Below are positions 1 to 38,246 of a stretch of 38,246 nucleotides of DNA, one piece after another. The stretch's first letter is position 1; every line of letters begins with the position of its first letter. This DNA is from a virus. The stretch is from the IMG/VR virus record IMGVR_UViG_3300034030_000018, positions 1-38,246 of that record; one strand, 5' to 3'. A program made the position numbers and the translations under genes. The notes beneath the pieces were generated by a model, which was given only the letters and a program-made list of their open reading frames with translations, did not search any database and was not told the origin of the DNA.

Positions 1-117
1 AATAGACGACCTCGAGACTCAACTCGACGCGCTCTCCCGTTTCGGCTCCACGCGCGCTGAAGCCGCCGCGCGGGAGATTGAGGCGCGGTTCAGAGACACC
101 CGCCTCCGCCTTGAGGC
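1..117. repeat. Terminal direct repeat (left copy) closing the circle
   Basis: Positions 1-117 match 38130-38246 except at positions 11 and 18 (C instead of A at both). The exact match runs 19-117, which is 99 bp. Such an overlap is typical of a circular or circularly permuted molecule assembled from short reads. Both copies keep the tape-measure frame open. The two mismatches change Ile-Asp-type residues at two codons (I to L, N to T), so they may reflect strain variation or an end artefact. Confidence 0.93.
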
Positions 118-1408
118 AGAAGCCCGAGCCGGCGCGGCGGGGGCGGCGGCGGCTCTTGAGGCTCTCGATAAGGTCGTCAAGCGTCTTACGTCCCGCGAGA
201 AAGCTACAGCACATTCCGAGAACGCACAGACGCAACTTAATGAGTTGCGCGACCTCCAGGAGTTGCTCGACATTGGCGTCGCTCAGGGCTCGATAAAATC
301 CCGCGACGCGCTAAGACGCCGAATCGAGTTGGAGCGCGAGTATAAGAACCGCTTAAGGGAGACAATTGAGGCGCTATCAGACCTCTATCGTGAGACCGGC
401 GACCCGCGCATTGCGGAAGCTGTCCGAGAGCTTCAAATCGAGTGGGCGAAGCTCGGCCACGTCATTGACGAGACGGCCAAGCGGATAGACGACACCCTGC
501 GCTCGGGCTTGGAGGACACGCTCGCCAACATCATCACCCGCACGGAGACCGTCGGCGAAGCCTTCCGAAAGCTGGCCCAGTCCATCCTCGCGGAGATTGC
601 GCGCATCCTCGCCGCCAACTTCGTAGAGAAGTTGTTCGGCGGCGTGCTGAATACCGGAAGCGGCAGCTCCGTCGGCAACATTCTGGCCGGCATCCTCGGC
701 CGCGGGACGCCGAAGACCTCGGGCACGCCCGCCCCCGCCGGCACGGGCATCGAAAATTTACCGTTGATAATCACGAACTTTTCGGGGCGAGTGGGGCAGG
801 GCTTCACCGGCCTCCGTAACTCTACCGAGGGACTACGGGGCGACACTCGCGGCGGCATCGGCCAAGTTAACACCAACTTCGGCACGGCTATCGGTCTCCT
901 CGGCAACATCGTCTCGGCCACCGCGGCGCAGGCCGCCGCCGGGATTGCTGCGGCTATAACGACCATCACCAAGGTCCTTACCGCCGGGGGCGGCGGCGGC
1001 GCGAGCGCGACGGGCAGCTTCCAGGGGGCGACGCCGGGCGGCCGCCTCATCCGCGTGGCCGAGGCCGGCTTTGATGAGGTCATTCTCACGACTGACCCGA
1101 AGCACAAGAGCCGGACGTCCCGCCTGCTCGGGCAGTTCCTTCGCCGCACGGGGCTCGCCCCGGACTTCGGCTCCGTCGTCCTAGAGGGCGCGCTCGCGGG
1201 CGTCCCGTCCTTCGCCGCCGGCGGCTTCGCCCTCTCCGGCATGGAGCCGCCCGAGAGCCTGGGCGGGGATACGTTCAACGTTAAGGTTGACGCCCCTATC
1301 GTCACCCCCAACCGCCAGAGCTTCGCCGGCAGCGAGCAGCAGATAAAGCGTGACCTCGCGCGGGCCACGCAGGACGGCATCCGCCGGGCGAAGTCCCGGC
1401 CGAGGTAG
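2..1408 (+). CDS. Tape measure protein, C-terminal part (continues from 35887-38246)
   Basis: The frame is open from base 2 to the TAG at 1406-1408 and is the same frame as the ORF leaving the window at 38246, so this is the distal part of a protein of about 1,216 residues in the circular molecule. The first 150 codons are charged and Ala/Glu/Arg-rich, predicted coiled coil. A glycine-rich stretch follows around 985-1015, then a conserved-looking C-terminal segment with the motif AEAGFDEVILTTDPKH (about 1060-1105). A tape measure sets tail length and is threaded through the tube. A TTG at 245 could be read as a start, but there is no reason to prefer it since the frame is open upstream. Next gene starts 5 bp downstream. 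Confidence 0.85.
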   Translation: MDDLETQLDALSRFGSTRAEAAAREIEARFRDTRLRLEAEARAGAAGAAAALEALDKVVKRLTSREKATAHSENAQTQLNELRDLQELLDIGVAQGSIKSRDALRRRIELEREYKNRLRETIEALSDLYRETGDPRIAEAVRELQIEWAKLGHVIDETAKRIDDTLRSGLEDTLANIITRTETVGEAFRKLAQSILAEIARILAANFVEKLFGGVLNTGSGSSVGNILAGILGRGTPKTSGTPAPAGTGIENLPLIITNFSGRVGQGFTGLRNSTEGLRGDTRGGIGQVNTNFGTAIGLLGNIVSATAAQAAAGIAAAITTITKVLTAGGGGGASATGSFQGATPGGRLIRVAEAGFDEVILTTDPKHKSRTSRLLGQFLRRTGLAPDFGSVVLEGALAGVPSFAAGGFALSGMEPPESLGGDTFNVKVDAPIVTPNRQSFAGSEQQIKRDLARATQDGIRRAKSRPR

Positions 1409-1413
1409 CAACG

Positions 1414-2085
1414 ATGGCATTCCACGAGGTCGTCTTTCCTTTAAGCGTAGACCGCTGCCTCTCCTCGCACGAGTGGCTGACCAACATCATCGAACTCGGC
1501 GACCAGGCCGAGCAGCGCATCCCGCAGGGCTCGGACGGCCGGCGGAAGTTCAACGCGTCTCTCGGCGTCCGCTCGCTCAAAGACCTGCAAACCCTCCTCA
1601 AGTTCCACGCGCTCCGCCACGGCGAGACTTACGGCTTCAAGGCGCGCGACCTCGTTGACTACACCGTCGCGCGCGGCGCCGAGGGGACGCTCCAGCACGT
1701 CTACAACGGCGTGACGGCGAGCTTCCAGCTTCAGAAGGTCTACTCCGACGCGGCGGCCGTCTGGATTCGGGAAATCTACAAGCCCGAGCAGGGGAGCGTG
1801 AAGGTCTACCGCAACGGGACTCTGCTGACCGAGGGCGCGCAGTACACCATCAACTACGCGACCGGCGTCATCACCTTCGTCGGGGCGAACGTCCCGGCCG
1901 CGGGCAACGTCATCGAGTGGGAGGGGCGCTTCTACGTGCCCGTCAGGTTCACCGTCAGCGAGATACCGGCGGCCGAGTTCGTCGCCTCGATGGAAGAGTC
2001 GGCGGACGGCTCGGGGTGGGTGGTGCGAACCGGAAGCGCCGACCTGCCCGAGATTTTGCTTATCGAGATAAAGGACTACACCTGA
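1414..2085 (+). CDS. DUF2460-like distal tail protein
   Basis: A 223-residue protein that starts MAFHEVVFPLSVDR. It carries the pattern seen in DUF2460 proteins of siphoviruses and gene transfer agents: an N-terminal strand (VVFPLSVDRCLSS), a region with RRKFNASLGVRSLKDLQTLLKFHALRHGETYGFKARDLVDY, then a beta-rich half with a repeat-like YRNGTLLTEGAQYTINYATG segment that defines a hairpin domain. In known systems this protein joins the tail tube to the tip hub. Its stop codon overlaps the next start (TGATG), so the two are translationally coupled. Assignment is by remembered family pattern, not a search. Confidence 0.8.
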   Translation: MAFHEVVFPLSVDRCLSSHEWLTNIIELGDQAEQRIPQGSDGRRKFNASLGVRSLKDLQTLLKFHALRHGETYGFKARDLVDYTVARGAEGTLQHVYNGVTASFQLQKVYSDAAAVWIREIYKPEQGSVKVYRNGTLLTEGAQYTINYATGVITFVGANVPAAGNVIEWEGRFYVPVRFTVSEIPAAEFVASMEESADGSGWVVRTGSADLPEILLIEIKDYT

Positions 2086-3011
2086 TGCCCGAGTCGGTCA
2101 TCAACTACCAGAGCCCGCACACGGCGCAGAGCCTTATTGACCACATAGGCGCGGCGACGCCGACGACGGCCGTCTGCTGGAAGCTCACGCCCGACCCGGC
2201 GAGCCCCGTTTACGCCTCGGGGCTGGAGGTGCGCGCCACCTCGCACGACCGGAAGCTCGTCCTGCCCGGCCACGGCCCCGCCCCCTTCCTGCCCGGCGTC
2301 GCCGGCCTTCCCTCGGCCATAGACACCGAGAGCGGCCACGACTCCGCCGGCCTTCAGTATCAGACCGTCTTCAACTCCGCAGGCATCACGCGCGAGGCGC
2401 TGGCCGCGGGCGACTGGGTGAAGGCGCGGGTCTCCATCTACACCGTCAACGTCGCGGCCCTGAACATGGGGCAGTTGGTCGAATTCGTCGGCTTTCTCGG
2501 CAAGGCCGACGAGGAGGCGGAGATGTGGCGCGCGGAGGCGCGACCCCTGACCGCCGTCGCGCAGGCGCAGGTCGGGAGACTCACCTCGGCGCGCTGCACC
2601 GTCAAGAGGCTCGGCGACGCCCGATGCAAGGTCAACCTCAACGCCCCGGCCGCGGGCGACGGCGGGGCGATTCTCGTCAACGGCTCTCTGACCCAAGTCG
2701 TGAGTGTGACGCGCGTCCGCGCCTCCGCTCTCACCCAGACCGGCAATTACTTCGAGTTGATTAAGTTCACTTCGGGCGTACTCGCGGGGCGCGAGTACGA
2801 GGTGAGGGAGTACGACCCGACGAATAAGGAGTTCATCCTCCGCGACTTCATGCACACACTGCCCGCGGTCGGCAATACCTTCACCGCCACGCGGCGCTGC
2901 AACCGCGACCCGGCCGACTGCGTGAAAATCTACGCCAACATCATCAACAACCGGGGCTTCCGGTTCATCACTAACATCGAGCACGTCAACAAGATCGAGA
3001 GGGCTTCCTGA
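2085..3011 (+). CDS. DUF2163-like tail tip hub protein
   Basis: A 308-residue protein beginning MPESVINYQSPHTAQSLIDHIG. The layout matches DUF2163/phage BR0599-type hub proteins: an N-terminal beta domain with a CWKLTPDP segment, a TVNVAALNMGQLVEFVGFLGKA region, and a C-terminal part with several cysteines (ARCTVKRLGDARCKVNL, RRCNRDPADCVKIYANI) and the NRGFRF motif near the end. These cysteines are usual for the family. In gene transfer agents the equivalent protein forms the hub between the distal tail protein and the peptidase. The ATG at 2085 overlaps the previous stop, and its own stop overlaps the next start (TGATG at 3009-3013). Confidence 0.82.
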   Translation: MPESVINYQSPHTAQSLIDHIGAATPTTAVCWKLTPDPASPVYASGLEVRATSHDRKLVLPGHGPAPFLPGVAGLPSAIDTESGHDSAGLQYQTVFNSAGITREALAAGDWVKARVSIYTVNVAALNMGQLVEFVGFLGKADEEAEMWRAEARPLTAVAQAQVGRLTSARCTVKRLGDARCKVNLNAPAAGDGGAILVNGSLTQVVSVTRVRASALTQTGNYFELIKFTSGVLAGREYEVREYDPTNKEFILRDFMHTLPAVGNTFTATRRCNRDPADCVKIYANIINNRGFRFITNIEHVNKIERAS

Positions 3012-3493
3012 TGTCCACGGCCACGCCCGCCCCCTTCTACGTCCCGCCCGACCCTTCGCGCGTCACCCGCGACGACGTGGTGGCGGTCGCCCGGCTGCTC
3101 AAGGGCACGCCCTTCAGACACCAGGGCTCCGACCCGGCCACGGGCCTCGACTGCCGCGGGGTCATCGAGTTCATCGCCTTCGTCCTGGCGGGGCGGCCCA
3201 TACCGCCGCGCAACTACCAGCGCCAGCCCTCGGGCGTGGAGTTCCTGGAGAAGATGCGCGCCGAGATGGTGGAGATCGACCCCTCGGAGGCCGGGCACGG
3301 CGACGCCGTGCTCATCCACTTCCCGAAGGACACCGAGGCGAGGCACGGCGGGGTGCTGGCCCGCGGGCCTTACGAGCCGATGCTGGTCCACGCGTGGGAG
3401 AGCCGCGGCGAGGGCGAGGTGAGGGAAGAGCCCTTGAGAGGGTGGAAGCGCCGCAACGTGGATTACGCCTTCAGGTTCCCCTTCGTGAGTTAG
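3011..3493 (+). CDS. NlpC/P60-family tail-associated cell-wall peptidase
   Basis: A 160-residue protein. Near residue 53 lies GLDCRGVIEFIAFV with the candidate catalytic cysteine, preceded by the family's KGTPFRHQGSDPATG segment. The candidate catalytic histidine is in ARHGGVLA near residue 115, followed by a polar residue further on. This is the NlpC/P60 arrangement. In lambda K and GTA equivalents the enzyme sits at the tail tip and opens peptidoglycan during DNA entry. There is no signal peptide, which fits a virion component rather than an exported lysin. It is placed exactly between the DUF2163 hub and the tip protein, as in GTA-like cassettes. Confidence 0.88.
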   Translation: MSTATPAPFYVPPDPSRVTRDDVVAVARLLKGTPFRHQGSDPATGLDCRGVIEFIAFVLAGRPIPPRNYQRQPSGVEFLEKMRAEMVEIDPSEAGHGDAVLIHFPKDTEARHGGVLARGPYEPMLVHAWESRGEGEVREEPLRGWKRRNVDYAFRFPFVS

Positions 3494-3504
3494 GAGAGAA
3501 AGTC

Positions 3505-6500
3505 GTGGCCGTCGCAATCCCTTTACTCATCCAGGTCGGCATCGCCGCGGGCACTTACGTGGCGTCGTCTCTGCTCGCGCCCAAGCCGAAGCTCAACCCC
3601 GTGGACAAGGGGCGGTATGACGACATTCGCGTCACCACGGCCGAGGAGGGCGGCTTCATCCCCCTCTGCTTCGGCGAACGCGTCCGCCTCGCCGGCAATC
3701 TCATGTGGGGCACGGTGACGAAGGAGTACGTCTCCCGCGACCCGGGCCGCACCGGCGGGAAGGGCGGCGCGCGCCAGCCCACGCCCCCCACGAACACCTA
3801 CAGCTATAAGAAGTCTTTCGCGATTCTCGTCTGCGCCACGCCCGTCAGGTCTTACCGCCGCATCTCCGAAAACCTCGAAGTCATCTTCAACTACATCGGG
3901 TCGGAGGTCTACGAGGGATTCTTCGAGGCGGAGAACCACACGGCCGCCGGCGGGGCGACCGTCGTCTCAGACCCTTTCCTCTCGGGCGGGCGGGGAGTGC
4001 GCCTCTCGGGCCCGGGTCAGTTCTCCCTGATGCCCGTCCGCGCCGAGGCCGAGGGGCTGCACACCGTCACCGTCTTCTACAAGGCCGCCGCCCCGGCCTC
4101 CGTCCAGGTCAGCACGGGCGTCACCTCCTCGACGACCGTGGCGCTGCCCGCCACCGGCGACGAGCCCGAGGCCGTGACGGCGACCGTCAACCTCTCCCGC
4201 GCCGGCGGGCTCCTCAAGATCCTGCGCGTCACGGGGACGTGCGACATCGACCGCGTGTACGTCTCGGCGACGGGCGCGCCGCCCCCGCCGAAGCAGGCCG
4301 CCCCCGTCGCCACGCAGGTCATAGACCCGAACGAGTCTTTCCCCTCCAACGAGAACAACCCCGTCCCCTACTACAACGTGTCGGAAGGGTTCGACGCGGA
4401 CGGCTACTTCGAGGGCTTCACCACCGGCGGCGGGCAGGCGCGGTTCGAGCTGTTCGCGGGGAAGGAGACTCAGCCGCAGTCCGCCATCATCGTGGCCGTC
4501 GAGGGGGCGTCGGAGACGCCCGCCTTCCGCGACGTCTCGTACTTCGCCACGGAGGACTATCTGCTCAAGGAGGGGCAGCTCGGCAACTTCATTTTCGAGA
4601 TAGAGCCGGACATTCAAGACCTGGACGAGACGCTGGAATACCTCTACACGCTCGACGGGAAGGTGGCGGCCGCGGACTGCGACTTCTCGCTGCTCGCCGG
4701 CCGGAAGATTTCGGGGCTCGTCATAGACCACCGCGCGCCGCTGGCCGAGACGGTGGCCGCGCTCGAAGCGTGGTTCAACTTCGACATCGTGCCGAAGGGC
4801 GGGAAGATTACGGCCGTCCCGCGGGGCGGGGCCGTGGTGACGAGGCTCTACGAGCGCGAGCTGCGCGCGCACCACTTCGGCGAGGAGCGCCCCAGGGCGG
4901 CCGTGAAGGTCACGCACGAAGACCCGGCCGACCTGCCCGGCGCGGTGGATATTCTTTACCTCGACTCTTCCCCCTCGAAGGACTTCCACACCGGCAACCA
5001 GACCGCGCAGAAGATAGTCGGCCACGCCTTCGACTACGAGACGCTGTCCTTCCCAATTGTGGGCGACGCCAACACGGCGCACGCCGTCGGCCTGCGCTAC
5101 CTCGACGCGCGCCACCTCGCGGCGAAGCCCGGCGAGATGGTCTGCGGCTTCGGCAAGCGCCACCTCATCCCGACCGACGTCATCGAGGTCGAGATGGACG
5201 ACGGCACGCTCTACACGCACCGCATCGTCTCGAAGCAGGCGGACCTTCAGGGGATGGTCAAGCTCGCCGCCGTGCCCGAGAGGGCGTCCATCTACTCGCA
5301 GACGGGGGCGGGCGTCTCGGGGAAGGGCGGCGACGCGCTGCTCGTCAGCCCGCCCGCCAACACCCTGCTCGTCGTCATGGACTGCCCGGCGCTGCGGCAG
5401 GAGGACGTCGGCTCGCTCATCCTGTACGCCGCGGGCTGCCCGCGCGGCGCGGGGTCGTGGGCGGCCTACCACCTGAACAAGCGCGACCAGAACGGCGAGA
5501 CCGAGCGGGTCGGCGGCTACACGGCGGCGGCCATCGTCGGCGTCGTCGAGACGGCCTCGCAGAGCGCCGCCGGGTCGGGCTTCGAGGGCTCGCGGGAGTT
5601 CGTCGTCAAGCTCTACCACGGCTCGCTCGAATCCCGCACCGAGGAGGAGGTGCGCGCCGAGCGAGTCAACATCGCGCTCTACGGCTCGGGCTCGCGCTGG
5701 GAGGTCGTCCAGTTCCTGACCGTCGAGGCGCAGGCGGCCACCTTCCCCTTCGTCGCTCAGTACAAGGTGACGGGCGTCGTCTCCGGGCTCCTCGGGACCG
5801 AAGGGGAGTCCGCCACGCACCAGGCCGGCGACTTCTTCGTCCTCTTCGACGCCGCGGTGGCGTCCTTCCCGATGCGCCCGGCCGACGTTAGCTACGCCTT
5901 CGACTTCATCGCGCAGACCGCCGGGCAGGCGCTGGGCGACGCCGAGGCCGCGGGCGTCTCGACGCTCACCTACCAGGGGAACTCGCGCAAGCCCCTCGCG
6001 CCGTCCCGCGTGGACGTCGAGGCGGAGACGGGGCTCGCCCCGCGCGACTCCGCGGGCTCAATCCTCGTCATGCCGTGGCCGCGCACCAACGCCGAGCTGG
6101 TCGGCGACGAGTACCTGGTCGAGTACCTGACCGACGACAGGAGCGCCGTCGTCCACTCGGAGACGTTCCGCGAGGGCGGGGCGATGCCGGCGCTCCTCGT
6201 CTCGCACGTCGCCGGCTCGTCCGGCAAGTTCGACGGCGTGGTGGAGAACACTTTCTCCCTGAGCGGCGGCGGCCTCCAGTCCCGCTCCGTCGCCCTGCAG
6301 GTCATCCGCGGCGCGGACAACTTCGTCGAGGCGACGATGCGCGCCACCGGCAGCGGCGCGGCGCGCATCGGCCTCATCCCGGCGACCGCGGACTGGCGGG
6401 GGGCGGGAGCGCCGATGGGGCATCACGTCAGCGTCGTCGCGGGACTCGTGCCGGGCGTGACCGTGAGCGTCAACGGGGCCGGGGTCGCTTTCGTTGACTA

Positions 6501-6840
6501 TAACCCCGGCGACGACGTGCGGCTGCGCATCCGGCTCGCCGGGGCGCGGGTGCTCTTCTACGTGAATTACATCAACGAGGCGAGCCAGCCGGTCTACGAG
6601 TCGGCGGTCGCGGCCGCCCTGCCCGCCCGCCTTTACCTGCGCCTGACGACCGGGAGCGCCGGCGCGGCGGAGGCGAGGGACGCCTTTCTAGCCATTGACC
6701 CGTTCGCGGCGACGGTCTTCTCGGCCGCGCAGCAGCAGCAATACTACGGGGGGCTCAAGAGCCCCCTTCAGGTGCGCATCAGTCAGTATTCAGGAGTCAG
6801 AGAGGTCGGCTACGGGCCGGCGTGGGAAGGAGCTATTTAG
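3505..6840 (+). CDS. Large tail tip / host specificity protein (gpJ- and GTA-tip-like)
   Basis: A 1,111-residue protein. The GTG at 3505 is chosen as start because an AGGAGA Shine-Dalgarno lies just behind the preceding TAG. The frame is open further upstream, inside the peptidase gene. The N-terminus is hydrophobic (AVAIPLLIQVGIAAGTYVASS), a feature shared by many J-like proteins. It is followed by KPKLNPVDKGRYDDIRVTTAEEGGFIPLCFG, the interface motif of these hubs. A central section (SGLVIDHRAPLAETVAALEAWFNFDIVP, about residues 410-440) resembles the conserved phage tail protein domain of TipJ/GTA proteins. The C-terminal third is beta-rich, as expected for receptor-facing domains. Likely determines adsorption. 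Confidence 0.85.
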   Translation: MAVAIPLLIQVGIAAGTYVASSLLAPKPKLNPVDKGRYDDIRVTTAEEGGFIPLCFGERVRLAGNLMWGTVTKEYVSRDPGRTGGKGGARQPTPPTNTYSYKKSFAILVCATPVRSYRRISENLEVIFNYIGSEVYEGFFEAENHTAAGGATVVSDPFLSGGRGVRLSGPGQFSLMPVRAEAEGLHTVTVFYKAAAPASVQVSTGVTSSTTVALPATGDEPEAVTATVNLSRAGGLLKILRVTGTCDIDRVYVSATGAPPPPKQAAPVATQVIDPNESFPSNENNPVPYYNVSEGFDADGYFEGFTTGGGQARFELFAGKETQPQSAIIVAVEGASETPAFRDVSYFATEDYLLKEGQLGNFIFEIEPDIQDLDETLEYLYTLDGKVAAADCDFSLLAGRKISGLVIDHRAPLAETVAALEAWFNFDIVPKGGKITAVPRGGAVVTRLYERELRAHHFGEERPRAAVKVTHEDPADLPGAVDILYLDSSPSKDFHTGNQTAQKIVGHAFDYETLSFPIVGDANTAHAVGLRYLDARHLAAKPGEMVCGFGKRHLIPTDVIEVEMDDGTLYTHRIVSKQADLQGMVKLAAVPERASIYSQTGAGVSGKGGDALLVSPPANTLLVVMDCPALRQEDVGSLILYAAGCPRGAGSWAAYHLNKRDQNGETERVGGYTAAAIVGVVETASQSAAGSGFEGSREFVVKLYHGSLESRTEEEVRAERVNIALYGSGSRWEVVQFLTVEAQAATFPFVAQYKVTGVVSGLLGTEGESATHQAGDFFVLFDAAVASFPMRPADVSYAFDFIAQTAGQALGDAEAAGVSTLTYQGNSRKPLAPSRVDVEAETGLAPRDSAGSILVMPWPRTNAELVGDEYLVEYLTDDRSAVVHSETFREGGAMPALLVSHVAGSSGKFDGVVENTFSLSGGGLQSRSVALQVIRGADNFVEATMRATGSGAARIGLIPATADWRGAGAPMGHHVSVVAGLVPGVTVSVNGAGVAFVDYNPGDDVRLRIRLAGARVLFYVNYINEASQPVYESAVAAALPARLYLRLTTGSAGAAEARDAFLAIDPFAATVFSAAQQQQYYGGLKSPLQVRISQYSGVREVGYGPAWEGAI

Positions 6841-7692
6841 ATGGCCGACGATTACACCCCGCTACACGGCTGGCTGCTGCCGAAAGACCGCGAGCAGCTT
6901 CTGGAGTTGTTCCTGCGCGAGAGGCTGCTCGAGATAGACGCCGCGGCAGGCGTGGACCTCGCCGCGCCCGTCCCGCTCTCCGCGGCGGCGGCCCTGACCT
7001 CCTCCGCCTTCGGGAAGCTCCACGTCTGCACGGGCACGGCCGCAGACTATACGATTACGCTCCCGGCGCCGACGCTGGCGGACGTCGGCAAGCTCATCAC
7101 CTTCCAGATGGACGACGCCCTGACGAAGGTGGTCACGCTGGACGCCGGCGCGACCCGCTCCATCAACGGCCAGCAGACCCGCGTCATGTGGGCGGGCGAG
7201 GTGGCCATCCTCCGCTGCGTCGGTACGTCCGGCCCCTCCTGGGCGAAGCTCGGGGGCACGTTCCGGCCGATGTCGGCGCTGATGTACCTGAACGCCAACC
7301 AATCTATCGCCAACGCGAGCGGGCCCGTGAAGGTCACGCTGAACTCCGCGGGGACGAACGTCGGCGGGATGGTGGACACGACGAACAACCGCTTCAACAT
7401 CAAGCGGGCGGGGACTTACGAGCTGAACGGGCAGGTGTGGTTCAACTCCGTGGCCGTCCCGACGGGGCTGCTCGACTTCTACAAGAACGGCGCGCAGCTG
7501 GACGAGACTTACGGCTTCTCGCCCTCGGCCTCGAACAACCTCGTCATCAAGGGGGCGACCGTCGAGACGCTGGCGGCCGGCGACCAGTTAGACCTCCGCG
7601 TCTACCAGAACTCGGGGGGCGCGCAGAACCTCATCGGGCACCCGACGAACCGCTACACGAAGATGAGTCTGGTCGAGCAGGTCGGGTGGTGA
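6841..7692 (+). CDS. Tail fibre / receptor-binding protein with C1q-like C-terminal domain
   Basis: A 283-residue protein starting one base after the tip gene's stop. An AAGGAG about 10 bases upstream serves as Shine-Dalgarno. Residues 1-40 are helical and charged and may attach to the tip. The middle (YTITLPAPTLADVGKLITFQMDD...LDAGATRSING) is a beta-structured segment common in fibre proteins. The last 140 residues look like a C1q/TNF-type jelly roll: NNRFNIKRAGTYELNGQVWFNS, then FYKNGAQLDETYGFS and TLAAGDQLDLRVYQNSGG. Such domains trimerise and bind surface glycans or proteins. It is the last gene of the late operon and probably sets host range. Confidence 0.78.
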   Translation: MADDYTPLHGWLLPKDREQLLELFLRERLLEIDAAAGVDLAAPVPLSAAAALTSSAFGKLHVCTGTAADYTITLPAPTLADVGKLITFQMDDALTKVVTLDAGATRSINGQQTRVMWAGEVAILRCVGTSGPSWAKLGGTFRPMSALMYLNANQSIANASGPVKVTLNSAGTNVGGMVDTTNNRFNIKRAGTYELNGQVWFNSVAVPTGLLDFYKNGAQLDETYGFSPSASNNLVIKGATVETLAAGDQLDLRVYQNSGGAQNLIGHPTNRYTKMSLVEQVGW

Positions 7693-7807
7693 GGCGGCTA
7701 GGCTCGCAACGAAGGACATTGAGAAGATTGATTTGAGGGGGCTGGGGAAGACTTGCCGCGTCCTGGGGTGTGAACCCGGCGACCTGCTGAAGGTGAGCGA
7801 AGGGTGA
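7691..7807 (+). pseudogene. C-terminal remnant of an XRE/HTH_26-type repressor
   Basis: In the frame starting at 7691 the DNA reads GEAARLATKDIEKIDLRGLG, then KTCRVLGCEPGDLLKVSEG and a TGA at 7805-7807. This is the characteristic end of short XRE-family regulators (helix 4-5 with IDLxxLxxxCxxLxCxPGDLL). No start codon, Shine-Dalgarno or helix-turn-helix part precedes it, because the upstream sequence is the tail fibre gene in another frame. I infer a 5'-deleted repressor or host regulator gene joined to the end of the fibre gene by recombination. Confidence 0.7.
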
Positions 7808-7878
7808 GGGCTTGCGTCTTATAATGAGCATTACGTAGCGAATGAATCTCCGTTCAGCGTGTTTTAAGGCACCAGAAT

Positions 7879-7958
7879 CTATATCTTGTGGTCGGGTAGG
7901 TGCTGCGTGATCGGCAAATACGCCTCAACCCACTTTGGAGGGTCACCACAAGATATAG
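7879..7958. repeat. 14-bp inverted repeat, 52-bp spacer
   Basis: CTATATCTTGTGGT at 7879-7892 is the exact reverse complement of 7945-7958. The arms are AT-rich compared with the surroundings. No T-tract follows, so it is not a simple terminator. It could be a protein-binding pair of sites or the ends of a small lost element. Confidence 0.75.
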
Positions 7959-8112
7959 TATGCGCTGAAGCGCTTCGGTACTGCGGTACTTCGGTACCGG
8001 AGTATCCCCGCTAGTATCCCTGCTGGCATCCCAGGCACGCCGCACCTCCGTACGGAGTACTATAGTGCCTGGTGCTATAGCACGCCCTGCTACCCACGGG
8101 GGATGCAAAAAC

Positions 8113-8190
8113 TGCACCCCCTGCAGAATTTGCACCCCCTCCTTGATCGACACCCCCTGACATTCGTAACCCCCATACAAAACGCCCCCT
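8113..8190 (+). repeat. Iteron-like array of five CCCCC(T) units, 15-18 bp period
   Basis: C5 tracts begin at 8117, 8135, 8153, 8170 and 8185, so successive spacings are 18, 18, 17 and 15 bp. The first two units share TGCACCCCCT. In one frame the units read as a degenerate hexapeptide (QKLHPL, QNLHPL, LDRHPL). This resembles the repeat blocks found within some phage replication-protein genes, where DNA iterons lie inside the gene. No intact gene surrounds it here, so it may be a relic. Confidence 0.6.
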
Positions 8191-8588
8191 GTGGAATCCA
8201 CACCTATGGAAACCATCTGTCCGGCTGGCTTGCTATGAGTTGGTCCGGCCTGAGCTGGCTATGTTCTGGCTGGCCACGCCGTAGCCAGCCACAATAGAGC
8301 CGGCTTAGAACCTGCGGGTGCCTCAGATTCTGTGGGAGGGTCTAAATTCTCAACTTTCACCCAACTCTTACATAACCACGCCTCGTTTCATACGTTAGAC
8401 GTACCCGCGATAAGTCATTCACCCGACAGCATCCCTTCGGGAATGCGAAACCGTCCGGGATACAGAGGGGTTCGCGACGTGAACCGGTTCGCCAGACGGA
8501 CGGGCCTCTCCAGAAACTACCGGAGGTACTTCCAGTACCGGGGGTACCTTGGGTACCCTAAGGTAGTCTTAGGTGGTAGGAGGAAACG

Positions 8589-9119
8589 ATGGGCATAGGC
8601 GATAAGATCAAGGCCGGAAGAAGAAATGAGGCCCGCGAGGAGAGTGAGAAGCGTCTGGCTCTAGAGCGCGCAATAAAAAACCACCCCGATAGGGAGATGT
8701 CCCGCCGAATCATTCCTGTCATTGAACCAATCCTCCGTGAATTGGCAGGCACGGCCAATTTGATTTTCGTCCGCGACACCACCATGGCCTATGGGACCTA
8801 CGGCGGAGAGGGGACGCCGCTCATCGCATACCTGTTTTATGAGAAGCTGGGCTCGTGGATTTTTGCCAAAAAGGGGATGTGCGTCGGCTACATCAGAATC
8901 GGCACGTTGGCGGGTAAGGATAATGTGACGACGCTGCGCGTGGTGCCGTTGAGTGTTAGGGTGCCTGGAGGTGGTAGGTACCGAATGATTTCTCACGATA
9001 AAGACTATGAGATATCGGAAATACCCGAAAGTCCAGGACAGATGAAGGAGTGGCTGGAAAAAGAGATGCTCATCTTCTATAACGGGATGAAGAGCGTGAA
9101 CCCCAGGCAAGTGCGCTGA
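8589..9119 (+). CDS. Hypothetical protein, 176 aa
   Basis: I do not recognise this protein. The start is firm: GGAGG lies 6-7 bases upstream of the ATG. The first 45 residues are highly charged (KIKAGRRNEAREESEKRLALERAIKNHPDREMSRR) and likely helical. Residues 45-150 alternate short helices and strands with aromatic residues (LIAYLFYEKLGSWIFAKKGMCVGYIRIG), suggesting a small alpha/beta domain. The tail has a PRQVR end and an amphipathic helix (MKEWLEKEMLIFYNGMK). No signal peptide or membrane span. GC content is lower than in the structural genes. It stands alone between the repeat-rich region and the convergent toxin gene. Confidence 0.7.
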   Translation: MGIGDKIKAGRRNEAREESEKRLALERAIKNHPDREMSRRIIPVIEPILRELAGTANLIFVRDTTMAYGTYGGEGTPLIAYLFYEKLGSWIFAKKGMCVGYIRIGTLAGKDNVTTLRVVPLSVRVPGGGRYRMISHDKDYEISEIPESPGQMKEWLEKEMLIFYNGMKSVNPRQVR

Positions 9120-9269
9120 CGCTGACAGCCCAAGCGCGCCCAATTATGGTCTATAGACGGGCCCGTGCTTATTAACACGCACCCGCCCCCTTTGCTCTCG
9201 GCACTAGCGGTAGTTGAAGCGCGGGCAGACGGGGAAGCGCGGCGAACTCACTTAATGACCGACTTATTA

Positions 9270-9518
9270 TTAATAATGATACCTGCACATTAAGAAGTCT
9301 ATGCGGGTATCTCTAACCAGATAGACTAACCTATGTTCTTGCGTCAGACGCCTTGACCACGCGTCTGACGCAAAATATTTTAGTGGCTCAGGTTTCCCTA
9401 TACCCACGAAGGGGTCTTTCCTAATAGCTTCCACCATTTCGAGTACCCGTTTAGCGGTACGTCTATCTGCCTCCACCCAATACTGTAAGTCTTCTATAAA
9501 CTCTGACTGAAAGACCAT
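9270..9518 (-). CDS. yoeB: YoeB/Txe-family toxin (mRNA endonuclease)
   Basis: An 82-residue protein, matching the usual 84-residue length of YoeB. The signature is plain: FVGIGKPEPLKYF, then WSRRLTQEHRLVYLV, and the invariant C-terminal CRYHY, which holds the catalytic histidine and tyrosine region. YoeB binds the ribosome and cleaves mRNA in the A site. The ATG at 9518 is chosen because it gives the family length. A longer frame from 9629 would overlap the antitoxin and read through a 19-bp hairpin. Only a weak AGAGAG precedes the ATG. The antitoxin gene lies immediately upstream on the same strand. Confidence 0.88.
   Translation of the reverse strand: MVFQSEFIEDLQYWVEADRRTAKRVLEMVEAIRKDPFVGIGKPEPLKYFASDAWSRRLTQEHRLVYLVRDTRIDFLMCRYHY
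9339..9373. repeat. 13-bp perfect inverted repeat inside the toxin gene
   Basis: TTGCGTCAGACGC at 9339-9351 is the reverse complement of 9361-9373, with a 9-bp loop. It encodes the DAWSRRLTQ stretch of the toxin active region. The core GCGTCAGA is shared with the six repeats upstream of the AAA ATPase gene (20963-21181). Confidence 0.8.
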
Positions 9519-9524
9519 CTCTCT

Positions 9525-9568
9525 AGCAACAGGGCGGTGCGACTTGCCGGTCGCACCGCCCTGTTGCT
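9525..9568 (-). promoter_or_regulatory. 19-bp perfect hairpin in the antitoxin-toxin leader
   Basis: The arms 9525-9543 and 9550-9568 pair perfectly over 19 bp with a 6-nt loop (TTGCCG on the plus strand). The structure fills most of the 70-nt gap between the antitoxin stop (9589) and the toxin ATG (9518), ending seven bases before the start codon. There is no U-tract, so a terminator is unlikely. Expected effect is to lower toxin translation or to hold a processing site, which would keep antitoxin in excess. Confidence 0.75.
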
Positions 9569-9588
9569 TAGCCCCTTGTTTGTTCTTC

Positions 9589-9873
9589 TTACTCTTCGCC
9601 AAGACCCACCTCGTCGCGCAGTTCGTCAATACTCAGCGGGGCTCCCTCCTCCGCACGAGCCTTCTTGAGCGCAGACAGTAAGCGGGCAGCGTTCTTAGGC
9701 GAACGCAACAGATGAGCGGTCTCCATGAGGCCGGACAACTCGTCCGCCGAAATTAAGACTACGTCGTTGCCACCACGGCGAGTAATGCGCACTATATCAC
9801 GATCTGCCGCGACCTTTTGGCACAGCTCTGATAAGTGAGCGCGTGCGTGGGTGTAAGTCGTTTCTACTACCAT
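9589..9873 (-). CDS. yefM: YefM/Phd-family antitoxin
   Basis: A 94-residue protein: VVETTYTHARAHLSELCQKV, then DIVRITRRGGNDVVLISADELSGLMETAHLLRSPKN, the typical Phd/YefM N-terminal DNA-binding and dimer domain. It is followed by an acidic, probably disordered C-terminus (EEGAPLSIDELRDEVGLGEE) that would wrap the toxin. The start at 9873 is chosen over the upstream in-frame codons because GGAGGTG lies 6 bases before it. Antitoxins of this family neutralise the partner toxin and autorepress the operon, and two promoter-operator units lie directly upstream. Confidence 0.88.
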   Translation of the reverse strand: MVVETTYTHARAHLSELCQKVAADRDIVRITRRGGNDVVLISADELSGLMETAHLLRSPKNAARLLSALKKARAEEGAPLSIDELRDEVGLGEE

Positions 9874-9905
9874 TGACTTCACCTCCATCAAGCTAGTATG
9901 CGCAG

Positions 9906-9975
9906 ACTGTACAGGAACCCTGTACAAGTGTCAACAATAGATGTACAGCATCCCTGTACAGTTGTCAATAAACAT
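9906..9975 (-). promoter_or_regulatory. Tandem promoter-operators of the toxin-antitoxin operon
   Basis: Two adjacent 34-bp units (9908-9941 and 9942-9975) each contain a pair of TGTACA sites (9908, 9921; 9942, 9955) and a minus-strand -35 TTGACA (9929-9934; 9963-9968). Each -35 is followed after exactly 17 bp by a -10-like hexamer (TACAGT at 9906-9911; TACATC at 9940-9945). The TGTACA palindromes lie in the spacers, so a bound antitoxin would block polymerase. TGTACA cores are typical of YefM operators. Confidence 0.8.
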
Positions 9976-10401
9976 TGTTTATTTCTTTAGCTATTTGCCT
10001 CAAACCCTCTATATCTGCCTGAAAAATGCCTTAAATGAGGGATTGAGACGCGGCCGGCGCGGGGCAATCTGTTCACTGTTCATTTCCACCGGCTTCCTTC
10101 GCTATCAACTCCTCTTCCGGGTTCGGCGCCGGAGGTTCTTCACGCCGGGTCGCTGACAACATTAGACTTACGCCCCACTGACGAATTTTCGGCACGCACG
10201 TCTCCCCTTCCAAACTTCGCGCAAAATCGCCCCAGGTTGAATCCGGCCGGGTGCGGGGGGTGAAGCCTAGCGCCTGCGCCAGCGTGGCGCGCGTGGCATA
10301 GGTCAGAGGGGCGCGGCCCCACCCGAGTTGGAACAAGTTGGAACCGAAAAAAAGCGACGGCGAGCGCCTGCGTTGACACCTAAAAAAGGTGCGCGGGTTC
10401 A

Positions 10402-10474
10402 CTGATAAACAGAGAAGTAACAGAGAACTCCCGGGCGGGTCGCGTTCCCTGATAAGCAGGGAAAGAACAGGGAA
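10402..10474. repeat. Imperfect 26-bp direct repeat, 47-bp offset
   Basis: Positions 10402-10427 and 10449-10474 match at about 21 of 26 positions (shared CTGATAARCAGRGAA followed by AACAGRGAA). The second copy also forms a small hairpin (TTCCCTG...CAGGGAA). The purpose is unknown. Similar repeats often mark recombination or protein-binding sites. Confidence 0.6.
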
Positions 10475-10475
10475 A

Positions 10476-10510
10476 GGGGCGCGGCTAACGTGTCACCGCC
10501 GCCGCGCCCC
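10476..10510 (-). terminator. Probable intrinsic terminator of the secreted-protein gene
   Basis: GGGGCGCGGC (10476-10485) pairs perfectly with 10501-10510, with a 15-nt loop. On the minus strand the stem is followed by a short TTTCCC, which is a weak T-tract. It lies 21 bp downstream of the stop of the 10532-10957 gene. Confidence 0.6.
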
Positions 10511-10531
10511 TAAGCACCGCGGTCACACGTG

Positions 10532-10957
10532 TCACGAACAGTAGATGGACATGTCTACGTACGCGCCTTCGACGGCTTCGGCGGTACTCGACCCGTAGAT
10601 ATACAGGGATTCGGAGCGAGGACCAGACCCGCACCACCACATCGACCCAGACACATGGAAGTAGTTGTTCACGATGCCCATGTACGTGCCGGGGCCGCCC
10701 GCGTCGTAATTGTAGACGCCGCACCAGTCCGCGTACGCGATCCCGTGGAAGGTCCACGAACTGCCGTTCCACTTGTAGATGGTGATGTCAGGGCTGACGA
10801 CCATGCCTGAGGAGGAACCGAAGTAGAAGACATGGCCCGACAACTGGTAGCCGCTCGCCAGGGCCGGGGCAGGGGGCATGACCAGCGTCAGGCAGGCGAG
10901 TAGTGCGATGAGGGTTAAGGGTCGGCGGACGAGACGCCGGGTGTAATGGTTAAGCAT
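10532..10957 (-). CDS. Small secreted protein with Sec signal peptide
   Basis: A 141-residue protein of unknown function. The start at 10957 is set by AAGGAG 6-7 bases upstream, although an in-frame ATG lies five codons earlier. Residues 1-36 form a classical signal peptide: positive TRRLVRRP, hydrophobic LTLIALLACLTLVMPP, and a likely AxA cleavage after ALA. The mature part is rich in Tyr, Ser, Gly and Trp with four cysteines (DWCGVYNYDAGG, WWCGSG, SIYCS end) and looks like a small beta-sandwich exported to the periplasm or outside. It has its own promoter, closely matching that of the other secreted-protein gene at 19696-20019, and its own terminator. This suggests a moron expressed from the resident genome. 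Confidence 0.75.
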   Translation of the reverse strand: MLNHYTRRLVRRPLTLIALLACLTLVMPPAPALASGYQLSGHVFYFGSSSGMVVSPDITIYKWNGSSWTFHGIAYADWCGVYNYDAGGPGTYMGIVNNYFHVSGSMWWCGSGPRSESLYIYGSSTAEAVEGAYVDMSIYCS

Positions 10958-11031
10958 GATGTTCTCCTTCATTGTGAGTAGCCTAGAGCCGTTGAGGTTG
11001 AGGGGCCGCGGGCGCAACAGGTAACGCGGGA

Positions 11032-11061
11032 ACGATACGCCCGGCGCGGCGAGGGTGTCAA
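11032..11061 (-). promoter_or_regulatory. Promoter of the first secreted-protein gene
   Basis: On the minus strand TTGACA (11056-11061) is followed after 18 bp by TATCGT (11032-11037). The GCCGGGCGTATCGTTCC block around the -10 is identical to that at 20093-20121 upstream of the other secreted-protein gene. That second site has a 17-bp spacer. Confidence 0.7.
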
Positions 11062-11126
11062 CGACTAAAAGAGAAAGGGCGGCGGAGTTTCGGCCGGCGT
11101 GAGTTTCGGTAAACCGCTGACCAAAA

Positions 11127-11456
11127 CTAGCTATGCTCAATCCGGTGGCAATTGAGGCAGAGCAGGCAGACCGCGAAGCGCCCCGCCCTCGGGTTCTCTT
11201 CCCTCACTACCCACTCAGACAGACTCATCCTGCGCGCGTCCAGCGCGACGGCGTGCAGCCGGCCGTTGCCGTGCCTGTGATGTATTTCCAGCGTGGCGGG
11301 GTGTGACTGGCCGCAGCGTTCGCACGCCCCGCCGAGCTTGGCGAGTGCCCGGGCCCGGCGCGCGCGGCGGCGCAAGCCCGTTGAGATGCGAAGCTCGGCG
11401 GGGCGCGAGCAGAAGACCGCGCGCACGCCAAGGTTGACGATCGCGGGGGCGCTCAC
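11127..11456 (-). CDS. HNH endonuclease-like protein
   Basis: A 109-residue protein starting at GTG 11456, which overlaps the previous stop (GTGA) and has AAGGGGG upstream. The C-terminal half carries an HNH fold signature: GACERCGQSHP (zinc CxxC), TLEIHHRHGNGRLH (catalytic HH), and CLLCLNCHRIEHS (second CxxC and final His). The N-terminal part (VSAPAIVNLGVRAVFCSRPAELRISTG) is unlike the family and may bind DNA. It is the last gene of the minus-strand operon. It could be a free-standing homing-type nuclease or a packaging-linked HNH. The 170-bp gap to the next minus-strand gene holds that gene's promoter. Confidence 0.75.
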   Translation of the reverse strand: MSAPAIVNLGVRAVFCSRPAELRISTGLRRRARRARALAKLGGACERCGQSHPATLEIHHRHGNGRLHAVALDARRMSLSEWVVREENPRAGRFAVCLLCLNCHRIEHS

Positions 11457-11653
11457 GGTCGCGCCCCCTTCCGCCGGGGGTGTCGCCGGCCGTGCCTCGT
11501 GTTGCGATGGGGGAGGGGCCGCGGGCGCCCCTCCCTTCTCTGTTCCTGTTCCATCTCGGCGACGAAGGCCGCCCACTCCTCGCGCCCCAGCTCGCCCCAC
11601 ACGTCCGCGTCGGGCTCGGCGACGCCGGCGGCTACTGCCGCGCCGCCCTTCAT
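11453..11653 (-). CDS. Hypothetical small protein, 66 aa
   Basis: Begins MKGGAAVAAGVAEPDADVWGELGREEWAAFVAEMEQEQ and ends in a very basic tail (REGRPRPLPHRNTRHGRRHPRRKGARP). The acidic first half and basic second half suggest a helical, nucleic-acid-touching adaptor, but I do not recognise it. The ATG at 11653 follows the repeated AAGGGGGTGAG ribosome-binding block used by four genes of this operon. It overlaps the upstream S24 gene by 4 bp (ATGA) and the downstream HNH gene by 4 bp (GTGA). Confidence 0.6.
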   Translation of the reverse strand: MKGGAAVAAGVAEPDADVWGELGREEWAAFVAEMEQEQRREGRPRPLPHRNTRHGRRHPRRKGARP

Positions 11654-11943
11654 CGCTCACCCCCTTTCTCTATCCGCACCACGCGGCCGAGGATGACGAC
11701 CGCGCCGGGCGCGAAGTATTCCGGCGCGTAGTCGCCGAGAGGGTCGCGCGTCAGGCGTATGTCGCCGGCCCTCGTTCTGCGGTAGCGCCTGACGACCAGC
11801 TCGCCCCACGACATGAAGGCCGCGCAGGACTCGCCCTCCGCAGGCGTCGCGTGTAGTTCAATCACGGCGATGTCGCCGGGGTTCATCCCCGCGCCCGTCA
11901 TGCTGTCGTCCGAGAGGCGGACTCTGCCGAATGTGTCGTTCAT
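11650..11943 (-). CDS. Stand-alone S24 (LexA/UmuD-like) domain protein, catalytic Lys apparently replaced by Arg
   Basis: A 97-residue protein made only of the S24 peptidase fold. RLSDDSMTGAGMNPGDIAVIE (from residue 9) matches the LexA/UmuD SM-xxxG-xGD motif, with Ser14 as nucleophile. The partner lysine should lie about 37-39 residues later in a VKR context, but here the sequence is GELVVRRYRR (Arg52/Arg53). No helix-turn-helix is attached. If the Lys is really missing, self-cleavage should be lost and the protein could act as an antagonist or co-factor of host LexA/UmuD-type proteins or a dimer partner. An alternative is that a nearby residue substitutes. Member of the minus-strand early operon. 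Confidence 0.72.
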   Translation of the reverse strand: MNDTFGRVRLSDDSMTGAGMNPGDIAVIELHATPAEGESCAAFMSWGELVVRRYRRTRAGDIRLTRDPLGDYAPEYFAPGAVVILGRVVRIEKGGER

Positions 11944-12482
11944 CGCTCACCCCCTCCCGCCGTCGGGTCGTAAAGCTCCTTCGGCTGGTCGTCCCTCATG
12001 TGCCAGTGACCGACCTTGCGGAGCATCGCGGGCAACTTCCGGCGGATGCGGGCGGCCGTGACGCTGCGCCCCTCGCCAAACCCGAAAGCGTAGTCAGGCG
12101 TTCCCGGTATCGGCTCGGCGGCGAAGCAATCCACGGTCACGGCGACGTGCTGCAACAGCTCGCGCAGGACGGGCGGCGTCTCGGGCGCTTCGAGCAGGAC
12201 GGCGAGGCGTTCGGCCGTGACCGTCTCGGGACGCTTCTCCCGCACCTTGAGGCCGTGCCGCGTGGCGGCTATCAACCGGGCGAGCGCCGCCACGTCAATA
12301 CCGTCTGCGGTCAACTTCACGACCTCAATTCCGGTCGCCTCCTCGGCCGCCCACAACTCACGCGCCGCGCCGTCGGTGATGTAGTCGGGAACGTCGCCGC
12401 TGTCGAGAAACAGGGCGAGGAGGCGAGCCCCCTGCCTGTCGTGCTTCGTGGGGCGCTCGGTGGCCTTGCGTGACTTCGGCAT
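11940..12482 (-). CDS. Hypothetical protein, 180 aa
   Basis: I do not recognise this protein with confidence. The start at ATG 12482 overlaps the previous stop (TGATG) and has the operon's GGGGGTGAG block upstream. The first 25 residues are basic (PKSRKATERPTKHDRQ), followed by a helical domain (GARLLALFLDSGDVPDYITDGAARELWAAEEATGIEVVKL). The C-terminal part, GRSVTAARIRRKLPAMLRKVGHWHMRDDQPKELYD, has the feel of a winged-helix tail such as those at the ends of DUF3631 primase/helicase-like proteins. Overlaps at both ends imply coupled expression with the S24 protein and the duplicated protein. Confidence 0.6.
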   Translation of the reverse strand: MPKSRKATERPTKHDRQGARLLALFLDSGDVPDYITDGAARELWAAEEATGIEVVKLTADGIDVAALARLIAATRHGLKVREKRPETVTAERLAVLLEAPETPPVLRELLQHVAVTVDCFAAEPIPGTPDYAFGFGEGRSVTAARIRRKLPAMLRKVGHWHMRDDQPKELYDPTAGGGER

Positions 12483-12799
12483 CACTCACCCCCTTTCCGA
12501 AACGAGGCGAGCGCGCGAACGTGGCTCGCCTCGAAAAACTCCTCGCTGCCCTCGGGCGTGTAGGCGAGACGCCGGCAGGCCGAGTAGTAGGCTTCCGCGC
12601 GGTCGGACTCGTCGGCGTTCGCCAGCGCGTAGAGCAGCAGCAGGAACAGCGCCGATGTCTCTTCGTACTCGACAAGATGGTCGCCAATTTCGTTCACGAC
12701 CCTCACGACCTCTCTCGACGTGAGCGGGTTACGCTGCGCGCCGTTCGCGTCGTAGATTTCGAGCGGACGCGCCGGCTTGCCCTTCTTAGTTGTTGGCAT
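12482..12799 (-). CDS. Alternative: second copy of the duplicated protein as its own gene (internal start)
   Basis: ATG 12799 starts MPTTKKGKPARPLEIYDANG and runs 105 residues to the shared stop. The upstream G10 tract acts as a strong Shine-Dalgarno and matches the start context of the neighbouring genes (11653, 11943, 12482). It is therefore likely that this protein is made independently, whatever the length of the G tract. Confidence 0.5.
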   Translation of the reverse strand: MPTTKKGKPARPLEIYDANGAQRNPLTSREVVRVVNEIGDHLVEYEETSALFLLLLYALANADESDRAEAYYSACRRLAYTPEGSEEFFEASHVRALASFRKGGE

Positions 12800-13150
12800 C
12801 ACTCGCCCCCCCCCCTTCTTGAGCGTGCTGGAGGAAACCTCCAGCACGCTCGCGGCGGCCTTCTCAAAGGCGCTCGTGTAGGGCACCAACATGCGCTCGG
12901 CGGAGTTGATGTAGTTGAACCGCGTGCCGTCGTCGGCGTTGGCGACGGAGTGAATCAGGAGGAGGAACGCGCCGATTGCTTCGTCATCTTCGTACAGGAG
13001 GCCGCCCCCGCCCCTGACGGTATCAATCAGCACCTCAAACTCGTCGGCCGAGACGCACATCAACTCCTCGCGCGTGCGCCCGTCCGCCGCCTTCTCGGCC
13101 GGCTTGCCCTTGCGGCTAGCGCCGCGCTTCTGTACGCTTTTGGTGGTCAT
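12482..13150 (-). CDS. Tandemly duplicated helical protein fused through a G10 tract
   Basis: The 222-residue frame contains two copies of one domain. Copy one: SADEFEVLIDTV, then YEDDEAIGAFLLLIHSVANADDGTRF. Copy two: TSREVVRVVNEIG, then YEETSALFLLLLYALANADESDRAE. The copies are joined by KKGGGRVMPTTKKGKPARP. The linker is encoded by a run of ten G on the coding strand (12806-12815) followed by GAGTG-ATG. The internal ATG at 12799 has a perfect ribosome-binding context and would give a separate 105-residue protein. With nine G the first copy would stop at a TGA directly before that ATG, exactly like the other gene junctions of the operon. Function unknown; mostly helical. Confidence 0.65.
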   Translation of the reverse strand: MTTKSVQKRGASRKGKPAEKAADGRTREELMCVSADEFEVLIDTVRGGGGLLYEDDEAIGAFLLLIHSVANADDGTRFNYINSAERMLVPYTSAFEKAAASVLEVSSSTLKKGGGRVMPTTKKGKPARPLEIYDANGAQRNPLTSREVVRVVNEIGDHLVEYEETSALFLLLLYALANADESDRAEAYYSACRRLAYTPEGSEEFFEASHVRALASFRKGGE

Positions 13151-13241
13151 TGGCTTTCTCCGTCGTGGGTAGAATCGTTGGTGGCCATGGGGCGGCGGGT
13201 GCCTTACTTTTCCAGAGTCGCGCCTGTCCGCCCCGCTTTCT

Positions 13242-13691
13242 TTATGCTGCCCGCACGACTGTCCTTTGGTGCGGGCACTCTCCGAAATAGCCTTTAGCGC
13301 AGTTGCAGTTAAAGCAGAGGAGTTGGAAAGAGTCGCGGGGGAAACCTTGAGTCTTCAACCACCTGTAAAACCTTCCCCCTGAACTCATGTTCAACTGCCG
13401 CCGATGCTCTGCGCCGTCGTTGTTGATGTGGTCAACGGTGAGAAATTCTGGCGTGTCCTCGCCACAGCAGACGCACTGCCCGCCGTAGGCTTGCAAGACT
13501 TTCGCCTTAAGCCGCTGGCGTTTCCCGGCTTCATACGTCCTGTTGTAGCTACGCTGGCGTTTTCGAGCACGCTCGTGCTGCCGCCAACATTCGAGGCAGG
13601 GCTGTTTATGGCCGCTCGCCCGCGTCGAGTCTCGTCGGAACTCCTCAAGGTTTTTCGCCTTGCCGCACTTGGTACAGGTCTTCTCTTCCAT
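13242..13691 (-). CDS. HNH endonuclease with N-terminal zinc ribbon
   Basis: A 149-residue protein. Residues 3-35 hold a treble-clef/zinc-ribbon pattern common in phage HNH proteins: KTCTKCGKAKNLEEF, then KQPCLECWRQH. After a basic helical linker (ERARKRQRSYNRTYEAGKRQRLKAKV) comes the HNH domain: CVCCGEDTPEFLTVDHINNDGAEHR, then FQLLCFNCNCAKGYFGECPH. All zinc ligands and the DH catalytic pair are present, so it should be an active nickase or nuclease. ATG 13691 follows AGGGG. A TTG six codons upstream is possible. Such genes are often mobile homing endonucleases; here the gene interrupts an otherwise overlapping operon. Confidence 0.88.
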   Translation of the reverse strand: MEEKTCTKCGKAKNLEEFRRDSTRASGHKQPCLECWRQHERARKRQRSYNRTYEAGKRQRLKAKVLQAYGGQCVCCGEDTPEFLTVDHINNDGAEHRRQLNMSSGGRFYRWLKTQGFPRDSFQLLCFNCNCAKGYFGECPHQRTVVRAA

Positions 13692-13715
13692 GTGACCCCT
13701 AGATGCCAAAACCTT

Positions 13716-14111
13716 TCAGCCATCCGCGCATTGAGCACCCGGCCGCCCCGTCTGCGTTTCGGTGTTTAAGCCCTCCAGCAGCGCCCGGATGGTCTGGCCG
13801 TTTTTGACGAGGACGGACGTGGGGAACACCACGTAGCGCCCCGCGCGGCCGACCTGCCAGAGCTGCCGGAGGTACATCTCGACCAGCCGCTCGTCTTCGA
13901 GGACGGCCGTCAGGACTTCCCTGCTCCGCGCGTGGGCGTCCTCGGCAGAGGGGCTAATCCTGGCCCTCCTGAGCGCCGTGTTGACGGCCTTCACGCGCTC
14001 GTGGAAGAGCTGATGTTTGGCGAGCTGAGACTGAAGTGTTGAGAGTGGCGGAGTTGTGACTTTATCGGATGCGCCCTTGTCGTTAGGCGCAAGAGTGGTA
14101 TCATGAGGCAT
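13716..14111 (-). CDS. Hypothetical protein, first gene of the minus-strand operon
   Basis: A 131-residue protein beginning MPHDTTLAPNDKGASDKVTTPP, a disordered start followed by helices (LQSQLAKHQLFHERVKAVNTALRRARIS, AHARSREVLTAVLEDERLVEMYLRQLWQ) and a short strand region (GRYVVFPTSVLVKNGQTIRALLEGL). The ATG at 14111 is preceded by AAGGAG about 10 bases upstream. I do not recognise the family. Being first behind the divergent promoter region, it may be a regulator or host-takeover protein, but the sequence does not show which. Confidence 0.6.
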   Translation of the reverse strand: MPHDTTLAPNDKGASDKVTTPPLSTLQSQLAKHQLFHERVKAVNTALRRARISPSAEDAHARSREVLTAVLEDERLVEMYLRQLWQVGRAGRYVVFPTSVLVKNGQTIRALLEGLNTETQTGRPGAQCADG

Positions 14112-14155
14112 AGACCTCAAGCTCCTTTCTTCGCGGATGGGTGCGACGGTCAACC

Positions 14156-14190
14156 GAGGCGCGAGGGTGCTGATGACACCCTCGCGCCTC
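14156..14190. repeat. 14-bp perfect hairpin in the leader of the minus-strand operon
   Basis: GAGGCGCGAGGGTG (14156-14169) pairs exactly with 14177-14190, leaving a 7-nt loop. It lies 45-80 bases upstream of ATG 14111. On the plus strand AACCTTTT follows; on the minus strand no T-tract follows. It could be a plus-strand terminator blocking read-through, or an operator or mRNA leader structure. Confidence 0.7.
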
Positions 14191-14316
14191 AACCTTTTAG
14201 GCTACCGGATACACATATACCCGGGCTCTCCCGTGATTCGCTTTCGCAAGTTTTACTTCCCTTCTGACGGATGCCCAGACGCCTTCCCTTCGGCGTCAGG
14301 GGTATTGATTAGGGGA

Positions 14317-14386
14317 AAGTATAACGCACAAGTGAGGAGTTTGCAAACCCTAGCGTTAGACTTTTTAGTTAAGTCGCGTTATACTT
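14317..14386. promoter_or_regulatory. Divergent promoters sharing an 11-bp inverted box
   Basis: AAGTATAACGC (14317-14327) and its exact reverse complement (14376-14386) contain the -10 elements of two opposite promoters. Plus strand: TAGACT (14357-14362), 17 bp, TATACT (14380-14385), 8 bp before ATG 14394. Minus strand: TTGCAA (14341-14346), 17 bp, TATACT (14318-14323). The identical extended boxes probably bind one regulator, perhaps the product of the adjacent HTH gene. Confidence 0.68.
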
Positions 14387-14393
14387 CTCCGCC

Positions 14394-14648
14394 ATGAACG
14401 AATATTTACAAACTCCCGCACCTGTAAGACAATGGCCTCCCAATATGAGGCCATTGCTGACTACCGCCGAAGCCGCAGAACGTCTCGGCGTCTCCCCTTC
14501 CCGCGTCCGTCAGTTCATCCTTGACGGACGCCTCCCGGCGCAGAAGGTAGGGCGCGACTTATTCATTAAAGAATCAGACCTCAAACGTGTGCGTGAGCGC
14601 CCTACGGGGAGACCGTCGAGAGGGGTGAAGAAAGGTGGGAAGAAGTGA
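14394..14648 (+). CDS. MerR/excisionase-type helix-turn-helix protein
   Basis: An 84-residue protein. Residues 21-66 form a MerR-like winged helix typical of AlpA/Xis/BldC proteins: LLTTAEAAERLGVSPSRVRQ, then FILDGRLPAQKVGRDLFIKESDLKRV. The tail is basic (RPTGRPSRGVKKGGKK). The ATG lies only 8 bases from the -10 element, so the mRNA is probably leaderless. Such proteins bend DNA in excision or repress and activate early promoters. Since no integrase was seen here, a transcriptional role at the two inverted boxes directly upstream is more likely. Confidence 0.82.
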   Translation: MNEYLQTPAPVRQWPPNMRPLLTTAEAAERLGVSPSRVRQFILDGRLPAQKVGRDLFIKESDLKRVRERPTGRPSRGVKKGGKK

Positions 14649-14707
14649 GCGGCGAGGAGATTAAATTGGCTGATGTGAGAGGCAAGGCGGCGCGCGAGCT
14701 GCGATAG
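14645..14707 (+). CDS. Possible 20-codon peptide ORF
   Basis: GTG at 14645 overlaps the preceding stop (GTGA) and has AAGGTGGG upstream. It reads VSGEEIKLADVRGKAARELR and stops at 14705-14707. It may only couple translation to the next gene or be a remnant. Length is too short for a family call. Confidence 0.3.
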   Translation: MSGEEIKLADVRGKAARELR

Positions 14708-14717
14708 GAAAAGACCA

Positions 14718-15098
14718 TTGTTCGAGTCTGACGAAGAGAAGAGAGTCAAATTTCTCTCCCGCATTACCGACGAGGCGTATGAGCTTGCGATTCGGCTCGG
14801 CGTCTCAGAGGCCGCGGAGGGCGGAAGCGAGAGCGACCTGTACGCCCTCGAAAAGCTGTACCGCATCCGACTCATGGCTGTGCGGCGGATGATACGTCGC
14901 TGGAATGCTTCCACCGAAGCCGATATAGAGTTTAGGAAGACCGACGAGCAGAAGGCCCGCGACGCGCGCCACGCAGAACTGACCGAAATGTTCATGCGCG
15001 AGAAAGGGATGTCGCGGGTTGATGCGATGGTCGCGGCGTCGGGCACCATGTACATGGAGGTCTACAGCAAAGACAAGGACGACGATCTCCCTAACTAA
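14718..15098 (+). CDS. Hypothetical helical protein, 126 aa
   Basis: Starts at TTG 14718 with AGGAAAAG upstream. It is almost entirely helical and charged: DEEKRVKFLSRITDEAYELAIRLGVSEAAEGG, then YALEKLYRIRLMAVRRMIRRW, and an acidic end (KDKDDDLPN). There is no recognisable domain. Located between the HTH gene and two further small genes, it is probably part of the same early transcript. An ATG at 14874 would give a much shorter product, but no better ribosome site is seen. Confidence 0.6.
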   Translation: MFESDEEKRVKFLSRITDEAYELAIRLGVSEAAEGGSESDLYALEKLYRIRLMAVRRMIRRWNASTEADIEFRKTDEQKARDARHAELTEMFMREKGMSRVDAMVAASGTMYMEVYSKDKDDDLPN

Positions 15099-15137
15099 CG
15101 TCCCCGAGCAGGACGGACTACGAGGAGGACAGTTACA

Positions 15138-15326
15138 GTGGAACTAGAGTTTAGAGAGTATGCGCGGTGGATTCTCGTCGAAAGTCCCGACGACTTCGAC
15201 TGGGAGCAAGTGAGCTTTGACGGGCACGGCTACGTCATCCTGAAGGACGGAAGCAGGCTCGACGTGAAACCGGATTTGTATCGAGCCGAGCGCGAGGCAT
15301 GGAACGCAGAGCAGCATAGTTGCTAG
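15138..15326 (+). CDS. Hypothetical small acidic protein, 62 aa
   Basis: GTG start at 15138 with a strong AGGAGGA 9 bases upstream. Sequence MELEFREYARWILVESPDDFDWEQVSFDGHGYVILKDGSRLDVKPDLYRAEREAW. It is acidic with several aromatics, and the pattern is a small beta hairpin plus a C-terminal helix. I do not recognise it. Early phage proteins of this size and charge are often inhibitors of host functions, but nothing in the sequence shows a target. Confidence 0.55.
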   Translation: MELEFREYARWILVESPDDFDWEQVSFDGHGYVILKDGSRLDVKPDLYRAEREAWNAEQHSC

Positions 15327-15373
15327 CAGTCTTAATATCACTAACCTCACACTCGGCGAAGAATCGGAGACGT

Positions 15374-16093
15374 ATGGACGAAGAGACAATCCAGAAGCTT
15401 GCTAGTGAAGCAGTAGCAATATTCCTATCGGATTGGAAAGACACGCCCGAGACGCAGGTGGTTGAGCGCAACGGTAATAACTTCTTAATTGTGAAACCGG
15501 TGTTGGAAAGACGTAACCTTTTTAGCGGCATTACACTTCAATTCAACTTGGAAGATAAATGTAGATATGACTTAAGGCAGTATTTTCCCGGTAGCTCTAA
15601 CGAAGAAGAGCAGGAGGCTGTATCCCACCTTGATCCTGAAAACTTCACCCGTCAGCGATTACCAAAAGAGTTAGCCCGTATGGCTATAACTGCAACGCAA
15701 CTTCTGCCTTTTTTTCTTGAGATTTTGGATATTGCAGCACTTCATCGGCGCATGGAGGCTCTACTTGGGCCATTATCTCATGGCCCACAGGCAGAGATTT
15801 CAGAAATAGCTCGTGAGTTAACTCAACTTATGCTTAGGTCACAGGGTTTTATAACCAAGGAGGAACCAAAGCCAGGCCCATCACGTGCCATTGATGACAG
15901 AAACGCAGTAGAAGCCTTACTCCGAATCGGGAGTACATCCCCTTCTCGCCGTCAATTAGCAAAAGAATTGAACACCACACCGTCCACTGTGCGCAGCTGG
16001 CTTCGTATGAAGGGATTCACCTCACCGGAAGAGTTGATGGATGATTTTTTAAAGCGAATACGGGAGGCACGTGGGGTTATAGATGAGGGGTAG
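15374..16093 (+). CDS. Hypothetical protein with C-terminal helix-turn-helix
   Basis: A 239-residue protein starting at ATG 15374 (GGAG upstream). The N-terminal 150 residues are unknown, with a hydrophobic helix LARMAITATQLLPFFLEILDIAALHRRM. Residues about 190-230 form a helix-turn-helix: RNAVEALLRIGSTSPSRRQLA, then KELNTTPSTVRSWLRMKGF, with a recognition helix TPSTVRSWLRM. GC content is clearly lower than in most genes here, suggesting recent acquisition. Its TAG stop lies inside the left arm of the large palindrome at 16089-16170, so that structure may be both its terminator and its operator. Confidence 0.68.
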   Translation: MDEETIQKLASEAVAIFLSDWKDTPETQVVERNGNNFLIVKPVLERRNLFSGITLQFNLEDKCRYDLRQYFPGSSNEEEQEAVSHLDPENFTRQRLPKELARMAITATQLLPFFLEILDIAALHRRMEALLGPLSHGPQAEISEIARELTQLMLRSQGFITKEEPKPGPSRAIDDRNAVEALLRIGSTSPSRRQLAKELNTTPSTVRSWLRMKGFTSPEELMDDFLKRIREARGVIDEG

Positions 16094-16170
16094 AAATCAG
16101 GCCCTAATTCTACCCTGGTAGAAATTAATGAGTAATGCTACCAGGGTAGAATTAGGGCCTGATTTCTACC
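16089..16170. repeat. Perfect 33-bp inverted repeat with 16-bp spacer
   Basis: Positions 16089-16121 and 16138-16170 are exact reverse complements. Each arm is itself made of smaller palindromes (TACCCTGGTA and AATTAGGGCCTGATT-type units), so the same 5-8 bp blocks recur at least four times. A short ATTTTTA follows at about 16182. Possible roles: terminator, multi-site operator or replication-fork/plasmid site. A hairpin-telomere site seems unlikely because no protelomerase was recognised. Confidence 0.9.
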
Positions 16171-16202
16171 ATCTTGACGGGATTTTTATAGGATGTATCG
16201 TG

Positions 16203-16231
16203 GCCTGTATAGACGTTGAACCTATACAGGC
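16203..16231. repeat. 10-bp inverted repeat, origin-proximal
   Basis: GCCTGTATAG (16203-16212) and its reverse complement (16222-16231) flank 9 bp. It sits between the large palindrome and the DnaA-box cluster and may be a regulator site within the origin. Confidence 0.7.
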
Positions 16232-16291
16232 TTGCACCGTTTATAGGCCCAACTGATAGGTGCCACGCGCATAACAAACACGCAACAGAGA

Positions 16292-16601
16292 ATTTCCACA
16301 GGGTCGTGAGCGACATTTATGGATAATCTTTGCAAATGTTTAGCTCACTATTAGAGCATAGCTATTTTCAACATATTTGCGGCGCGTAAACTACTGATGC
16401 CTGTGGAAATGTGGAAAACTTTTTCTTCAAGTTTCTTTCCACGAAAACACAAAGTTTTCCACAGCATTTTTCACGGCCGTTGTGGAAAACAATCCTATTG
16501 TTCACAACACTTAGGAAGCATTTCCACATTTCCACAGGCACTACTACTACTACTTGATATAGAGATAAGGTATTAAGGTATTGTAACTAGGTATTGTAAC
16601 T
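16292..16601. other. Candidate replication origin: DnaA-box-like cluster, inverted repeats and 13-bp iterons
   Basis: Seven sites match WTTTCCACA or its complement: 16292-16300, 16402-16410, 16410-16418, 16455-16463, 16481-16489, 16520-16528 and 16528-16536. Three (16410, 16455, 16481) are TTTTCCACA, which fits the DnaA consensus TTWTNCACA. Two doublets form a perfect 20-bp inverted repeat (16398-16417 / 16521-16540), and the inner pair forms a 10-bp one (16454-16463 / 16481-16490). The stretch is far more AT-rich than the genome. It ends in two tandem copies of AGGTATTGTAACT (16576-16588, 16589-16601). The zinc-finger and primase-polymerase genes follow. Confidence 0.72.
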
Positions 16602-16607
16602 TGAGTG

Positions 16608-16635
16608 TTGACGTAGAAATTCTGAGGTGTACTTT
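16608..16635 (+). promoter_or_regulatory. Possible promoter of the replication operon
   Basis: TTGACG (16608-16613), 16-bp spacer, TACTTT (16630-16635), directly after the iterons, so bound initiator could repress it. The -10 match is weak. Confidence 0.4.
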
Positions 16636-16640
16636 ACGCA

Positions 16641-16685
16641 CCAGGGGCGGCGACCGATCCCGCGAAGAAACGCCGCCGCCCCTGG
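16641..16685 (+). promoter_or_regulatory. Leader hairpin of the replication operon
   Basis: CCAGGGGCGGCG (16641-16652) pairs exactly with 16674-16685. Only TTT follows, so it is a weak terminator or an attenuator in the 280-nt leader ahead of the gene at 16920. I see no other gene in 16602-16919. Confidence 0.6.
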
Positions 16686-16919
16686 TTTGACGCCAGAACT
16701 TTTTGAAAAGCCCCGGCCGCTGCGAGTGTAGCGAGAACCGACCCGGGGCGCAATAGCCATGAAGGCCGCCCCGTGATGGCGCCCTCCTCAGAGGGCGTCG
16801 GCTGAGCCGTAGGTTTAGGTTTCTCGCGCACCACCTGCGTGAGATGGCAAGGCGTTCGTCGTTGGGGGTCACGGCCCGACGGCGGACGCCTTTTGCTTTT
16901 GACCGGCCCGGTATCACGC

Positions 16920-17180
16920 ATGGACAACGCACAAAATTACGTCGAGGCATTCGGCACACGCTTTACTCGATCCGTCTGCGGGTACTGCGGCCTTCCCTGT
17001 GTCTACCTGGGAGAGGCCATCCGCATTGACTTCGTTGAAGGCGGCTTCCAAATCCTCCACGTCTGCCTCCCCTGCCGACGGCACCTGCGTTTACATCTCC
17101 AGAGCTTACCGGACGCTGAGGCGCGCGGGCGCCACCTCGAAGAGGTGCGCGGACGGCGGGAAAGGAGACGTGCAGCGTAA
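16920..17180 (+). CDS. Small zinc-finger-like protein upstream of the primase
   Basis: An 86-residue protein from ATG 16920. It contains two CxxC pairs separated by about 27 residues, SVCGYCGLPCVYLGE and ILHVCLPCRRH, which would hold one zinc ion in a ribbon. A long basic helix follows (RGRHLEEVRGRRERRRAA). Its TAA overlaps the ATG of the primase gene (TAATG at 17178-17182), so the two are coupled and may form one complex. The zinc ribbon could supply the template-binding function that classical primases carry in cis. Longer in-frame starts exist upstream but have no ribosome site either. Confidence 0.65.
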   Translation: MDNAQNYVEAFGTRFTRSVCGYCGLPCVYLGEAIRIDFVEGGFQILHVCLPCRRHLRLHLQSLPDAEARGRHLEEVRGRRERRRAA

Positions 17181-19093
17181 TGGCTCAGCCCGCCACGACC
17201 TTCACAAAGCAGGACGCGAAGAGGGACCGCCAGGCTTACCAGCGGCTCGCCGGCATCGTAGACCGCCTCCTGCACCGTGACATACAACGCCTCGACGAGG
17301 AGACGGCGCGGAAGTTCTTCAAGTCGTCGGTCTTCGCCACCATCCACAGCCTGCACGGGTTCCTGAACGGCCGCGAGGTCTCGCACGACAAGCCGGTGAT
17401 GAAGGCTCACAAGTTCGTCATCGAGCACTTCGGTTACCGCGGCGACCGCGAGAACGACCAGGCCGTCGCGCGCTTCATGGCGCGCCACCTCACGGGTCTG
17501 GCGGACGCGGAGAGAGCCGTCGGGCACCGCTACGTCACCGTCCGCCGCGCCGACAACCAGACCCAGCTCTTTACCAGCTACGAGGGCACGCCGCTGCTCG
17601 ACGCGGCCGAGTGGGTCTACTTCATGGCGCGGCAGAAGCCCGACTATTGGAAGAACCCGGCGGCGGCCGTGACGGACGACCTGCTCGACGCCGCGCTCGC
17701 TAAACTGCCCGAGGTCAAAGCGAAGGTAGACGAGCCCACGCCGTGCGGGCACCCGGTCGAGTCGGGCGAGTGCGACGAGTGTGTGCCTAAGACCTTCTGC
17801 GGGCACCCTTCGGGGTCGGGTCAGTGCGAAGAGTGCGAGAAGTGGGAGGCGGGCGACCTGATGAACGATTCAGTCGTCAAGGGCATGTGGACGAAGATAA
17901 TCAACGCCGCCGAGCGGGCGTTGGTCAAGGAGTTCGATTCCGGCGCTGACCCGGAGCTGGCCGCCGCCAAGCACGCCGCTAAGATTATCGAGATAGGCAA
18001 GCACATTAAGCAGAAGCTCGCCCGCGAGCGGCTCCGGGCGGCCATGATGCCTGCGCGGCCGCATGACGAGAAGGACGAGGATAAGAGAACAGCGCACAGT
18101 GGTAAAGAAAGTGTTACCTCAAACGAGGGGGGTACCCCTGACAAAAATGTCAGGGTACCCGATGGTTATGTAGTTGAACCGGTTGAAGTTAGCGAAGCGC
18201 CCGCAGAGGATTTGCCCGAGATTCAGCGGAACGCGCTCCAGTATGCCCGGGCGGGTATTTCGGTCCTCCCGCTGTGGGGAGTCTGCGACGGGATTTGTGA
18301 TTGCCCGTCGGGGTCAGAGTGCCGGACGGCCGGGAAGCACCCGCACAGCCAGCTCGCCCGGAACGGCGTCTACTCGGCTACGACCGACGAGCAGGCCATA
18401 CGGGGGTGGTTCAAGAAAGACCCGCGCATCAACCTGGGGGTTGCGATGGGCGGCGCCCTCAACCTCATCTGCGTGGACATAGACCCGCGCAACGACGGCG
18501 ACGCCTCGTATTCAGATTTGATAGACGCCCACGGCGAAGACGCCTTTCCCGAGACGTTCACCGTGAAGACCGGCGGGGGCGGCTGGCACCGCTATTACAG
18601 GCTCCCCTACACCATCAAAGCCGAAAAGGGCGAGTTGAAAGGCAAGCTCGGCCCCGGCATCGACATTAAAGGAGCGGGCGGCCAGATCGTCGCGCCCGGC
18701 TCAGTTCATTCAAGCGGCGCTCTCTATCAGGTCGAAACTAACGTCTATATCGAGGAAGCCCCGGGGTGGATGGTAACCGTTCTGCTCAAGTCGGCGTCCG
18801 GCGAGAGGCCCGAGGTTGTCGTTGACTTTCAGGCGCACAGTGACCGGAAGCGCGCGGGGATGGGCGGCTTAATAATCGTCGAGGGCGAGCGCAACGAAAG
18901 GCTCTTTAAGGTCGGGTGCGCGCTGTGGGGCAAGGGCGAAGTGGGGAGCCGCGGGGAGTTGTTACAGCGCCTCTCCGAAGTGAACCTCGAAAGGGTGTCG
19001 CCCCCGCTCGACTCGGATGAAGTTTGGAAGATTGCAGAGGGCATATCGAGCCGCTACCCGCTCGGCGTGCCGATAAAGGAAGGCACCGGATGA
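17180..19093 (+). CDS. Primase-polymerase (D5/AEP-type PrimPol) replication protein
   Basis: A 637-residue protein. The C-terminal part is a bifunctional primase/polymerase domain, about residues 350-540: ALQYARAGISVLPLW, TAGKHPHSQLARNGVYSATT, metal-binding LICVDIDPRNDGD (DxD), TGGGGWHRYYRLP, and GIDIKGAGGQIVAPGSVH. Residues 565-635 resemble a PriCT domain (GERNERLFKVGCALWGKG to EVWKIAEGISSRYP). No helicase motifs follow, so it relies on a host helicase or another protein. Residues 1-200 are a separate helical domain. Two similar Cys/His blocks at about 193-220 (CGHPVESGECDEC, CGHPSGSGQCEEC) look like small zinc knuckles. An AT-richer linker with a hairpin (18130-18160) separates the halves. 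Confidence 0.88.
   Translation: MAQPATTFTKQDAKRDRQAYQRLAGIVDRLLHRDIQRLDEETARKFFKSSVFATIHSLHGFLNGREVSHDKPVMKAHKFVIEHFGYRGDRENDQAVARFMARHLTGLADAERAVGHRYVTVRRADNQTQLFTSYEGTPLLDAAEWVYFMARQKPDYWKNPAAAVTDDLLDAALAKLPEVKAKVDEPTPCGHPVESGECDECVPKTFCGHPSGSGQCEECEKWEAGDLMNDSVVKGMWTKIINAAERALVKEFDSGADPELAAAKHAAKIIEIGKHIKQKLARERLRAAMMPARPHDEKDEDKRTAHSGKESVTSNEGGTPDKNVRVPDGYVVEPVEVSEAPAEDLPEIQRNALQYARAGISVLPLWGVCDGICDCPSGSECRTAGKHPHSQLARNGVYSATTDEQAIRGWFKKDPRINLGVAMGGALNLICVDIDPRNDGDASYSDLIDAHGEDAFPETFTVKTGGGGWHRYYRLPYTIKAEKGELKGKLGPGIDIKGAGGQIVAPGSVHSSGALYQVETNVYIEEAPGWMVTVLLKSASGERPEVVVDFQAHSDRKRAGMGGLIIVEGERNERLFKVGCALWGKGEVGSRGELLQRLSEVNLERVSPPLDSDEVWKIAEGISSRYPLGVPIKEGTG
18130..18160. repeat. Hairpin inside the primase linker
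   Basis: GGGTACCCCTGACA (18130-18143) and TGTCAGGGTACCC (18148-18160) pair with a single bulged C and a 4-nt A loop. It falls exactly in the flexible linker, where codon composition also shifts. Confidence 0.75.
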
Positions 19094-19204
19094 TGACCAC
19101 GTTTAAGAGTTGAGGGAGTTGCTGGTATATGCGAGAAGGTCTAATATAAAAAAGATCGGTGTTGCTGGCCATGTTTTCACAGCCGAAAGGCAATGGGAGA
19201 AAAC

Positions 19205-19312
19205 ATGGAAAAACTCGAGGCGTTCAAGGTTGGGCTACTCTTAGTAGACATGATTCTACTGAGCGTCAATATCATCCTTGAAATCAGAGGAAGAAAACGC
19301 GGCGGCTCATAG
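19205..19312 (+). CDS. Membrane microprotein, 35 aa
   Basis: ATG 19205 with GGGAGA 5 bases upstream. It reads MEKLEAFKVGLLLVDMILLS, then VNIILEIRGRKRGGS. One hydrophobic span of about 20 residues (VGLLLVDMILLSVNIILEI) with a basic C-terminus suggests an inner-membrane peptide with its basic end in the cytoplasm. An intrinsic terminator follows directly. Function unknown: candidates are a holin-like, superinfection-blocking or type I toxin-like peptide. Too short for a family call, but start, span and terminator agree. Confidence 0.55.
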   Translation: MEKLEAFKVGLLLVDMILLSVNIILEIRGRKRGGS

Positions 19313-19324
19313 CCAACGCATAAC

Positions 19325-19362
19325 AGCGGCGAGTCCTAACAAGGCTCGCCGCTTCTCTTTCC
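19325..19362 (+). terminator. Intrinsic terminator of the primase/microprotein transcript
   Basis: AGCGGCGAG (19325-19333) pairs with CTCGCCGCT (19345-19353), with an 11-nt loop, and is followed by the T-rich TCTCTTTCC. It lies 12 bp after the microprotein stop. Confidence 0.8.
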
Positions 19363-19393
19363 AACCGAGCGTTCACCAAGTCAGTACAAGGTG

Positions 19394-19435
19394 TACCGCC
19401 GGACGGTATACCGCCGGACGGCATACCGCGGCAGG
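19394..19435. repeat. 15-bp tandem repeat TACCGCCGGACGG
   Basis: TACCGCCGGACGGTA (19394-19408), TACCGCCGGACGGCA (19409-19423) and a degenerate third unit starting TACCGCGGCAGG. The stretch 19363-19639 holds no gene; besides this it contains small inverted repeats (a 7-bp stem near 19547-19565, and GGTGACAC/GTGTCACC at about 19582-19615). Confidence 0.7.
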
Positions 19436-19639
19436 ACCGGGGCGGGACGCGTGGCGGCACACCTATCAAGAATACCCCGTCACATCTGACGCCCAGTGAC
19501 TCTGGTGTTACGGTGTTAAGCTTATTTCCAGCCTCACGGCTAATCCCGATACGGTCGGGCCGTATCCGGCAAAGCCGGAAGCGGTGACACCACAGACCCG
19601 GGTTTCCAGTGTCACCACTCCCCTCCCAAGCTACAAACG

Positions 19640-19681
19640 AAAAAAGGGCGGTACCTTCTGAAGCACCGCCCCCTCCGAATG
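19640..19681 (-). terminator. Intrinsic terminator of the second secreted-protein gene
   Basis: On the minus strand GGGCGGT (19675-19681) pairs with ACCGCCC (19646-19652), followed by six T (19640-19645). It lies 15 bp after the stop of the 19696-20019 gene. Confidence 0.85.
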
Positions 19682-19695
19682 TGCCGAAGCGGCCC

Positions 19696-20019
19696 CTAGG
19701 GACAGTAGAACAGGTCGGAGTAGGTGTCGGTCTCGCCGTTGGCGTCCATGACGGTCACGGAGATGGTCCTGCTGATGCCGGAACATCCGACGCGCAGTGA
19801 CTGCCCGCTCCCAGTAATCGGCGACGGCCCCCACGCATAGGTGTAAGGGGCCGTGCCCCCGTACACCTCGGCCGTACAGCGCAGTTGATCGTAGGGCAAG
19901 CCTATACAGTCTATACTGACGATTGGGCCTGTCCGGGCCTCGACAGGTTTGACCGGGGCGGCCAGCGGCGCGAGGGCGACGAATGCGAGGGCGAGCGCCA
20001 GAATCAGTTTATAACGCAT
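19696..20019 (-). CDS. Small secreted Ig/PKD-like protein with signal peptide
   Basis: A 107-residue protein from ATG 20019 with AAGGAG 9 bases upstream. Signal peptide: MRYKLILALALAFVALAPLA, cleavage probably after VEA near residue 30. The mature part reads GPIVSIDCIGLPYDQLRCTAEVYGGTAPYTYAWGPSPITGSG, then RTISVTVMDANGETDTYSDLFYCP. The YGGTAPYTYAW and SVTVMDANGETD patterns are typical of PKD/Ig-like beta-sandwich repeats, and four cysteines may form disulfides. It is transcribed alone from a promoter nearly identical to that of the gene at 10532-10957 and has its own terminator. A cell-surface or periplasmic protein made during residence, perhaps altering adsorption or superinfection, is the likely role. 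Confidence 0.78.
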   Translation of the reverse strand: MRYKLILALALAFVALAPLAAPVKPVEARTGPIVSIDCIGLPYDQLRCTAEVYGGTAPYTYAWGPSPITGSGQSLRVGCSGISRTISVTVMDANGETDTYSDLFYCP

Positions 20020-20092
20020 GGTGAGTCTCCTTCGTGAAGCGGACATGAAACGAATGAGGTTGAGGGCTTCGTGCCTGAAAGGGAACGAAGGA

Positions 20093-20121
20093 ACGATACG
20101 CCCGGCGGGGATGGGTGTCAA
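20093..20121 (-). promoter_or_regulatory. Promoter of the second secreted-protein gene
   Basis: TTGACA (20116-20121), 17-bp spacer, TATCGT (20093-20098) on the minus strand. The block GCCGGGCGTATCGTTCC is shared with 11032-11061. Confidence 0.75.
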
Positions 20122-20221
20122 CGGTGAACTCTTCCCTCCCCGGCCGCCCACCTCTCTGCTACACTCCGCACTAAAGGCGACCGCAGCACGCGGCCGCTCA
20201 GTCTCAGGAAGGCGGGAAGGT

Positions 20222-20425
20222 ATGACCAGAACTTTAACGGCGACGATCTGGCGCGAGGAGGGCGGCTACGTCTCCCTCTGCCCCGAGCTCGACATCGCCT
20301 CCCAGGGCGACACGGTCGAAGAAGCCAGGGCGAACCTCCAGGAGGCTGTGGACCTCTTCTTCGAGGCGGCCGATCCTGCGGAGGTGGCCGAGCGTACTCA
20401 CGTTCTCACGCAGGGCGTTTCGTGA
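20222..20425 (+). CDS. HicB-like protein without a HicA partner
   Basis: A 67-residue protein with the HicB N-terminal domain: LTATIWREEGGYVSLCPELDIASQGDTVEEARANLQEAVDLFFEAA. The start at ATG 20222 is set by AGGAAGG upstream; the frame is open further up but non-conserved. HicB normally neutralises the small RNase HicA. I find no HicA-like ORF on either side, so it is an orphan. It may counter a host HicA or act as a regulator. It is divergent from the secreted-protein gene, with about 100 bp between the starts' promoters. Confidence 0.78.
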   Translation: MTRTLTATIWREEGGYVSLCPELDIASQGDTVEEARANLQEAVDLFFEAADPAEVAERTHVLTQGVS

Positions 20426-20549
20426 GATAATTGTTTCCCGTGGCAAGAGAGTTTACACGGTAATTTATTAGGATTTTGAAGAGCGATAGGGGTATTCCGG
20501 GGGTTCGGCAAGTAGCGCCAAGGGTGACAACCAGGAAAGGTTCCAAACG

Positions 20550-20852
20550 ATGACCGGTGAAGAGATGGAGCGGGCGATAGATTTTCTCCTGAAGAGTCAG
20601 GCGAATCTTGAGGCCAGGATCGAGCAGGTGAACACGAGCCTCGCGGTGCAGATCGCCGACTTGGCCGAGAAGGTCACCGCACTAACCGGCGTCGTTAACA
20701 TACAGGCCGAGTCCCAAGGCCGGTTCAACCAGACCGTGACGACGGCCATTACTTCACTGGCCGAGGCGCAGCAGAAGACAGAAGCGAAAGTTGACAGGCT
20801 GACTGATGTGGTCGGGAAACTGGTCGAGCAACTAGCGGGCGGGTCGGCGTGA
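20550..20852 (+). CDS. Coiled-coil protein, 100 aa
   Basis: Begins MTGEEMERAIDFLLKSQANLEARIEQ and continues as heptad repeats (VNTSLAVQIADLAEKVTALTGVV, QTVTTAITSLAEAQQKTEAKVDRLTDVVGKLVEQL), a nearly uninterrupted coiled coil. AGGAAAGG lies 11 bases upstream. No enzymatic motif. Similar short coiled coils are frequent in high-GC environmental bacteria (from memory), so this may be a host-derived gene. A structural, scaffold or anti-restriction role cannot be told apart from sequence. Confidence 0.68.
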   Translation: MTGEEMERAIDFLLKSQANLEARIEQVNTSLAVQIADLAEKVTALTGVVNIQAESQGRFNQTVTTAITSLAEAQQKTEAKVDRLTDVVGKLVEQLAGGSA

Positions 20853-21560
20853 AGCCCCGGGCTAGGCGGCAAGTCAAAGTCCACATCCGTTCCGGTTGCC
20901 CCTCCCCTACCAAAAATGTGTGCCCAAAATAGGGACACCCCACCTAAAACGCCGCCAAAATCCTCTGACGCGAGTCTCTGACGCGGAGGCCGTTTTTTGA
21001 CCTCTCTGACGCCTGTAACTCTCATTAGTAGAACCGTTTACAGCCGAAATTTTTCGCGTCAGAGATTCGGGATATTTTTTATTCCCTGTAAGTTCAAGCA
21101 AATAGGTGGGTTAGCGTGCGAAAAGTCCGCGTCAGAGACCGCCGCTATTTTAGTTGTAATGTGCTCGAATGTTCTGACGCGCAGTGTTGTGCTAAGTCTG
21201 GCGGGAGGTCGGAGTAGAGTCGAGGGGTTGATTGTAGAAATTGTGGTGAAGCTTAGGGCGATCAAAAAAAGGTAAGGCCAGAAAATGTTATGAGAGGGTG
21301 GCGCGTCTGTAACGCCGGGTATAACGTGCGAGTGGCGCAGAAATAACAGTACCGATGGCAGAAGTCGAAGGTGGCCCAGTCAGGTCAGTGATGTTAGAGG
21401 TGCTAAGTCTGATGGCGAGAAATGATAGGTGGACGTCAGGGCCGCAAGCAGATTGTGCACATGGTTTTCGTTAAATCTGCGAAATTAACCTTCAATTCCT
21501 ACCCACCCCCCTCATAATTATCTTGACTTCCCTTCCCTGTTGCACTTATAACCCCCTGTC
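20853..21560. other. 700-bp gene-free region with six CTCTGACGCG-type repeats
   Basis: Copies: 20963-20972, 20976-20985 and 21004-21013 on the plus strand; 21055-21064 and 21128-21137 on the minus strand; and TCTGACGCG at 21173-21181 on the plus strand. The ORFs in the region are short, have no ribosome sites and run through the repeats. The array lies 380-600 bp upstream of the AAA ATPase gene and resembles a centromere or operator cluster. The segment 21200-21520 shows nothing further that I can identify. Confidence 0.72.
21523..21552 (+). promoter_or_regulatory. Promoter of the AAA ATPase gene
   Basis: TTGACT (21523-21528), 18-bp spacer, TATAAC (21547-21552). The ATG at 21561 is 8 bases after the -10 and has no Shine-Dalgarno, so the transcript is probably leaderless. 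Confidence 0.7.
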
Positions 21561-22418
21561 ATGAAGGCGTATAAGGTTTTTGGCCTTAAAGAGAACCCAT
21601 TCGTGCCTAGCCCGAACCCGCGGTTCCTCTACCTGACCGACCAGACGAACGCCTGCCTGTTCAAGTGCAAATTCGTCATCGAGGAGCGGCAGGGGCTCTC
21701 ACTCATCGTCGGGAAGATCGGTTACGGCAAGACTTCCGTGCTGCGGGAGCTACTCAACGGCTACATCGACGACGAGACGTACAAGATCGCGATGCTCCCG
21801 AACGGCAGCTTCCCTTCCGAGATGCAGCTCGCCAAGGCCATCTCCAGCGAGCTGGGGCTCCAGGGACGTCGCTCCCTACTGGCGCAAATAAACGAGATAC
21901 GTGACTACGCCTTCCAAATTTACGGCGAGGGCGGGACGATCATCCTGATTATTGATGAGGCGCAGAACCTGAAGGGCGCGCAGTTCGATTTTCTGCGGGA
22001 ATTGCTCAACTTCGAGAGCAACGAGGCGAAGACCATCCAGATCATCATCGCAGGCCAGCCCGAGATAGAGACCAAGCTGGCGACGAAGCCCGCGCTCGTC
22101 TCGCGCATCATCCTGACGAACTACCTCGACACCTTCACCTACGAGGACATGGTGGCCGCCCTGGAGCACCGGATACGCCTGGCCGGGGGTAAGCTAGACA
22201 TCATGGCCGACGACGCGCTGAAAGCCCTCTACGTGGCCTCACGGGGCGTCCCGCGCGAGATCATGAAGATAGCCAACGCTTCCCTTCTCCTCGCGGCCGT
22301 GAACCAGACGAGGCCGATTACCGACGACATCATCAAGCTGGCGGTCGAGAACATACTTTCTACGGAGCGCAATGGAGAACCGGAAGCCGCTGAACTTCGC
22401 GCAGGCGCTTCGCAGTAG
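21561..22418 (+). CDS. ExeA/TniB/MuB-like AAA+ ATPase
   Basis: A 285-residue protein. N-terminal FGLKENPFVPSPNPRFLYLTDQ is the entry motif of ExeA-like ATPases. Walker A is LIVGKIGYGKTSVLREL (residues about 50-60), Walker B is IILIIDEAQNLK (about 130), and sensor 1 is IQIIIAGQPE (about 160). The C-terminal lid (LKALYVASRGVPREIMKIANASLLLA) includes the sensor 2 arginine. Family members are DNA-stimulated ATPases used in transposition target choice, secretion and helicase loading. No transposase is nearby; instead the gene overlaps a DNA-binding-like gene packed with iterons. A helicase-loader or partition ATPase role is inferred. Promoter is leaderless. Confidence 0.85.
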   Translation: MKAYKVFGLKENPFVPSPNPRFLYLTDQTNACLFKCKFVIEERQGLSLIVGKIGYGKTSVLRELLNGYIDDETYKIAMLPNGSFPSEMQLAKAISSELGLQGRRSLLAQINEIRDYAFQIYGEGGTIILIIDEAQNLKGAQFDFLRELLNFESNEAKTIQIIIAGQPEIETKLATKPALVSRIILTNYLDTFTYEDMVAALEHRIRLAGGKLDIMADDALKALYVASRGVPREIMKIANASLLLAAVNQTRPITDDIIKLAVENILSTERNGEPEAAELRAGASQ

Positions 22419-23244
22419 GCCCGGAAAACCACCGGAGCCGGAGGCGGACGCCCAGCATCTCGAACCTGTGGACGCCCACATTGCCGCGGCGCGGACGCCC
22501 ACCCAAATAAATGTGGACGCCCAATTCACCGATTCAGTGGACACCCACACGGCAGAGATGCGGACGCCCACCTCGGTTGAAATAGGACGCCCACTTCAAC
22601 CTGAAATGGACGCCCGCACCCGAAACGTGGGCGCCAATGCGTCCACCAACTTACCCCCTGTGGACGCCAAAGCGCCCACATCACGAAGACGTGGACGCAC
22701 GAGTAAGAAGGGTGTGGCCGCCCACAAATCCGACAGGCACAGGACGGATTTGGTCCGGCAGCACTTCCGCATTCCGGCCGAGTTGGACGAGCAAATCAGA
22801 CTGTTTCGTGCGAAGAAGAATCTTGAGCTTCAGGAGTTTTACCAGCTCGCGGCCGCCCACTTAATGAGCAGTGTGGACGCCCACAAAGGCGAAGATGTGG
22901 ACGCATTGGCGCCCCTTGATGATAGAGATACGATGATACTATTTAGAACGGAGCCTAGTATCATCAACGTCTACCTGCAGTACAACCCTGAAAACCGGTG
23001 GAAACCGGCCGACGACTACGAGGGTCAGCGGTATAACGGGAAGGACATTCGCCTGGTCGAGATCGGGATAATCCAGACTCAATTTAACGCCCGGTTCAAG
23101 AAGGTCAACTCGTTCAAATACTACACGACCGAGATAGACGAGGCCCTGGCAATCCCGCTCTCGGAGGAGACCATCGAGATTATGCTCAAGCAGGGTCGGC
23201 GCAGGTGGGAAGCTGCTCGCGGGGCGTCAATAAAATCCTCTTAA
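22372..23244 (+). CDS. Putative initiator/partition DNA-binding protein with in-gene iterons
   Basis: A 290-residue protein, overlapping the ATPase gene by 47 bp. Residues 1-120 are low complexity with scattered VDAH/VDAQ/RTPT words that simply reflect the DNA repeat below. Residues about 122-165 look like a ribbon-helix-helix: HRTDLVRQHFRIPAELDEQIRLFRAKKNLELQEFYQLAAAHL. The C-terminal 100 residues (TMILFRTEPSIINVYLQYNPENRWKPADDYEGQRYNGKDIRLVEIGIIQ) are an unknown alpha/beta domain. The arrangement (ATPase, then DNA-binding protein with sites inside its own gene) parallels lambda O/ori and plasmid partition operons. No sure family; function inferred. Confidence 0.7.
   Translation: MENRKPLNFAQALRSRPGKPPEPEADAQHLEPVDAHIAAARTPTQINVDAQFTDSVDTHTAEMRTPTSVEIGRPLQPEMDARTRNVGANASTNLPPVDAKAPTSRRRGRTSKKGVAAHKSDRHRTDLVRQHFRIPAELDEQIRLFRAKKNLELQEFYQLAAAHLMSSVDAHKGEDVDALAPLDDRDTMILFRTEPSIINVYLQYNPENRWKPADDYEGQRYNGKDIRLVEIGIIQTQFNARFKKVNSFKYYTTEIDEALAIPLSEETIEIMLKQGRRRWEAARGASIKSS
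22446..22904. repeat. Iteron-like array, consensus GTGGACGCCCAC
   Basis: Full or near copies start at 22446 (partial), 22468, 22491, 22513, 22537, 22560, 22583, 22606, 22660 (partial), 22691 (partial), 22714, 22849, 22873 and 22897 (partial), plus an inverted GTGGGCGCC at 22627. Early spacings are about 22-24 bp, two helical turns. The copies at 22468, 22513 and 22537 are read as VDAH/VDAQ/VDTH, those at 22491 and 22560 as RTPT, and that at 22583 as GRPL. All three codon phases are used, so the DNA word rather than the peptide is conserved. Confidence 0.85.
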
Positions 23245-23299
23245 AAATCTCACCTAAACCCCAATAAATTCTTAACTTAAAGCTCACAAACAAAGAGGT

Positions 23300-23313
23300 T
23301 TATGCTATACTCC
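23300..23313 (+). promoter_or_regulatory. Late-operon promoter (extended -10)
   Basis: TTATGCTATACTCCCGCC around 23299-23316 contains TGCTATACT, an extended -10. The -35 region (CTCACA, 17 bp upstream) is poor. No other promoter of this quality precedes the structural genes. Confidence 0.55.
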
Positions 23314-23506
23314 CGCCATGTTTTGAACGTGAAAACAGGCGGCGCGCCAACCCCTTCCACAGAGTCTGAACGCGACCGCCTGCCTTATCCGCTGACAGGC
23401 AGCGGGGCGGCAATCTTAGCATAAGTTTTGCCTCGAACAACCCCGCCGACCTGTTCCATTCCGGGAGCAGTTGAGGGAAGTGTCCGGCGGGACAAGTAAG
23501 GTGTAT

Positions 23507-23558
23507 CGGCCGCCCAATTCGCGCATCTTCGGCGCGAGGGGCGGCCGTCTCTTTTTCC
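23507..23558 (+). terminator. Intrinsic terminator in the late-operon leader
   Basis: CGGCCGCCC (23507-23515) pairs with GGGCGGCCG (23539-23547); inside, TCGCGC (23519-23524) pairs with GCGCGA (23532-23537) around an ATCTTCG loop. TCTCTTTTT follows. It stands between the promoter and the first gene at 23586, an arrangement that calls for antitermination. The rest of 23245-23585 holds the promoter and a smaller GCCTG/CAGGC hairpin near 23370-23400. Confidence 0.8.
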
Positions 23559-23585
23559 GCCGGCGCGTCCGCCGAAAGGGGAAAC

Positions 23586-23789
23586 TTGAGACAGACACCA
23601 CAGCCCGCCGCCACGCCGGCCGCGAACTTCCACGCCTTCACTAAAGACATCGTCGCTTTACGAGCCGCGCACGCGGCGCCCTGGGGCATCTTCCCACGCC
23701 TGGCGGCCTACCGCGTCGAGCCGGGCGGGAGCGGGGCCAAACTCATCTTCGAGCACGACCGGAAGCGCGGGAAGGCGGACAGGCCATGA
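23586..23789 (+). CDS. Hypothetical protein, 67 aa, first gene of the late operon
   Basis: TTG start at 23586 with AAGGGG upstream. It reads MRQTPQPAATPAANFHAFTKDIVALRAAHAAPWGIFPRLAAYRVEPGG, then SGAKLIFEHDRKRGKADRP. No known domain; basic C-terminus. The stop overlaps the next start (ATGA), which supports its being translated. An antiterminator would be expected near this place, but nothing in the sequence shows that this is one. Confidence 0.5.
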   Translation: MRQTPQPAATPAANFHAFTKDIVALRAAHAAPWGIFPRLAAYRVEPGGSGAKLIFEHDRKRGKADRP

Positions 23790-24277
23790 CAGCCCCTCGC
23801 CGCCCCGTGAAGCTCAAGACGGCGCCCGGACGGGCGAAGCCTGACACCTCGCGTAAGCTGACTGTTGACCCTTCGGGCTTCGTCCGCAACGAGTGGCTGG
23901 AGACCCTATCCCGCGTCAGGGCCGACCAGCCCAGGCGGTACGCGAAAGAGGTCTCGGCCGGGTTGCAGGTGACGGTCTCGAAATACGAACAGTTGAAGGC
24001 GGAGCACGGGCGGCAGGCGCCGGCCCGCGCCGAGGAGAGAAGGGGAGTGAGCGACGGCATGAGAGAGAAGGGAACACCCGAGCCGGCCGCGCAGCCGGGG
24101 ACGCGGATGCTCGTCATGCCGCCGGCTCCCGCGGACCCGATCAGGCTGGCAGAGGAGCAGGTCGAGAGCCTCAAGCGCGGGCGTACCCCGCGCCCGGTGA
24201 AGACCAGCAGAAGGAAGCCGGAGCGCCGGGGCGGGATAGGCGCGCCGCGCCCGTCACGTCCGCAAGGTACTTCCTGA
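23786..24277 (+). CDS. Hypothetical basic protein, 163 aa
   Basis: ATG 23786 overlaps the preceding stop by 4 bp. The protein is rich in Pro, Arg and Ala and largely disordered. The central segment SGFVRNEWLETLSRVRADQPRRYAKEVSAGLQVTVSKYEQLK may be an ordered helical unit. C-terminal half: MREKGTPEPAAQPGTRMLVMPPAPADPIRLAEEQVESLKRGRTPRPVKTSRRKPERRGG. I do not recognise it. Position ahead of the membrane and terminase genes suggests a packaging- or lysis-adjacent accessory role only by location. Confidence 0.55.
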   Translation: MTAPRRPVKLKTAPGRAKPDTSRKLTVDPSGFVRNEWLETLSRVRADQPRRYAKEVSAGLQVTVSKYEQLKAEHGRQAPARAEERRGVSDGMREKGTPEPAAQPGTRMLVMPPAPADPIRLAEEQVESLKRGRTPRPVKTSRRKPERRGGIGAPRPSRPQGTS

Positions 24278-24292
24278 GCGGGGGAACTGAGG

Positions 24293-24541
24293 GTGACGCG
24301 CGAGGCTCAACCAGCCTCTCGGGTCAGAACTTTTATGAAAATCATCATCAAGAGGCCGAAGGGGAGCACCTTGCACGCCGCCCTGACGGTCGTGTGGGCG
24401 CTGCTCGCCGTCCCGACGCTCCTCTGGTGGCGGGATTCGGTCTGCTGGGTGGCCTTGATGAGTTTGTGGGCGAACATCGCCTCGCACTGGGCGGCGCGCG
24501 AGGCGGCGAAGGCCAAAGAGCAGACGCAGGAGGCGAGTTAG
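24293..24541 (+). CDS. Small membrane protein with two transmembrane segments
   Basis: GTG 24293 gives 82 residues; ATG 24335 gives 68 and is also possible. Sequence from the ATG: MKIIIKRPKGSTLHAALTVVWALLAVPTLLWWRDSVCWVALMSLWANIASHWAAREAAKAKEQTQEAS. Two hydrophobic helices (HAALTVVWALLAVPTLLWW and VCWVALMSLWANIASHWAA) with a short loop and a charged tail. Similar proteins occur in actinophages next to lysis or terminase genes (from memory). A holin role is possible, but no endolysin is recognised beside it. Its stop is shared with the next start (TAGTG). Confidence 0.65.
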   Translation: MTREAQPASRVRTFMKIIIKRPKGSTLHAALTVVWALLAVPTLLWWRDSVCWVALMSLWANIASHWAAREAAKAKEQTQEAS

Positions 24542-25194
24542 TGACCCTCATGACTTCCCCGCGCACCCCTAAGCCAAACAAGCGCGCGACTTTATCGCCG
24601 GTTCGGGGCCAAAATCCGCGCACCCCGAACTCTACCTCACCCGCCGTGCTCAAGAAGTGCAGCGGCCCGTGCGGGCGGAGACTGCCCCTGTCCGCGTTCA
24701 ACGTGCGCAGGAAGAGCAAGGACGGGCGCTTCCCCCTCTGTAAAGTGTGCCACCGGGAGACGCGCGGGACGCGCAGCAGGGAAGGACGGCAGGCGCGGGC
24801 GCTGGAGAAGGAGTTATGGGTCTTGCGCGAGGCTTACCCCTTGCCGTCCCTCGAAGCCATCCTCACCCGCGCGCTCGAAGAGGTGCGGCAGGTCGGCACC
24901 TCGGGCGCGAAGTTCGTCGAGCAGGTGGCGGCCGTCCGCCACGCCGTCATGGTCCAGGGCTGCCGCAGCGCCGAGGAGGTGGTCGAGGAGACGCGCCTCT
25001 CCCGCTGGGCGGTGGACCGCGGGCTCGAAAAGCTCATCCATGACGGCATCTTAGAAACCCGCGACCGTTACCGTTTAGAGGACGAGGCGGGCGAGCCGGG
25101 GCGGCCCGTCACCGAATACCACCCGACAGACACCCCCCGCGGCGAGGTCTTCACCTACATTCTCGACCGTTCGCGCGACGACCACCTGCTCTGA
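24541..25194 (+). CDS. Zinc-binding and winged-helix protein
   Basis: A 217-residue protein starting at GTG 24541, chosen because AGGAGG lies 7 bases upstream and the preceding stop overlaps; ATG 24550 is an alternative. Residues 35-70 carry the treble-clef-like CxxxCG...CxxC motif common before phage HNH domains (KKCSGPCGRRLPLSAFNVRR, then FPLCKVCHRE), but no HNH follows. Residues 75-140 are helical. Residues 145-200 form a winged helix (SAEEVVEETRLSRWAVDRGL, then EKLIHDGILETRDRYRLED). The combination suggests a DNA-binding protein acting before packaging, or a late regulator. Family unknown. Confidence 0.7.
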   Translation: MTLMTSPRTPKPNKRATLSPVRGQNPRTPNSTSPAVLKKCSGPCGRRLPLSAFNVRRKSKDGRFPLCKVCHRETRGTRSREGRQARALEKELWVLREAYPLPSLEAILTRALEEVRQVGTSGAKFVEQVAAVRHAVMVQGCRSAEEVVEETRLSRWAVDRGLEKLIHDGILETRDRYRLEDEAGEPGRPVTEYHPTDTPRGEVFTYILDRSRDDHLL

Positions 25195-25265
25195 AAACCG
25201 CCCGCAAAATAAACGCCCCTTCCTGCCTTACCCTTTGCCCCGTTGGTATTGAAGGAAAACGGGGC
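25192..25265 (+). promoter_or_regulatory. Conserved intercistronic element plus 8-bp hairpin
   Basis: TGAAAACCGCCCGCAAAATAA (here shown in its first 20-odd bases, 25192-25212) closely matches 30944-30964, also starting at a stop codon. GCCCCGTT (25237-25244) then pairs with AACGGGGC (25258-25265) around a GAAGGA-containing loop, 10 bases before ATG 25276. Confidence 0.55.
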
Positions 25266-25275
25266 GTCTCACCTT

Positions 25276-25746
25276 ATGTCCATCTTCATACTGTTTCAAG
25301 ATGCGGGTCTTACCCAGCCGTGGGCGGGCTTCCTCGTCCTGCTGACCGTCATCCTCGGTAGCCTCAACGCCTATCAGCTTTATAAATCGCGCGAGGCCGG
25401 CACTTGGAGGGGGGCGGCTAACGCCTACGAAGCCGAGCTAAAAATCGTGCGCGCGCGGGCGGAGCGCCTGACGGAAGAGAACAAGGAGTTAAATCGGCAA
25501 GTCACGGAGCTTCAGGCCCGCACCGACCTGTCGCAGCTCGCGCGTGACAGCACCGAGCAGCACGCCGGCATCGTAATCGCTCTCAGGGAGCTGTCGGAAA
25601 GCTCGGCGCGGCATCACGCGCAGGTGTCACAGTTGATGACGGAGCAGGTGAAGATGTTTATGGGCTTACAGTCCCACACGGCGAGCGCCTTTGAGCAGGT
25701 CGCCGAACAGTTCCGCACCATTAAGGCGGAGCTGGACAGGCGGTGA
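25276..25746 (+). CDS. Membrane-anchored coiled-coil protein
   Basis: A 156-residue protein from ATG 25276. A TTG start at 25243 would add 11 residues and lie in the hairpin. One transmembrane segment is near the N-terminus (WAGFLVLLTVILGSLNAYQLY), followed by a long coiled coil (EAELKIVRARAERLTEENKELNRQVTELQAR) and a second helical stretch (SSARHHAQVSQLMTEQVKMFMGLQSHTASAFEQVAEQFRTIKAELDRR). This is the shape of an inner-membrane spanin or of an anchored scaffold. No lipobox partner was seen. Lies three bases before the Z-like gene, so it belongs to the late operon. Confidence 0.65.
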   Translation: MSIFILFQDAGLTQPWAGFLVLLTVILGSLNAYQLYKSREAGTWRGAANAYEAELKIVRARAERLTEENKELNRQVTELQARTDLSQLARDSTEQHAGIVIALRELSESSARHHAQVSQLMTEQVKMFMGLQSHTASAFEQVAEQFRTIKAELDRR

Positions 25747-25749
25747 ATT

Positions 25750-26346
25750 ATGGCGAGCGTTGAAGTCTCAGGCGACGTGGCCGGCCTGCTTTCACTGGAC
25801 AGGCAGATAACCTACGCCGCGGCGCGCGCTCTGACGGGCACGGCGAAGGACTCGCAGGCCGCCGCCGTCGAGGCCATCCGGGGCGCCTTCACCACGCGCG
25901 GGGCGTGGTATCTGCCGGGCAACAGGTTCGGCGTGCGTGTCACGCCCGCGACGAAGGAGCGGCTTGAGGCCGCGGTCAGGACGGCCGCCGACTGGCTCAT
26001 CCCGCACGAGACGGGCGAGGACAAGGTGGCCCGAGGGGGCGGGCTCCTCGCCGTCCCCCTGGTCGGCCGGGGCAGGCCGAGGCCGAGTCACGCCTCGAAG
26101 GTCAGGGGCGACCTCAAACCGCGCGCCCTCGGCGGCCGGGGCGTGGTGCTCGAGACGCGCCGCGGTCCCGTCCTGTTCCACCGCCGCGACCGGCGGCTCG
26201 TCGCCTTCTACGGGCTGGAGCGGCGCGCGCGAATTCGGAAGCGCTCGACGATTATTGAGCCGACCGTGCGGACGTTCGGCCGGAAATTCGGCGACAACCT
26301 GGCGGAGACGCTCGCCAAGGCTTTGAGGACTGCGAAGCGAGGGTGA
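25750..26346 (+). CDS. Minor tail protein Z-like (tail completion) candidate
   Basis: A 198-residue protein. The order of features recalls lambda gpZ/prophage minor tail protein Z: helical start (DRQITYAAARALTGTAKDSQAAAVEAIRGAF), a variable middle with a basic GRGRPRPSHASKVRGDLKPRALGGRG loop, a strand pair ending VLFHRRDRRLVAFYGLER, and a C-terminal helix (GRKFGDNLAETLAKALRTAKRG). In lambda the Z gene lies with the tail genes. Here it stands before the terminase, which is unusual, so the call is tentative. Start ATG is preceded by a GGCGG-rich region with no perfect Shine-Dalgarno. Confidence 0.5.
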   Translation: MASVEVSGDVAGLLSLDRQITYAAARALTGTAKDSQAAAVEAIRGAFTTRGAWYLPGNRFGVRVTPATKERLEAAVRTAADWLIPHETGEDKVARGGGLLAVPLVGRGRPRPSHASKVRGDLKPRALGGRGVVLETRRGPVLFHRRDRRLVAFYGLERRARIRKRSTIIEPTVRTFGRKFGDNLAETLAKALRTAKRG

Positions 26347-26352
26347 ACGCGT

Positions 26353-26844
26353 ATGGCTAAGGACGGCAAGAAGGGCGAGGAGGTCAGCCTGTCGGAACTC
26401 GCGCGCCGCGCGCAGATGAATCGCGCGACGGTCAGGGAGAAGTTGAGCGGTAAAGGGGTGCGGCCGCGGCGGGAGAAGGCCAAAGAGAAGCTGTACGACC
26501 TCGACGAAGCCCTCTCGGCGCTGCGCGAGGACGGCGAGCCCAGTCTGCGGAAGGCGCAGACGGCGAAGACGGCGGCCGAGGCCGAGCGCGCCAAACTGAA
26601 GCTCGACAGGGAGCGCGGCGAAGTGGTCTCGCTTCAGGACGCCCGCGCCGACTTGCAGGAGGTGCTCGGCAAAATCTACAGGCACTTCGCCGTGACCGGC
26701 CCGGCCGCCCTCGCGCCGCAACTGCGGGGGAAGTCGGCCGCCCAGGTGGCGGCGGCGCTCAAGCAGGACGCCGACAGGTTTTTCGGCGAGCTGCGCGCCG
26801 AGCACGAGAATTACTTACGCGATGAAGACGAGGACCATCTCTGA
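26353..26844 (+). CDS. Terminase small subunit (Nu1-like)
   Basis: A 163-residue protein. The N-terminal winged helix SLSELARRAQMNRATVREKLSGKGVRPRREK (residues 12-42) is the DNA-binding part expected of Nu1-type subunits. A charged helical section follows (TAAEAERAKLKLDRERGEVVSLQDARADL, whose KLxxERG-E-V pattern is typical), then a helical C-terminus (EVLGKIYRHFAVTGPAALAPQLRGKSAAQVAAAL) ending RDEDEDHL. It would recognise the cos/pac site and recruit the large subunit. Its 3' end overlaps the large terminase gene by 23 bp. Confidence 0.85.
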   Translation: MAKDGKKGEEVSLSELARRAQMNRATVREKLSGKGVRPRREKAKEKLYDLDEALSALREDGEPSLRKAQTAKTAAEAERAKLKLDRERGEVVSLQDARADLQEVLGKIYRHFAVTGPAALAPQLRGKSAAQVAAALKQDADRFFGELRAEHENYLRDEDEDHL

Positions 26845-28810
26845 GGCCGTGCTCGCGGCCGTGCCCGACACCGGCGTCACCGTCTCGCAGTGGGCGGCGC
26901 GCCACAGGCATGTCTCCGAGCTGTCCTCGATGCCCGGCCGCTGGCGCAACGAGGTCACGCCCTACCTCGTCGAGCCGATGGACTGCATCGGGCTCCCGGG
27001 CGTCTACGAGATCGTCTTCGTGGCGTCCGTCCAGATAGGCAAGACCGAGCTTTGCAACAACGGGGTCGGCTACTACATGCACCACGACCCGACCGCCATC
27101 CTCTACGTCGCGGAGACGGACAAGAAGGCGGAAGCCTGGTCCAAGGAGAAGCTGGCGCCGATGATCCGCTCGACGCTGGCGCTCCGGTCTCTCGTCAGGG
27201 ACTCGCGCGCGCGCGACTCGGGCAACACCGTCGAGGGCAAGTCCTTCCCCGGCGGCTTCCTCGCCGTCGGCTACGCGACGAGCGCCGAGACGCTGTCCTC
27301 GCGCTCCTCGCGCGTCGTCTTCCTCGACGAGCGCGACGCCTACAAGCGGACGAAGGAGGGCGACCCGGCGGCGCTGGCCGAGAAGCGCACCGTCACCTTC
27401 AAGGAGCGGCGGAAGGTCGTCAAGGTGTCGAGCCCGCGCGACCGCCTGGAGCCCGAGCCCGGCGCGCCGCCGGACGCGCGGAAATACTCGCCTATCGAGT
27501 GGGAGTACGAGCAGTCGGACAAGCGCAAGTACTGGGTCCCATGCCCCCACTGCGGAGAGTTTCAGGTCCTGTACTGGCGGCGCGACGCCCGAGGCGAAGA
27601 GGACGAGCAGGGCGAATACTGCATCCGTTGGGACGGCGACGACGTGGAGAACGCTTACTACGTCTGCGTCAGCGGGTGCGTCATCGAGCACGACTCGAAG
27701 GCGGAGATGCTGGCCCGCGGCGAGTGGCGCGCGGAGAAGCCCTTCGCCGGTCGCGCCGGCTTCTGGATTTGGGAGGCGTATTCCCCCTTCGTCACCTGGG
27801 GCGAGGTTGTCGCCAATTTTTTGAGGGCGAAGAAAGACCCCGAGCAGTTGAAGGTCTTCGTCAACACGTCTCTGGCGAAGGGGTGGGAGGAGTTTCAGGG
27901 CGGCATCCAGGTTACAGACCTCGAAGAGCGGCGCGAGCCTTATAACGTCCTGCTGCCCGACGGCGTGCTCGTCATCACCGCCGCCGCGGACGTGCAGCAC
28001 AACCGCCTTGAGTACGAGATCATCGGCTGGGGTCTGGACTACGAGAGCTGGTCTCTCGACTACGGCGTCATCCCCGGCGACCCTTCACAAAGGGAAGTCT
28101 GGGAGGCGCTTAAGGTGGCGCTCACGCGGACCTTCGAATACGAGACCGCCTTCGAGGGCGTCGAGCAAGAGGACGACGAGAAGGGCGCGAGCGCCGTGAC
28201 CGGGCTGCGGGTGCTGGCCGCCTGCGTTGACTCGGGCGGCCACCATTCGGAGGACGTGTACCGCTTCTGCCGCGCCAACGCCGGGCGCAAGTGGCACGCC
28301 GTGAAGGGCGCGAACGTGCCCGGCAAGCCGCTCGTCTCGCAGCCCTCGATGCTGAAGAAGGCCGGCGGCCTCGTCCGCCTCTACACCGTCGGCACCGAGA
28401 CGGCCAAGGACACCTTCGCCAACCGCCTCAAGGTGACGGAGCCCGGGCCGGGATACTGCCACTTCCCGCAGGAGTTCGAGCGCGACGGCCGAGTCTATTA
28501 CGGCGCGGACTACTTCAAGCAGTTGCGCGCCGAGCACGCCGTCGTCAAGCGCACGAAGCGCGGGACGGCGCGGGTCTGGGAGAAGATAAAACCCCACTGG
28601 CGCAACGAGGCGCTCGACCTCAGGGTCTATAACATGGCGGCGCTCGCCATCCTTAACCTCGACCTCGAAAGGCTCGCCGCGCGCCGGCTCGAAGGGAAGC
28701 CCCTGCCGCAGCCGCCGGCCGAAGGCCAGAAGAGGAAGTCCATCATCCGCAGCGGGGGGCGCGGGTTCGTCCCGCCCTTCGCGCGCGGCCCGTTCGGGAG
28801 GCGGTTCTAA
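26822..28810 (+). CDS. Terminase large subunit (lambda GpA family)
   Basis: A 662-residue protein, typical GpA length. Walker A-like ASVQIGKTELCNN is at residues 68-80 and Walker B VVFLDERDAY at 165-174. Coupling region KVSSPRDR follows, with the GpA-family zinc-like CPHCGEFQVLYW at 241-252. The nuclease domain begins around residue 385 (LVITAAADVQHNRLEYEIIGWG, carrying the first catalytic Asp) and continues through LAACVDSGGHHSEDVYRFCR (second Asp). It powers DNA translocation and cuts concatemers. GpA-type terminases usually cut at cos, so a cos site is expected, though the circular contig hides it. Overlaps the small subunit gene. Confidence 0.93.
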   Translation: MKTRTISEAVLAAVPDTGVTVSQWAARHRHVSELSSMPGRWRNEVTPYLVEPMDCIGLPGVYEIVFVASVQIGKTELCNNGVGYYMHHDPTAILYVAETDKKAEAWSKEKLAPMIRSTLALRSLVRDSRARDSGNTVEGKSFPGGFLAVGYATSAETLSSRSSRVVFLDERDAYKRTKEGDPAALAEKRTVTFKERRKVVKVSSPRDRLEPEPGAPPDARKYSPIEWEYEQSDKRKYWVPCPHCGEFQVLYWRRDARGEEDEQGEYCIRWDGDDVENAYYVCVSGCVIEHDSKAEMLARGEWRAEKPFAGRAGFWIWEAYSPFVTWGEVVANFLRAKKDPEQLKVFVNTSLAKGWEEFQGGIQVTDLEERREPYNVLLPDGVLVITAAADVQHNRLEYEIIGWGLDYESWSLDYGVIPGDPSQREVWEALKVALTRTFEYETAFEGVEQEDDEKGASAVTGLRVLAACVDSGGHHSEDVYRFCRANAGRKWHAVKGANVPGKPLVSQPSMLKKAGGLVRLYTVGTETAKDTFANRLKVTEPGPGYCHFPQEFERDGRVYYGADYFKQLRAEHAVVKRTKRGTARVWEKIKPHWRNEALDLRVYNMAALAILNLDLERLAARRLEGKPLPQPPAEGQKRKSIIRSGGRGFVPPFARGPFGRRF

Positions 28811-29368
28811 ATGAACAACTACGAGCCGACTGAGATCACGCCCGGCGAGACCGCCCGGTGGTCAAAGGCGCTCGCCGACTACAGCCCGGCCGACGGGTGG
28901 GCGCTCGTCTACTACTTCCGCAACGCCTCGGGCACGGGCTTCGACGCGACGGCGACCGCGGACGGCGCCTCCTGGAAGGTGTCCGCGGACGTGCCGGCGA
29001 ACGTCTCGGCGGGGCGGATAGATTGGGAGGCGTGGGTCTCGAAGGGCGACGAAGAGCGGCGCGCGGACGGCGGCATGATGACCGTCAGGCCGAGCCTCAA
29101 GGCGCTGGCGGCGGACGCCGCCTTCGACGGCCGCACTCAGGCCGAGAAAGACCTCGACGCCGTGCGCGCCGCGCTCGTGCCCGCGACCTCGGCGGGCGTG
29201 CAGTCTTACGAAATCGGCGGAGTCGGCACGAACCGCCGCATAAGCTACTTCGAGAAGTCGGAACTGCTCGCCCTCGAGACGAGGCTCGCGCAGAGGGTGA
29301 ACGCCGAGAGGCGGGCCGCGGCGCGCAGGCAGGGCGCGCCCTACTTCAAGAACATTTACCAGAGGTGA
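28811..29368 (+). CDS. Head-tail joining protein, gpW-like C-terminus
   Basis: A 185-residue protein starting directly after the terminase stop. The first 100 residues are beta-rich with an Ig-like pattern (GWALVYYFRNASGTGFDATATADGASWKVSADVPANVSAGRIDWEAWV). The last 75 residues (QAEKDLDAVRAALVPATSAGVQSYEIGGVGTNRRISYFEKSELLALETRLAQRVNAERR) show the helix-hairpin-helix plan of lambda gpW, which seals the packaged head and lies between terminase and portal in lambda. The fusion of a beta domain to a W-like module is the interesting part. Call is by pattern only. Confidence 0.65.
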   Translation: MNNYEPTEITPGETARWSKALADYSPADGWALVYYFRNASGTGFDATATADGASWKVSADVPANVSAGRIDWEAWVSKGDEERRADGGMMTVRPSLKALAADAAFDGRTQAEKDLDAVRAALVPATSAGVQSYEIGGVGTNRRISYFEKSELLALETRLAQRVNAERRAAARRQGAPYFKNIYQR

Positions 29369-29371
29369 GCC

Positions 29372-30946
29372 ATGGGCCTGAACCCCTTAAAACTTGACCT
29401 CCCGCCGATGTCGGCCGTCGTGGCGGAGCGCCGGCGCACCGCCGCCGCGGCGCAGCTCGAGCGACGGGTCGCCGAGCATTCGCAGGAGATGGCGCGCGTC
29501 CGCCGGATGGCGCGCGCCTACGGGGCGGGCCGGCAGTACGCCGCGGCCTCCGTTGACCGCCTCTCGGCCGACTGGTCGGTGGCGCCCACGACCTACCAGG
29601 CCGAGATTTACCGCCACCTGCGGAGCCTGCGCGCGCGCAGCCGGGACATGGCGAGGAATAACCCGCACATGAAGCGCTTCCTCGGCATCGTGCGGCGGAA
29701 CGTCGTCGGCCCGGGCGGCATCCGCCTCCAGGTCCGCGCGAAGCGGGCCGGCGAGCTGGACGAACTGCTTAACAACGAGGTCGAGGAGAAGTTCGGGGAG
29801 TGGGCCTTGCCCGAGACCTGCTCGGCGTCGGGCAAATATTCGTGGGTGGACGCCCAGGGGATGGCGGTAAGCACGCTGGCGCGCGACGGCGAATTTCTCT
29901 GTCGCTTCATCGAGGCGGACAACCCCTTCGGCTTCGCCCTCAAGTTCTACGACGTCGGGTATCTGGACGAGACCTATAACGAAGTCCTGAAGAATGGAAA
30001 CCGCGTCGTGATGTCCGTCGAGGTGGACCGCTACGACCGCCCCGTCGCCTACTACTTCACCACGCCGCGCTACGAGGTCGCGCCCTACTCGGCCGAGAGC
30101 ATGGAGCGGGTGCGAGTGCCGGCCTCCGAGGTCGTCCACTGCTTCCTGCCCTTCGAGGACGACGGTCAAGTCAGGGGCGTCCCGTGGGCGCACGCCGCCA
30201 TGTGGAACCTGCGCAAGCTCGGGCAGTTCGAGGAGGCGGCGCTCATCAGCGCCCACATCTCGGCGTGCAGCATGGGCTTCGTCATCCCGCCGGCCAACGA
30301 CGAGAACGCGGGCGTCCCCGACGAGGAAGCGGAGCGGGCGCCGATTGAGGCCGAGTACGCGGCCGGCATCCTGCGGGAGCTGCCGCCGGGCTACGAGGTG
30401 AAGACCGTTGACGCGGCGCACCCCAACAACGATTTCGACCCGTTCACCTCCGCGGTGCTGCGCGGCGCGGCCGCCGGCCTCGACACGTCTTACTTCGCGC
30501 TGGCGAACGACCTGACGGCCGTGAACTACTCCTCGGCGCGCGTCGGGCTCCTCGACGACCGCGACAACTACCGCACGCTTCAAAACTTTCTCGTCAACCA
30601 CTTCTGCCGCCCCGTCTACCGCCGGTTCCTTCAGCGCGGCATCCTGACGGGCGCGCTCAACGTGCTCCCTTCGGACTTCGAACGCCTGAAGAGCCCGGAC
30701 TTTCAGCCGCGGGGCTGGCCGTGGGTGGACCCGCTCAAGGACATCGCGGCCGCCGTCGAGGCCATCAACAACGGGCTCGCCACGCGCTCGGGCTTCATCG
30801 CGGAGCAGGGCGGCGACTTCGAGGAGGTCGTGCGCAGGCTCAAGGAGGAGCAGGACTTCATCCAGGCGAACGGCGTGTTGACGAAGAGCAGCGACCTTCA
30901 GGCGCTCGCCTCCATCGCCGCCGCGACCGACGACGAGCGCGGGTGA
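29372..30946 (+). CDS. Portal protein (lambda gpB family)
   Basis: A 524-residue protein. Typical lambda-portal segments: ADWSVAPTTYQAEIYRHLRS, LRARSRDMARNNPHMKRFLGIVRRNVVGPGGIRLQ, then EFLCRFIEADNPFGFALKFYDVGYLDE, PASEVVHCFLPFEDDGQVRGVPWAHAAMWNLRKLGQFEEAALISAH, the GYEVKTVDAAHPNNDF-PFTSAVLRGAAAGLDTSYFALANDL block and the LVNHFCRPVYRRFLQRG clip-like region. The dodecameric portal nucleates capsid assembly and is the DNA gate. It lies between the W-like joiner and the protease-capsid gene as in lambda. Confidence 0.93.
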   Translation: MGLNPLKLDLPPMSAVVAERRRTAAAAQLERRVAEHSQEMARVRRMARAYGAGRQYAAASVDRLSADWSVAPTTYQAEIYRHLRSLRARSRDMARNNPHMKRFLGIVRRNVVGPGGIRLQVRAKRAGELDELLNNEVEEKFGEWALPETCSASGKYSWVDAQGMAVSTLARDGEFLCRFIEADNPFGFALKFYDVGYLDETYNEVLKNGNRVVMSVEVDRYDRPVAYYFTTPRYEVAPYSAESMERVRVPASEVVHCFLPFEDDGQVRGVPWAHAAMWNLRKLGQFEEAALISAHISACSMGFVIPPANDENAGVPDEEAERAPIEAEYAAGILRELPPGYEVKTVDAAHPNNDFDPFTSAVLRGAAAGLDTSYFALANDLTAVNYSSARVGLLDDRDNYRTLQNFLVNHFCRPVYRRFLQRGILTGALNVLPSDFERLKSPDFQPRGWPWVDPLKDIAAAVEAINNGLATRSGFIAEQGGDFEEVVRRLKEEQDFIQANGVLTKSSDLQALASIAAATDDERG

Positions 30947-31025
30947 AAACCGCGCACAAAATAATCCCTTCCACGCGTGCCATAGTGCCGCTCGGGGGCT
31001 CACCCCTGACGAAGCTATGGCACGC
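30944..31025 (+). promoter_or_regulatory. Conserved intercistronic element and start-codon hairpin
   Basis: The stop of the portal gene begins a stretch (30944-30972) nearly identical to 25192-25223. Then GCGTGCCATAG (30975-30985) pairs exactly with CTATGGCACGC (31015-31025), which contains the ATG of the next gene. No Shine-Dalgarno is visible, so translation of the fusion gene may depend on opening this hairpin. Confidence 0.6.
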
Positions 31026-32948
31026 ACCTCAGAGGACATCAAACGGCTCATCGGCCAGCCGCTCAGGCACTCTTTCCCGCTTGAGGGCGGCGAGAGCCGG
31101 GCGGTCTCCATCGCCGACACGCTCGACGAGGAGAGCCGCACCGTCCGGCTCGTGCTGACGACCGACCGGCCCATCTTTCACGGCTTCGCCTACATCAAGC
31201 TCGACCACTCGCCCGAGTGCATCAGGCTCGACCGCCTGAAGACCTCCGCGCCCTTCCTCGAAAACCACGACCCCGACCGCCGCCTCGGCCGCCTGCGCGA
31301 CCCCGAGACCGACGGGCAGGTCTTGCGCGTGCGCGCCCGCTTCTCGACCCGCCCTTACGCGAATGAGATTTACGAGGAGGTGAGGGAAGACCTCGCGGCG
31401 GGCGACTTCACGCCGACCAGCAGCGTCTTCGTCGTCCACAAGTTCGCGCCGAAGGCCGAAGGCGAGATTGAGGGCTACCCCGTTTACCGCGCCGTCCTGT
31501 GGGAGCCGATTGAGGGCTCCGTCGTCTCGGCGGCGGCGGACATCGCCGCCGGCATCGGGCGCTCGATGGCGGGCGAGGAAGAGGGGCGGGCGCACGACCC
31601 CGAGAGTTGCGACGTGGAAGGCTGCCCCGAGTGCGCGGCCGCCGCAGAGGCAGAGGGGAGGCAAGCCCCCGTACAACCGGCGACCGCCGCAGAGCGCGCC
31701 GCGAGCAGTACCCCGAAGGAGAACGTCATGGAAGAGAGAGCGGAGATTTTAGCGTTGGGCGAGATGCTCGGCCAGACGGAGCTGGCACGCCAGTTCATCG
31801 CCAACGAGAAGACGCTGGCGGAGTTCAAGGAGGCCGCGCGCGCGGCGCTGAACAAGAACCAGCCCGTCGTCCAGGCGGGGCAGAACCCCGTTGACCTCTC
31901 GCCCGAGGAGAAGCGGAAATATTCGATGGCGCGCGCCATCCTTTCCGCGCTCGACGGGGAACAGTCCTTCGAGCGCGAGGTCTCGGACGAGATCAGCAAG
32001 AGGATAGGCAAGAAGCCGCGGAACGACCGCGCCATCTTCGTGCCGACCGGCGTCGCGCTCGGCCCCGCCGCGCAGTTCCAGCGCACGCCGCTGACCACCG
32101 GCGGCGCTTCGACGGGCGCGGACATTCTCTTCACCGAGCCGGGCTCTTTCATAGACATGCTGCGCGCCCGCGCGAAGGTCTTCCAACTCGGCGCGACCCT
32201 GCTGCCTGGGCTCACGGGGGCCGTGGCGTTCCCGAAGCAGACCGGCGCGGGGACGCTCTACTGGCTCGGCGAGAACCCCGGCTCGGACGTCACCGAGTCC
32301 AACATCAGCCTCGACCAGGTGGTGCTCTCGCCCAACACGGCGATGGCGCAGCAGGGCTACTCGCGCCAGCTCCTCCGCCAGTCGGCCGGCGTCGTTGACC
32401 AGCTCGTCACCAACGACCTGCGCAGGACGGCCGCCCTCGGCCTCGACCGCGCCGTCGTCCACGGCGCGGGCGGCGACGAGCCGACCGGCATCTACATCGC
32501 GTCGGGCGTCAACGCCGTCCCCTTCGGCGGCGCCATCACCTACCCGAAGGTCGTCCAGATGGAGACCGAGGTGGCGATGGACGACGCCGACATCGGGGAG
32601 ATGGCCTACCTGACGACGCCGGGCGTGCGCGGGGCCGCCAAGACCACCCAGAAGTTCACCGGCACGAACGGCATGGCCGTCTGGGAAGGCAACGAGATGA
32701 ACGGCTACCGCGCCGAGGCTTCGACGCAGGTGCGCAGCAACATGGGCGGCGGCGCGAACGAGCACGGCATCGTCTTCGGCGTGTGGCCGCAGGTCATCGT
32801 CGGCGAGTGGGGCGCGATGGAGATTCTGACCGACCCCTACACCCTCGCCGGCCGCGGGCTCATCCGCCTGGTGCTCTTCCTGATGGCGGACGTGGCGCTC
32901 CGCTACCCCGAGGCGTTCAGCAAGGGCACGGGCCTGACCACGAGCTAA
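31017..32948 (+). CDS. HK97-type prohead protease fused to major capsid protein
   Basis: A 643-residue protein. Residues 1-185 are an HK97-family prohead protease (S78-like): IFHGFAYIKLDHSPECIRLD, catalytic-type His84 in SAPFLENHDPDRRLGRL, and Ser135/136 in FTPTSSVFVVHKF. A cysteine cluster (SCDVEGCPEC, 197-206) and linker follow. From Met238 comes a helical scaffold/delta region (MEERAEILALGEMLGQTELA to about residue 330), then the HK97-fold capsid: FTEPGSFIDMLRARAKVFQLGATLLPG, YWLGENPGSDVTES, VDQLVTNDLRRTAALGLDRAVVHG, and the C-terminal RGLIRLVLFLMADVALRYPEAF. Met238 (31728) has a perfect AAGGAG 6 bases upstream, so a separate 406-residue capsid chain is probably made as well. Confidence 0.9.
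   Translation: MARTSEDIKRLIGQPLRHSFPLEGGESRAVSIADTLDEESRTVRLVLTTDRPIFHGFAYIKLDHSPECIRLDRLKTSAPFLENHDPDRRLGRLRDPETDGQVLRVRARFSTRPYANEIYEEVREDLAAGDFTPTSSVFVVHKFAPKAEGEIEGYPVYRAVLWEPIEGSVVSAAADIAAGIGRSMAGEEEGRAHDPESCDVEGCPECAAAAEAEGRQAPVQPATAAERAASSTPKENVMEERAEILALGEMLGQTELARQFIANEKTLAEFKEAARAALNKNQPVVQAGQNPVDLSPEEKRKYSMARAILSALDGEQSFEREVSDEISKRIGKKPRNDRAIFVPTGVALGPAAQFQRTPLTTGGASTGADILFTEPGSFIDMLRARAKVFQLGATLLPGLTGAVAFPKQTGAGTLYWLGENPGSDVTESNISLDQVVLSPNTAMAQQGYSRQLLRQSAGVVDQLVTNDLRRTAALGLDRAVVHGAGGDEPTGIYIASGVNAVPFGGAITYPKVVQMETEVAMDDADIGEMAYLTTPGVRGAAKTTQKFTGTNGMAVWEGNEMNGYRAEASTQVRSNMGGGANEHGIVFGVWPQVIVGEWGAMEILTDPYTLAGRGLIRLVLFLMADVALRYPEAFSKGTGLTTS
31728..32948 (+). CDS. Major capsid protein from an internal start (nested in the fusion gene)
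   Basis: The in-frame ATG 31728 is preceded by AAGGAG at 31716-31721. It would give 406 residues: scaffold-like delta domain plus HK97-fold capsid without protease. Many more capsid than protease subunits are needed, so an internal start with a much better ribosome site than the upstream ATG makes sense. It parallels lambda C/Nu3, where the nested product is the scaffold. Confidence 0.7.
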   Translation: MEERAEILALGEMLGQTELARQFIANEKTLAEFKEAARAALNKNQPVVQAGQNPVDLSPEEKRKYSMARAILSALDGEQSFEREVSDEISKRIGKKPRNDRAIFVPTGVALGPAAQFQRTPLTTGGASTGADILFTEPGSFIDMLRARAKVFQLGATLLPGLTGAVAFPKQTGAGTLYWLGENPGSDVTESNISLDQVVLSPNTAMAQQGYSRQLLRQSAGVVDQLVTNDLRRTAALGLDRAVVHGAGGDEPTGIYIASGVNAVPFGGAITYPKVVQMETEVAMDDADIGEMAYLTTPGVRGAAKTTQKFTGTNGMAVWEGNEMNGYRAEASTQVRSNMGGGANEHGIVFGVWPQVIVGEWGAMEILTDPYTLAGRGLIRLVLFLMADVALRYPEAFSKGTGLTTS

Positions 32949-33028
32949 GACCTCGCCGCATGGGGTTTCTGGAAACGAGGGTTGACGAGATACGCCGCGC
33001 CGCGGGCGCGGAACGAGGAGAGACCGAG

Positions 33029-33286
33029 ATGCCACTCGAAACGAAAGACAAGAACGACCCGAAGCGGAGGCTGGTCAAGGTCAGGTTCCTGCGCAACACC
33101 TGCGACGACGGCGTGGACTACGGCCCCGACTACCCGAAGAAGGTGGCGACCGTCCCCTTCAACCGCGCGCAGGCTTACATCTCGTCGGGGCGCGCCGAGG
33201 CGGCCGGCGACGACGACGAGCTGAAGGAGGTCGAGGAGGCCGCGCGCGCCGCCGGCAACCTCCCCGACGACAGGAAAAGGAAGTAG
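33029..33286 (+). CDS. Small head-region protein, 85 aa
   Basis: ATG 33029 is chosen because GAGGAG lies about 10 bases upstream; an ATG at 32960 in the same frame has none. It reads MPLETKDKNDPKRRLVKVRFLRNTCDDGVDYGPDYPKKVATVPFNRAQAYISSGRAEAAG, then acidic DDDELKEVEEAARAAGNLPDD. The central pattern (VKVRFLR...DYGPDYPKKVATVPFNRAQAYISSGRAE) is common in small phage head-completion or capsid-decoration neighbours, with no firm function. It lies where lambda FI is found, between capsid and FII-like genes. Confidence 0.65.
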   Translation: MPLETKDKNDPKRRLVKVRFLRNTCDDGVDYGPDYPKKVATVPFNRAQAYISSGRAEAAGDDDELKEVEEAARAAGNLPDDRKRK

Positions 33287-33589
33287 ATGCTCGGCGAAGA
33301 CCTGAAACCGTTCTTCAACCTCGACGAGCACGCCGTCGGGGCGACCATCAGGACGCCGGCCGGCGTCTTCGTCAGGACGGCCAAGGTCATCCTCTCGCTG
33401 CCGGTCGGCGAGGTGCAGGTCGGGGCGGGCGAGGTCACGCACCTCCAGCCGAGTATCCAATGCCCGACCGCGGAGCTTGAGGGCGTCGTCAAGAATTATC
33501 TCGTGGAGGTCGGCGGCGACACCTACCGCGTCGTCAGGCGCGAGAATGACGGCACGGGGCTCTCGACGGCGTGGATGAGGAAACAGTGA
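33287..33589 (+). CDS. Head-tail attachment protein, gpFII-like
   Basis: A 100-residue beta-rich protein: FNLDEHAVGATIRTPAGVFVRTAKVILSLP, VTHLQPSIQCPTAELEGVVKN, YLVEVGGDTYRVVRRENDGTGLSTAWM. The pattern of a small barrel ending in GDTYRVVRREPDGTGLT-type sequence is that of the lambda FII/XkdH-type joining proteins. It fills the head-tail joint after packaging. Start follows the previous stop with no gap. Confidence 0.75.
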   Translation: MLGEDLKPFFNLDEHAVGATIRTPAGVFVRTAKVILSLPVGEVQVGAGEVTHLQPSIQCPTAELEGVVKNYLVEVGGDTYRVVRRENDGTGLSTAWMRKQ

Positions 33590-34045
33590 ATGGGGAAGCG
33601 CCAGCGGATAGTCGATGCGGTCAAGGCGCGGTTCGCGCTCATCAGCGTGGCGAACGGCTACCAGACCGACATCGGCCTGAAGCAGACGGAATGGAACCCC
33701 GGCCCGAAGGGCGCGGACCCGGAGGCGGACGAGCTGCCCGGCCACGACGTCCGCGACGAGGTGGAGACCACGAACGTCGAGAACAAGAACTCGGGGACGT
33801 TCGACCGGGAACTCGAAATCGTCGTCATCGCCGAGGTCAGGGAAGCGGACGCCACCGCGACCGTCGCGCGCAGGGCGCTCGAAGACATGATTAAGGCCGT
33901 GGGGGTTGACCAGACGTGGGGCGGCCTGGCGCGGCGCACGCTGCCCGTCGAGGACGACATCAACGTGGACGAGCTGGGGCAGCAGGTGGGAGCCGCCCGA
34001 CTCAGGTTCAAGGTCGAGTACAGCCGCCGCCCGTGGGAGGCGTGA
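33590..34045 (+). CDS. Tail terminator/completion protein (gpU-like position)
   Basis: A 151-residue protein: VDAVKARFALISVANGYQTDIGLKQTEWNPGPKG, then ELEIVVIAEVREADATATVARRALEDMIKAVG and LARRTLPVEDDINVDELGQQVGAARLRFKVEYSRRPWEA. The plan (N-terminal helix, NGYxTDIG motif, central strands, C-terminal VGAARLRFxVEY strand) matches tail-terminator/U-like families. It caps the tail tube. Position directly before the tail tube gene supports this. Confidence 0.78.
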   Translation: MGKRQRIVDAVKARFALISVANGYQTDIGLKQTEWNPGPKGADPEADELPGHDVRDEVETTNVENKNSGTFDRELEIVVIAEVREADATATVARRALEDMIKAVGVDQTWGGLARRTLPVEDDINVDELGQQVGAARLRFKVEYSRRPWEA

Positions 34046-34062
34046 ACAGGTGAGGTGACGAG

Positions 34063-34860
34063 ATGATTTTGGACAACCTGAATCCTAACTATTTCTCGGG
34101 GCAGGGGCAGATGCTTGTCGCCAAGCGCAGCTCCGCGGGCATCCCCGGCGCCTACTGGCTCGTGGGCAACGCGCCGAGAATCGAGGTCAAGCCCACGATG
34201 GAGCGGCGCGAGCATAAGGAGTCTCAGTCAGGCTCGCGCCTCATAGACAAGGTGCAGACCACGACGAAGGGCGGCACGCTCGACGTCACGCTCGAAGACA
34301 TTCGCAAGGATAACGTCGCCCTCCTGCTCTCGGGCAAGAAGGTTTCGCTGGCCTCCGGCAGCTTCACGTCGGGCAGCCCCGACACCTTCCCCTCGGGGCT
34401 CGTCGTCGGAAGCTACGTCAAGCTCTCCCGCCCGAACGCCTCCTCCGTCGTCGTCAAAGACTCGGCCGGACCGCCGGCCACGCTCACGCCCGGCACGCAC
34501 TACGTCGTGCGCGACGCCAAGCACGGCTTCATCGAGATTCTGAGCCTCGGCGCGTTCGTGCAGCCCTTCAAGGCCGAGTACAGCTACGCGCAGACCGACA
34601 TCGTGACGCAGTTCGAGGCGAATGACGATGATGAGTATTGGGTGTACCTGGCCCTCACGAATACCGAAGGCGCTCCTGACCAGGCCATCGGATACGAGAT
34701 TTACCGCACGGTCTTCAACGCCGCCGAACTCATCGCCCTCATCAACGAAGAGCAGGGGAGCTTCGACATCTCGGCGCGCATCCTGCGCGACAACACGCGC
34801 GCGGCGGACGCCAATTTCGGCGGCTTCGGGCGCTGGATTTACGTGGACGCCAACGCCTAA
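34063..34860 (+). CDS. Major tail tube protein
   Basis: A 265-residue protein starting at ATG 34063 (GAGGTGACGAG upstream). Beta-rich, beginning DNLNPNYFSGQGQMLVAKRSSAG and ending GRWIYVDANA. An inner section (GLVVGSYVKLSRPNASSVVVKDSAGPPATLTPGTHYVVRDAKHGFIEIL) looks like an inserted Ig-like or carbohydrate-facing hairpin domain of the type decorating siphovirus tubes. No coiled coil or transmembrane part. Placement between the terminator and the frameshifted chaperone is the standard siphovirus order, and this is what carries the call. Confidence 0.82.
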   Translation: MILDNLNPNYFSGQGQMLVAKRSSAGIPGAYWLVGNAPRIEVKPTMERREHKESQSGSRLIDKVQTTTKGGTLDVTLEDIRKDNVALLLSGKKVSLASGSFTSGSPDTFPSGLVVGSYVKLSRPNASSVVVKDSAGPPATLTPGTHYVVRDAKHGFIEILSLGAFVQPFKAEYSYAQTDIVTQFEANDDDEYWVYLALTNTEGAPDQAIGYEIYRTVFNAAELIALINEEQGSFDISARILRDNTRAADANFGGFGRWIYVDANA

Positions 34861-34871
34861 CGAGGTGACTC

Positions 34872-35159
34872 ATGACGAAGAAAGCGACTAAGAGGGCGGC
34901 GGGCGCCGCCGCCACAGAAGAGGCCGAAGAGCCGGCCGCCCGCGTCGTCAAGTACGTGGTCAACCGCCCGTACAGCGCGGGCGAGGCTCCCGACATCGTT
35001 GACGCCGAGGTCACGCACGAATACGAGGACGAGGACGGCCTGCTGCGCCTCCGCCTCGTTGACCCGCCGCGCGGCGTCGAGGACGACGTGAAGCGCGTCC
35101 GCCGCTCGGACGCGCGCGAGGTCGGGACGTGGTTCGAGAGCGAGGAGGGGGCGGAGTAA
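34872..35159 (+). CDS. Hypothetical acidic protein between tail tube and chaperone genes
   Basis: A 95-residue protein from ATG 34872 with GAGGTGA upstream. It begins with a basic, Ala-rich tail (TKKATKRAAGAAATEEAEEPAAR), followed by RVVKYVVNRPYSAGEAPDIVDAEVTHEYEDEDGLLRLRLVDPPRGVEDDVKRVRRSD, a small beta-type fold, and ends EVGTWFESEEGAE. Similar small proteins occur in this slot of many siphoviruses, function unknown. Its TAA overlaps the next ATG (TAATG). Confidence 0.65.
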   Translation: MTKKATKRAAGAAATEEAEEPAARVVKYVVNRPYSAGEAPDIVDAEVTHEYEDEDGLLRLRLVDPPRGVEDDVKRVRRSDAREVGTWFESEEGAE

Positions 35160-35695
35160 TGGCCACCGCAGTTTCACCCGATGCCGCCGCCGAGCTGGCG
35201 CAGGCTCTCGGGCAGATTAGCGAGACCGTCACGGTCAAAGTGGGCGGCAAGCCCCGCGAGGTGACGGTCTCACCCTTCCGTCTTCGGCAGTTCTCCGCGG
35301 TCCTGAAGTGCGTCCAGCGGATGCGCGCCGCCGGGCTCATCGAGGCCCGGACCCTCAAGGAGATTGCGGAGGCCGGGGACGCGCAGGAGGCCGCCGGCCG
35401 GCTCGACATGCTCAAGATGTTTCTGGACGGGGGCGAGGAGGTCGTCAACGTCCTCCAGATAGCCGTCGCCGGGAAGATGAAGGCCGAGCACGTTGACGAC
35501 CTCGACCTCGCAGACGGCGCGCGCCTCGCGTCGGCGGTCTTCGCGGTGAACCTGGATTTTTTTTACCAGAACCGGGCGACGATTCAGGAGGCGCTCGCGC
35601 CCGCAATCGAGGCGGTGGAAAAGGTGGTGGACGAGGGCGCGGGGGCTCTTGGGCTGACGCCGCCGACCGACTCGTTGGGGCGGGCTACCGCCTAG
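35159..35695 (+). CDS. Tail assembly chaperone (gpG-like)
   Basis: A 178-residue protein from ATG 35159, which overlaps the previous stop; an upstream in-frame GTG is not needed. It contains ITVKVGGKPREVTVSPFRLRQFSAVLKCVQRMRAAGLIE-type sequence, VVNVLQIAVAGKMKAEHVDDLDLADGARLASAVFAVNLDFFYQNRATI, and a C-terminus ending SLGRATA. The pattern is that of tail chaperones whose gene is followed by a -1 frameshift extension. A slippery T TTT TTT at 35557-35563 lies 130 bp before its stop. Chaperones hold the tape measure during tail assembly. Confidence 0.85.
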   Translation: MATAVSPDAAAELAQALGQISETVTVKVGGKPREVTVSPFRLRQFSAVLKCVQRMRAAGLIEARTLKEIAEAGDAQEAAGRLDMLKMFLDGGEEVVNVLQIAVAGKMKAEHVDDLDLADGARLASAVFAVNLDFFYQNRATIQEALAPAIEAVEKVVDEGAGALGLTPPTDSLGRATA

Positions 35696-35856
35696 AAGAA
35701 GTACAGGAATTTACGCTCGCCCAGATTCGCCTCTTTTCCTCCTCCGCGACACGCCGCCTCCATCATGACGCCGCGCTCCTCGTCCACCTCGTCAGGGTCG
35801 GGGCGTGGGGCAAGCACGAAGACGTAGAGAAGCTGACGCGGGCGCTCACGGACTGA
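35159..35856 (+). CDS. Frameshifted tail chaperone (gpGT-like), -1 shift at 35557-35563
   Basis: After a -1 slip at T TTT TTT (35557-35563, in-frame GA[T TTT TTT]), the new frame is open with no stop to TGA 35854-35856. The product is about 232 residues. The extension first reads LPEPGDDSGGARARNRGGG, a flexible linker, then YRLEEVQEFTLAQIRLFSSS and ATRRLHHDAALLVHLVRVGA, a helical T domain ending in EDVEKLTRALTD. The T part has no start codon or ribosome site of its own, so frameshifting is the only sensible way to make it. This mirrors lambda gpG/gpGT. Confidence 0.85.
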
Positions 35857-35886
35857 GCCGCCCGCGCCGCTTCAACCCCTCCCAAC

Positions 35887-38246
35887 ATGGCGCGCACCCA
35901 ACAGGACATTCTCGTCAAAATCAAAGTCCTCCTCGAAGGGCTCGGGAATGTGCGCGCGCTCGCCGGACACGTCAAAGAGTTAAACGCGGGCGGGGGCCAG
36001 ACCGCCGCGCTCGCCGGAAACCTCGACCGCCTCTCGCTGGCCGTTGACCGCCTCGCGGCCGCCTCGGAGAAGGCGGGGAAGTCCCGCGGGGGCTTCGTGC
36101 GCTTCCTCGTCGGCGTCAACGCGGTCGTCGGCACGCTCGCCGCTCTCCCGCAAGCCTTCGCCGGGCTGGATAAGCTCCTGGACTTCTTCGACAACGTGGG
36201 CGGGGGCGTGGCCCAAGCCTTCGGGAAGGTGAAGGAGGCCGGCGCGTCCCTCTTCTCTTCACTCTCAGAGGCCGCCTCGGGGGTGGCGTCTCGGGCGGGC
36301 GCGGCCTTCTCGGGCTTAGGAAGCGCTGCGGGAGGTCTGGGCGCGGCGCTCGGCGCGGCTCTCCCCGCGGCGCTGGCTATCGGCGCGGCGCTCGCCGTCG
36401 TCATAGGCGTGCTGGCGGCGGCCTCCGCGGGCTTCCTCTCCCTCGCCGTCTCGGCCGGCGTGGGCGGGGCGGCGCTCCTCGCCATCGCGCAACGCGGGCT
36501 CGAAATCCAGCGACAACTCGAAGGCGTCCGGCTCGGGATTGCGGCGGTCATCACGTCGCTCGCCGACGTGAAGGTTGACGGCCTGCCCGTCGAGGGCGCG
36601 GAGAAGTTCCGCGCGGCGATGGCGCTCTCCGGCGAACAGTTGAAGAAGCTCCAGGTGGACGCCATCAACACGACGGCCACCTTCGGGCAGATTGCCCCGG
36701 CTTTTCAGGCCGCCATCGCGCCCGGCCTCGCCGCCGGCCTGACGCTCGACCAAATCCGCGCGACGACCGTGCGGATAGTGCAGGCGGCCTCCGCCATCGG
36801 CCTGCCGTTAGAGCAGGTCAATCAGGAAGTCCGCGCGATTCTCGAAGGCACGATTAACGAGGACGCCCGCCTCGCCAAAGTCCTCGGCATCTCTAACGAG
36901 ATGGTGAAGTCGTGGAAGGCGCAGGGGAAGCTCGCCGAGGAGTTGAACAAGCGCCTCGACGGGTTCGCGGTCGCCGGCGTAGAGGCCGCGCAGACGATGG
37001 ACGGGCTCGCCTCCAACATGCAGGAGGCTTTGGACGTCTTCTCTACGGAGGCCACCTCGCGCGCCTTCGGCGCCCTCAAGAGCGAGTTCGCCCGCCTGCT
37101 GCCTCAGTTGTTCGACTTCAAGGGCGCGGGGATACAGGCGCAGTTCAAGAGCCTGGCGAGCCTCGCCGACGACGTGCTGGTCAGGGTGGTCCGCATCGGC
37201 GGGGAGATAGCGCAGGACGTCCTCTCGGGGCTGCGCAGCGCCTCGGCGTTCGTCGAGCGGAACCGCGCGCAGATAACGGGGCTCCTGAATCAGTTGGGGC
37301 TCCTGCTGCGCACGCTCCTCCAAATCGTCGGGGTCTTCGCCCGGCTCGCCACCTCCTCGGCGACGTGGGGCAGCTCGCTCCAGGTCGTCCAGGGCGTCCT
37401 CGGGCTGATTAACGCCATCCTCATCACCATCCTCGACCAGTTCCGGCAGATGGCCCCCTACCTCCAGCTCGCCATCCTCGCCGCCAACCTCCTGCTTGCC
37501 TCGCAGCCCGGTTTCGCCGCGCTCGCGCGGGCGGGCACGCCGGGGGCGGGCGGGGCGAACCAGCAAGACCTCGACAACGAGACGCAGCGCCTCCGCGACA
37601 AGCAATCCGGCCGGCAGATAACCGCCGGGGCGATGCCTCGGGTCGGGGGTGGCGGCGGGAAGGGCGGCGGCGGCCGGCAGAGTCAGGTCAGGGAGCTTAC
37701 GCGCGCGCTCGAAGACGCGAGGATTGACACCGCGCTCGCGCGCCTTCAGGCCAAGTCCGACCTCATCAGGCAGAGCATAGAGGCGAGCGTCGAGGCGGTC
37801 AGGAACGGGCTCGAAGACTCCATCCTCTCCATCGGCGAAGCCTTCAGGCTTGAGGCCGCGCTCGCCGACAAGTTTCTGGCGGCCGAGCGCGAGCGCATCG
37901 AGGGGGAGATAAAGGCGGCCGAGGCGCGGCGCGACCTCGCCGTCAGGAACCTCGACAAAGACCTCTCGCCGCAGGAGCGCCGGCTCGCCATCGCGGCCGA
38001 GGACGAGAAGCTGGTGGCGCAGGTAGTGCGGCTCGAAGGGGAGCGCGACAGGCTCGTCCAGGAAACCCTCGACAAGAAGACCGCCCTGACCCGCGAGGAG
38101 GCGCGCGCCAGCGAGGAGCTTCAGGACACAATAGACGACATCGAGAATCAACTCGACGCGCTCTCCCGTTTCGGCTCCACGCGCGCTGAAGCCGCCGCGC
38201 GGGAGATTGAGGCGCGGTTCAGAGACACCCGCCTCCGCCTTGAGGC
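35887..38246 (+). CDS. Tape measure protein, N-terminal part (continues at position 2)
   Basis: ATG 35887 starts MARTQQDILVKIKVLLEGLG. The frame is open to the window end and resumes at base 2. Residues 1-70 are helical. About 150-200 are strongly hydrophobic (GAALPAALAIGAALAVVIGVLAAASAGFLSLAVSAGVGG), the membrane-insertion region common in tape measures. Residues 200-580 are helical, with another hydrophobic stretch (LNQLGLLLRTLLQIVGVFARL, then LQLAILAANLLLASQPG). A Gly-rich hinge lies near 585-598 (VGGGGGKGGGGRQ), then a long coiled coil (ELTRALEDARIDTALARLQAKSDLIRQ). No Shine-Dalgarno is visible. Start sequence MART-DI is also that of the protease-capsid gene. Confidence 0.88.
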   Translation, partial: MARTQQDILVKIKVLLEGLGNVRALAGHVKELNAGGGQTAALAGNLDRLSLAVDRLAAASEKAGKSRGGFVRFLVGVNAVVGTLAALPQAFAGLDKLLDFFDNVGGGVAQAFGKVKEAGASLFSSLSEAASGVASRAGAAFSGLGSAAGGLGAALGAALPAALAIGAALAVVIGVLAAASAGFLSLAVSAGVGGAALLAIAQRGLEIQRQLEGVRLGIAAVITSLADVKVDGLPVEGAEKFRAAMALSGEQLKKLQVDAINTTATFGQIAPAFQAAIAPGLAAGLTLDQIRATTVRIVQAASAIGLPLEQVNQEVRAILEGTINEDARLAKVLGISNEMVKSWKAQGKLAEELNKRLDGFAVAGVEAAQTMDGLASNMQEALDVFSTEATSRAFGALKSEFARLLPQLFDFKGAGIQAQFKSLASLADDVLVRVVRIGGEIAQDVLSGLRSASAFVERNRAQITGLLNQLGLLLRTLLQIVGVFARLATSSATWGSSLQVVQGVLGLINAILITILDQFRQMAPYLQLAILAANLLLASQPGFAALARAGTPGAGGANQQDLDNETQRLRDKQSGRQITAGAMPRVGGGGGKGGGGRQSQVRELTRALEDARIDTALARLQAKSDLIRQSIEASVEAVRNGLEDSILSIGEAFRLEAALADKFLAAERERIEGEIKAAEARRDLAVRNLDKDLSPQERRLAIAAEDEKLVAQVVRLEGERDRLVQETLDKKTALTREEARASEELQDTIDDIENQLDALSRFGSTRAEAAAREIEARFRDTRLRLE
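38130..38246. repeat. Terminal direct repeat (right copy)
   Basis: Same 117 bp as positions 1-117 with A at 38140 and 38147 where the left copy has C. It marks the artificial ends of a circular sequence. Confidence 0.93.

Follow-up and report, generated by a model that had tools for sequence, protein, structure and literature searches.

Both in-gene replication origins and joint swaps of iterons with DNA-binding domains have been described before (lambda O, pSK41, PLE RepA). At the lambda origin, iterons with hyphenated dyad symmetry occupy the central part of the O gene; an AT-rich unwinding region adjoins them, and a partner gene lies beside (PMC7466680, PMC6022878). Rep of plasmid pSK41 is built of a DNA-binding N-terminal domain, a linker that is encoded by the origin and dispensable as protein, and a conserved C-terminal domain, so that the origin lies in the middle of rep (PMC5703833). 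In repABC plasmids a ParA-family gene (RepA) is located upstream, and repC contains the origin together with an A+T-rich region (PMC3155836). For RepA of the PLE satellite (ICP1/Vibrio cholerae) it has been documented that the DNA-binding domain and the iterons are exchanged as a pair, with the C-terminus retained (PMC8263062).

The window, that is the whole stretch of 38,246 bases analysed here, encodes phage terminase, portal, capsid, tail, tape-measure and Prim-Pol proteins. Its first and last 117 bases (1-117 and 38130-38246) align without gaps at a score implying two mismatches, and this end overlap, together with a tape-measure reading frame that runs across the join, indicates a circular genome of about 38.1 kb. 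One of its genes carries a dense array of short repeats (Table 1), and eleven related viral contigs (G001-G011; loci L001-L004, L007, L095, L110, L115, L116, L118 and L119) carry an array gene in the same slot directly behind an ATPase gene. On the sequence evidence presented below, we consider it likely that the phage replicates from an origin inside the gene of its own initiator, that the repeats are the iterons of this origin, and that the host helicase is recruited with the ATPase.

The locus shares with lambda O/P the in-gene iterons, the adjacent AT-rich block and the neighbouring partner gene, and same-slot relatives match O-like families. Unlike lambda with its four sites and Stx phages with their six, the window has about 12 degenerate sites in two clusters that flank the DNA-binding domain, its protein has no recognisable O domain, and the partner is an upstream AAA_22 ATPase or ParA rather than a downstream P. 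The domain plan resembles that of RepA_N proteins (pSK41 rep), and a fold comparison of the winged-helix relatives with the PDB lists plasmid Rep domains first, but no RepA_N Pfam match was obtained here and the arrays flank the DNA-binding domain on both sides. As in repABC plasmids, ParA lies upstream of the origin-containing initiator gene in G006, G008 and G009; unlike there, no ParB is situated between the genes, no RepC family match was found, and repC of p42d is without iterons. With PLE RepA the locus has in common that domain and word change jointly and that the C-terminus is retained, whereas the PLE origin is intergenic and no partner ATPase has been described for PLE.

Table 1. Coordinates of the candidate origin and its neighbouring genes in the window.
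Feature	Coordinates	Strand	Basis
Prim-Pol primase gene	17180..19093	+	PF09250 1.9e-35
AAA_22 (ExeA/TniB/MuB-like) AAA+ ATPase gene	21561..22418	+	PF13401 4.7e-21; TIGR03015 3.4e-41 (below that model's cut-off); phrog_296 1.1e-24
Putative replication initiator gene (array gene)	22372..23244	+	domain-wise conservation; O-like replacement in G004 beside a 97%-identical ATPase
Iteron cluster 1	22444..22730	+	GTGGACGCCCAC, imperfect dyad 10/12, ~23-bp spacing
Putative DNA-binding domain code, repeat-free	22731..22848	+	amino acid identity 0.90 but codon identity 0.43 to G001
Iteron cluster 2	22849..22911	+	repeat matches, codon identity
AT-rich block, putative DNA unwinding element	22912..22974	+	contains the gene's AT-richest 50 bp (64% AT; top 1% genome-wide)
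C-terminal domain	22975..23244	+	amino acid identity 0.85-0.87 to G002/G003, while the DNA-binding domain changes

On the plus strand of the array gene, 12 sites spanning positions 22444-22884 match GTGGACGCCCAC at no more than two mismatches (starts at 22444, 22468, 22491, 22513, 22537, 22560, 22583, 22606, 22660, 22714, 22849 and 22873). Two of them are exact (22468 and 22873) and seven have at most one mismatch. The array of the initial annotation is thus real, but its "about 14" copies are reached only when more degenerate half-sites are included, for example GTGGACGCA at 22897. Successive copies lie 24, 23, 22, 24, 23, 23, 23, 54, 54, 135 and 24 bp apart, which agrees with the recurrence of about 23 bp noted there, the 22-24 bp spacing running across the first eight copies. 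All three reading frames are used, as had likewise been claimed, but unevenly, with nine copies in frame 0 (VDAH-like), two in frame 2 (RTPT) and one in frame 1 (GRPL). Cluster 1 also holds forms of the type GTGGACGC-N4-GCGYCCAC. The window as a whole contains 28 matches to GTGGACGCCCAC, compared to 5.9 +/- 2.6 in dinucleotide shuffles, with none of 100 shuffles reaching 28, and no other repeat in the genome is as dense as the array (8-mer count of 9, compared to 7 for the runner-up, an unrelated intergenic cluster, and a mean of 3.15 elsewhere).

A codon-shuffled null, suggested in the initial annotation as a control, was exceeded in both of its forms: codon-order shuffling of the gene yielded 0.15 copies (maximum 2) and synonymous-codon shuffling 5.0 copies (maximum 9 among 2000 shuffles), as against the 12 observed. 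Peptide repetition therefore accounts for part, but not for the whole, of the array. That a VDAH-like linker was selected as protein and the DNA repeat is its by-product appears highly improbable to us. Nine of the 12 copies do lie in frame 0 and synonymous shuffles still retain five on average, but the observed number surpasses every one of these shuffles, the copies are found in three phases and, in G001, also on the opposite strand, and synonymous sites are under stronger constraint in the array than in the code of the DNA-binding domain. Moreover, relatives with diverged proteins lose the peptide words yet retain a DNA array, which is the opposite of the pattern that the initial annotation had named as refuting.

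That selection acts on the DNA, as proposed from the single sequence, is supported by the synonymous conservation of the array and the AT block and by the replacement of the word as a unit in relatives. Where residues are unchanged between the window and G001, codon identity amounts to 81% in array 1, 94% in array 2 and 94% in the AT block, while the codons of the DNA-binding domain have drifted to only 43% and those of the C-terminus to 62%. The excess of synonymous conservation in arrays and AT block over the rest is pronounced for window-G001 (Fisher p 7e-6) and G001-G007 (4e-6) and weaker for window-G007 (0.04); for the AT block alone it is evident between G001 and G002 (4e-4). Codon identity of the AT block to the window is 0.94 in G001, 0.94 in G002, 0.93 in G003 and 0.73 in G007, and in the group of relatives with winged-helix proteins the block reaches 0.73 vs 0.42-0.54 elsewhere. 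In the window the block folds at z -2.3 and contains a 9-bp inverted repeat (GATGATACT at 22932-22940 and AGTATCATC at 22957-22965) that is kept in G001-G003 and, with 8 bp, in G007. The arrays sit on both sides of the DNA-binding-domain code with the AT block after the last cluster. Array, DNA-level constraint and AT block were all obtained by computation, as was their order, iterons first and AT block behind, which recurs in the 12 elements: the most AT-rich 50 bp of every one of the 12 genes lies just past the last repeat cluster and within the top 0-1.4% of its own genome.

An in-gene repeat array is present in 12 of 12 elements, with top 8-mer counts of 6-10 that each exceed the maximum of 200 synonymous-codon shuffles. 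The weakest case is G006, since its top 8-mers are low-complexity CCCCACC runs and, with two-letter words excluded, its best count is only 4 and not above the rest of the contig. The word GTGGACGCCCAC is used by the window, G001 and G007, and GTGGATAGCC by G002 and G003, followed by CCGATAGCCTACCGG in G004, CCCCTCTACAGG in G005, CACCTCAGGTCACC in G006, GCCCCCCGCAG in G008, GGTACTACC at 18-bp spacing in G009, GGGACAGAGGGG in G010 and TACTCTAGTAC in G011. Most of these words, which were chosen by eye, are near-dyads, the exceptions being those of G008 and G010. Phage and plasmid record collections contained no relative of the array proteins tested.

Computationally, word and DNA-binding domain are replaced jointly. 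The DNA-binding domain of G001 is 90% identical to that of the window at the amino acid level and the word is shared; the same word is found in G007, a different phage whose ATPase is only 38% identical and whose DNA-binding domain is 69% identical. In G002/G003 the DNA-binding domain has fallen to 41% identity and a new word is used, despite C-terminal domains that are 85-87% and ATPases that are 96% identical to those of the window. In G004 the ATPase is retained (97%). Its array gene starts with ~115 bp of the old type, in which old-word copies still occur, and then changes over to a winged-helix protein with a new word, a switch that looks like a recombination inside the array. At the 5' end of the G004 gene (L004 10812-10920), which now uses another word, the relic old-word copies read GTGGACGCC.

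The product of the array gene comprises a conserved N-terminal tag, a repeat-encoded linker, the DNA-binding domain, a second linker and the conserved C-terminal domain; for the protein, the stretches encoded by iterons are probably no more than linkers. The earlier description as a ribbon-helix-helix-like protein was not confirmed. The resemblance of the DNA-binding domain to this fold was seen by eye only, Pfam and NCBIfam gave no match for the window protein, not even to a ribbon-helix-helix Pfam family at E 10, and its AlphaFold model has a pLDDT of 41; with no family match and a poor model, the assignment stays an impression. A sequence search found no solved structure for the window protein, and its C-terminal domain, a putative replisome or ATPase contact, showed no sequence relation to any solved structure or family searched. 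PF04492/TIGR01610 (O N-terminal winged-helix domain) did not match the window protein, PF06970 (RepA_N) did not match the proteins of the window and G001-G005, and no RepC family Pfam match was obtained for the array proteins.

The likeness to lambda O, first noted from the window alone, gains strong support from the architecture and from the winged-helix relatives, whose proteins occupy the same slot and have O-like and Rep-like matches. The array protein of G004, a lambda-O-like winged-helix protein, matches phrog_678 ('replication initiation O-like', 5e-9) and, below cut-off, Phage_rep_O (PF04492, 3.7e-5). That of G011 matches TIGR01610 phage_O_Nterm (1.2e-4) and PF04492 Phage_rep_O (1.9e-4), both below cut-off. 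The model of the winged-helix group displays a fairly confident winged helix (blocks within residues 91-160 at mean pLDDT 70-89). In the PDB it matches initiator domains of plasmid Rep proteins first (4pql, 5kbj and 4pt7; E 3.5e-3 and worse) and, lower down, the centromere-binding protein of pNOB8; its BFVD matches include a 'Replisome organizer' (1.8e-6) and lambda-O-domain proteins. Within this group, identity is 18% in the repeat-coded linkers, 39% in the winged helix and 68-70% in the C-terminal parts. A profile comparison of the window type with the winged-helix type of array protein revealed no relation.

The upstream neighbour was correctly recognised in the initial annotation as an overlapping, ExeA-like AAA ATPase gene: PF13401 and TIGR03015 place it in AAA_22/ExeA, and the overlap with the array gene is 47 bp. 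The ATPase is 96-97% identical in four related contigs, where structural proteins are mostly 53-86% identical, and it is the most conserved protein common to these phages, above terminase, portal and capsid. A scan of genome contigs with the ATPase alignment yielded nothing but generic ExeA-like ATPases, at most 38% identical, from Omnitrophota, Opitutae, Desulfuromonadales and others. Matches to helicase loaders were weak and of Orc1/Cdc6- and DnaI-like type, with no direct match. Further matches were to PF05621, and the distant ones were to B proteins of Mu-like phages. Together with phrog_296, these matches would agree with a MuB/TniB-like transposition module in which the ATPase would select the target and the repeats would be sites for a transposase, but the array is inside a gene rather than at element ends and the genome is circular with packaging genes, which makes such a module extremely improbable. 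Mu-type transposition was rejected, as an rve-type (DDE) transposase was looked for and found in none of the 12 records.

Of the two comparisons drawn in the initial annotation, lambda O or a plasmid partition site, the former fits the layout, and the latter is retained as the main, though rather unlikely, alternative because three of the 12 elements pair the array protein with ParA. The array would then be a centromere (parS-like), the product of the array gene a centromere-binding protein, and the AAA+ MuB/ExeA-type ATPase a ParA-like motor segregating an extrachromosomal prophage. ParA occupies the ATPase slot directly upstream in G006, G008 and G009, the AAA+ ATPase is present in nine of the 12 elements, and the two types are mutually exclusive; the window ATPase itself belongs to AAA_22 and is not ParA-type (deviant Walker A). 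Centromere-binding proteins commonly have a ribbon-helix-helix or winged-helix fold, and a circular genome in which neither a tyrosine nor a serine integrase was found makes a plasmid-like prophage possible. The order of an ATPase gene and the gene of a repeat-associated protein is also that of ParA systems with centromere-binding proteins of these folds, from which the locus differs by the AAA+ ATPase in most elements including the window, the AT-rich block and the initiator-like relatives. Partition is further opposed by the matches of same-slot proteins to replication initiators and by the conserved AT-rich block, for which a centromere has no need. In addition, the window shows no recognisable lysogeny genes, and integrases are encoded by G008, G009 and G011.

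The ParA in the ATPase slot of three relatives fits partition better than helicase loading, and in this respect it counts against an origin. Either these elements replicate without a loader of their own and the ATPase has another task, for example segregation or control, or two element classes have solved different problems beside the same initiator. We regard it as unlikely that the in-gene array is both origin and centromere, with the ExeA/MuB-type AAA+ ATPase as a partition motor replacing ParA. If so, a MuB-like ATPase standing in for ParA would be a segregation machine not described in anything we found.

A very unlikely function of the array is that of an operator or incompatibility site, the protein mainly repressing its own operon or limiting copy number. 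The gene does contain many putative binding sites and belongs to an overlapping operon, and iterons often control copy number as well. However, all 12 elements have the array inside the gene, behind the start of the operon, and autorepression needs neither an AT-rich constrained block nor about 12 sites. Operator and origin roles are not mutually exclusive.

For an origin inside the initiator gene, which we favour, the following course can be envisaged. The DNA-binding domain of the array-gene product would bind the dyad-like GTGGACGCCCAC sites on either side of the stretch that encodes it, and the bound complex would strain the adjacent AT-rich block so that it opens. The upstream AAA+ ATPase and the conserved C-terminal domain would bring in the host replicative helicase in the manner of lambda P and O, and priming would fall to the phage Prim-Pol. 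A DnaB-type helicase was looked for in all 12 records and none was found, so that a host helicase is probably recruited, and the AAA+ ATPase probably helps to load it. The Prim-Pol gene, which is present in G003 too and, diverged, in G004, possibly belongs to the same replication machinery as the array gene, and the Prim-Pol protein could itself be the initiator. Further points that weigh against an origin are that the window protein matches no initiator family and that the loader-like matches of the ATPase are weak. Cumulative GC skew was uninformative, with no clear turning point at 22 kb.

As far as our searches of the open-licence literature show, this type of initiator is new, as are the two clusters flanking the domain code, an AAA_22 partner that can be exchanged for ParA, and a series of twelve that includes an intermediate. 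In-gene origins have so far been known singly (lambda O, pSK41 rep, repC); here DNA-binding domain and origin word have been jointly rewritten beside a nearly fixed ATPase (96-97%), and G004 is a half-rewritten intermediate. The series would provide natural matched lock-and-key pairs of repeat word and DNA-binding part. It makes directly testable how an initiator and its origin shift specificity without losing function, and what role an ExeA/MuB-like AAA+ ATPase plays in replication or segregation, given that ParA is able to replace it. We further suggest a route to the origins of uncultured phages, in which genes adjoining an ATPase gene are screened for a repeat array that exceeds synonymous shuffles and has an AT-rich block at its side.

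Another candidate origin, a TGTGGAAA cluster at 16293-16529, was rejected: such a cluster is absent from all 11 relatives, including G003 with the same flanks, and is thus not the conserved element. Positions 16293-16529 contain seven TGTGGAWA/TWTCCACA words (DnaA-box-like) in an AT-rich intergenic stretch, accompanied by long inverted repeats (16398-16417 and 16521-16540, a perfect 20 nt). A perfect 33-nt inverted repeat with a 16-nt loop is located at 16089-16170, and a similar hairpin occupies the matching place in G003, where several bases differ, possibly in a compensating manner. Downstream of the Prim-Pol gene, GGTATACCGCCGGAC is repeated in tandem in 2.7 copies (19390-19429), and positions 20018-20425 encode a weak HicB-like antitoxin-type domain. 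G007 carries portal-, capsid- and terminase-like genes (by eye), and directly behind its module two TraD/VirD4-like P-loop ATPases, likewise recognised by eye, are encoded (L110 5608-7923, corresponding to G007 8332-10647, and 10878-12065).
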